Assembly: GCA_009392515.1 (NCBI GenBank)
Contig: VFGE01000037.1
Span: 1 to 39,520, forward strand
DNA length: 39,520 bases
Source: SAR202 cluster bacterium
GTDB taxonomy: Bacteria > Chloroflexota > Dehalococcoidia > Lucifugimonadales > UBA6952
Reading direction: 5' to 3'
Of this stretch, positions 1 to 39,520 are shown piece after piece (within the stretch, counting starts at the first letter, position 1; every line of letters begins with the position of its first letter). A model generated the notes under the pieces. The model made no database searches. It saw only the letters and a list, made by a program, of their open reading frames with translations, and had not been told where the DNA came from. The position numbers and the translations under genes were made by a program.

Positions 1-1
1 T

Positions 2-91
2 GGAGGCGGATGTGGCGCTGGAGCACAGGATGAAACTGCACAAGGCGGTGGCGGATGTGCCTGCGGTGGAGGCAGCTGCGGTTCCCATTAA
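2..91 (+). CDS. C-terminal end of a Gly/Cys-rich protein (5' partial)
   Basis: The window opens inside a plus-strand reading frame that ends at TAA 89-91. The visible 29 residues are mostly glycine with four cysteines (GGGCGAG near the start, GGGGCACGGGSCGSH at the end). Such Cys/Gly tails occur on several metal-binding or zinc-ribbon families, for example FmdB-like proteins, but too little is visible to name the family. The stretch is far richer in G and C than the rest of the window, because of its GGN and TGY codons. A rho-independent terminator begins 10 bases after the stop, which supports this frame as the real one. The function is unknown. Confidence 0.6.
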   Translation, partial: GGGCGAGAQDETAQGGGGCACGGGSCGSH

Positions 92-101
92 ACATAAAAT
101 C

Positions 102-131
102 AAAAAGAGGAGTATAACTCCTCTTTTTTTT
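102..131. terminator. Bidirectional rho-independent terminator
   Basis: A 12-bp perfect inverted repeat (102-113 with 117-128; core GAGGAGT / ACTCCTC) has a three-base loop ATA. It is followed by a T-run on the plus strand and an A-run on its left, so it can stop transcription both ways. It lies between the plus-strand Gly/Cys-rich gene and the end of the minus-strand trxB operon. Confidence 0.9.
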
Positions 132-148
132 ACCCATTCAAAATTTGT

Positions 149-1084
149 TTATTCTAATTCTGCTAGATATCTTTCAGCATCAATAGCAGCCATACAACCT
201 GTACCAGCTGCAGTAACAGCTTGTCGATAGATCCAATCCTGTGCATCTCCACAAGCAAAAACCCCCTCTATATTGGTTTTTGTTCCATTATTCGTAAGGA
301 TATAGCCATTTTCATTTCTGTCTATTATACCGTCGAATATTTGAGTATTAGGTTGGTGGCCAATGGCAATAAACAAACCATTGATATCCAATTCACTTTC
401 ATCTGAAGTTGATAAATTATGTAATTTTAATTTTGCAACTTCTCCATTTTCATTAGCTAAAATATCAATAACCTCAGTATTCCATATAAATTCAATTTTC
501 GGGTTACTCACCGCTCGTTCCTGCATTATTTTCGATGCTCTTAATTCATCCCTTCTATGTATGATTTTTACACTCGTCGCATACCGTGTTAAAAATAATG
601 CTTCTTCCATTGCAGTATCACCACCTCCTACAACGGCAACTTCTTGATCTTGAAAAAAGAATCCATCACATGTAGCACAGGCTGACACTCCTCTTCCCAT
701 AAGATTGCTTTCACTCTCAAGTCCTAGTAATTTAGCAGTAGCACCTGTAGCGATAATAACTGAGTTAGATTTGTATGTGGTTTCTTCATCAACAGTTATT
801 GTAAAGGGTCGATTATTGAAATCTACTGAACTTACTTCTCCAAATATATATTCAGCTCCAAAACGTTCTGCTTGAGCCTTAAATTCTTCCATCAATTCTG
901 GCCCTTGTATACCTTTGGGAAATCCTGGATAATTTTCCACATCGGTAGTTATCATTAATTGACCACCAGGTTCTATACCTTCTATTACTAATGGTTTGAG
1001 ATTTGCTCTTGCAGCGTAAAGTGCAGCTGTGTCACCTGCAGGTCCTGATCCGATTATAATAATGTCATGTATTTGTTCGTTCAT
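149..1084 (-). CDS. trxB: Thioredoxin-disulfide reductase
   Basis: This 311-residue protein has the usual length and layout of low-molecular-weight TrxB, which passes electrons from NADPH through FAD to thioredoxin in the cytoplasm. An FAD-binding GSGPAG motif is at residues 12-17, the redox-active CATC at 136-139, and an NADPH-binding VVGGGDTAMEEA near 151. A C-terminal FAD motif GVFACGDAQD is also present. It is the last gene of a leftward group with the MFS transporter (35 bases upstream) and the hydrolase, and is followed by the 102-131 terminator. No strong Shine-Dalgarno sequence precedes the ATG. All catalytic parts appear intact. Confidence 0.97.
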   Translation of the reverse strand: MNEQIHDIIIIGSGPAGDTAALYAARANLKPLVIEGIEPGGQLMITTDVENYPGFPKGIQGPELMEEFKAQAERFGAEYIFGEVSSVDFNNRPFTITVDEETTYKSNSVIIATGATAKLLGLESESNLMGRGVSACATCDGFFFQDQEVAVVGGGDTAMEEALFLTRYATSVKIIHRRDELRASKIMQERAVSNPKIEFIWNTEVIDILANENGEVAKLKLHNLSTSDESELDINGLFIAIGHQPNTQIFDGIIDRNENGYILTNNGTKTNIEGVFACGDAQDWIYRQAVTAAGTGCMAAIDAERYLAELE

Positions 1085-1119
1085 AGTATTCTCACTTTTT
1101 AACTTATTAATTAATTATA

Positions 1120-2385
1120 CTATATCTGTTCTTCTGCGTTAGGTTCTTTTACCATTAGTATTAACGGTATAGACATAAAAGTTAATATTCCTATGATTGT
1201 AAAAGCAATTCTATAGTTCATATATTGATCATATATATATCCTGCATATATTGGGCCAATTATTCCAAATATAGCACCTGTCGTAGTTGTTATTCCTATG
1301 ACTGTACCATACGATTTCCTTCCATACATATCTGCCAAATACGCAAACCTTACAGGAACAGTACCTCCATGTCCTGCACCATATAATATGACAAAAATTA
1401 CGATCTGCCATGGTTCCGTTAAAACACCAAATAATAAAGTTCCCAAACCTATTAAGGCAAAAGTTAAACATAACAAATATCGTTTATTAAATGTGTCTGC
1501 TAAAAATCCTATTACTAATCTACCTATAAACAATAAAACAGATGTTGCTGTCAGAACATATGCACCAACAATTGGATCAAAACCAATGCTGGATAGGCTG
1601 GGTATAGCAAAAACCATAACTGTTGATAGAGCGATCCCAGTAATACCAAAACTTAGATTGATTAGCCAGAATGATTTTTCTTTCAATATTTGCTTTGTTG
1701 TCATAGATATTTCGTTTGTTAGATATCCTTCCTTTATATCCCCTAGATCCTTTATGTATTCTGGTGTTATACCATCTGGATATTGACCATATTGCTCAGG
1801 CTTATGCCTCATAAATGCTAAGACGAGAAAACCAACAAATAAATTTACAACAGCTATTATGTCTAAAATATTACTCCAACCATAAATTTGTATGCCCCAA
1901 ACTAGTAATGGAATTAAAAAACCGCCCAATCCTGTTCCTAGGAAGCCAATGGTGAGAGCAGTGCTTCTATATTTAATAAACCAATTACCTATGACTGTAG
2001 TGGTGGTTATTACTGAGCCTATTGAAACTCCCAAAGCTATTGTGCCAAATGCAAAATAAAAATGAATAATTGAGCCATCAGTTCGTGCTAGCCAAAAAAA
2101 ACCAATGGTTGTCAGAATTGTTCCGAAAAAAATAGGTAATCTAGCACCAAATTTATCTATCAATGGTCCTACAAATGGACCTACAATTCCAGATTCAGTT
2201 CGTTGTAATGATATGGCCCCAGCCATAGCAGCTCTGGACCATCCATATTGATCTGCAATTGGGTCAATAAATGCGGACATACCAAAAAAAATTGTTCCTG
2301 AAACCCATACTAATTGAAAAAAACCTGTGAATGCAATCCACCAACCAAAAAATCTGAGGTTGATGTATTGGGGGAATAAAAACAT
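1120..2385 (-). CDS. MFS transporter, monocarboxylate/oxalate-formate antiporter-like
   Basis: This 421-residue protein is very hydrophobic and reads as about twelve membrane helices, the major facilitator layout. The loop between helices 2 and 3 carries a degenerate MFS motif (VGPLIDKFGAR), and a helix-8/9 loop reads GFLADTFNKR. The DMYGRKSYGTVIG segment resembles the monocarboxylate porter and oxalate/formate antiporter branch, so a small organic acid is a plausible substrate, but this is inferred. Its ATG overlaps the hydrolase stop by one base (TAATG), which suggests translational coupling. The pairing hints at import of a compound that the hydrolase then cleaves. Confidence 0.88.
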   Translation of the reverse strand: MFLFPQYINLRFFGWWIAFTGFFQLVWVSGTIFFGMSAFIDPIADQYGWSRAAMAGAISLQRTESGIVGPFVGPLIDKFGARLPIFFGTILTTIGFFWLARTDGSIIHFYFAFGTIALGVSIGSVITTTTVIGNWFIKYRSTALTIGFLGTGLGGFLIPLLVWGIQIYGWSNILDIIAVVNLFVGFLVLAFMRHKPEQYGQYPDGITPEYIKDLGDIKEGYLTNEISMTTKQILKEKSFWLINLSFGITGIALSTVMVFAIPSLSSIGFDPIVGAYVLTATSVLLFIGRLVIGFLADTFNKRYLLCLTFALIGLGTLLFGVLTEPWQIVIFVILYGAGHGGTVPVRFAYLADMYGRKSYGTVIGITTTTGAIFGIIGPIYAGYIYDQYMNYRIAFTIIGILTFMSIPLILMVKEPNAEEQI

Positions 2386-3272
2386 TATTGATTAAGGAAG
2401 TTTCTTACTATTTCTTGAAACCCAGCAGGTCGATCCCCAGGGACTTGATGACCAGCGCCTTCTACATATTCCCATTTAAAATCTTTAATCTTGGAACCCA
2501 TTTTATTTGCAGTCTCTGGTGATATTAAATTACTCTCACTTCCTAAAACTAATAGCGTAGGGGTTGCAATTTTATCCACATGTTGCCACAAAATTTCAGA
2601 GCCCCATCCATTGGTGTCCGCAGTGCGTAATGCTTGGTCCCATTTCCAACTCCACTTACCGTCTGGATAAAGTCGTAATTGATGAGATAAACTACCTTTT
2701 AGTTGCTCTCTTGTCCTACGAGGGTTTATAGCTAATGCGGCATCTATAAATTCATCAAATGTGTCTGCTCTTTCAGGAAGTCTTCTCCACCCTCTTATTG
2801 TATCGAGCTCATCACGTTCAGTTTCTGGTGCCATGTCGACCAAAACTAATTTTGAAACTAAATTAGGGTTTCTTGAAGCAAAAACCATAGAATTTCTTGC
2901 TCCCATTGAATGGCCAATTAAAATTATATCCTTTAATTGTAATTTACTTACAAAATTTTCAATATCTGGGATGTTGGTGTTTAAGGAATAATCGCCATCC
3001 TCATGCCAGTCACTATCTCCATGTCCTCTTTGGTTAAGAGCTATTACATGGTAATTGGCATGAAATGCAAGTGATGTAAAATCCCATGTGTGGGCAGAAT
3101 TTGTTCTTCCGTGTAACAACAGCATAGTTTGTTTATCTTTATTTCCCCAATCAAGATAAGATAATTTGATGCCATTAATTTCAACAATTTCTTCTGTGGG
3201 AGTAGCATCTTCTTCGAATATAACACCCATTTTTCGAGCTGCTTCATGTAATGTTAGTGGCTTTTCTGTCAT
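2385..3272 (-). CDS. Alpha/beta hydrolase
   Basis: This 295-residue alpha/beta-hydrolase fold protein has an oxyanion-hole segment LLLHGRTNSAHTW (51-63), the nucleophile elbow GHSMGA with Ser122, and a late histidine His275 in EGAGHQVPGD. At the usual acid position after strand 7 the sequence reads GSESNLIS, with Asn248 where Asp is common, so the acid may be elsewhere or changed. The substrate cannot be told; esters, lactones and C-C bonds are all possible in this family. It is the first gene of a leftward operon with an MFS transporter. A good Shine-Dalgarno (AAAGGAGA, just right of 3274) supports the ATG. Confidence 0.88.
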   Translation of the reverse strand: MTEKPLTLHEAARKMGVIFEEDATPTEEIVEINGIKLSYLDWGNKDKQTMLLLHGRTNSAHTWDFTSLAFHANYHVIALNQRGHGDSDWHEDGDYSLNTNIPDIENFVSKLQLKDIILIGHSMGARNSMVFASRNPNLVSKLVLVDMAPETERDELDTIRGWRRLPERADTFDEFIDAALAINPRRTREQLKGSLSHQLRLYPDGKWSWKWDQALRTADTNGWGSEILWQHVDKIATPTLLVLGSESNLISPETANKMGSKIKDFKWEYVEGAGHQVPGDRPAGFQEIVRNFLNQ

Positions 3273-3376
3273 ATTTTCTCCTTTAGTATGAGATATAATA
3301 TATTAATAAATCTATGGAATAACAAGCATAGAAAATAAACCTAATAAAATGCAGATATTAATTATATAAATTTCTT

Positions 3377-6109
3377 ATGAATTTAAAACAGGGATTAAAA
3401 TACATAAACAGTAATTACCTGATTGCTGTCGATATAGAAACAACAGGTTTAAATACTGATACTGATAATATCATCGAAATTGCTGCTATTAAATTTTTAA
3501 ATGGTGAATACGTTGATAAATACGTAACATTTGTTAATCCAATGATGAGAATAACTGAAGAAATTACTGCCTTAACTGGGATATCTGACAATGATGTTTT
3601 ATTTTCCCCAACTATTTCACAGATCTCAGAAGAAATCAATGAATTTATAGGTAATGCGCCGGTTGTAGGACATAATTTAAAATTTGACCTGTCTATATTG
3701 AACCGTGAAAATATTGCAATTGATAATGATTTTATCGATACATATGATATTGCTTACTTGGTTTTAGAATCTGATATAAATTTATCACTAAGTTCTTTAG
3801 CTGATCATTTGAATGTACCTTTTGATGACCTCCATAGAGCAGAAGGGGATGCCTATTTATCTTTTCAAGTGTTTCAATCCATGATTCCTTATATTGAAAA
3901 AATATCTATTCAAAATTTATCCTTATATTCATTTCTAGCATCTAAAGTCGATAAGCAAACTAATACAATATGGGAAATATTAGCTACCAATATTAAAGCT
4001 GATAGTTTTAATCTAGATTCATATATAACTAATTTAGATAAATTTTCTCAATTAAATTATGATGAATTTGATAAAACTGAGTTACGCAATTTCCTATCAA
4101 AATTTACATGCGACGAATTTATTACCTATATGTTTTCTCACAAGGGACCTATTGCTAGTACTATTAAAGACTTTTATCAAAGAGCTTCACAACTTGAGAT
4201 GTCTTCAAAAACTGCGAATACATTTGAATTATCAAACCAAATATTGATAGAGGCAGGAACTGGAACTGGAAAAACACTAGCTTATTTAATACCAGCTTTA
4301 TGGCACTCTGTTATGAGTGATAAAAAAGTAGCTATATCTACTAATACGATTACACTCCAAGACCAATTAATAAATAAAGAAATACCTGCACTATTGAATT
4401 CTCTTAAAGAAGATGTTAATCAATTAGAATATACAAATTTTGCCCATCCACAAAAAGGGAAAAATAACTATGTATGCATTTCTAGATATATAGATATTCT
4501 CAAATCTTCTAATTTAACGACCGACCAATACAGATTGTATTCTAAAGTCGGAGTTTGGATTCAAAAAACTTCAAGTGGTGATAAAAATGAAATACACATA
4601 CCTGGGTGGCAAAACTCTAATTGGGACAAAATTTCAGTTGGAATGAAGCATAATTGTAACACTCGTGGAATCGCCTGTTTTTATGATCATTCTAGAAAAA
4701 TTGCAAATATATCTACATTACTAATTGTCAATCATTCATTATTGTTGGCAGACTTAAGGTCAGGTAATAATATTTTACCTGAATACGGTTATTTAATAAT
4801 TGATGAAGCTCATAATCTCGAACAAGAAATAATTAATCAATTTGGATTTGAGGCATCAAAAAACCGAATATTGGATCAACTTAAATACTATCAAAACTCA
4901 GTATTCCTTAGGAATAGAATTGAACAAACCGATAAACTTGAAAACTTACGAGAATTACTAGAAACCCATAGTTTTAATATATCTGAATTTTTTACACAAA
5001 TAGATCAAATATTTAATAATCAAGTCACTCAAAATAATATACAAGACCTTATTGTTAATGAACAAATTGCCAATTCAAAACCATTTATATCTTTGTTACC
5101 TATATGGAATGAATCTTTACAATCCTTTAAAAAAATTCTAAATCTCAACGAATCCATACCAGAATTACAAGCAGATGAGTTTAGTGATTTCATATTCGAT
5201 CTGGATTTATTATATGAATCTATTCAAGAACTATTAATAAACCGAAACGATAACTCTGTTTATTGGATAAACAAACGTAACCGCTATCAATCAAATGAAG
5301 AACTTTCTTTAAAACTAGCTCCGTTAAATACAGCAGAGATTCTTGAAAACTATTTATATGTAAATGAAGTTGGAACTTTATTAACTAGTGCAACTCTTAG
5401 CATAAATGGATCATTGGATTATGCATCTACACAATATGGTATAGACAACACTAATTCTTCTGTTATTAAATCTCCATTTGATTATAAAAACATGGTTTTA
5501 TTGGGATTAATTCGAGATATACCAGATCCAAGAAATGAATTGTATCAACAGAAACTAGATTCTACTTTAGTTGATATTTGTTCATCAACAAAAGGTGGCA
5601 TACTAATACTACACACTTCTTATTACTCTCTCCGTATAAGTAGAAGTATGTTAAAAAAATCTTTAGAAACTAAAGGATATACTATAAAAGCTCAGGGAAT
5701 TGATGGGACTATTAATCAAATTCTATCTTCCATTCAAAATCATGAAAACTTTATAATTATGGGCACAAACACACTCTGGGAAGGAATAGATATCCCTGAT
5801 TCGAAATTAAAATCAGTTGTTATTACCAGATTACCATTTGGTGTTCCTGGTGACCCAATAAACACAGCTAAATCAGCAAAACTTAATAATCCTTTTAGAG
5901 AATTAACCCTTCCTCAGGCGATAATAAGATTTCGTCAAGGATTTGGAAGACTGATACGAAATGAAAAAGGGAAAGGAGCTGTTTTTATATTAGATAGCAG
6001 GATTATCAATCAACAATATGGCAACTTATTTATCAACTCAATTCCTGAATGTTCTATGAAAAAAATAGATACATCTCAAATATCCATTCTCTTAAAAGAC
6101 TGGAAATAG
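3377..6109 (+). CDS. dinG: DEDDh exonuclease fused to DinG-family DNA helicase
   Basis: This 910-residue protein has an N-terminal 3'-5' exonuclease domain of the DNA polymerase III epsilon type with all five key residues: Asp19 and Glu21 (VDIETTGL), Asp104 (KFDLS), His153 and Asp158 (HRAEGD). A superfamily 2 XPD/DinG helicase follows, with Walker A EAGTGTGKT (292-300), DEAH box 476-479 and the C-terminal QAIIRFRQGFGRLIR motif. The arrangement matches Gram-positive-type DinG, which acts on DNA in repair. Only three cysteines (367, 427, 434) lie in the region where E. coli DinG has four iron-sulfur ligands, so a normal cluster is doubtful. No Shine-Dalgarno is obvious. The glycosylase gene begins within or just after its 3' end. 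Confidence 0.95.
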   Translation: MNLKQGLKYINSNYLIAVDIETTGLNTDTDNIIEIAAIKFLNGEYVDKYVTFVNPMMRITEEITALTGISDNDVLFSPTISQISEEINEFIGNAPVVGHNLKFDLSILNRENIAIDNDFIDTYDIAYLVLESDINLSLSSLADHLNVPFDDLHRAEGDAYLSFQVFQSMIPYIEKISIQNLSLYSFLASKVDKQTNTIWEILATNIKADSFNLDSYITNLDKFSQLNYDEFDKTELRNFLSKFTCDEFITYMFSHKGPIASTIKDFYQRASQLEMSSKTANTFELSNQILIEAGTGTGKTLAYLIPALWHSVMSDKKVAISTNTITLQDQLINKEIPALLNSLKEDVNQLEYTNFAHPQKGKNNYVCISRYIDILKSSNLTTDQYRLYSKVGVWIQKTSSGDKNEIHIPGWQNSNWDKISVGMKHNCNTRGIACFYDHSRKIANISTLLIVNHSLLLADLRSGNNILPEYGYLIIDEAHNLEQEIINQFGFEASKNRILDQLKYYQNSVFLRNRIEQTDKLENLRELLETHSFNISEFFTQIDQIFNNQVTQNNIQDLIVNEQIANSKPFISLLPIWNESLQSFKKILNLNESIPELQADEFSDFIFDLDLLYESIQELLINRNDNSVYWINKRNRYQSNEELSLKLAPLNTAEILENYLYVNEVGTLLTSATLSINGSLDYASTQYGIDNTNSSVIKSPFDYKNMVLLGLIRDIPDPRNELYQQKLDSTLVDICSSTKGGILILHTSYYSLRISRSMLKKSLETKGYTIKAQGIDGTINQILSSIQNHENFIIMGTNTLWEGIDIPDSKLKSVVITRLPFGVPGDPINTAKSAKLNNPFRELTLPQAIIRFRQGFGRLIRNEKGKGAVFILDSRIINQQYGNLFINSIPECSMKKIDTSQISILLKDWK

Positions 6110-6987
6110 GCAGGTATAATATCCAAACATATCAATTTCAACTGCATATAGAAGAAGAAATCAACCTTCAAAAGATATTTGACGGTGGTCAGATATTTTC
6201 ATGGACAAAATATTACGATGGCTATAGAGGCTTAATCGATAATATTCCATTCTTTATAAATTACAAAGATAATATACTCTATATAAAAACGTCTATTCCT
6301 GAAGAAAAAGCTAAACAAAAAATTATTCATTTTTTTGATTTGGGCATATCCGTTAAAGATATTGTGAAGAAATTAGTTTCAACTAATGATCAGTATATGC
6401 TTAAAGCGGTTAAATCTAATCAGGGGCTGAGAATACTAAAGCAAGAACCATGGATATGCATAGTATCCTTTCTTTGCTCTTCAGTAGCTAATTTTAATAA
6501 AATATCATTGAATATTGAAAATATTTCTAAAAATCTTGGAGAAAAGTTCATATTTTGTAATCAACCTTTTTATACTTTTCCTGAACCTAAGGTAATTGCA
6601 GAACAATCCATTTCCACTTTGCGTAATTATGGCCTTGGATTCAGATCAAAATATCTGATGGACTTAGCTTATAAAATTACCTATAAAGGTTTAGATATTC
6701 CAATTCTGAGAGATTATACTTATAACGAATCAAAAAATATTTTGAAATCTTTGTACGGAATTGGTTCGAAAATTGCAGACTGTGTGTTACTCTACTCTTT
6801 AAATAAAAATGAGGCTTTTCCAATTGACCGTTGGGTTCAACGAGCTTTAAGAGATGGATATGGATTAGATATTAAAAATAGCTATAATGTTTCTAGTGAA
6901 TGGGCAAGAACTAAATGGAAAGAACACTCTGGTTATGCTCAACAATTTTTATTTCAATATCAAAAAGAATTAAATAATGAAAAATAA
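6049..6987 (+). CDS. 8-oxoguanine DNA glycosylase/AP lyase, OGG1 type
   Basis: This is an HhH-GPD base-excision glycosylase of up to 312 residues. The helix-hairpin-helix LKSLYGIGSKIADCVLL carries the lyase Lys241, and the catalytic Asp260 lies in FPIDRW. The spacing and the lysine match OGG1, which removes 8-oxoguanine and can nick the strand. The N-terminal part (DGGQIFSW) and KQEPWICIVSFLCSS also follow OGG1; the conserved NNN after it is VAN here. The only in-frame ATG is 6049, overlapping dinG by 61 bases and adding about 25 residues before homology starts, so the true start may be a rare codon near 6095-6120. It is probably co-transcribed with dinG as a repair pair. Confidence 0.88.
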   Translation: MFYEKNRYISNIHSLKRLEIGRYNIQTYQFQLHIEEEINLQKIFDGGQIFSWTKYYDGYRGLIDNIPFFINYKDNILYIKTSIPEEKAKQKIIHFFDLGISVKDIVKKLVSTNDQYMLKAVKSNQGLRILKQEPWICIVSFLCSSVANFNKISLNIENISKNLGEKFIFCNQPFYTFPEPKVIAEQSISTLRNYGLGFRSKYLMDLAYKITYKGLDIPILRDYTYNESKNILKSLYGIGSKIADCVLLYSLNKNEAFPIDRWVQRALRDGYGLDIKNSYNVSSEWARTKWKEHSGYAQQFLFQYQKELNNEK

Positions 6988-7654
6988 TTCTAACATTTAC
7001 CAATTCTTTATAAGTCTAAGCATGGCTTTAATACCCTTTATAATATCTGCAATAGGATTTATTTCATTTAATTCTTTATCAAATCAAAAACAATCCTGTC
7101 TACAGTTATATGTTCCAGCTTCCTATATTGAAAGATCATTAGTTATAATTAACGACCAGACTGAGTATTTATCTGGTGTTTTAGTAGATGATAGTGAATT
7201 TGGTGAACTTATATTGACTAGTAGCAGACGACTAGATAGAAACAAAATGCAAGAAAATCTTTATGAAATATCTATAGATAATTTAGAGACTATAAAACCA
7301 TTATATGGAGACTATATACCTAATAAAAATATGGGTTTTTTTCAAATTTCTACTCCATCTTATATTTCACCATTACCTTTATCTGAAACTAGACCCGCTA
7401 TTGGGGAAATCGCCTATACCGCCACAATTTTAAATGGTGAAACCGAAATGTATTCAGGAAGATATTCTAATTCTATTACTTTGGATAATGGGAACCTTGT
7501 TCATATATACTCCGGCTCTATTGGAATTGCTTATGAAGGTAGCCCTGTTATCGACAAATGCGGTAATCTCTTAGGAGTTATAATAGAAGGTAGTGATAGA
7601 TACTTTGCTATATCCTCTTTGAACCCAGAAATATTTGCAAAATCATTCAATTAG
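6977..7654 (+). CDS. Membrane-anchored trypsin-fold-like protein, probably inactive protease
   Basis: The 225-residue protein starts with a hydrophobic anchor (about 10-32) and has an extracytoplasmic remainder. That part resembles an S1C/HtrA-like serine protease in layout: SGVLVDDSEFGELILTSS (67-83) aligns with the segment leading to the catalytic His, and IAYEGSPVIDKCGNLLGVI (184-202) aligns with the serine loop GNSGGPLVN..G.VVGV. The His position reads as Arg84 and the Ser position as Glu187, so it would be catalytically dead. Similarity is judged by eye and is weak. Its ATG overlaps the glycosylase stop by 11 bases, so it belongs to the same operon. Its 3' end overlaps the convergent cca by 8 bases. 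Confidence 0.55.
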   Translation: MKNNSNIYQFFISLSMALIPFIISAIGFISFNSLSNQKQSCLQLYVPASYIERSLVIINDQTEYLSGVLVDDSEFGELILTSSRRLDRNKMQENLYEISIDNLETIKPLYGDYIPNKNMGFFQISTPSYISPLPLSETRPAIGEIAYTATILNGETEMYSGRYSNSITLDNGNLVHIYSGSIGIAYEGSPVIDKCGNLLGVIIEGSDRYFAISSLNPEIFAKSFN

Positions 7655-8885
7655 TTCCATTTAGATTTTGTATAAACTTTTTTTCATCTGATTTCGATAC
7701 GACAATTCCATCAATATGAGCATTTCGAATTTTATTAATAATTGATGTTAAATGTGTCTTATCTATTGATAGGATTTCAATTATTTCATTACTATTGTGA
7801 AATGGCTTTACTTGAGACCATCTGCTCGTATATTCATTAACTAGGTTTGTGAAGTTTGTGTTATCTATGATTATGGAAGCTAGTAATAAAGCTTTAATTT
7901 CATAACCATCAAATAAATTGCTTACTTCTGACGGTTGTTTATTGCTAGATATAATATGAATAGTATTTTTGATATTAATTAGATCGACTAGAATTTTTGT
8001 CATTGATTTTGGCAATGAACATTTAGCAATGAAATCATTAAGTATAGTTTCATCCATTTTTCCACACAAAATTGACAATAAAATCAATTGTTTATCAGGG
8101 ATTGCAAATTCTCGGTTTTTAAAAATATCGAGAGCCTTAACAAACTCTTCATTGTTAGGAAAGTTATGATTTATATTCTGAAGTAAATTATATTCAGTTA
8201 ATCGTGATAAAGATTTATAGACATCAGTCTCTGTTAAGTATTTAAATAGATCGTTAATTATACGTTTCTCACTTAAACTACTGAGATAATTTATATCTTG
8301 TCCAATTAAATCGCTTGTGTTTTTATCAATTCCAAATTCAAATCTTGCAGAATATCTTAATGCGCGTAATATTCTAGTGGGATCATCCTCGAAACTTTTT
8401 TTATGAATAACTTTAATAGTTTTATTATTAAGGTCTTCCTTGCCATTTAATGGATCTATTATATCGTAAGGTTTGGGGAATAATTGAATCGCTATAGAAT
8501 TTATTGTGAAATCTCTTCTATATAAATCTTCATAAATATGACTAGGTGTAATTTGAGGCAAACTTGCGGGAAAAGGATAAACTTCTGTTCTTGCTAAAGC
8601 TATATCTATTTCATTTCCATTAATTATGTATTTATAAGTATTGAATTGTGAGGTATGAACTGGTTGGCAATTCATGATCATATTGAATTGATTTACAAAT
8701 AACTCAATGTTTCCATCGATGAGTAGATCAAGATCATGGCAATCATTTCCTAGTAGTAAATCTCGTACTGGTCCTCCAACTAAGTAAAGTTTAACCGAAC
8801 TTGTTTCTGCAGCTAATTCTGCATTATTTAACAATTCTTTTTCTTTTAAATTAAATTTAGATTTTAAATCTTTCAATAAATTCAT
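7647..8885 (-). CDS. cca: CCA tRNA nucleotidyltransferase / poly(A) polymerase family
   Basis: This 412-residue class II nucleotidyltransferase, by family, adds or repairs the 3' CCA of tRNAs. The active-site motif VGGPVRDLLLG (36-46) is followed by the metal-binding DLD (Asp51, Asp53). RRDFTINSIA and the DDPTRILRALRYSARF helix, which helps recognise the nucleotide, come next. The C-terminal half is helical and shows no HD phosphohydrolase motif. CCA-adding, A-adding and poly(A) polymerase members cannot be separated by eye, so the symbol is tentative. The gene stands alone on the minus strand, divergent from rnc and convergent with the pseudo-protease gene. Confidence 0.9.
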   Translation of the reverse strand: MNLLKDLKSKFNLKEKELLNNAELAAETSSVKLYLVGGPVRDLLLGNDCHDLDLLIDGNIELFVNQFNMIMNCQPVHTSQFNTYKYIINGNEIDIALARTEVYPFPASLPQITPSHIYEDLYRRDFTINSIAIQLFPKPYDIIDPLNGKEDLNNKTIKVIHKKSFEDDPTRILRALRYSARFEFGIDKNTSDLIGQDINYLSSLSEKRIINDLFKYLTETDVYKSLSRLTEYNLLQNINHNFPNNEEFVKALDIFKNREFAIPDKQLILLSILCGKMDETILNDFIAKCSLPKSMTKILVDLINIKNTIHIISSNKQPSEVSNLFDGYEIKALLLASIIIDNTNFTNLVNEYTSRWSQVKPFHNSNEIIEILSIDKTHLTSIINKIRNAHIDGIVVSKSDEKKFIQNLNGTN

Positions 8886-8928
8886 CTCTATTTATAACTA
8901 ATGTTTTTAAGTGATTAATATACAATTA

Positions 8929-8958
8929 TAGACTATTTATATTTAACTAAAGTATACT
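8929..8958 (+). promoter_or_regulatory. Candidate sigma-70 promoter for rnc-ftsY
   Basis: TAGACT (8929-8934) and TATACT (8953-8958) are separated by 18 bases in the divergent gap between cca and rnc. The -10 matches the consensus TATAAT at five of six positions; the -35 is weaker. In such A+T-rich DNA chance matches are common. Confidence 0.35.
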
Positions 8959-8998
8959 CTCGCCTGTGGGTATAAAAAAGAATATATATTGATAATAT

Positions 8999-9691
8999 AT
9001 GATTATGGAACAAAATTTTGCAAAACTTCAAAAAAAACTTGGAATAGATTTCAATAATCTAGAATTATATCAATTAGCTTTTAAACACCCTTCCTATCTG
9101 AATGAAAATTTTTCGTTTACCACAAATACAAACCAAAGACTAGAATTCTTAGGTGACTCGATTCTAGGTTTAATATTAGCCGATTATTTATATTGGAAAT
9201 ATCCTCAATATACTGAAGGTCTTTTAACTGATATACGATCAGAACTGGTGAAAGATCAAACACTTTCTATTATAAGTAAAGAATTCGATTTAGGTGACTA
9301 TTTAATCCTTGGCAAAGGAGAAGGTAAATCAGGAGGCAGAGAAAAAGACTCAAATATAGCTGATGCATTTGAAGCATTACTTGGCGCTATTTTTCTAGAT
9401 AGAGGATTTAATATTGTGAAAACTGTAATACATAATATCTTTGCTTCTAGAGTAGATTCTATTAATAAAGATGAATTAAAAGACCCTAAAACACGTATTC
9501 AAGAATATTTTTTAACTAATGAATCTGTAATTCCAATATATAAATTAGTAAAAAAAGAAGGAAATGAGCATAACCCTTTATTTACAATGTCTTTAATTAT
9601 TAAAAACAAGATTATTTCTTATGGAGAAGGAAGTTCAAAAAAACAAGCTGAACAAGCCGCGGCAAATGCAGCTTTGAAGTCCTTAGAATAA
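8999..9691 (+). CDS. rnc: Ribonuclease III
   Basis: At 230 residues this is a normal-length RNase III, which cuts double-stranded RNA in rRNA processing. The signature RLEFLGDSILG (47-57) contributes Glu49 and Asp53, and ADAFEALLGAIFLD contributes Asp122 and Glu125, completing the metal site. A C-terminal double-stranded-RNA-binding domain begins near DPKTRIQEYF and ends with KKQAEQAAANAAL. ATG codons at 8999 and 9005 are both possible and neither has a clear Shine-Dalgarno. ftsY follows after 12 bases; in many bacteria smc lies between these two genes, but not here. Confidence 0.97.
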   Translation: MIMEQNFAKLQKKLGIDFNNLELYQLAFKHPSYLNENFSFTTNTNQRLEFLGDSILGLILADYLYWKYPQYTEGLLTDIRSELVKDQTLSIISKEFDLGDYLILGKGEGKSGGREKDSNIADAFEALLGAIFLDRGFNIVKTVIHNIFASRVDSINKDELKDPKTRIQEYFLTNESVIPIYKLVKKEGNEHNPLFTMSLIIKNKIISYGEGSSKKQAEQAAANAALKSLE

Positions 9692-9703
9692 GGTTGTAAC
9701 AAT

Positions 9704-10648
9704 TTGAAACATATGAATAATAACAACCCTTATAACACCGCCTTAACTATTACTAAAAGTAGTTTTTTTGAACGTGTGAAATCTATATTTTCCAAAAGAA
9801 TCGATTATACAGAAAAACTTGATTTAATAGAAGAAATATTAATTACCTCAGATGTAGGTATACAAACAACTGAAATTGTAATTAAACATTTACAAGAAGC
9901 ACTCAAGCATAACCCTGAGCTAGATTTATTCAATGAAAGTAAAGCTGTTTTATTTGATTTGTTAATTGACAACCCAATACATGATCAAATTAATTTACTA
10001 TCAGAAATAAAAAATACTACACCTTTTATTATTCTAGTTAGTGGTGTTAATGGGGTAGGCAAAACTACAACAGTAGCAAAACTAGCTGCTATGTTTAGTA
10101 GATTAAACTTGAAAGTAGTTATTGGTGCCTGTGATTCATTTAGAGCTGGTGCAGTAGAGCAAATAGAAAATTGGGGGGCAAAACTAAATATTCGAGTTAT
10201 TTCAAACAAGACTACTAAAGACCCCGCATCTGTAGCATTTGACACAGTAAATAGTGCAATTTCCAACCAAGATGATATCGTACTCCTTGATACTGCAGGA
10301 AGATTACAGAATGATACAAACCTTATGGGTGAACTAGAGAAAATATCCAATATAACAAAACGTTTTATTCCTGAATCTCCACATCTGAGCTTGTTGATTA
10401 TGGATGCCACAGTCGGTCAAAACGGTATAGAGCAAGCTAAACAATTTACCAATTCGGCAAAATGTGATTCTGTAATCTTAACAAAACTTGATACTAGTGC
10501 TAAAGGAGGTATTGTTCTTAGAATTTATCAAGAATTAAATCTCCCAATTCTATTCGTTGGAACTGGAGAAAAGATTGAAGACCTGGAAAACTTTAATAAA
10601 GAAGATTTTCTAAATGCATTTTTTTCTTATGATTATCAAGATGTGTGA
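9704..10648 (+). CDS. ftsY: Signal recognition particle receptor FtsY
   Basis: This SRP-family GTPase receives SRP-ribosome complexes at the inner membrane. The G1 loop is GVNGVGKT (114-121), followed by DSFRAGAVEQ, DTAGR (196-200) and TKLD (260-263) and the closing GTGEKIEDL. At 314 residues it has only the short N-domain helix bundle before the G domain and lacks the long acidic A region of E. coli FtsY. The frame opens at TTG 9704; AAGG at 9690-9693 is ten bases upstream, which favours it over ATG 9713. The DUF2298 gene begins eight bases after the stop, so rnc-ftsY may be co-transcribed with the envelope genes. Confidence 0.96.
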   Translation: MKHMNNNNPYNTALTITKSSFFERVKSIFSKRIDYTEKLDLIEEILITSDVGIQTTEIVIKHLQEALKHNPELDLFNESKAVLFDLLIDNPIHDQINLLSEIKNTTPFIILVSGVNGVGKTTTVAKLAAMFSRLNLKVVIGACDSFRAGAVEQIENWGAKLNIRVISNKTTKDPASVAFDTVNSAISNQDDIVLLDTAGRLQNDTNLMGELEKISNITKRFIPESPHLSLLIMDATVGQNGIEQAKQFTNSAKCDSVILTKLDTSAKGGIVLRIYQELNLPILFVGTGEKIEDLENFNKEDFLNAFFSYDYQDV

Positions 10649-10656
10649 ATTGCTAA

Positions 10657-13032
10657 ATGTTAGAAACTATTTATTCGTTATTATTTATTGAGTTTCTTGG
10701 GATATTGGTATTTCCAATTATATTTACAGTATTTTGGAAATTACCAGACAGAGGCTATTCAATTAGTAAATTACTTTCTCTTTTATTATTAGTATACATT
10801 ATATGGATACTTGGTTCTTTTGATTTCAATTACAACCTAAAAATATCTGCATCTGTTATTTTGATATGTTTTGGAATAATTTCATTTATTACATTCTATT
10901 ACAACTATAATTACATCTTATCTTTCATTAAAAGAGAATACTCATTAATTCTCCTTATAGACGTAATTTTTGTTCTGGTTTTTGCCATATGGTTATTTAT
11001 AAGAAATCTTGATCCTACTATTTACCATACAGAACAAGTTATGGATTTTACGATATTGAATTCAGTAATGAATACCTCATCCTATCCACCAAATGACCTT
11101 TGGTATTCAGGAAATCCGATTAATTACTATTACTATGGTTATTTGATATTTGGTATATTTTTTGAATATTTACAAATTGAAGTTTCTTTAGCTTATAATT
11201 TAGCAATACCACTAATAGCTTCATTAAGTTCAATAGTATTATTCGGTCTGATATGGAATATTTGCACCTGTTTCCAAATTTCAAAATTGAATATTACTTT
11301 AGTATCAATTTGTACAGTTACTGTTTTCAATTTCTTTTCTAACTTTCAGCCTATACTAGAATTCCTAAATTCAATTCAAATATTGCCCAAAGAATTTATA
11401 CTATGGATTGCCATTGATGGACTGAATTATAATACAGAATCGATTTCAATATTCCCAAATGATCATTATTGGTGGTGGAGAGCCACACGTGTAATAAATA
11501 CTTTTGACATCCTATCTAATGCTTCACTTGATTATACAATTACAGAATTTCCCTTTTTTACATTTGCTTTAGCTGATTTGCATCCACATCTAATAAGTAT
11601 ACCTATTTACTTAATGTTTCTGACCTTATTATTTAATTACAATATTTTAAATAATCATAACAAGATAATTTCTCAAACCAAAATCATTTCAAATAATGTT
11701 TTTTTTCTTTTTATATCTGTAACATTTGGATCTTTAATGATTACTAATACCTGGAATATCCCTTCAATATTTCTACTTTTATTTGGGACTGCAATAATAC
11801 CTGTACGAAATTACTTTACCTACAAAACCTTCTTCAGATTTAAAATACCATTATATGTTTCTATTATGAGTTTACTATTATTTTTGCCGTTTTATAACAA
11901 CTATGTCCCTCCTGTTAATCAAATAGACGTAGTAGGGGCTATTTCATCAAGATTTATTCATATCTTTATTGTATGGGGATTCTTTATATGTATAATCTTA
12001 TTATTTTTAACAATTGTTTATAGAACTAAGCATCACTATTTCATCAATGGGCGTTTGCTAAATTTATCTTTCTCAATATTACCAGTAATATTTATGATAC
12101 TAATATGGTCTATTCTCATATTTGTTAAAGACACATTTGATGGAAATTTATTATTTATGATAATTAATAAAAATATATCATTATTATTAATTCTAATTAC
12201 ATTTTTATTTCTTTCCCATTTATTAATTACCAAGACTGAAATACCAATAATAAATAATCAACCATATCTAACTACAAATTCATCCAATGGTATATATTTT
12301 ATAATTACAATTCTTTTAATTGGGGTGGTATTAATTCTTATTCCTGAATACTTTTTTATTAAAGATCAATTTGGTAATCGAATGAATACTGTATTCAAAT
12401 TTAGTTTTCAATCATGGATATTATTTACCGTATTTACACCATTCTTAATATACAGTATTTCTACTTACGTCAGAAAATATAGAATTTATTATTATATCTC
12501 TTTTCTTTTGATATCAATATTATATTTGTACTATTCGATTGCTTTTATTAATTTACAAGTGAATAATTGGGATAAAACGCCGAGTATAAACGCTCATAAA
12601 AACTTCTCGGTTCATAATAAAATGACATATGATTCGATACAATGGATTCAAAATAATTTGCCACAAGGCTCAATTATTCTAGAAGCTCCTGGAGATAGTT
12701 ATTCCAATTTCTCAAAAATCTCTTCTTTTTCAGGATATCCAACTGTATTAGGATGGATAGGGCATCAACGTCAATGGAGACCTTTTGAATTAGAAGAAAT
12801 ATTCAAAAGAGAAAAAGACATTGAAAATATATATATATCTAATAATATAAATCGTGTTAAAGAACTAATAAAGGAATACGGAATTAAATATATATATCTA
12901 GGAATTCAAGAAAATATAAAATATGGTGAGGAAAATATTTCAAAAAACACTTTTCGATTATTTGGGAAAAGAATCTATCAATCTGAAGAAATGATTAATG
13001 GTACCTATATATACATATATGACGTAAATTAA
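10657..13032 (+). CDS. DUF2298 (Chlor_Arch_YYY, TIGR03662) polytopic membrane protein
   Basis: This 791-residue protein is dominated by hydrophobic helices. Family hallmarks are the tyrosine run in NPINYYYYGYLIFG (153-166), the preceding TEQVMDFTILNS, DLHPHLISIP near 306, and GNRMNTVFKFSFQSW near 570. A soluble C-terminal part follows with ILEAPGDSYSNFSKIS and VLGWIGHQRQWR. TIGR03662 proteins have no proven function but resemble polyprenyl-phosphate-dependent glycosyltransferases in layout and usually occur with TIGR03663 proteins, as here three bases downstream. A role in transferring sugar from a lipid carrier at the outer face of the membrane is inferred. Confidence 0.92.
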   Translation: MLETIYSLLFIEFLGILVFPIIFTVFWKLPDRGYSISKLLSLLLLVYIIWILGSFDFNYNLKISASVILICFGIISFITFYYNYNYILSFIKREYSLILLIDVIFVLVFAIWLFIRNLDPTIYHTEQVMDFTILNSVMNTSSYPPNDLWYSGNPINYYYYGYLIFGIFFEYLQIEVSLAYNLAIPLIASLSSIVLFGLIWNICTCFQISKLNITLVSICTVTVFNFFSNFQPILEFLNSIQILPKEFILWIAIDGLNYNTESISIFPNDHYWWWRATRVINTFDILSNASLDYTITEFPFFTFALADLHPHLISIPIYLMFLTLLFNYNILNNHNKIISQTKIISNNVFFLFISVTFGSLMITNTWNIPSIFLLLFGTAIIPVRNYFTYKTFFRFKIPLYVSIMSLLLFLPFYNNYVPPVNQIDVVGAISSRFIHIFIVWGFFICIILLFLTIVYRTKHHYFINGRLLNLSFSILPVIFMILIWSILIFVKDTFDGNLLFMIINKNISLLLILITFLFLSHLLITKTEIPIINNQPYLTTNSSNGIYFIITILLIGVVLILIPEYFFIKDQFGNRMNTVFKFSFQSWILFTVFTPFLIYSISTYVRKYRIYYYISFLLISILYLYYSIAFINLQVNNWDKTPSINAHKNFSVHNKMTYDSIQWIQNNLPQGSIILEAPGDSYSNFSKISSFSGYPTVLGWIGHQRQWRPFELEEIFKREKDIENIYISNNINRVKELIKEYGIKYIYLGIQENIKYGEENISKNTFRLFGKRIYQSEEMINGTYIYIYDVN

Positions 13033-13035
13033 GAC

Positions 13036-14985
13036 ATGAATAACAAAAGAACATTATATACATTTTATTTACCATTTGGTTTGATAATGGTTTTATCGCT
13101 ATTTATGCATATTTTCCAATTGGATAAACAGTCATTACATCATGATGAAAGTATGCATGTTTTTTATAGCTGGTTTATTTATAAGGGTGATTTAGAAGCA
13201 TTTAATAATATTCATTCTCCTATGATGCATGGCCCTTTTCAATTCTTTTTAAATTCATTAGTATTTCATATATTTGGAGACAGTAATTATACAGCTAGGC
13301 TTCTACCTGCAATTTTTGGGATTTTATTAACAATCCTACCTATTTTATTTCGAAAAGATTTGGGTAACCATTTAACTTTACTTTTCAGCTTTACCTTAAC
13401 CATCTCACCAACTTTTTTATATTTCAGTAGGTTTGCTAGAAATGATATTTATGTTGCAGTATGGTCCTTGATAATCATTGCTTGTTTTCTTCGATACAAT
13501 ATAACTGGTGCGTTACGATATCTTATTGTTAGTTCAATAATTCTGGCAGTTTTTTTTGTTACTAAAGAAAGTGCATATATTTTCTCTGCATTTCTGCTTA
13601 TTTATTTGTTTATCTCTATAACTTACAACTTATTAATACATTTATCGGAGAAACCATTTAAACAATTAGTCTCTGAAAATAAAAATCTTATTGAATACTT
13701 ATTATTTTTATTGATTATTTGTCTACCTATTGGAGGAGCCGGATTTATCCTTTTTCAAGATCATCTCAATCTAATCCTAGGTTCAAATGAATGGCCTAAT
13801 GTTGGGTTACCAACTTCTGATTCAACGCGACCAGCTCTTATTATTGCTATTAGCCTATCTTTTGTTTCATTATCACTAATCTTTCTTAATAGGATTGCCA
13901 AAAGTCAAAACTTAATAGAAGACAATAAACAACTACTATCAGAAAAACATCTTCTCTTAATAGTATCTATATTCTTTTTTACACTTCTTCTTTTTCACAC
14001 CTCATTTTTTACTAAGTTTGATGGTGTTAAAATAGCTTTTTGGCAAAGCTTGGGATATTGGATCGCCCAGCATGACGTAGCAAGAGGCGCTCAACCGTGG
14101 TTTTACTATATTATGCTCTCTTTAGTGTATGAATATAGTGCTTTTATTATAGGTTCCATTTCTTCCATATACTTTATATTTAGGGGGGATAAACAAGAGC
14201 GATTCCTTGCGAATTGGGCTTTAATTTCTTTTCTTTTCTTTTCGTATGCTGGTGAAAAAATGCCCTGGCTTTTAGTTGAGGTTATATTGCCTTTTTATTT
14301 GGTTTCTTTTTACGGATTAAAGAGATTATTAATATTTCTGAGCAAAATAAATATTGTTAATAATCATTATATTTACTCTGGTTTTTTGATATTTATATTG
14401 GTATTATTTCTCTCCCCCATTATGTCAACAATTCGTTTAGTTTATACTTCTCCTGGTTGGCCTAACCAATTATTGGTATATGTACAATCATCACCTCATA
14501 TCATTGAAATAGATCAACAAATATCACAAATTGCTAAAGATAGTAACAAATACAACCAACTATCAATTCAAATAGATTCTACAGATGGATTTAGTTGGCC
14601 ATGGGCTTGGTATTTTCGCAACTACGATTCAGTCAGCTATCGAGATTTTACAAAAACACCATTCACGAATCCAAATCAAGCAGCTGATATTGTACTTTTA
14701 TCGGATCGTAATAAATTAAAAAATAATTACTTTTTAAATCAACATCATAAACCAGAGATGTATATTCATCGTTGGTGGAATCCTGAAACGTACAAAGAAT
14801 TTAGTTTAGCAAACATAACATTTGTACCCGAGATTACTAATAATGGTTGCAAATTATTAGATTATTTTATTAATAGGAGATTTGACTCAAGTGTTGGCTC
14901 TATTTATGCGAATATATACGTAAGAAAGTCACTTTCAGAACCTATAGATATTGCTGTATTAAATCATGAAAAATCTTCTTGCTAA
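13036..14985 (+). CDS. TIGR03663 family membrane protein, PMT/GT39-like glycosyltransferase
   Basis: The 649-residue protein has about a dozen membrane helices and an N-terminal region resembling protein mannosyltransferases (PF02366). The residues described as invariant for TIGR03663 are present: the DE pair Asp37-Glu38 in LHHDESMH and His65-Gly66-Pro67 in MMHGPFQF. In GT-C enzymes the first acidic pair sits in the first outer loop and is catalytic, so activity looks possible. Donor and acceptor are unknown. The soluble C-terminal part includes DSTDGFSWPWAWYFRNY. The gene is packed three bases after its DUF2298 partner and 18 bases before the flippase-like gene. Confidence 0.92.
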   Translation: MNNKRTLYTFYLPFGLIMVLSLFMHIFQLDKQSLHHDESMHVFYSWFIYKGDLEAFNNIHSPMMHGPFQFFLNSLVFHIFGDSNYTARLLPAIFGILLTILPILFRKDLGNHLTLLFSFTLTISPTFLYFSRFARNDIYVAVWSLIIIACFLRYNITGALRYLIVSSIILAVFFVTKESAYIFSAFLLIYLFISITYNLLIHLSEKPFKQLVSENKNLIEYLLFLLIICLPIGGAGFILFQDHLNLILGSNEWPNVGLPTSDSTRPALIIAISLSFVSLSLIFLNRIAKSQNLIEDNKQLLSEKHLLLIVSIFFFTLLLFHTSFFTKFDGVKIAFWQSLGYWIAQHDVARGAQPWFYYIMLSLVYEYSAFIIGSISSIYFIFRGDKQERFLANWALISFLFFSYAGEKMPWLLVEVILPFYLVSFYGLKRLLIFLSKINIVNNHYIYSGFLIFILVLFLSPIMSTIRLVYTSPGWPNQLLVYVQSSPHIIEIDQQISQIAKDSNKYNQLSIQIDSTDGFSWPWAWYFRNYDSVSYRDFTKTPFTNPNQAADIVLLSDRNKLKNNYFLNQHHKPEMYIHRWWNPETYKEFSLANITFVPEITNNGCKLLDYFINRRFDSSVGSIYANIYVRKSLSEPIDIAVLNHEKSSC

Positions 14986-15003
14986 TCGTCTATACTATAT
15001 ATT

Positions 15004-16068
15004 ATGAACTACATATTAAAAACAATAATAGGTTTAGTTATCACAATCCTCTTGATGTCTGTCTTCTTCTATGCAGCTGGTTTTGAAGAGGTACTTACTT
15101 CTTTATCTGAAGTCAAACTTGTTTTTTTGATACCCTCAATAATTCTCTATTTTATTTCACTTTATATAAGAACACTCCGTTGGCAATATATATTAAAAAC
15201 TGTTTTAAATATACGAGCGTGGATATTATTTAAATCTATTTCAATAGGATATTCGGCTAACAATATATTACCTGTAAGGTTAGGGGAGTTAATTCGTTTA
15301 TATTATGTTGCCAAGATCTCAAAAATTTCTAAAAGTACCACTCTTGGTACTATAATCACTGAAAGAATAATGGATGCATTAACATTGATTGCCTGTGTCG
15401 GAGTGATTTTATTAGGATTTTTGATAACAGACATCATTCAACTTGAATTATTATTTTCAATTGAAAATCTGGTGATATCAACTTTGACTATTGGATCTTT
15501 AGTTATATTAGTGATATTTTTCTTATTAATTTGGTTGATAAAAGACCCGAAGATAATAGAAAGATTTATTGAACGTATTTTTCGTAAACTGTCAGATAAC
15601 AGGTTAAAAAAAATAATACATATCTATAATTATTTTATACAGGGATTAATCACTTTAGGAAGTTTTCGTAAAATTTCATTCATTTTTTTTATATCATTAA
15701 GTGTATGGTTATTTGAATTTATCCTAGCGTACCTACTTGTTATAAGTTTGGGAATAGAAAATTTTAAATATGAAAATTTCACACTATTCTTTATTCTATG
15801 TTTATCTATATCAGTTGCTAATCTTGCAACTAGTATCCCAATGACACAAGGAGGTATTGGGCCTTTTGAATTAGCTGGATCTTTAATCTTAATAATGTTT
15901 GGTATCGATTCTTCGTATGCTGGTGCTTTTATGATACTACTACATGCTTTGTTGTTAATACCGATAACACTTGTTGGTTTATTATTTTTATTTACTGGAG
16001 AAGAATCCTTCTTTGAAATTATGAGAAATTCATCTAAACTTAATGACAATGAAAAAACCAAACAATAA
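15004..16068 (+). CDS. Lysylphosphatidylglycerol synthase-type flippase-domain membrane protein (TIGR00374/UPF0104)
   Basis: This 354-residue integral membrane protein reads as about eight helices. Family motifs include LRWQYILK in the first loop, NILPVRLGELIRLYYVAK, a TERIMDALTL helix, and PMTQGGIGPFELAGSLIL near the end. The family matches the flippase half of MprF and stand-alone proteins often found with glycosyltransferases, where movement of a lipid or lipid-linked sugar is suspected but seldom proven. Context between a glycosyltransferase-like gene and an FAD oxidoreductase supports a lipid-carrier role. The next gene overlaps its end by 26 bases. Confidence 0.9.
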   Translation: MNYILKTIIGLVITILLMSVFFYAAGFEEVLTSLSEVKLVFLIPSIILYFISLYIRTLRWQYILKTVLNIRAWILFKSISIGYSANNILPVRLGELIRLYYVAKISKISKSTTLGTIITERIMDALTLIACVGVILLGFLITDIIQLELLFSIENLVISTLTIGSLVILVIFFLLIWLIKDPKIIERFIERIFRKLSDNRLKKIIHIYNYFIQGLITLGSFRKISFIFFISLSVWLFEFILAYLLVISLGIENFKYENFTLFFILCLSISVANLATSIPMTQGGIGPFELAGSLILIMFGIDSSYAGAFMILLHALLLIPITLVGLLFLFTGEESFFEIMRNSSKLNDNEKTKQ

Positions 16069-17377
16069 AAACATAGCTATTATCGGAGGCGGTTATTCAG
16101 GCCTTAGTGCAGCTCATGAATTTATTAAAAAGGGCTACACTGTTCAAATATACGAAGCTGCTCCTTTTTTAGGGGGATTAGCTTCAACGTTTGATATTGG
16201 TGAGGCGCAGGTAGAAAAATTTTACCACCATTTATTCTTGTCTGATCAACACCTTATAGATTTATTAAAAGAATTTGATTTAGATCAACACATAATATGG
16301 AAAAACTCATCCACATCATATTTTTACGATGGAAAAATATATCCTTTTACAACACCATTAGACCTATTAAAATTTTCACCTGTTAATTTAATTAATCGCA
16401 TTCGAATGGGGCTTTTAGCTCTTTATTTGCAGCGTGTAAAAAAATGGGAAAAATATGAAAAAATAACTGCAGCTGATTATATGAAAAAATATGCAGGTTC
16501 TCAAAATTACAAAATTATATGGGAACCATTATTAAAAGGAAAATTTAGTGACTACTATGAAGATGTTAGTATGTCGTGGTTATGGAGTAAATTTGCAACA
16601 CGTGTTGCATCCCGAGATAAAACATTTCAGGAGCAATTAGGATACATTGAAGGTAGTTGGGATATACTCACTAATGCTCTAGCTCAGTATATTATTAATA
16701 ATGGTTCTACTATTCATTTGCAAACACGAGTTACAAAAATACATGTGGAAAACAATAAAGTTATAGGGTTGGATACTGTTGATAGCCTGGGAAACACAGA
16801 AAGGCAAAACTTTGATGTAATACTTTCAACAATTCCTACTTTTTATCTTCCAAATTTAATTGAAGAACTACCTGATGATTATAAGAAACGTTTGACTGAT
16901 ATCCAATATGAAGGCGCTATAGCAGCAGTATGGTTTCTAAATAAACCGCTAACTAATTCCTATTGGATGAATATATCTGACCCAAATATTCCTTTTTTAC
17001 TCGCTCTAGAGCATACAAATTTATTTAATTCTGATCTCTATAATGGAAATCATATTTTGTATACTGCTGACTATGTAACTCAGAATGATCCACGATGGCA
17101 AATAGATGATGAAAATATTATAAATTCCTACATACCCCATTTACAAAAAATAAATCCTTCTTTTGACAGATCTTGGATTAATAAAACTTATATTCATAAG
17201 GAACGTGCTGCACAGCCTGTTGTAACCTTAAACTACTCTGAGAAAATTCCTAATACTAAGTCACCAATTGATGGATTATGGTTAGCAGCGATGAGCCAAG
17301 TTTATCCACAGGATAGGGGGACTAATTATAGTATTGGCTTAGGTAAGAAGGTTGCAGAGGATATTATAAATAAATAA
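16043..17377 (+). CDS. NAD(P)/FAD-dependent oxidoreductase (amine oxidase/protoporphyrinogen oxidase-like)
   Basis: This 444-residue flavoprotein has an N-terminal Rossmann motif GGGYSG (15-20), Glu38 for the FAD ribose, and GGLAS (44-48), typical of the PF01593 superfamily that includes protoporphyrinogen oxidase, phytoene desaturase and UDP-galactopyranose mutase. A C-terminal FAD segment lies around GLWLAAMSQVYPQDRG. No membrane helix is seen. Its position at the end of the envelope operon makes heme synthesis less likely than oxidation or reduction of a lipid or lipid-linked sugar, but this is inference. Starts at ATG 16043 and ATG 16049 both overlap the previous gene. The stop codon is part of the terminator stem. 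Confidence 0.85.
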   Translation: MTMKKPNNKNIAIIGGGYSGLSAAHEFIKKGYTVQIYEAAPFLGGLASTFDIGEAQVEKFYHHLFLSDQHLIDLLKEFDLDQHIIWKNSSTSYFYDGKIYPFTTPLDLLKFSPVNLINRIRMGLLALYLQRVKKWEKYEKITAADYMKKYAGSQNYKIIWEPLLKGKFSDYYEDVSMSWLWSKFATRVASRDKTFQEQLGYIEGSWDILTNALAQYIINNGSTIHLQTRVTKIHVENNKVIGLDTVDSLGNTERQNFDVILSTIPTFYLPNLIEELPDDYKKRLTDIQYEGAIAAVWFLNKPLTNSYWMNISDPNIPFLLALEHTNLFNSDLYNGNHILYTADYVTQNDPRWQIDDENIINSYIPHLQKINPSFDRSWINKTYIHKERAAQPVVTLNYSEKIPNTKSPIDGLWLAAMSQVYPQDRGTNYSIGLGKKVAEDIINK

Positions 17378-17406
17378 AGGGAGCATACGCTCCCTTTATT
17401 TTGTGT
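17372..17406. terminator. Strong bidirectional rho-independent terminator
   Basis: A 13-bp perfect inverted repeat (17372-17384 with 17389-17401; core AAAGGGAGC / GCTCCCTTT) has loop ATAC and is followed by T-rich sequence. It sits between the convergent FAD oxidoreductase and ABC permease genes, and the oxidoreductase stop TAA (17375-17377) lies within the left arm. Confidence 0.92.
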
Positions 17407-17420
17407 TTTATTTGTTTATG

Positions 17421-18323
17421 TTAACGACCACGCAGTTTCGGATCAAAAGTATCTCTTAATGCGTCACCGAAAACATTAAATCCAAGAACTAACCATGTAA
17501 TTGCTACACCAGGTACGATAACCATCCAAGGTGCTGATATTGCATATAGCATGACAGAACCTGATAATAATCTTCCCCAAGATGGATGGGGCGGTGGAAC
17601 ACCTAGTCCCAAAAAGCTTAAGGAAGCTTCTGTAAGAATTGCTGTACCTAACAAACTACTTGCTAAAACAAGATATGGTGCCATCACATTTGGAGTAATA
17701 TGTCTCCACATTATTCTAGATGGTTTGCATCCAATCGCTCGAGCAGCATCGATATATACATTTTCTTTACACGAAAGAACAGATCCTCTCATAACACGAA
17801 CAGTTCGCGGTATGAAAATTATTGAAAGAGCAATAACAACTGTGTCGATACCTCCTGAGCCTACATCTGTTGCCATTAATGCCAGAGCAAGAAGAATACC
17901 CGGAATAGATAACATGATTTCGGTAATTCTTTGGATTAGGTTATCAATACCGCCTCCAAAAAATCCACTCATTACACCAAATATTAATCCGATAACACTA
18001 CCAATAGCGACGGATATAAATCCTACTTGGGCAGATATGACTGCACCACCTATGATTCTAGCCCATAAGTCACGACCAAAGTCATCTGTTCCAAAAAAAT
18101 GCGCGGCATTAGGAGATTGTAGCCTGTCTGGTACATTAGTTTCATTAGGGTCATACCGTTTAATTACAGGGTTTAGTAAAGCAGCTCCTAGAACAACCAA
18201 CACCATAAATAAACCAACAGCGCCAATTGTACGTTTTCTACACCATGCACCAAACATTTTAAGTAAATGAAGTACACGATTTTCTTTTGACGCAAATTCT
18301 ATTTCATTAACATCTGTAGCCAT
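17421..18323 (-). CDS. ABC transporter permease, DppC/OppC type
   Basis: This 300-residue inner-membrane permease belongs to the peptide/nickel/opine family. A short cytoplasmic N-terminus precedes a first helix near 33-52, then the OppC_N-type loop with SPNAAHFFGTDDFGRDLWAR, and five more helices. The ATPase-contacting EAA loop reads AARAIGCKPSRIMWRHI. PPHPSWGRLL near the end is typical of DppC. It lies 12 bases after the DppB-type gene and has its own Shine-Dalgarno (GAGGT). No substrate-binding protein or ATPase gene follows in the window. The codons and amino acids are visibly less A+T-driven than in neighbouring genes. Confidence 0.94.
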   Translation of the reverse strand: MATDVNEIEFASKENRVLHLLKMFGAWCRKRTIGAVGLFMVLVVLGAALLNPVIKRYDPNETNVPDRLQSPNAAHFFGTDDFGRDLWARIIGGAVISAQVGFISVAIGSVIGLIFGVMSGFFGGGIDNLIQRITEIMLSIPGILLALALMATDVGSGGIDTVVIALSIIFIPRTVRVMRGSVLSCKENVYIDAARAIGCKPSRIMWRHITPNVMAPYLVLASSLLGTAILTEASLSFLGLGVPPPHPSWGRLLSGSVMLYAISAPWMVIVPGVAITWLVLGFNVFGDALRDTFDPKLRGR

Positions 18324-18335
18324 ATTTAAACCTCG

Positions 18336-19295
18336 TTAATTATTACTGATACGTGGGTCAAGCCACCCATATATAATATCTACCAGTAGATTGATAAACA
18401 CAAATATAAATGCAAAAACAAGAATTAATGCTTGTACTGTAGTGTAATCTCTATTTCTTATTGCCTCGATTAAATGAACACCAATACCTGGAATAGAAAA
18501 CACTGTTTCACTAACAACTGTACCTCCAAGTAGTCCTCCAACGGACATACTGACAACGGTTACGACAGGAATCATTGAATTCTTTAAAACGTGTCTCCAT
18601 ATAACAACAGTGTTTGCTAAGCCTTTTGCACGTGCTGTTCTAATGTAATCTTCTCTTAAAACTTCTAACATTGTGGAACGAGTCATTCGTGTGACAATAG
18701 CCATTAAGTTGAATCCAATAATTAATGCTGGAAATATTAATTGGGCCATATTAGCACCAGGATCTTCCCATAGATAATTTCGTCCAAGTGGTGGCATCCA
18801 CCGCCAGACCCTTACCGTTAACATTAGTATCATTAAACCTTCCCAGAATGCTGGAAGTGCAAGAAAAAAGATACTAAAGAAACGAGCAATTGCGTCTATC
18901 CAAGTGTCTTGTTTTAATGCAGAAATTATTCCTAGAGGTATCCCAACTAAACAGCCAATGATAACTGACATTATTGCAAGTTGCCCCGTGATTGGCATTC
19001 GTATCATTATTTCGTCGGCTACAGGCAATCTGTTCCACATAGAATTTCCCAAATCACCCATTGGTATTCCCTTTACCCAATTCCAATATTGTAATGGAAG
19101 TGGATCGTTAGTTCCTAATTCTTCTCGGAGTTTTTCTAAGGAAGCAGGATCTACGGCCGCTGCCCCTTCTTCACCTGCTAGTAATGCATAGGCAATATCG
19201 CCAGGTACAACTCGCATTAAGAGGAAAACAAATAATGTTGCACCAATTAATGTAGGTATCATAAATAATAATCTTCTTATGACAAAGGTCTGCAT
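18336..19295 (-). CDS. ABC transporter permease, DppB/OppB type
   Basis: This 319-residue membrane protein begins with the classic MQTFVIRRLLFMIPTLIG opening of DppB proteins. The periplasmic loop holds RVVPGD and LGTNDPLPLQYWNWVKG, and the EAA loop is RTARAKGLANTVVIWRHVLK (631 in no other copy here). It forms the membrane channel together with the DppC-type gene downstream. Oligopeptides, nickel or other small solutes are possible substrates; the permeases alone do not tell. A Shine-Dalgarno (TGAGGT) precedes the ATG. It is the first gene of the pair, and the binding protein and ATPases must lie elsewhere if the system is complete. Confidence 0.94.
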   Translation of the reverse strand: MQTFVIRRLLFMIPTLIGATLFVFLLMRVVPGDIAYALLAGEEGAAAVDPASLEKLREELGTNDPLPLQYWNWVKGIPMGDLGNSMWNRLPVADEIMIRMPITGQLAIMSVIIGCLVGIPLGIISALKQDTWIDAIARFFSIFFLALPAFWEGLMILMLTVRVWRWMPPLGRNYLWEDPGANMAQLIFPALIIGFNLMAIVTRMTRSTMLEVLREDYIRTARAKGLANTVVIWRHVLKNSMIPVVTVVSMSVGGLLGGTVVSETVFSIPGIGVHLIEAIRNRDYTTVQALILVFAFIFVFINLLVDIIYGWLDPRISNN

Positions 19296-19339
19296 AATTT
19301 ACCTCAATAAATATACTTATCTTTATTTAGATTAAGTTA

Positions 19340-19360
19340 CTAGAAAAGTTAACTTGCTAG
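19340..19360. promoter_or_regulatory. Operator-like palindrome upstream of the permease pair
   Basis: The perfect palindrome AAGTTAACTT (19346-19355) is flanked on both sides by CTAG (19340-19343 and 19357-19360), spaced two and one bases away. It lies in the 169-base gap upstream of the minus-strand dppB-type gene, where a repressor site would be expected. Nothing else coding is visible in this gap. The function is inferred. Confidence 0.3.
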
Positions 19361-19464
19361 ATTGTATGGTAAAGTTTTTAATCTTGCAATATAAATATCT
19401 AATACTAAGGGCATTTTATATATATTTATAAATTTTGCAACCATTTAATTAAATATTTTCGACA

Positions 19465-19971
19465 TTATTCTAGTTCTGCATTAATAACAGGAAACATAAC
19501 TATTGGTATAAACCCATAATCTGATTCAAATAACTTAGTAAAATGTAAGGCAATCAAACAATCGCACCTACTATAAGCTTCAAACTCTTCAACACTATCA
19601 ACACCATCTTCATAAAGAGGAACAATGTCTGGCCTGATAAAAAAATCGAATTTCTTGTTTTGTAAAGTGTGTAATGTAAAGGATGCTATTGTACCATCAT
19701 TATTATATTTCAATTTACGGATATACCCACCTGCTTCTTTTATATCAGATGGGTTTTTCACACTTTTGCCAGGTCCAAACCTGTGAGGAATAGTCAAACC
19801 ACCCCATGGACTATTGTAATAATTTGCTAATACTTTTTCTTCATATTTCATATTAGAAAGAAAAATTTGGTGATTAATACCATCAATTATGAGATATGTT
19901 GAAAATAACAATGCACTAGAAATCATAAGCAGGAAAATTATCCCTTTTTTATTATTGATTATATTTTTCAT
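19465..19971 (-). CDS. Hypothetical membrane-anchored extracytoplasmic protein
   Basis: I do not recognise this 168-residue protein. A single hydrophobic segment (about 10-30) after a lysine-rich start reads as an uncleaved anchor. The rest is hydrophilic and probably outside the membrane. It contains SPWGGLTIPHRFGPGKSV near 54 and two close cysteines in SRCDCLIALHFTKL (about 134-136), which could form a disulfide or a metal site. It is divergent from the cupredoxin-like lipoprotein gene, 97 bases apart, and lies 169 bases upstream of the permeases. Nothing in it looks like a solute-binding protein for those permeases. Confidence 0.6.
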   Translation of the reverse strand: MKNIINNKKGIIFLLMISSALLFSTYLIIDGINHQIFLSNMKYEEKVLANYYNSPWGGLTIPHRFGPGKSVKNPSDIKEAGGYIRKLKYNNDGTIASFTLHTLQNKKFDFFIRPDIVPLYEDGVDSVEEFEAYSRCDCLIALHFTKLFESDYGFIPIVMFPVINAELE

Positions 19972-20000
19972 TGATTATCATCCAAAAGTGTAAAACATTG

Positions 20001-20029
20001 TTGCATTAGAATACTAAATTATTTATACT
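20001..20029 (+). promoter_or_regulatory. Sigma-70-type promoter for the lipoprotein pair
   Basis: TTGCAT (20001-20006) and TATACT (20024-20029) are separated by exactly 17 bases, and a strong Shine-Dalgarno (AGGGGGGAAG, about 20050-20060) precedes the ATG at 20069. The resulting leader would be about 30 bases long. Confidence 0.55.
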
Positions 20030-20068
20030 GACGCTACTTTTTAAATATATAAGGGGGGAAGTGAACTC

Positions 20069-20494
20069 ATGAAACAAATGAAACTTCTTTTATCTACAAT
20101 AATTCTTTCACTATTTGTTATTGCCTGTGGAGGTACTAGCGAGTCACAAGACGAAGGTACAACAGCTGTTGCATTAGGGCAATTTGGAAAAGACACTACC
20201 CTTACAGCAGAGACTTCTGAAGTATTAGAACTAACTATGTCAAGCGAAGGTTTGTCTCCACAAAATTTTGATATTAAAGTCGGACAAGGGTATGTACTTA
20301 AAGTTACTAATAATACCACCAGACCACGCTTTATCATTGCTTATCGACACGGTATTAATCAAGTTGTTCCTCCTGGAGAAACAATAACAACCGCACCATT
20401 TTCAGATCAAGAAGTTGGTTTTGTGGAACAAGGACGAGAGCAATCTCGTGGATCACAAAAAAAATGGCAATTTACTATAACTGTTGTTGAATAA
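20069..20494 (+). CDS. Cupredoxin-like lipoprotein without copper ligands
   Basis: This 141-residue protein has a clear lipoprotein signal peptide with lipobox FVIAC (lipidated Cys20), then a short Ser/Glu-rich linker. The domain from about residue 48 (VLELTMSSEGLSPQNFDIKV, then GYVLKVTNN, VVPPGET, and a final WQFTITVVE) has the beta-strand rhythm of a cupredoxin. No Cys or Met/His ligand set for copper is present after Cys20. It could be a structural relative or partner of the true cupredoxin encoded 11 bases downstream. It has the best Shine-Dalgarno in this region, so it may be well expressed. The family assignment is tentative. Confidence 0.65.
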   Translation: MKQMKLLLSTIILSLFVIACGGTSESQDEGTTAVALGQFGKDTTLTAETSEVLELTMSSEGLSPQNFDIKVGQGYVLKVTNNTTRPRFIIAYRHGINQVVPPGETITTAPFSDQEVGFVEQGREQSRGSQKKWQFTITVVE

Positions 20495-20505
20495 TAAATA
20501 ATAAT

Positions 20506-21039
20506 TTGTACAAATTTATATTATTAATAACATTAATATTTATGTCATGTACTACAGCTGAAAGCGAAAGACCGTTCAGTAAAAACATTGACCCTCTGCA
20601 CAAACCAGTTGCTAATAGACCCGCACCTGATACAGTTGTTGTACTAGATTTAGAAAACAGATATGAATTTGACCTTTTACCTCGATCAATTAATGGTTTT
20701 AATGTTGAATTTAATAACGTAAGTGATGACAACGTTGATGAACCTTTATATTTAAAAACAGGTAGAGTAAGATTTGTTATTAAAAATACAGGTACTATTT
20801 CCCATAATTTGCGTATTCAAAACTATAAAGAAGACCCAATGGAGCCTAGCACTTTCGATATGTCAGTACCTTCGGTAAATGATTTTTTATTACCTGGTGA
20901 ATCAACTGAATTTGAATTAAATATGTGGGCAGGTAAATTTATGCTTACGTGTGCGGTAACAAATCACGATGAGAGAGGAATGTTTAGGCCGTTAATAATT
21001 GACCCTGATATAATACATCCAGATTTGATATTGCACTAA
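20506..21039 (+). CDS. Type I copper cupredoxin lipoprotein
   Basis: The 177-residue protein has a lipoprotein signal (IFMSC, Cys15) and a cupredoxin domain from about residue 80. The blue-copper ligand set is complete: His100 (ISHNLRI), then Cys149, His154 and Met159 in CAVTNHDERGM, the C-x4-H-x4-M spacing that I recall for Chloroflexus auracyanin B. The WAGKFMLTC strand before the cysteine is typical. It should be a membrane-tethered one-electron carrier outside the cytoplasm. The start is TTG 20506, with no in-frame ATG before the signal peptide and no evident Shine-Dalgarno. It is probably co-transcribed with the lipoprotein upstream. Confidence 0.85.
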   Translation: MYKFILLITLIFMSCTTAESERPFSKNIDPLHKPVANRPAPDTVVVLDLENRYEFDLLPRSINGFNVEFNNVSDDNVDEPLYLKTGRVRFVIKNTGTISHNLRIQNYKEDPMEPSTFDMSVPSVNDFLLPGESTEFELNMWAGKFMLTCAVTNHDERGMFRPLIIDPDIIHPDLILH

Positions 21040-21067
21040 ATTAAACTTATATTGACTATTACTTTTG

Positions 21068-21097
21068 TTGTATATCCTATTTAGATTGTGATAAAAT
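21068..21097 (+). promoter_or_regulatory. Candidate promoter upstream of nuoE
   Basis: TTGTAT (21068-21073) and TAAAAT (21092-21097) are 18 bases apart in the 99-base gap before nuoE. A second possible -35, TTGACT (21052-21057), has no well-spaced -10. The call rests only on these matches. Confidence 0.3.
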
Positions 21098-21138
21098 TCT
21101 CATAGGTAACCGACATTATTTATAGAACGGGGTATTGT

Positions 21139-21627
21139 TTGGAACCTACCACAAATAATTCAGAACTAGAAACACAGATAAATAATGCTATTGAACATAA
21201 TTTATCTGGAAGAATGACTATCTTAGCAGCTCTTTTAGCTGTTCAAGATGATTTAGGATATATACCTCAAAAAGCCTTAGAAATAGTTTCTGAATTAAAC
21301 TCGACAACAGTAAACGATGTATGGGGAGTAGCCTCCTTTTACCCTAATTTTAGATTTACACCCCCTACAAACCATACAGTAGAGATTTGTTGGGGCCCTT
21401 CATGTCATATCACAGGAGCTCAAGATATAATTAAAACTTGTCTCAATGAACTTAAACTCGAAACAGAAGGCGATACTAGTGATAATTATATCAGCTTTAA
21501 ATACAATACTTGTTTAGCAGCTTGTGCTCAAAGTCCTGTGGGAAGTGTAGATCACAAGATAATCGGAAGACTTACAAAGGAAAAGATTATTGATTTAATC
21601 AATAATCTCAAAAACAATAAGAAATAA
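21139..21627 (+). CDS. nuoE: NADH dehydrogenase 24-kDa subunit (NuoE/HoxE-like)
   Basis: This 162-residue thioredoxin-fold subunit binds a [2Fe-2S] cluster through Cys84, Cys89 (CWGPSC), Cys125 and Cys129 (CLAAC), the family spacing. The N-terminal helical part with VWGVASFYPNF is typical. It partners NuoF in NADH oxidation. The start is TTG 21139, preceded by an ACGGGG stretch that could serve as Shine-Dalgarno. nuoF follows after three bases and nuoG twelve bases after that. No membrane subunit of complex I is in the window, so the module could serve complex I, a hydrogenase or another NAD-linked enzyme. Confidence 0.95.
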   Translation: MEPTTNNSELETQINNAIEHNLSGRMTILAALLAVQDDLGYIPQKALEIVSELNSTTVNDVWGVASFYPNFRFTPPTNHTVEICWGPSCHITGAQDIIKTCLNELKLETEGDTSDNYISFKYNTCLAACAQSPVGSVDHKIIGRLTKEKIIDLINNLKNNKK

Positions 21628-21630
21628 ACT

Positions 21631-23331
21631 ATGCAAAAATTTATTGATTTAAAAAAGACAGCCCAAAGCCACTACGATAATATTCTTAAAAAACCTCGAA
21701 TAAGAGTTGGCACAGACATCTCAGGTGTTGCTGCCGGCTCCCTTGAAATAAGCAATGAATTTTCAAAATATATCTCAGAGAAAAACCTTGATACAACCTT
21801 ATCACATGTCGGTGGATTTGGACTTTCTTATGCCGAACCTTTGATTGATGTTGAAATGCCTGATGGTTCTAGAGTTTTTTATTCAAACGTATCCATTCAA
21901 AACGTAAAAAATATTGTAGAGAGCCACATTATTAATGGGAAACCACTTTATGATATAGCATTTGCTTATACTGGCAATTTAGTTAATACGAATAACACCC
22001 CAGAATTTTACGAACTACCTGAAAACAAACTTCAGAAAAAAATACTCACTGAAAACTTTGGTCATATTGACCCAACAGATATATATGAATACATAGTAAA
22101 TAACGGTTATTCAGCCTTAGCAAAAGCATTGTTTGAAATGGAAATAGATAATGTTCACAAAGAAATATTGGATTCCAAACTTCGTGGCAGAGGCGGAGCA
22201 GCATTTCCTACCGGTGTTAAATTGGGGTTTTTGAAAGGTTCAGATGCTAAAGAAAAATACATTTTATGTAACTGTGAAGAAGGAGACCCTGGAGCCTGGA
22301 ATGATAAAGCAATACTCGAAAGTGACCCTCATCGCTTACTCGAAGGTTTAATATTGGCAGCTATAGCTACAAACGCATCTAACGGTATCATTTTTATTAG
22401 ACACGGTAACGATATTCCAATCGAAAGAACAAAAGAAGCTGTTAAAAATGCTTATGAACACGGCTTGCTTGGTAAAAATATTTTGGGATCAGAATTCTCA
22501 TTTGATGCAGAAGTAGTATTAGTAGGAGAATCGTATGTAGCTGGCGAAGAAACAGCCTTAATGGAAGCTATTGAAGGTAAGAGAGCAATGCCTAGGTACA
22601 AACCACCTTTTCCTGCTGCCTTTGGAGTATGGGGACACCCAAGTAATATTAATAATATTAAAACCATTGCAAATTTACCATCCATAATTCTCAAAGGTAG
22701 TGAATGGTTTACTTCAATTGGGACTGATACTAGTACAGGAACTGCTATTTTATGCCTCTCTGGGAATATTAATAAACCTGGGTTATATGAAATTGAAATG
22801 GGTACAACTATAAGATCTGTAATAGAAGACATATGTAATGGTATTCCAGATAATAAAGAATTAAAGTTACTTCAAACAGGAGGACCCTTAGGTGGAGTAC
22901 TTAATTCTACTAAATTAGATACATCTATAGATTTCGATTCAATGGCTAAAGCTGGCGCTATATTAGGTTCAGGTGGAATAATTGTTGCTGATGAAGATGT
23001 TGATGTAGTAGATTTAACACGAATGTTGATAGCATTTTGTCAGTTCGAATCTTGTGGGAAATGTTTCCCATGTCGCCTTGGAAATTCACATTTATTAGAA
23101 ATACTAAATCGAATATGTGGCAAAAACTCATCAGATTCTGATATCGATTTGATGAGAAAAGTTGGTACTAATATGCAACAAGGATCACTTTGTGGTCATG
23201 GTCAACTAGGGTTTAATCCGATTAAATCCGCATTAGAATACTTTAAAGAAGATTTCGATTTCGCTTTGGATTCAACACCAAGTATATCCAATACAACTAT
23301 TAATATACCTACACGAGCTAATCGCTATTAA
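21631..23331 (+). CDS. nuoF: NADH-binding flavoprotein subunit (NuoF/HoxF/HydB-like)
   Basis: The 566-residue protein carries the NADH/FMN site LRGRGGAAFPTG (184-195) and CNCEEGDPGAWND (213-225). A SLBB region follows, then the [4Fe-4S] site ESCGKCFPC with Cys475, Cys478, Cys481 and Cys521. By family it oxidises NADH with FMN. About 120 extra N-terminal residues resemble the thioredoxin-like domain fused to HydB/HoxF-type subunits (IRVGTDISGVAAGS, EPLIDVEMPDG), but every cluster-ligand cysteine of that domain is missing. The long form is more like hydrogenase or formate-dehydrogenase diaphorase subunits than E. coli NuoF. Confidence 0.95.
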   Translation: MQKFIDLKKTAQSHYDNILKKPRIRVGTDISGVAAGSLEISNEFSKYISEKNLDTTLSHVGGFGLSYAEPLIDVEMPDGSRVFYSNVSIQNVKNIVESHIINGKPLYDIAFAYTGNLVNTNNTPEFYELPENKLQKKILTENFGHIDPTDIYEYIVNNGYSALAKALFEMEIDNVHKEILDSKLRGRGGAAFPTGVKLGFLKGSDAKEKYILCNCEEGDPGAWNDKAILESDPHRLLEGLILAAIATNASNGIIFIRHGNDIPIERTKEAVKNAYEHGLLGKNILGSEFSFDAEVVLVGESYVAGEETALMEAIEGKRAMPRYKPPFPAAFGVWGHPSNINNIKTIANLPSIILKGSEWFTSIGTDTSTGTAILCLSGNINKPGLYEIEMGTTIRSVIEDICNGIPDNKELKLLQTGGPLGGVLNSTKLDTSIDFDSMAKAGAILGSGGIIVADEDVDVVDLTRMLIAFCQFESCGKCFPCRLGNSHLLEILNRICGKNSSDSDIDLMRKVGTNMQQGSLCGHGQLGFNPIKSALEYFKEDFDFALDSTPSISNTTINIPTRANRY

Positions 23332-23343
23332 AGGGAGAAAATA

Positions 23344-26172
23344 ATGGTAGCAAATGGTCAAGAAATAACTATCACAATAGATGGGAAAAATATAACAACA
23401 TCCCCTGGTAAAACTGTTCTTGAAGCTGCACTAGATTCACAGATATATATTCCATATTTATGCTACCACCCGGGTATGAAACCTTTTGCTGCTTGCAGAA
23501 TGTGTATGGTGAGAGAAGAAGTAGAAATGGAAGTAGACCAAGATGGTCAAAAAGTAAAACAAAAAGTATTAAGACCTGCTACTGCATCATGTGCCTTGCC
23601 AGTTCGTGATGGGATGGTAATTAAATCTAATACTGAAGAAATACGAGAATTGCAAACAGACATAATGGAAATGGTTATTGCCGAACATCCACATGGTTGT
23701 CTTACTTGTCATAGAATAGATTTATGTGGACCTGGAGATATCTGTTTACGTCATGTATCTGTAAATGATAGATGCGTAACTTGCCCTAAAAATGAAAGGT
23801 GTGAATTAAAAGACACCGTAAGATTTCTCGGTATGGATATAAATTCTCCTCTGAATTACCAAACACGTAATCTCCCAGTAGAAAATGGCGATCCTTTTTA
23901 TGATCGAGATTATAATTTATGCATTGTTTGTGCACGATGTGTCAGAGTCTGTGAGGAAGTACGTGGTGATAATGCAATTACTTTCCTTGAAAGGGCAGGG
24001 CAGTCTCTTGTAGGGACAAGCAATGGAACAAGTCTTATGCAATCAGGATGTGAATTCTGTGGTGCTTGTATAGATGTTTGCCCAGTTGGAGCTCTAGTAG
24101 AGAGGGATAATAAATGGGAAAAAGCTACAAATGTTGAAAAAACGATTTGTAATTTATGTCCTGCTGGATGTCAACTTAATTTTGAATTCAATCAACGTAA
24201 TAAAATGATCCGTGTTATACCCGAATTAAATTCTCCTGTTAATAAAGGACAAGGATGCTTTAGAGGTAAATTTGGTTCAGATTACGTAAATAAAAAAAGA
24301 AATACTACTCCAAAAGTTCAAAATAATGGAATATTCACTGAAATTGAATTAGATAAAATTATTAATGATCTTTCAGGTAGAATCGAAACTATGAGCCCCG
24401 ATCAAACAGTGTTCTTAGTTGCTCCTAATATTTCCAATGAATCTGCTTATGTAACGCAAAAGTTTGCACGATCAGTTCTAAAAACTAATAATATAATAAC
24501 TGATACTGATATCTCTTCTCAATATATAGAACCATTAATAAATAGATTGGGATTTGCAGCTTCTACAAATACTATTTGGAATATTGAAAAGTCTGATTGT
24601 ATTCTCGTTATAAACGCGAATATTACTGAAGAATACAATTTATTAGGTTTACCTATCAAAAGTGCACAACGTAATGGAAGTAAACTTATTACAATTGACT
24701 CTAGAGAAACTGAGACAACATCATTTTCAGATAAATGGATCAGACCTAAACCAGGTTCAGAAACAATACTTCTACAATCTATTATTAAAAAAATGATCAC
24801 TTTAAAAAAGACAAATCTTGATGAAATATTTCAAGAGATTACTCCTCTAGAATACATAGAGAACTTATCAAACCTTTCTGATGAAACTATTACTCAACGT
24901 ACTGGTATTTGTTCGAACGATATCGATGCAATTACTAGCGAATTGTTCAATGCAAAATCAATTTCATTAATTTACGCATCTGATAATATTCTGTTCCCAC
25001 ATCTTAATAGCTATGTTAATAATATAATTGATTTAACTATAGTGTCTCAAAACGTATTTGTTGAAAATGGAGGGATTTATCCATTATCTCAAGGTAGCAA
25101 CCAACAAGGTATTATAGATATGGGGTGTAGATCTGAAGTTTTACCAGGGCATCAATTAGTAAGTAATCAAGAATCTGTAAATAAAATTTTAAATACATAT
25201 GGTTCGGATAACTTTAATACAAATCCAATTGATTATAATAAATTTGTCGATATGCATAGAAACGCTTTGGTAAAAAATATATTTATAGTTGGAGACATTG
25301 AGTCATTTTCAGAAAACCATATAATATTCGATGAGAAACTTCGAAATAATATTGATAATTTGATAACTATAAATCCATCCCCATCTGAAAAACTAAATCA
25401 AATTAGTGATTATATTGTACCCACAACACTACATACTGAAGAAAGTGGTACCTTTACAAATTTGGAGAGAAGAGTCCAAATATCTGATGCTATTATACCG
25501 ACCTCAGGCAATGTTCTTCCAATCTGGAATGTTCTTTCAATAATTGCTTCAAAACTAAGTAATAAAACATTTAACTATAACAATTCTTCAGATGTTATGA
25601 ACGAAATATCTTCACAAATTACACAATATAAATCAATTTCATATGCCAAATTAAATTCTAATGCAAAAGTAATTTTGAAACCCGCAGAAGATAATCCACT
25701 ACCAACACAATTGTTACATTCAGATCGTATCTTAATAGGTTTATGTTGGCCAGCCGAAATTAATGTTAATGAGTTAAAAATAACTTCTCTTAGTAATTGT
25801 GAAGATATAAAAAACGAAAATGATATATTGAAATTAATACCTGGGAGAGTTTTGTCGCTTGAAGGCACTGAAATTGAAACAAATCCATTTACTAATAAAA
25901 ATAAAGTTATTTACGAAAAAATATTGACTATTTCATTGGACGATGCTACCAATCTATCCCTTTCACCTGGAGACAGAGTGAACATTTCATTTAATGATGT
26001 TGAAACTACTGCGGAAATCAAAATAGATCCAAACTGGCACAACGGATTTGTATCCTGTACGGATTTATTTGCAGAATATATCTCAGAATTAGAAGAAGAT
26101 AAAACATTTAACCCTATGCTAAAACCTGGTAAATTACATTACCAAAATGTATTAATAACAAAAATTAACTAA
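23344..26172 (+). CDS. nuoG: Iron-sulfur/molybdopterin-fold subunit (NuoG/Fdh-alpha-like)
   Basis: The 942 residues hold, in order: a [2Fe-2S] domain (Cys40, 51, 54, 83); the His-Cys3 site His115, Cys119, 122, 128; an extra block with Cys134, 144, 147, 153 ending CELKD; two [4Fe-4S] sites (Cys193, 196, 199, 203 and 236, 239, 242, 246); and a further site Cys269, 272, 276, 305. A molybdopterin-oxidoreductase fold follows. Around residues 385-391, where formate dehydrogenases have the Cys/Sec metal ligand, it reads TDTDIS, so this domain is probably not catalytic, as in NuoG. A strong Shine-Dalgarno AAGGGAG (23331-23337) precedes the ATG. The protein should relay electrons from NuoEF. Confidence 0.93.
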   Translation: MVANGQEITITIDGKNITTSPGKTVLEAALDSQIYIPYLCYHPGMKPFAACRMCMVREEVEMEVDQDGQKVKQKVLRPATASCALPVRDGMVIKSNTEEIRELQTDIMEMVIAEHPHGCLTCHRIDLCGPGDICLRHVSVNDRCVTCPKNERCELKDTVRFLGMDINSPLNYQTRNLPVENGDPFYDRDYNLCIVCARCVRVCEEVRGDNAITFLERAGQSLVGTSNGTSLMQSGCEFCGACIDVCPVGALVERDNKWEKATNVEKTICNLCPAGCQLNFEFNQRNKMIRVIPELNSPVNKGQGCFRGKFGSDYVNKKRNTTPKVQNNGIFTEIELDKIINDLSGRIETMSPDQTVFLVAPNISNESAYVTQKFARSVLKTNNIITDTDISSQYIEPLINRLGFAASTNTIWNIEKSDCILVINANITEEYNLLGLPIKSAQRNGSKLITIDSRETETTSFSDKWIRPKPGSETILLQSIIKKMITLKKTNLDEIFQEITPLEYIENLSNLSDETITQRTGICSNDIDAITSELFNAKSISLIYASDNILFPHLNSYVNNIIDLTIVSQNVFVENGGIYPLSQGSNQQGIIDMGCRSEVLPGHQLVSNQESVNKILNTYGSDNFNTNPIDYNKFVDMHRNALVKNIFIVGDIESFSENHIIFDEKLRNNIDNLITINPSPSEKLNQISDYIVPTTLHTEESGTFTNLERRVQISDAIIPTSGNVLPIWNVLSIIASKLSNKTFNYNNSSDVMNEISSQITQYKSISYAKLNSNAKVILKPAEDNPLPTQLLHSDRILIGLCWPAEINVNELKITSLSNCEDIKNENDILKLIPGRVLSLEGTEIETNPFTNKNKVIYEKILTISLDDATNLSLSPGDRVNISFNDVETTAEIKIDPNWHNGFVSCTDLFAEYISELEEDKTFNPMLKPGKLHYQNVLITKIN

Positions 26173-26184
26173 TGATTGATTATT

Positions 26185-26808
26185 ATGAATTGGATTATTG
26201 TTAGACATGCAGAAAGTAATTGGAACAAAAAAGGTATATTTCAAGGACAGAAAAACCCTAAATTAAGTTCTAATGGTTTAATTCAAGCTTCTAAAATACA
26301 TCTAGGGCTGAGAAGTTTGTCAATTGAGCATATATATTCCAGTGATTTAGAAAGAGCTAAGAAAACAGCAACTATTTTGAATACTACGTTAAATCTACCA
26401 CTCGAAACAACTGAAAATATTCGTGAAATAGGATTTGGAGAATGGGAAGGGTTAAAAAGAAACGAAGTAGAGTCTAAGTATCCGTACGAATATGAACAAT
26501 GGATAAACAAAGGTCTTATACTTGAAAATATTAAAAATGCGGAGAATTTAGATAATTTAATAACTAGACTGACTCAGTTTATTGCTGATGTTAAACTAAA
26601 ACACTCAGATGGCAAAACTGTATTAGTAGTCTCGCACGGCGGGACAATACGCGTTTTGGCTAAAATGCTTTTAGGATTACCTATAGATCAAACCATTTCA
26701 ATGTCAACTAATAATGCTGGGATTTCTATCATCGAATCATCTCTTACTAAGAATAATAGTCGACCTACTATTCATCATTGGAATCAAATTACTCATCTTG
26801 TAAGTTGA
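26185..26808 (+). CDS. Histidine phosphatase family protein (phosphoglycerate mutase-like)
   Basis: This is a 207-residue member of the branch-1 histidine phosphatase family. The phosphohistidine motif is IVRHAESNWN near the start, SSDLERAKKTA supplies the next arginine, EIGFGEWEG the acid, and VVSHGGTIR the second catalytic histidine. It fits broad phosphatases and alpha-ribazole phosphatase (CobC) better than true glycolytic mutase, which is longer; the substrate is unknown. The frame extends upstream to TTG 26176, but ATG 26185 places the motif at the usual distance from the start. It lies 12 bases after nuoG and 36 before modA, possibly in one transcript. Confidence 0.9.
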   Translation: MNWIIVRHAESNWNKKGIFQGQKNPKLSSNGLIQASKIHLGLRSLSIEHIYSSDLERAKKTATILNTTLNLPLETTENIREIGFGEWEGLKRNEVESKYPYEYEQWINKGLILENIKNAENLDNLITRLTQFIADVKLKHSDGKTVLVVSHGGTIRVLAKMLLGLPIDQTISMSTNNAGISIIESSLTKNNSRPTIHHWNQITHLVS

Positions 26809-26844
26809 GGTGAATTTAATTATTTTGTCTGATAAACTCAGCTA

Positions 26845-27621
26845 ATGAAATATATTTATATTCTTTTATTAGTTGTCATCTTTTCATTAGGAACAGCTTG
26901 TAATAAACCTACTACTACTACTACATTGAAAATATATGCGGCTTCTTCATTAATGAATGTCCTAAACGAATTAACTGAAAACTATGAAAATAATTCGCCT
27001 CATACTATTTTGATTTCATTTGCTGGATCTTCTACATTAAGACAACAAATTGAATACGGAGCTAACCCAGATATATTTATTTCTGCAGATCAAATACAGT
27101 TTCAAAAAGCTCAAGATTTAAACTTATTAGATAAACAAATTTACAAACTCGCAGATAATAAATTAGCAATTATTACCAATAATCCTGATATCAAAACACT
27201 TAATGATATTATTCAAAACAATATAACAATCGCTGTAGGTATGAATGAAGTACCTATAGGAAATTATACTAATCAACTACTAAACAATATTAATAAAGAG
27301 ATCCAATACGTGAATAATTATTCGGATTTATTCAATAAGAATGTAGTGTCTAAAGAGCGTAATGTTAAAATGGTAGTATCAAAAGTGTTATTAAAAGAAA
27401 TAGACGTTGGTGTAGTTTATCAAACAGATTTTGAGGCTGTAATTAATAATCAAATGTATAAAATAAATATGCCTGAAAATATTAATATAATAACTTCTAT
27501 ATATGCAGGTATACTTGAACAAACCTTAAACCGTTCATTCTCAAATGAGTTTTTGGATTATATTTCAAGTAACGACACAAAGCACATATGGTTAAAACAT
27601 GGTTTTATTACCCAAGATTGA
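26845..27621 (+). CDS. modA: Molybdate ABC transporter substrate-binding lipoprotein
   Basis: This 258-residue binding protein has a lipoprotein signal (LGTAC, Cys19) followed by a threonine run and the ModA opening LKIYAASSLMNVLNELT. The ligand-contacting FAGSSTLRQQIEYGA and the ADIFISA-like NPDIFISADQ segments are clear. Later VGVVYQTDFEA matches the family's second lobe. It captures molybdate or tungstate outside the membrane for ModB. Placement next to a molybdopterin-fold NuoG is suggestive but does not prove a link. No Shine-Dalgarno is evident. Confidence 0.94.
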   Translation: MKYIYILLLVVIFSLGTACNKPTTTTTLKIYAASSLMNVLNELTENYENNSPHTILISFAGSSTLRQQIEYGANPDIFISADQIQFQKAQDLNLLDKQIYKLADNKLAIITNNPDIKTLNDIIQNNITIAVGMNEVPIGNYTNQLLNNINKEIQYVNNYSDLFNKNVVSKERNVKMVVSKVLLKEIDVGVVYQTDFEAVINNQMYKINMPENINIITSIYAGILEQTLNRSFSNEFLDYISSNDTKHIWLKHGFITQD

Positions 27622-27629
27622 TATTGTAA

Positions 27630-28421
27630 ATGAATAAAAATAAATCTATATATTTTCTAAATATTAAATATATCCCACTGATTATTTATGTTGGGTTCAT
27701 ATTATTACCTATATTGGTATTATTATTTAATGCGTTTACTAATAATAATGTTATAAATGCAATTAGTAACCCGATAGTTACTTCGGCATTGTTTTTATCA
27801 TTAATAACAAGCTTCATTGCAATAACAATAGTAATATTTATTGGTATACCTGTTGCCCATATAATTACTAAAAGTGATTCTAAATTGATTAAATACATTG
27901 ACTACACTATAGAATTACCAATTATATTGCCGCCAGTAGTTGTTGGATTTGCAATGCTTATGACATTTGGGAAAAATGGACCAGTCGGTCAATATCTTAT
28001 AGATTTTGGAATTTCGATTCCTTTTACAACTATTGCAGTAATCTTAGCTCAAATTTTCGTGGCTTTTCCCTTCTTTCTAAGATCAGTGCGACTCGGATTA
28101 AGTAATATCAATACCGATTACGAAGATATTGGTAGTAGCTTAGGATTCAACCCAATAAAGCGTTTTGTTTATATTAATTTACCACTCGCTTGGAAATCAA
28201 TAATTAATGGAGCGGCATTAGGTTGGGCACGTGCAATTTCAGAATTCGGTGCAACTTTGGTATTTGCTGGTAATCTAACTGGAGAAACCCAAACTATGCC
28301 ATTAGCTATTATTTCTACTATGGAATCAGACTTTGAATTAGGAATAACGCTATCTGCAATTCTTATTCTAATATCAACACTGGTTTTAATACTGTTAGCA
28401 AGATTAAGATACAATACCTAA
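27630..28421 (+). CDS. modB: Molybdate ABC transporter permease
   Basis: The 263-residue permease has about six helices. ELPIILPPVVVGFAMLMTFG in the middle and the EAA loop DIGSSLGFNPIKRFVYINLP are family hallmarks, as is WARAISEFGATLVFAGN. It forms the membrane channel for molybdate or tungstate with ModA, eight bases upstream. No ModC ATPase follows: the stop overlaps by four bases the stop of a gene on the opposite strand. The ATPase must be encoded elsewhere or shared with another transporter. Confidence 0.95.
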   Translation: MNKNKSIYFLNIKYIPLIIYVGFILLPILVLLFNAFTNNNVINAISNPIVTSALFLSLITSFIAITIVIFIGIPVAHIITKSDSKLIKYIDYTIELPIILPPVVVGFAMLMTFGKNGPVGQYLIDFGISIPFTTIAVILAQIFVAFPFFLRSVRLGLSNINTDYEDIGSSLGFNPIKRFVYINLPLAWKSIINGAALGWARAISEFGATLVFAGNLTGETQTMPLAIISTMESDFELGITLSAILILISTLVLILLARLRYNT

Positions 28422-28780
28422 GCATCGTATGGATCAATTGTATTAATATCGTCTTTTATCCTTCGTTTATCTCTTCTCAAGCTTAAGAAACTCATGTAAC
28501 TCATTATAGTTAGTATTAATGAAGCAATTGCATATATATATAAATCCTCTTCAGCTCCTGATTGTACTTGAAATGCAGAGTATCCACTAATTAGTATAAA
28601 AACAACCATTGAAACTCTAGGCAAAATAACAACTAATAAAGAACCGATTGCTACTCCTAAAGAAATAATAATTTCATTTTGAGGAAATTCAGTATCAGTT
28701 ATAAAATATGGAGCAATTTCCTGAATGCCTATCATTACAGCCATAAAAGCTCCTATAAATAATGTAATAAAACGAATCAT
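28418..28780 (-). CDS. Small four-helix membrane protein, unknown function
   Basis: I do not recognise this 120-residue protein. It shows four hydrophobic segments (about 3-25, 38-53, 57-70, 82-98) and a charged tail rich in Lys, Arg and Asp (LRRDKRRIKDD). The start is well supported by AAGGAG five to six bases before the ATG. It is the last gene of the leftward group behind the M19 dipeptidase (18 bases) and converges with modB. Its four-helix, short-tail shape is common to many unrelated small membrane proteins, so no role is proposed. Confidence 0.75.
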   Translation of the reverse strand: MIRFITLFIGAFMAVMIGIQEIAPYFITDTEFPQNEIIISLGVAIGSLLVVILPRVSMVVFILISGYSAFQVQSGAEEDLYIYAIASLILTIMSYMSFLSLRRDKRRIKDDINTIDPYDA

Positions 28781-28798
28781 AATAACTCCTTATATTAA

Positions 28799-29902
28799 TT
28801 ACAGTACATCTTTCATAAATACCAAGGCATTATTGCCAGCAATTTTGTATATCTCTTCATCTTTATATCCTCGTTTAATTAATCCACGGATAATGTTTTT
28901 TCCATCGGCAGGGGATTCTAAACCATCCATATATGGTGCAACAGGTGTAGCAGGACCAGTCATGTTTAATGAAGCAAAAGCAACATGGTCGCCAATCAAA
29001 GTATCGGTACCTATACCTACATGGTCTATGCCAACCAAATTGACCATATAATCGTAGTGGTCTAAAACGCATTCGATCGTTTGCTCTGGACCGTCACATA
29101 TTTGATTTGGTACAGCGGTGATACAAATTAATCCTCCATTATCTGCGCATGCTATCAATGCATCATCTTTAGTACTTCTAGATACAGGGGTTAAGGTGTG
29201 CGCAAAATTATGGCTAAATATCACTGGTTTTTCTGAGTATTGAATAGTATCTAATTTAGTTTGATGGCTTGCATGAGCTAAATCTATTATCATACCTAGT
29301 TTATTCATTCTTTCTACAACATCTATACCAAACTCACTTAACCCAGTATCGGTTCGTTCGTAGCATCCATCTCCTATATATGTTCTAAATGAGTAAGTTA
29401 AACCTGCCATTCTTATTCCCATGCTATACAATACATCAATCAGATATAATTGATTACCTATTGCCAGATGTTCAACTGTAGGGAAGAAACCTAGTTTATT
29501 AATTGAATTTGCTTCTTTTATATCATGAGGTGACTGAACTACTACAACCTCACTATTATTGTTTATATCAGTAAACATAATACCAATTTCTTCTAACATT
29601 AATTGGAAGTCTCCTGCTGAGGGATGACGTTTTGTAATATTTCCTCTGAATCCATTAGCTGTACAAACAGTTGACCATCCACCAGCTTTTGCAGCCTCAT
29701 AACCCCATGTGTATTCACCAGTGCTGAGATACTCTTGTAAACGAGTCATATCTTCCGTCATAACTATTGGATGTTCATGTAAGTCAATCATTATAACGTT
29801 ATTCATTATTTCAAGGAATCGTTCTTCTTCTTTGGGAGTTAATTCAACAATTAAAGAATTAATTCTACCAACTTGTTTTGATAATTTTAATCGTTCCTGC
29901 AT
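28799..29902 (-). CDS. M19 family (renal dipeptidase-like) metallopeptidase
   Basis: This 367-residue member of the peptidase M19/membrane dipeptidase family carries ligands at IDLAHAS and FSHNFAH for the two zinc-binding histidines, TVEHL for the bridging glutamate, and HVGIGTD near the end. The N-terminal site normally reads H-x-D but here is DLHEHP (His42, His44), a change at a metal ligand. Family enzymes cleave dipeptides and some beta-lactam-like bonds. The frame could open at TTG 29917, but AGGGGAG (29914-29908) sits five bases before ATG 29902, so I use the latter. There is no signal peptide, so a cytoplasmic location is likely. Confidence 0.88.
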   Translation of the reverse strand: MQERLKLSKQVGRINSLIVELTPKEEERFLEIMNNVIMIDLHEHPIVMTEDMTRLQEYLSTGEYTWGYEAAKAGGWSTVCTANGFRGNITKRHPSAGDFQLMLEEIGIMFTDINNNSEVVVVQSPHDIKEANSINKLGFFPTVEHLAIGNQLYLIDVLYSMGIRMAGLTYSFRTYIGDGCYERTDTGLSEFGIDVVERMNKLGMIIDLAHASHQTKLDTIQYSEKPVIFSHNFAHTLTPVSRSTKDDALIACADNGGLICITAVPNQICDGPEQTIECVLDHYDYMVNLVGIDHVGIGTDTLIGDHVAFASLNMTGPATPVAPYMDGLESPADGKNIIRGLIKRGYKDEEIYKIAGNNALVFMKDVL

Positions 29903-29907
29903 AATAT

Positions 29908-29914
29908 CTCCCCT
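29908..29914 (-). promoter_or_regulatory. Shine-Dalgarno fixing the dipeptidase start
   Basis: AGGGGAG on the minus strand lies five bases before ATG 29902 and inside the longer frame that begins at TTG 29917, so the shorter start is preferred. Confidence 0.8.
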
Positions 29915-29920
29915 CAATAA

Positions 29921-30448
29921 TTAATGAGTACCTTCTCTAACTAACAGCGGATCCATTCCTTGCATACCTCTCAAAAAATTCATTTCGCCTCGGTGTCCAT
30001 TAAAATGGCCTAACATATGTAGGGAGATGGATTCATCGATTTGTTCTGTGCCATTTCGAGCTTTTACCTCTTTTGAAAGATCTTCATCAGTTAGTTGATC
30101 TAATAATTCAGCGGTAGAATCCCAAACAAGTTCTTGATATTTGATAAAGTTTTCCATACTAGTGATAGTAACTTTTTGTGCATCATCATCAGATTGACCG
30201 TTACCATTACCATCAAATGGTAAACCAGTTTTTTGGGCCCATTCTTCATTCCAGATAGGTTCAGTTTCTTTAATTCTCACATTAACAATCATGTCTTCAA
30301 CTCTAGTTGTGTGCCATAGACACCATGCTATTGAATGACTGCCAAAATCAGGTACAAAGTGTATTTGTTCGTTCGTACCATTACAAGCATCTCGTAAAGC
30401 TCTGTGGACAAATGCAAGACTCCATTTTATATGTTCTATTCTACTCAT
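29921..30448 (-). CDS. DinB-fold (DinB/YfiT superfamily) protein
   Basis: The likely protein is 175 residues, starting MSRIEHIKW. The DinB four-helix-bundle metal triad is visible as His46 ([11 protein letters not shown]) and His148 and His152 ([11 protein letters not shown]). DinB-fold proteins bind a metal and include thiol-dependent transferases such as mycothiol- or bacillithiol-using enzymes and DNA-damage-induced proteins; which applies here is unclear. The frame extends 22 codons upstream, but AAGGAGAG (30461-30454) sits five bases before ATG 30448, which also overlaps the upstream stop by 8 bases. It lies between the DUF255 gene and the dipeptidase in one apparent operon. Confidence 0.85.
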
Positions 30449-32543
30449 TAAAACTCTCCTTAATATAAATCCATTCATTAGAGATTTTATCATATGGTTT
30501 TGATATTTTATCAATAAGCTTTCCCAAGTCGGTTAATGGTTCATCGCAAATGAAATTGCTACAATAATACCCTGTAATGTTATGATCTACTATAGTTTTC
30601 CCTGTATATAATGGGTTTTCCTGTAAATTCGGTAATTCAAATTGATTTATACCAGAAATTAAAAGATAAGGATGGAAAAATTGATTTAGATCTGATGCTA
30701 AACTTAAAATCTGAGTCGAGCGTTTTGAAAATTTTGGGTAAGAAATAATTAATTCATTAGGTTTTTGTTGTGTTGCATTAATATAAGAGAGCCAGTTGGT
30801 AAATGATAATGAAGATTTATCGATTAAATCAATAACAGATGTAATATTTAATTCAGATATTGTTTTATAAGATTCATTGTTGAACATTATTGAAAGTTTA
30901 TTTAATACGATAGAAGACATTGAATGAGCTGATGGAATGACTCCATCATGCGAGTCTCTTGGCCTAAATATTAAATCCTTTTGAATATTCGAGGTGTCAT
31001 AAAAACGACTAGATTCCTTATCCCAGAATAGTTCTATCATAGTTGCTGAGAGACTTCTTGCTTTTTCAATCCAAATATAGTCTAGAGTTATTGAATGAAG
31101 GGTAATGAGAGTATCTAATATATAGACATAATCTTCTAAATATCCATACGAATTCGAAAAATTGTCTGTATGAATTAAAAGATTATCTTTCATAAGATTA
31201 GTTAAAATATATTCTGTATTTTTAATTGCAATATCAAGATAACGTGTGCCGAGAAAAATCGATGCTTTTGCAAAACTTTTGGCCATCATAGCATTCCATG
31301 ATGTTATGATTTTAGTATCTGTAGATGGCTTTACACGTTTATTTCTTTGCTGGTACAAAAGATACCTACATTCTTCTATAATACTTGAGAGATTTTCTGG
31401 CGCGATGTTAAGTTTAGTTGATAACTCATAATGGTCTTGTTGTATGTGTAAAATATTGGTACCTTCGAAATTTCCATTCTTTTGAACCCCATAATATTCA
31501 CAAAATATTTTACTGTTATCTTTGCCTAATATTTTTTCTATTTCATCTAATTGCCAAGTGAAATATTTTCCCTCAACGCCCTCTGAATCAGCATCTTGGC
31601 TAGAATAAAATTCACATGAATCGCCTGTCATTTCTAATATTATATAATCTAAGGTTTCTTTAACTATTCTTAAGTATTGTGTGTTTTTTGTGATTTTATA
31701 TGCATCAACATATACTGAAGATATTAGGGCATTGTCATATAACATTTTTTCAAAATGAGGTACAAGCCAAAATGCATCAGTGGAATATCTATGAAACCCA
31801 CCACCAAGTTGATCGTAAATCCCCCCACAAGCCATACCATTCAGTGTCTGGAGAACCATATCTAAACAATCATGATTTTTTGTCGAATAAAAGATTTCTA
31901 GCAAATAATTCAAAATAGTTGGTTGAGGAAATTTAGGAGCTGCTCCAAAACCACCATAATTTTTGTCATAGTGATTTCGGATTTGAACTATAGACGTATC
32001 AATGACATTTTGAATATCTATTGAATTGAATTGGATATTATCGTTTTCAAAACTTATATGGTTGGTTAATTTGTCTGCCAGGGGTGCTATTTCATCATAT
32101 TTATTATAAAAAGCATTTTTCATAGCTTCTAAGACTTGTTTAAAACTCGGCATGCCATGGCGTGGTTCAAATGGGAAATAGGTACCAGAAAAGAAAGGTT
32201 TTTTATCTGGTGTCAAGAACACAGTCATGGGCCATCCACCATGGCCATTTTGTGCTAATACAGCTTGCATATATATATTATCAATATCAGGTCTTTCTTC
32301 ACGATCAACCTTAATATTAATAAAATATTTATTCATCAATTCGGCAGTTTCAATATCTTCAAAACTTTCCTTTTCCATAACATGGCACCAATGACACGAA
32401 GAATAACCTATACTGAGCAATATAGGCTTATTTTGACTTTTTGAGGCTTCTAAAGACTCCTCTCCCCATGGATACCAGTCGACAGGATTTTCAGAATGTT
32501 GTAATAAATAGGGACTTGTTTGATTTGCTAATCTATTTGGCAT
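30441..32543 (-). CDS. Thioredoxin-domain protein of the DUF255/YyaL (SPATA20) family
   Basis: The 700-residue protein opens with the family's [14 protein letters not shown] and [11 protein letters not shown], then a thioredoxin-like domain with Cys50 and Cys53 in [14 protein letters not shown]. The [20 protein letters not shown] segment follows, and a long helical (alpha/alpha)6-barrel region resembling glycoside hydrolases and epimerases, including [17 protein letters not shown]. The family is widespread, and its biochemical role is not settled. There is no signal peptide, so it is cytoplasmic. It is the first gene of the leftward operon and diverges from selD across a 94-base gap. Length and motifs are normal. 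Confidence 0.95.
30454..30461 (-). promoter_or_regulatory. Shine-Dalgarno fixing the DinB-fold gene start
   Basis: AAGGAGAG lies five bases before ATG 30448 within the end of the DUF255 gene, and argues against the in-frame upstream start at 30514. Confidence 0.8.
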
Positions 32544-32574
32544 AACAATAAAACACTTTATACAAATATAATTT

Positions 32575-32599
32575 TCTAGTATTCTTAGTATATACTAGA
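32575..32599. promoter_or_regulatory. Inverted repeat with -10-like core between the DUF255 gene and selD
   Basis: TCTAGTAT (32575-32582) and ATACTAGA (32592-32599) form a perfect 8-bp inverted repeat with a 9-base spacer. TATACT (32591-32596), a good -10 for selD, lies within the right arm. It could be an operator controlling the divergent pair; the -35 is not clear. Confidence 0.35.
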
Positions 32600-32637
32600 C
32601 TTATTTTTGAAACATTCATTTTTGAGGAATTGAATAT

Positions 32638-33690
32638 ATGAAATATGATGATTCGGCAAAATTAACGCATATGTCTCATTGCGCTGGTTGAGCTGCAAAA
32701 TTCAGTCCAAGTGACTTGGAGCAAGTTTTGCTTCATATACCACAATCTAAACATTCATCCCTATTAGTAGGAATGGAAAATAACGATGATGCTGCTGTTT
32801 ATAAATTGACAGAAGAAACAGCTATAGTTAAGTCTTTAGATTTTTTCCCTCCAATAGTAGACGATCCTTACTACTTTGGTTCAATTGCAGTAACAAATGC
32901 ATTAAGTGATATCTATAGTATGGGCGCTACTCCACTTGTAGGTTTAAATATTGCATGTTTTCCTAAAACTATGTCTAAGGATATTATTGGCAAAATTCTC
33001 CTTGGCGGATATGAAAAAGCCAATGAAGCCGGTGTTGTAATTGCAGGAGGGCATACCATAGATGACCCTGAACCCAAATATGGTTTAGAAATAACAGGCA
33101 TTATTAAACCTGGTAATGAAATCACTAATAATAATGCTAAGTCTGGGGATAAGTTAATTCTAACCAAGCCTCTTGGAACCGGAATTATTACGACTTCAAT
33201 GAAAAATGGCAAACTAAAAAATGATAGTTCAGTGATATTAAATGCTATTAATGTAATGAATACTCTTAATAGGGATGCTTCCATAGTTATGACACAAACG
33301 GGAGTTAATAGTGCAACTGACATAACTGGTTTTGGATTGTTAGGCCATCTATATAACATGCTTAAATCAAGCAACAAATCTGCTAAGCTTATATATAATT
33401 CTATCCCTATAATAAAAGGAGCAATCGAGTTAGTTAAAGAAAATACTCCTGGTGGAACAGTAAGTAATAAACAATCACTTGAAGAACATATAATCTTTGA
33501 TGAATCTATACATAATGATGAACAAATCTTATTATATGATGCCCAAACTTCAGGAGGATTACTTATAAGCGTTTCATCTAATAAAGCAGAACAACTGATT
33601 TTAGAAATGGTAAATTATAATATAGACGCTAAAATAATCGGTGAAGTAATAGATAAGGATACAAAATCTTCAAAGATAATTGTGGGTTAA
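32638..33690 (+). CDS. selD: Selenide, water dikinase (SelD), selenocysteine-containing
   Basis: SelD makes selenophosphate from selenide and ATP for selenocysteine and selenouridine synthesis. Reading from ATG 32638 (GAGGA at 32624-32628, nine bases upstream) gives 350 codons with one in-frame TGA at codon 18. The context SHCAG-U-AAKFSP aligns with E. coli SHGAG-C17-GCK20, so Sec18 takes the catalytic Cys17 position and Lys21 the essential lysine. Later motifs are intact: ENNDDAAVYKL, SIAVTNALSDIYSMGATP and AGGHTIDDPEPKYG. The open frame after TGA (first start TTG 32716) would lack the active site. The JAMM peptidase gene follows after one base. Confidence 0.94.
32689..32691 (+). other. selD: In-frame UGA read as selenocysteine (Sec18 of SelD)
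   Basis: This TGA interrupts an otherwise perfect SelD N-terminus exactly where the family has Cys or Sec, three residues before the conserved lysine. Sec at this position is known in SelD of other bacteria such as Haemophilus influenzae. Confidence 0.92.
32695..32731 (+). promoter_or_regulatory. Bacterial SECIS hairpin in selD
   Basis: The lower stem GCAAAA (32695-32700) pairs with TTTTGC (32726-32731). An internal loop of five bases per side follows, and the upper stem TCCAAG (32706-32711) pairs with CTTGGA (32715-32720) around the loop TGA (or GTGAC if the top pair opens). The apical loop lies 20 bases after the UGA, in the distance range described for bacterial SECIS elements, with a G at the loop's start in the open form. 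It would recruit SelB with Sec-tRNA. Confidence 0.8.
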
Positions 33691-33691
33691 A

Positions 33692-34117
33692 ATGAAAAAA
33701 ATACACGTTCAAATTGAAATTATAGATGAAATGATCAAACATTCAATAGAAGAAAACCCTAACGAATGCTGCGGACTAATCGGAATTAACTCCAATCAAG
33801 CACAAAATGTTTTTAAAATGACTAATATTGATAAAAGTCCATATCGATACAGAATGGATCCCAAAGAACTATTAGACACACTAACCGAAATCGAAACTGA
33901 CAGTGGTAAATTATATGCTATTTACCACTCCCATACACATTCAGAAGCATATCCATCAGCAACTGACGTACGTATAGCAACATGGCCTGATGGTACATCT
34001 GTATGGCCTGAAGTCTACTACTTTCTTGTTACTCTACAAGATATTACTAATCCAAATGTTAGAGCATTTGAAATAAATGATGGGGAAATATCAGAAGTTG
34101 ATATAATTAAGAAGTAG
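33692..34117 (+). CDS. JAMM/MPN+ metallopeptidase (M67 family)
   Basis: This 141-residue stand-alone JAMM domain has the complete zinc site: Glu25 in NECCGLIG, His79 and His81 in YHSH, then Ser89 and Asp92 (H-S-H-x7-S-x2-D). Prokaryotic members cut isopeptide or C-terminal extensions of ubiquitin-like sulfur carriers (ThiS/MoaD-like) in sulfur-transfer pathways. Such a partner is not in the window. The start is ATG 33692, one base after the selD stop, so the two are probably co-translated, which hints at a link to selenium or sulfur handling. The longer frame from TTG 33680 is less likely. The 3' end overlaps the convergent leuB by 11 bases. Confidence 0.9.
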   Translation: MKKIHVQIEIIDEMIKHSIEENPNECCGLIGINSNQAQNVFKMTNIDKSPYRYRMDPKELLDTLTEIETDSGKLYAIYHSHTHSEAYPSATDVRIATWPDGTSVWPEVYYFLVTLQDITNPNVRAFEINDGEISEVDIIKK

Positions 34118-35210
34118 TTGCTAATTGAATTATTTTATTTGCTAATTCTTCTGTAGTTACAATCTGCTCTTCTTCTTTCCCTATATCTGCAGTTCTATAT
34201 CCTTGTGCTAATACTGCATCAACAGCATCTTCGATCTTTCTCGCTTCCTCGGGAAGACCTAAAGAATACCTCAATAATAGTGCAACACTCAAAATTGTTG
34301 CAATTGGATTAGCTTTTCCTTGTCCTGCAATATCTGGAGCAGTGCCATGAATTGGTTCGTATAATCCTTTTGCTTTTATTGACCCATCTGCTGAAGGTAT
34401 ACCTGACAAGCTCGCAGAAGGCAGCATCCCGAGAGATCCAGCTAGGACTGAGCCTTCGTCAGATAATATGTCTCCAAAAGTATTTTCCATTACCATCACA
34501 TCAAATTGACGAGGGTTTTGAATTAATTGCATAGTACAACTATCTACAAGTTGGTGTTCTAATTTTACGTCTGGGTATTCAGCACTAAGTTCAATAGCTA
34601 TTTGACGCCATAATCTTGAACTTTCTAAAACATTTGCTTTATCAACAGAGGTTAATTTTTTATTTCGTCCTCTTGCTAACTCAAAACCTACTCGTAATAT
34701 CCGCGTGATTTCCTTTTCAGTATATTTAAGTGTATCTACAGCTACTCTACCTCTTGAATTAGTCCATTGTTTTTTCGGTTTTCCAAAATATAGACCTCCA
34801 GTTAGTTCTCGAATCATTATCAAATCTATATCATCAACGAGTTCTGATTTTAAAGGTATAGAATCTTTCAAAAAAGAATATGATTTAACAGGTCTTATAT
34901 TTGCGTAAACTCCAAGAGCTTTTCTAATAGCTAAAAGTCCATCTTCTGGTCTCACTTTTGCGGTGGGATCGTCCCATTTTGGCCCACCAACTGCTCCAAA
35001 CAAGATAGCATCAGCTTTGCTACTTTTTTCCGCAGTTTCTGGTTTTAGGGCCACACCATAACTATCTATTGCAGCACCACCAATTATATCCTGTTCAAAG
35101 TTAAATGTATGACCGGATTTCTTTGATATTGCATCAAGTAATTTGACACCTTGTTCGACGACTTCTGGGCCAATTCCATCGCCAGGTAATACCATAACAT
35201 CGAATTTCAC
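34107..35210 (-). CDS. leuB: 3-isopropylmalate dehydrogenase
   Basis: The 367-residue enzyme oxidises and decarboxylates 3-isopropylmalate with NAD in leucine synthesis. The opening VLPGDGIGPEVVEQGVKLL and the LeuB-specific substrate loop MIRELTGGLYFGKPK are clear. MENTFGDILSDEGSVLAGSL and EPIHGTAPDIAGQGKANP complete the family signature, and a leucine-type rather than isocitrate-type loop is present. The start is GTG 35210, seven bases after GGAG. The other leucine genes are not in the window, so leuB stands alone between selD-JAMM and the metallopeptidase gene. Confidence 0.97.
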   Translation of the reverse strand: MKFDVMVLPGDGIGPEVVEQGVKLLDAISKKSGHTFNFEQDIIGGAAIDSYGVALKPETAEKSSKADAILFGAVGGPKWDDPTAKVRPEDGLLAIRKALGVYANIRPVKSYSFLKDSIPLKSELVDDIDLIMIRELTGGLYFGKPKKQWTNSRGRVAVDTLKYTEKEITRILRVGFELARGRNKKLTSVDKANVLESSRLWRQIAIELSAEYPDVKLEHQLVDSCTMQLIQNPRQFDVMVMENTFGDILSDEGSVLAGSLGMLPSASLSGIPSADGSIKAKGLYEPIHGTAPDIAGQGKANPIATILSVALLLRYSLGLPEEARKIEDAVDAVLAQGYRTADIGKEEEQIVTTEELANKIIQLATTS

Positions 35211-35252
35211 GTAGTTCTCCTTTAAAATAATTATAGAAATTTGTATGTAAAT

Positions 35253-37301
35253 TTATACCGTATATTGTAGATTAATGCTAGTGGAATATTCGCCTTCAAA
35301 ATCGTTACACTGCAGCATTATATATACTTGTTCATCTTTATTAAAATCATAATTTACCATCTCCGTAGAAACTATAGGTATACTGTCTTTTACAATCATT
35401 CCTTTTTCATCAGTATTATGAATAACATTTAAGATACACAATGGGGGAATCATATCGGTATGATTTTTAAAACCTTCAAGGTAGATTTTACTTGGATTGA
35501 TAATATTTGCTTCTTTACTTATTAATTTAATATCTTTTACATAGAAACCTTTATTATTAACCGAATCATCTGTAACATATTCAAACCTGATAAGGAGATT
35601 GTCCATAATAGGCAAATTACCAATTAATACTTCTTCATTAATCCAATCATTTACTTTGTTGGTGTAATGAGAACCCAAACCATAAAAACTAGAACTTTGA
35701 GAATTCATTGCAGGAGTAGATAATATCTCCCATGAACTTCCTCCGTCTTTAGATATTTCAAGATAAACAAGATCAAATCGATCTTCAATTTCAAAATAGG
35801 TATCAAAAGACAAAGAATAATTATTCAGGTCATTAATTGCGAACTCAAAAGTTATCATATTATCAATAAGATCACCGTTGCCACTCCACCATATTTCATT
35901 ATTGTTATTTATTATTTCATTACTCATTTGTATAGAAATATTTTGTGGATCTAAGACTTTATAAAATTGTAACGATAAAGGCAACATTTCTATTACTTGA
36001 GACTCTGTAAGATCATTTACAGTTGTGGTATTAATAAAATCATCATAAAAATGACACTTTTCTATAAGACAATTTAATATAGCCAAACCCCATTCTTTTA
36101 ATAAGTCTTCGCTATTATTCTGATAATGATGATTTGTTTTTAAATAATGAATAATACCTTCGATCGATTCATTTGGGTACTGTAGTAATTCATATAAATT
36201 TAATGTATCAAATCTATCTTGAAGATATATGAAAAACAAAGTGAAATAACCATACTGCTGCAAACTTGGATTATTCAAATTTGACAATGATATTGGTCTA
36301 GAAAAAATATTAGAATCTAATTCTTTTTGCAAACCTACAGAATGAGTAATTAATTCAGCAGTGCCTTCTTTTATCCATGAATTAGAATAGGAATTAATTT
36401 GGGATTGATATAAATGAGTTAATTCATGGGTAAGCGTAGATAAGAAGGATTGTTCTCCATTTTTGATTTGATCAATGTCAATGAAAATTATATCGACTTC
36501 ATTGCTTCCGTAGTGTACATCAATTGGATAGTTGTTAGAATGAGAATAATAACCAGCTATTCCTGGATTTAAATTTGTTATGACTACATAAGTATATGAA
36601 TTCATAGCAGTTTTATTAAAAACATTACTTATAAAAGGTTGTATATCTGTGTTAAATTTTTGAATCCATTGATCTAAAGATTCTGTATTTACATCTTTAA
36701 CATACTGATTTTCAATATACCAACAATAACGACTATCTCTTAGGTCCTTAGAAATAACTTGTTTTGCAATGATTGGTCGTACTATATATTCATTAATATC
36801 AATAACTAAAAATTTTTCGTTGTTTTTAATTTCACATTTCTTATTAGGAATTAAAAATTCTGAACCTGGGCGGTTGATTTGAATATTATTTATTCTATTT
36901 ATTAAGTTATTTAAATCTAAGCTACTGGGTTGGATTTTAGTTATATTATTAATCGATCTAAATTCTTGGTTTATAAGATACTCAGGAACCCCCCAAGGTT
37001 GAACCAATAATGGATATTCCTGAACAGGTTTTTTTATCTCTAGTGATTCAATGGTTGGAACAGAAATGATATTGGATACAGGGGAAGGAGTAGAAATAAT
37101 ATTAGCTGTAGGAAAAAGAATAGACGTATCATCTTTTAAAGTATTTTCAGTAAGAATGTTTTTTTGAATACTTTGAGTAGGAATAGGATTAGAAACATTA
37201 GTATCCTCGGAAATGTTTATTTCAGATGTATTGCAAGATATGAGAAATAGTAAAGCGAATATTATATAATTATTTATTAATCGAATTTCCATTATACTCA
37301 T
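35253..37301 (-). CDS. Lipoprotein zinc metallopeptidase (peptidase MA-like gluzincin) with C-terminal beta domain
   Basis: The 682-residue protein has a lipoprotein signal (LFLISC, Cys23, or Cys20 if it starts at the second ATG, 37292). A low-complexity Ser/Thr/Pro/Ile linker follows to about residue 100. The catalytic domain carries HELTH (292-296) and Glu312 in WIKEGTAELI, the HExxH plus downstream Glu of gluzincins. The last third (WWSGNGDLIDNMITFEF, then FDLVYLEISKDGGSSWEIL) resembles the beta-sandwich domain of immune inhibitor A-type secreted peptidases. A surface-anchored protease is inferred. It overlaps the end of pth by 23 or 32 bases. Confidence 0.85.
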   Translation of the reverse strand: MSIMEIRLINNYIIFALLFLISCNTSEINISEDTNVSNPIPTQSIQKNILTENTLKDDTSILFPTANIISTPSPVSNIISVPTIESLEIKKPVQEYPLLVQPWGVPEYLINQEFRSINNITKIQPSSLDLNNLINRINNIQINRPGSEFLIPNKKCEIKNNEKFLVIDINEYIVRPIIAKQVISKDLRDSRYCWYIENQYVKDVNTESLDQWIQKFNTDIQPFISNVFNKTAMNSYTYVVITNLNPGIAGYYSHSNNYPIDVHYGSNEVDIIFIDIDQIKNGEQSFLSTLTHELTHLYQSQINSYSNSWIKEGTAELITHSVGLQKELDSNIFSRPISLSNLNNPSLQQYGYFTLFFIYLQDRFDTLNLYELLQYPNESIEGIIHYLKTNHHYQNNSEDLLKEWGLAILNCLIEKCHFYDDFINTTTVNDLTESQVIEMLPLSLQFYKVLDPQNISIQMSNEIINNNNEIWWSGNGDLIDNMITFEFAINDLNNYSLSFDTYFEIEDRFDLVYLEISKDGGSSWEILSTPAMNSQSSSFYGLGSHYTNKVNDWINEEVLIGNLPIMDNLLIRFEYVTDDSVNNKGFYVKDIKLISKEANIINPSKIYLEGFKNHTDMIPPLCILNVIHNTDEKGMIVKDSIPIVSTEMVNYDFNKDEQVYIMLQCNDFEGEYSTSINLQYTV

Positions 37302-37890
37302 TCATTGCTACATCAAAGCCATTAGATAATATACTGTAAATCACTCGTGGTATTGAATTAATTACTTCTTCAATTATTTCCTGTTCTTCAGTTCTAAATT
37401 TACCTAACACATAATTAATCGTATTTTCATTTCGATCTTGACTAATCCCAATGCGTATTCTTGCAAATTCATTAGTACCTAGTTCACTAATAATAGATTT
37501 GATACCGTTATGACCTCCAGCACTACCATTTTTCCTAAGTCGTATTTTGCCAACTGGTAAGTCTAAATCGTCATATATAACCAGAAATTGAATGTTCTTT
37601 CCAAGTTTAGAATGGAATTGTTTTAATGATTTACCACTATTATTCATAAAAGTAGTCGGTTTAATTAAATATATTTCTGTTTCTTGGAAATGAAATGAAT
37701 CCCATTCAGCTGAATTAGAACTCTTTTTAAGGTTTAATTCGAATTCTTTTGATAATTTATCAATAACATCGAATCCTATATTATGACGGGTGCGATTATA
37801 TTTTTGTCCAGGGTTACCTAAGCCAACAATAAGCATTTTATTATTTTCAGAATTTACTGGGTTTTTACGAAATAATTTATTAAAAAACAT
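37270..37890 (-). CDS. pth: Peptidyl-tRNA hydrolase
   Basis: The enzyme frees tRNA from peptidyl-tRNA that drops off ribosomes. IVGLGNPGQKYNRTRHNIGF holds Asn26 and the catalytic His36. IYDDLDLPVGKIRLRK and GSAGGHNGIKSI are the standard core motifs, and the protein is full length. The frame opens at ATG 37890, one base after the ligA stop, giving 206 residues with an 18-residue basic N-terminal extension (MFFNKLFRKNP). The conventional start would be ATG 37836. Neither has a strong Shine-Dalgarno, so the start is uncertain. The metallopeptidase gene overlaps its 3' end. Confidence 0.96.
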   Translation of the reverse strand: MFFNKLFRKNPVNSENNKMLIVGLGNPGQKYNRTRHNIGFDVIDKLSKEFELNLKKSSNSAEWDSFHFQETEIYLIKPTTFMNNSGKSLKQFHSKLGKNIQFLVIYDDLDLPVGKIRLRKNGSAGGHNGIKSIISELGTNEFARIRIGISQDRNENTINYVLGKFRTEEQEIIEEVINSIPRVIYSILSNGFDVAMNEYNGNSINK

Positions 37891-37891
37891 A

Positions 37892-39520
37892 TTAAAGCAT
37901 CTCTAATAATTCTTGTTCGGTAATAATTTTAACATCTAATTCTTTTGCTTTAACCAATTTAGAACCGGGATCTTCACCCGTAATCAGGTAATTAGTAACA
38001 CTGGAAACATTGTTAGTTACTTTCCCGCCATTACTATTTATTATTGATTCAAAATCAGATCTAGTATGATTGGCCAATCTTCCTGTAATAACAAAAGTTA
38101 ATCCCAATAAACTATTTGATTGCTTTTCAATGTTATTAGAATCTGTATTTAGTCCTAGACGATTAAAGCGTGTTATCTGATATCTATTATTTTGATTAGA
38201 AAAATAACTACAAATGCTTAATGCGATTTTTTCACCAATACCAGGAAATGTAGTAAGTTCTGATTCTTTCATTTCAAAGAGATCAAATATATTATTAATA
38301 TTGCGAGATAATATACTGGATACTTCAGAGCCCACAAATTTAATTCCTAAGGCTGATATTAAAGAATAAAGAGGTCTTTGTTTAGAGTCTTGAATAGATG
38401 CTAATAAATTATTTGTTGAAATTTGCTTGAATCCTTCGAGAGCTATTACCTGATCAAACGTTAATTCATATAAATCAGCAGGAGTATTTAACAAATTTGA
38501 TCTTATTAAGGATCGTATGGTTTCTTCACCTAGGCCTCTAATATCCATACAATTTTTACTTACAAAATGAATTATATGGTTTTCAAATTGATCAGGACAC
38601 TCTGAATTTATACAGTAATAATTAACATCATCTGAATACTTATATATTTGAGAGGTACATGCAGGGCATTTTGTAGGCATTGTAAAAATCTGTTCATTTC
38701 CTGTTCTTCTTTCCAAAACTGGACCCAATATTTGGGGTATCACATGACCTGAACGACGTATATATACAAAGTCATTAACACGAATATCTTTTTTAAGTAT
38801 GTCATCATAATTATGCAATGTAGCATTTTTAACAGTTACTCCACCAATAGTTATAGGTTCTAATTCAGCAAAAGGATTCAAACTGCCAGTTCGGCCAACA
38901 TTTATACCTATTTGAATTAATTTTGTTATTTCTGTTTTTGCAGGGTACTTGTAAGCTATTGCCCAACGCGGTTCTCTAGCAACCGATCCTAATATACTTT
39001 GTTTTTGATAAGAATTTACCTTAATTACAATACCATCAGTATCGTAATTAAGGGAATTTCGCATCTCTGTCCAATAAGCATAATAATCAGAAATCTCCAT
39101 AACTGAGGTTACAACTTTTCGATGTTCGTTAATGCTAAATCCTTGAGTTTTTAACCAATCTAATGTTTCGCTATGAGTTTGATATTCATGAATTCCATTA
39201 TTAGTGGCAATCGCATAGATAAAAATATCGAGAGGGCGATTTGCTGTTATTTCTGGGTCCAGTTGCCTCAGAGAACCTGAAGCAGTATTTCTAGGATTTG
39301 AATATGGTTGTAATCCTTGTGATTCTCTTTCTTTATTAAAGTTATGAAACTGATCTAAAGGGCAATAAACTTCTCCTCGAATATCAATCAGAGAATTATT
39401 ATTAGATTTAATATTGTCCGGTACATTTTTTAGAGTTTTTATATTATTAGTTATATTCTCACCAATAATACCATTACCTCTTGTAGATCCAGTAGTTAAC
39501 AAACCATTTTCATATATTAT
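37892..39520 (-). CDS. ligA: NAD-dependent DNA ligase LigA (5' end beyond window)
   Basis: The frame is open to the right edge, so the gene continues outside; the visible 542 codons begin with IIYENG and then the STRGNG motif of the adenylation domain. The active-site KxDG lysine lies beyond the window. Visible parts in order are the rest of the nucleotidyltransferase domain (DTDGIVIKV, EPRWAIAYKYPA), the OB fold, a four-Cys zinc finger (CPACTS, then CINSEC), helix-hairpin-helix repeats (GFKQIS, FPGIGEK) and a C-terminal BRCT domain (LTFVITGRLANHTR). It seals nicks in replication and repair. It is followed at once by pth. Confidence 0.97.
   Translation of the reverse strand: MIYENGLLTTGSTRGNGIIGENITNNIKTLKNVPDNIKSNNNSLIDIRGEVYCPLDQFHNFNKERESQGLQPYSNPRNTASGSLRQLDPEITANRPLDIFIYAIATNNGIHEYQTHSETLDWLKTQGFSINEHRKVVTSVMEISDYYAYWTEMRNSLNYDTDGIVIKVNSYQKQSILGSVAREPRWAIAYKYPAKTEITKLIQIGINVGRTGSLNPFAELEPITIGGVTVKNATLHNYDDILKKDIRVNDFVYIRRSGHVIPQILGPVLERRTGNEQIFTMPTKCPACTSQIYKYSDDVNYYCINSECPDQFENHIIHFVSKNCMDIRGLGEETIRSLIRSNLLNTPADLYELTFDQVIALEGFKQISTNNLLASIQDSKQRPLYSLISALGIKFVGSEVSSILSRNINNIFDLFEMKESELTTFPGIGEKIALSICSYFSNQNNRYQITRFNRLGLNTDSNNIEKQSNSLLGLTFVITGRLANHTRSDFESIINSNGGKVTNNVSSVTNYLITGEDPGSKLVKAKELDVKIITEQELLEML

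Follow-up and report, generated by a model that had tools for sequence, protein, structure and literature searches.

Selenophosphate synthetase (SelD) is needed to build selenocysteine (Sec), and among prokaryotic selenoproteins only one is more widespread than Sec-SelD. A 39,520-nt stretch of DNA from a SAR202 cluster bacterium (contig VFGE01000037.1 of assembly GCA_009392515.1; the window) carries a selD frame with an in-frame TGA close to its 5' end, which raises two questions: which hairpin downstream of this codon would act as a selenocysteine insertion element (SECIS), and is the codon read as Sec at all? An earlier reading made from the letters alone (the sequence-only reading) had proposed that selD is itself a selenoprotein gene, with both its UGA and its SECIS lying upstream of the apparent frame.

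The selD frame and its product

Translated through its single in-frame TGA (codon 18, 32689-32691), selD occupies 32638-33690 of the forward strand, stays open from there to a TAA at 33688-33690, and encodes 350 residues with Sec at position 18, beginning MKYDDSAKLTHMSHCAGUAAKFSPSDLEQVL. A profile search matched this product to the SelD family TIGR00476 over model positions 1-310 of 311 (E 7.4e-108, 360.4 bits, cut-off 125 bits), and a domain search found AIRS and AIRS_C. The features of the gene and its 3' neighbor are as follows.

32624..32629, + strand: Shine-Dalgarno-like GAGGAA, 8 nt 5' of the ATG at 32638
32680..32682, + strand: codon for Cys15, part of a CxxU motif (Cys-Ala-Gly-Sec)
32689..32691, + strand: TGA predicted to be read as Sec18, at the position of Cys17 in E. 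coli SelD
32698..32700, + strand: codon for Lys21, conserved as the K of UxxK
33692..34117, + strand: JAB/MPN-domain gene (Prok-JAB; PF14464, 2.5e-18), starting right after the selD stop

What the sequence-only reading had said about this 5' end is borne out. The ATG at 32638 is preceded by a Shine-Dalgarno-like element, the AGGAA of which is kept in a congener (G001) though the bases just upstream differ, and the TGA at codon 18 is followed by the rest of a SelD. This TGA falls at the catalytic Cys17 site, three residues before the conserved lysine, since Sec18-Ala-Ala-Lys21 aligns to Cys17-Gly-Cys-Lys20 of E. coli SelD (PDB 3u0o); Cys17 is the selenide-binding site of the E. coli enzyme, and a Cys17Ser mutant is inactive (PMC3956282). 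The truncation predicted for automated gene callers also occurs: with TTG 32716 taken as the start, the standard ORF call yields 324 amino acids, so that the first 26 residues of SelD, including the active site, are dropped. The window has seven frames that are interrupted by a TGA and continue for 60 codons or more beyond it. Of these, selD alone belongs to a known selenoprotein family, and its fold after the TGA is the strongest by a wide margin; none of the other six is gene-like, which leaves no candidate for a second Sec gene in the window. At the level of sequence, we consider it confirmed that the gene is a selenophosphate synthetase with Sec at its own active site.

Two hairpins downstream of the UGA

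Two mutually exclusive hairpins can be drawn after the TGA.

32717..32735, + strand: best-supported bacterial SECIS hairpin, with an 8-bp stem and a GUU apical loop (32725-32727), 33 nt after the UGA
32695..32731, + strand: two-part hairpin of the sequence-only reading, the minimum free energy (MFE) fold of free mRNA; not conserved

The two-part hairpin does fold just after the UGA, as the sequence-only reading had described: its energy is -15.1 kcal/mol (z -2.65; 2 of 200 shuffled sequences did as well), its pair probability in free RNA is about 0.99 in both congeners, and it is more stable there than 32717-32735 by about 6.6 kcal/mol. However, its proposed role as the SECIS does not hold up. 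An ungapped alignment of 73 distinct sequences from the order showed no covariation in 32695-32731, with 59.3% of cells paired against 59.0% in shuffled columns, and this absence rules it out as a conserved SECIS. For the 32717-32735 stem, 79.6% of cells were paired, compared with 72.8% in shuffled columns (0 of 500 shuffles as high), and 45 two-sided changes were seen where 19 were expected; column shuffles leave shared ancestry in, and slid versions of the stem, which keep that ancestry as a control, had only 21.5-40.9% of cells paired. The same hairpin had 39% of cells paired in 11 Cys-type SelD sequences, and 3.4 of its 7 scored pairs were present in 19 Cys-type sequences as opposed to 5.6 of 7 in 177 Sec-type sequences (rank test p 9e-7, a test that ignores relatedness).

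A published bSECIS model calls for a loop of 3-9 nt, a stem of 4-16 bp, a spacing of 16-37 nt and an MFE of -7.5 kcal/mol or lower, with a G among the first two nucleotides of the loop, usually as part of G[G/U] (PMC13188914). The 32717-32735 hairpin fits this model with its GUU loop, 8-bp stem, 33-nt spacing and energy of -7.8 kcal/mol, although the last lies at the edge of the rule, being -7.8 with flanks and -7.0 without them. An Rfam search of the window gave no match. We therefore propose 32717-32735 as the putative SECIS of selD, the best supported of the two. Because this hairpin covaries and 32695-32731 does not, the SECIS would not lie upstream of the apparent frame, as had been claimed, but just inside the ORF that starts at TTG 32716.

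It is possible, though unlikely, that Sec is inserted but that in this genus 32695-32731 serves as the working SECIS, read via its inner stem with UGA (32712-32714) as the loop. Its dominance in free mRNA from both congeners would favor this, as would a spacing of 20 nt, within the 16-37 nt rule, and a C-to-T change in the congener that adds a pair to the hairpin. However, besides its lack of covariation, the loop so read is without the usual G[G/U], and the lower stem lies in a stretch expected to be covered by a ribosome at the UGA. When 10-20 nt from the UGA onward were masked, a simple computation that mimics such a ribosome rather than a ribosome model, the RNA refolded into 32717-32735. 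One could go further and regard the two exclusive folds as a switch, in which 32695-32731 hides the SECIS in ribosome-free mRNA, and 32717-32735 can form only once a ribosome at the UGA has opened the lower stem of the longer hairpin. We rate this idea as a long shot; were it true, Sec insertion and selenophosphate supply in the genus would depend on ribosome traffic.

Conservation of the UGA and the Sec machinery

The congener keeps the TGA in a SelD with 92% protein identity. Codons 1-17 differ between the two genes by 2 synonymous and 0 non-synonymous changes, and the rest of the gene by 71 synonymous and 28 non-synonymous codon differences. A listing of strong SelD matches from 98 genomes of the order has 83 entries, each with exactly one in-frame TGA; one of these entries is cut by a contig end. 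In a wide collection of genomes, the 80 best matches divide into 69 with TGA and 11 with TGC or TGT; both Sec- and Cys-type SelD occur in the wider class, where two genomes carry one of each. The in-frame UGA is kept at the Cys/Sec site in homologues together with the residues that precede it, and relatives do not start downstream of it. In a tree of this one gene, the window sequence falls among Chloroflexota, where one large group contains both it and a SAR202 cluster sequence, and window genes of Chloroflexi- and archaea-type families agree with this placement. The GC content of the window is 31%.

The machinery expected by the sequence-only reading to lie elsewhere in the genome is present in the same assembly (1.55 Mb in 62 contigs, 98.45% complete, 2.84% estimated contamination), on other contigs than selD. 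A tRNA-Sec with anticodon UCA scored 61.2 bits against an Rfam cut-off of 47, and selA (515 bits) and selB (338 bits, with a C-terminal SelB winged-helix domain) are above their curated cut-offs. The congener likewise has a UGA-selD, tRNA-Sec and selB. When ten genomes of the order were tested, selB was over its cut-off in all five that have a UGA-selD, and did not reach it in the four for which no SelD is listed (G029, G032, G054 and G058). In the tenth, G037, both selB and tRNA-Sec exceed their cut-offs and no full-length selD is among the matches listed, a gap that is likely a loss in assembly, though it may be a real absence of the gene. G043 has a UGA-selD and selB, and its best tRNA-Sec, with 150 of 406 candidates scored, reaches 44.5 bits, below the cut-off.

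The standard ORF call would allow another reading, namely that the true start is TTG 32716 or some other downstream codon, the TGA being a real stop and the frame upstream of it untranslated. This is very improbable, since such a start would lose the catalytic loop, the codons upstream of the TGA are conserved at the protein level with an ATG and Shine-Dalgarno in place, and the Sec machinery is there. That the UGA arose by sequencing error or marks a decayed pseudogene, a reading in favor of which no point was found, has a negligible chance, since the congener and the 83 order matches listed carry the same UGA and synonymous differences predominate between the congeners.

We are thus left with selD as, almost certainly, a selenoprotein gene in which Sec18 is inserted at the UGA with the help of 32717-32735 and whose product makes selenophosphate. 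Translation would start at ATG 32638, and at the UGA (32689) we infer that SelB-GTP-Sec-tRNA-Sec, bound to 32717-32735 through its A-GUU-U apex, would bring about Sec insertion in place of termination. The resulting 350-residue SelD would convert selenide and ATP into selenophosphate, with Sec18, in a flexible N-terminal loop, as the presumed selenium-handling residue. This selenophosphate would feed SelA, and SelD would therefore be needed for its own synthesis. No match to a selenouridine synthase (mnmH/ybbB) was found in the genome, so selenophosphate in this organism probably serves Sec alone.

Probing the genome with chosen selenoprotein families also turned up a second selenoprotein gene (L187, positions 1474-2145, contig C26), thioredoxin/AhpC-TSA-like, with its TGA in the context MWASW-U-VCRAQ; its W-U-V-C motif has one residue fewer separating U from C than the usual UxxC, and the hairpin after its TGA has the same A-GUU-U apex as the putative selD SECIS. 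Around selD itself, the JAB/MPN-domain gene is possibly co-transcribed with it, and the divergent gene at 30441-32543 (- strand), with which it has a common upstream region, encodes a protein that contains a thioredoxin domain (DUF255/DsbH) and a CHWC motif. At 21631-26172, near a molybdate-type ABC permease (27630-28421), lie genes for NuoF-like and formate dehydrogenase/NuoG-like subunits. The frame of this formate dehydrogenase-like gene has no stop, and hence no in-frame TGA, even though UGA is decoded as Sec in this organism.

Partner cysteines and comparison with known SelD systems

Among 196 SelD loops, a sample biased to relatives of the SelD studied here and counted with ancestry ignored, a Cys stands at -3 from the catalytic residue (CxxU/CxxC) in 100 and at +2 (UxC/CxC) in 76; 20 loops have it at neither position and 0 at both. 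A resolving role would suit a single partner Cys that may occupy either side, and we did not find this exclusivity stated in a limited search of the literature. When the loop was left out of tree building, well-supported branches forced at least 3 changes for the CxxU type, and the best tree had 7. The rule that CxxU-position SelDs are never Cys-type held in the first 155 sequences and failed on Cys-type SCAGCAAK and SCAGCAGK loops of the class. G192 (L234, L237) and G355 (L233, L238) each carry a CxxU selD of Sec type beside a Cys-type selD without a partner Cys, and these pairs offer natural material for studying the Sec-to-Cys change. Desulfosporosinus fructosivorans (G102) has three Sec-type selD genes, one CxxU and two UxC (L190, L195, L239).

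Two practical points follow for annotation. Since the organism decodes UGA as Sec, its genes need recoding-aware annotation. Moreover, the SelD SECIS was placed here by covariation and not by lowest energy, a warning that the hairpin of lowest energy downstream of a UGA should not simply be taken as the SECIS, least of all where a genome is AT-rich.

The selD of this window resembles Sec-SelD/SPS2 (TIGR00476) in its family, in Sec at the Cys17 site, in its UxxK motif and in a coding-region SECIS just downstream; nothing in kind sets it apart, except that the AT-rich sequence here lets the free mRNA adopt another stable fold. E. coli SelD (3u0o) aligns over nearly its whole length (E 8.6e-70), with Cys17 (AGCGCK) on Sec18; it has Cys for Sec and a second Cys at +2 (GCGCK), whereas here there is Ala at +2 and Cys at -3. 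Aquifex aeolicus SelD (PDB 2yye/2zod; E 1.5e-63) places SGCAAK on AGUAAK and is without either neighboring Cys. A Cys three residues before Sec was described in the Global Ocean Sampling survey of 2008, as CxxU in about 5.6% of single-domain Sec-SelDs, with CxxC in Ndh-SelD fusions (PMC2398784); this form was a minority there but is the rule in the order examined here (70 of 75 TGA sequences). As Sec-SelD, its bSECIS (reported in SelD genes by Mariotti et al. 2015, PMC4561486) and its CxxU form are already published, the selD of this window is of a known kind. The reading is real and correct but ordinary: a known arrangement, confirmed here in an AT-rich Chloroflexota bacterium, and easily mis-annotated as a shortened protein.
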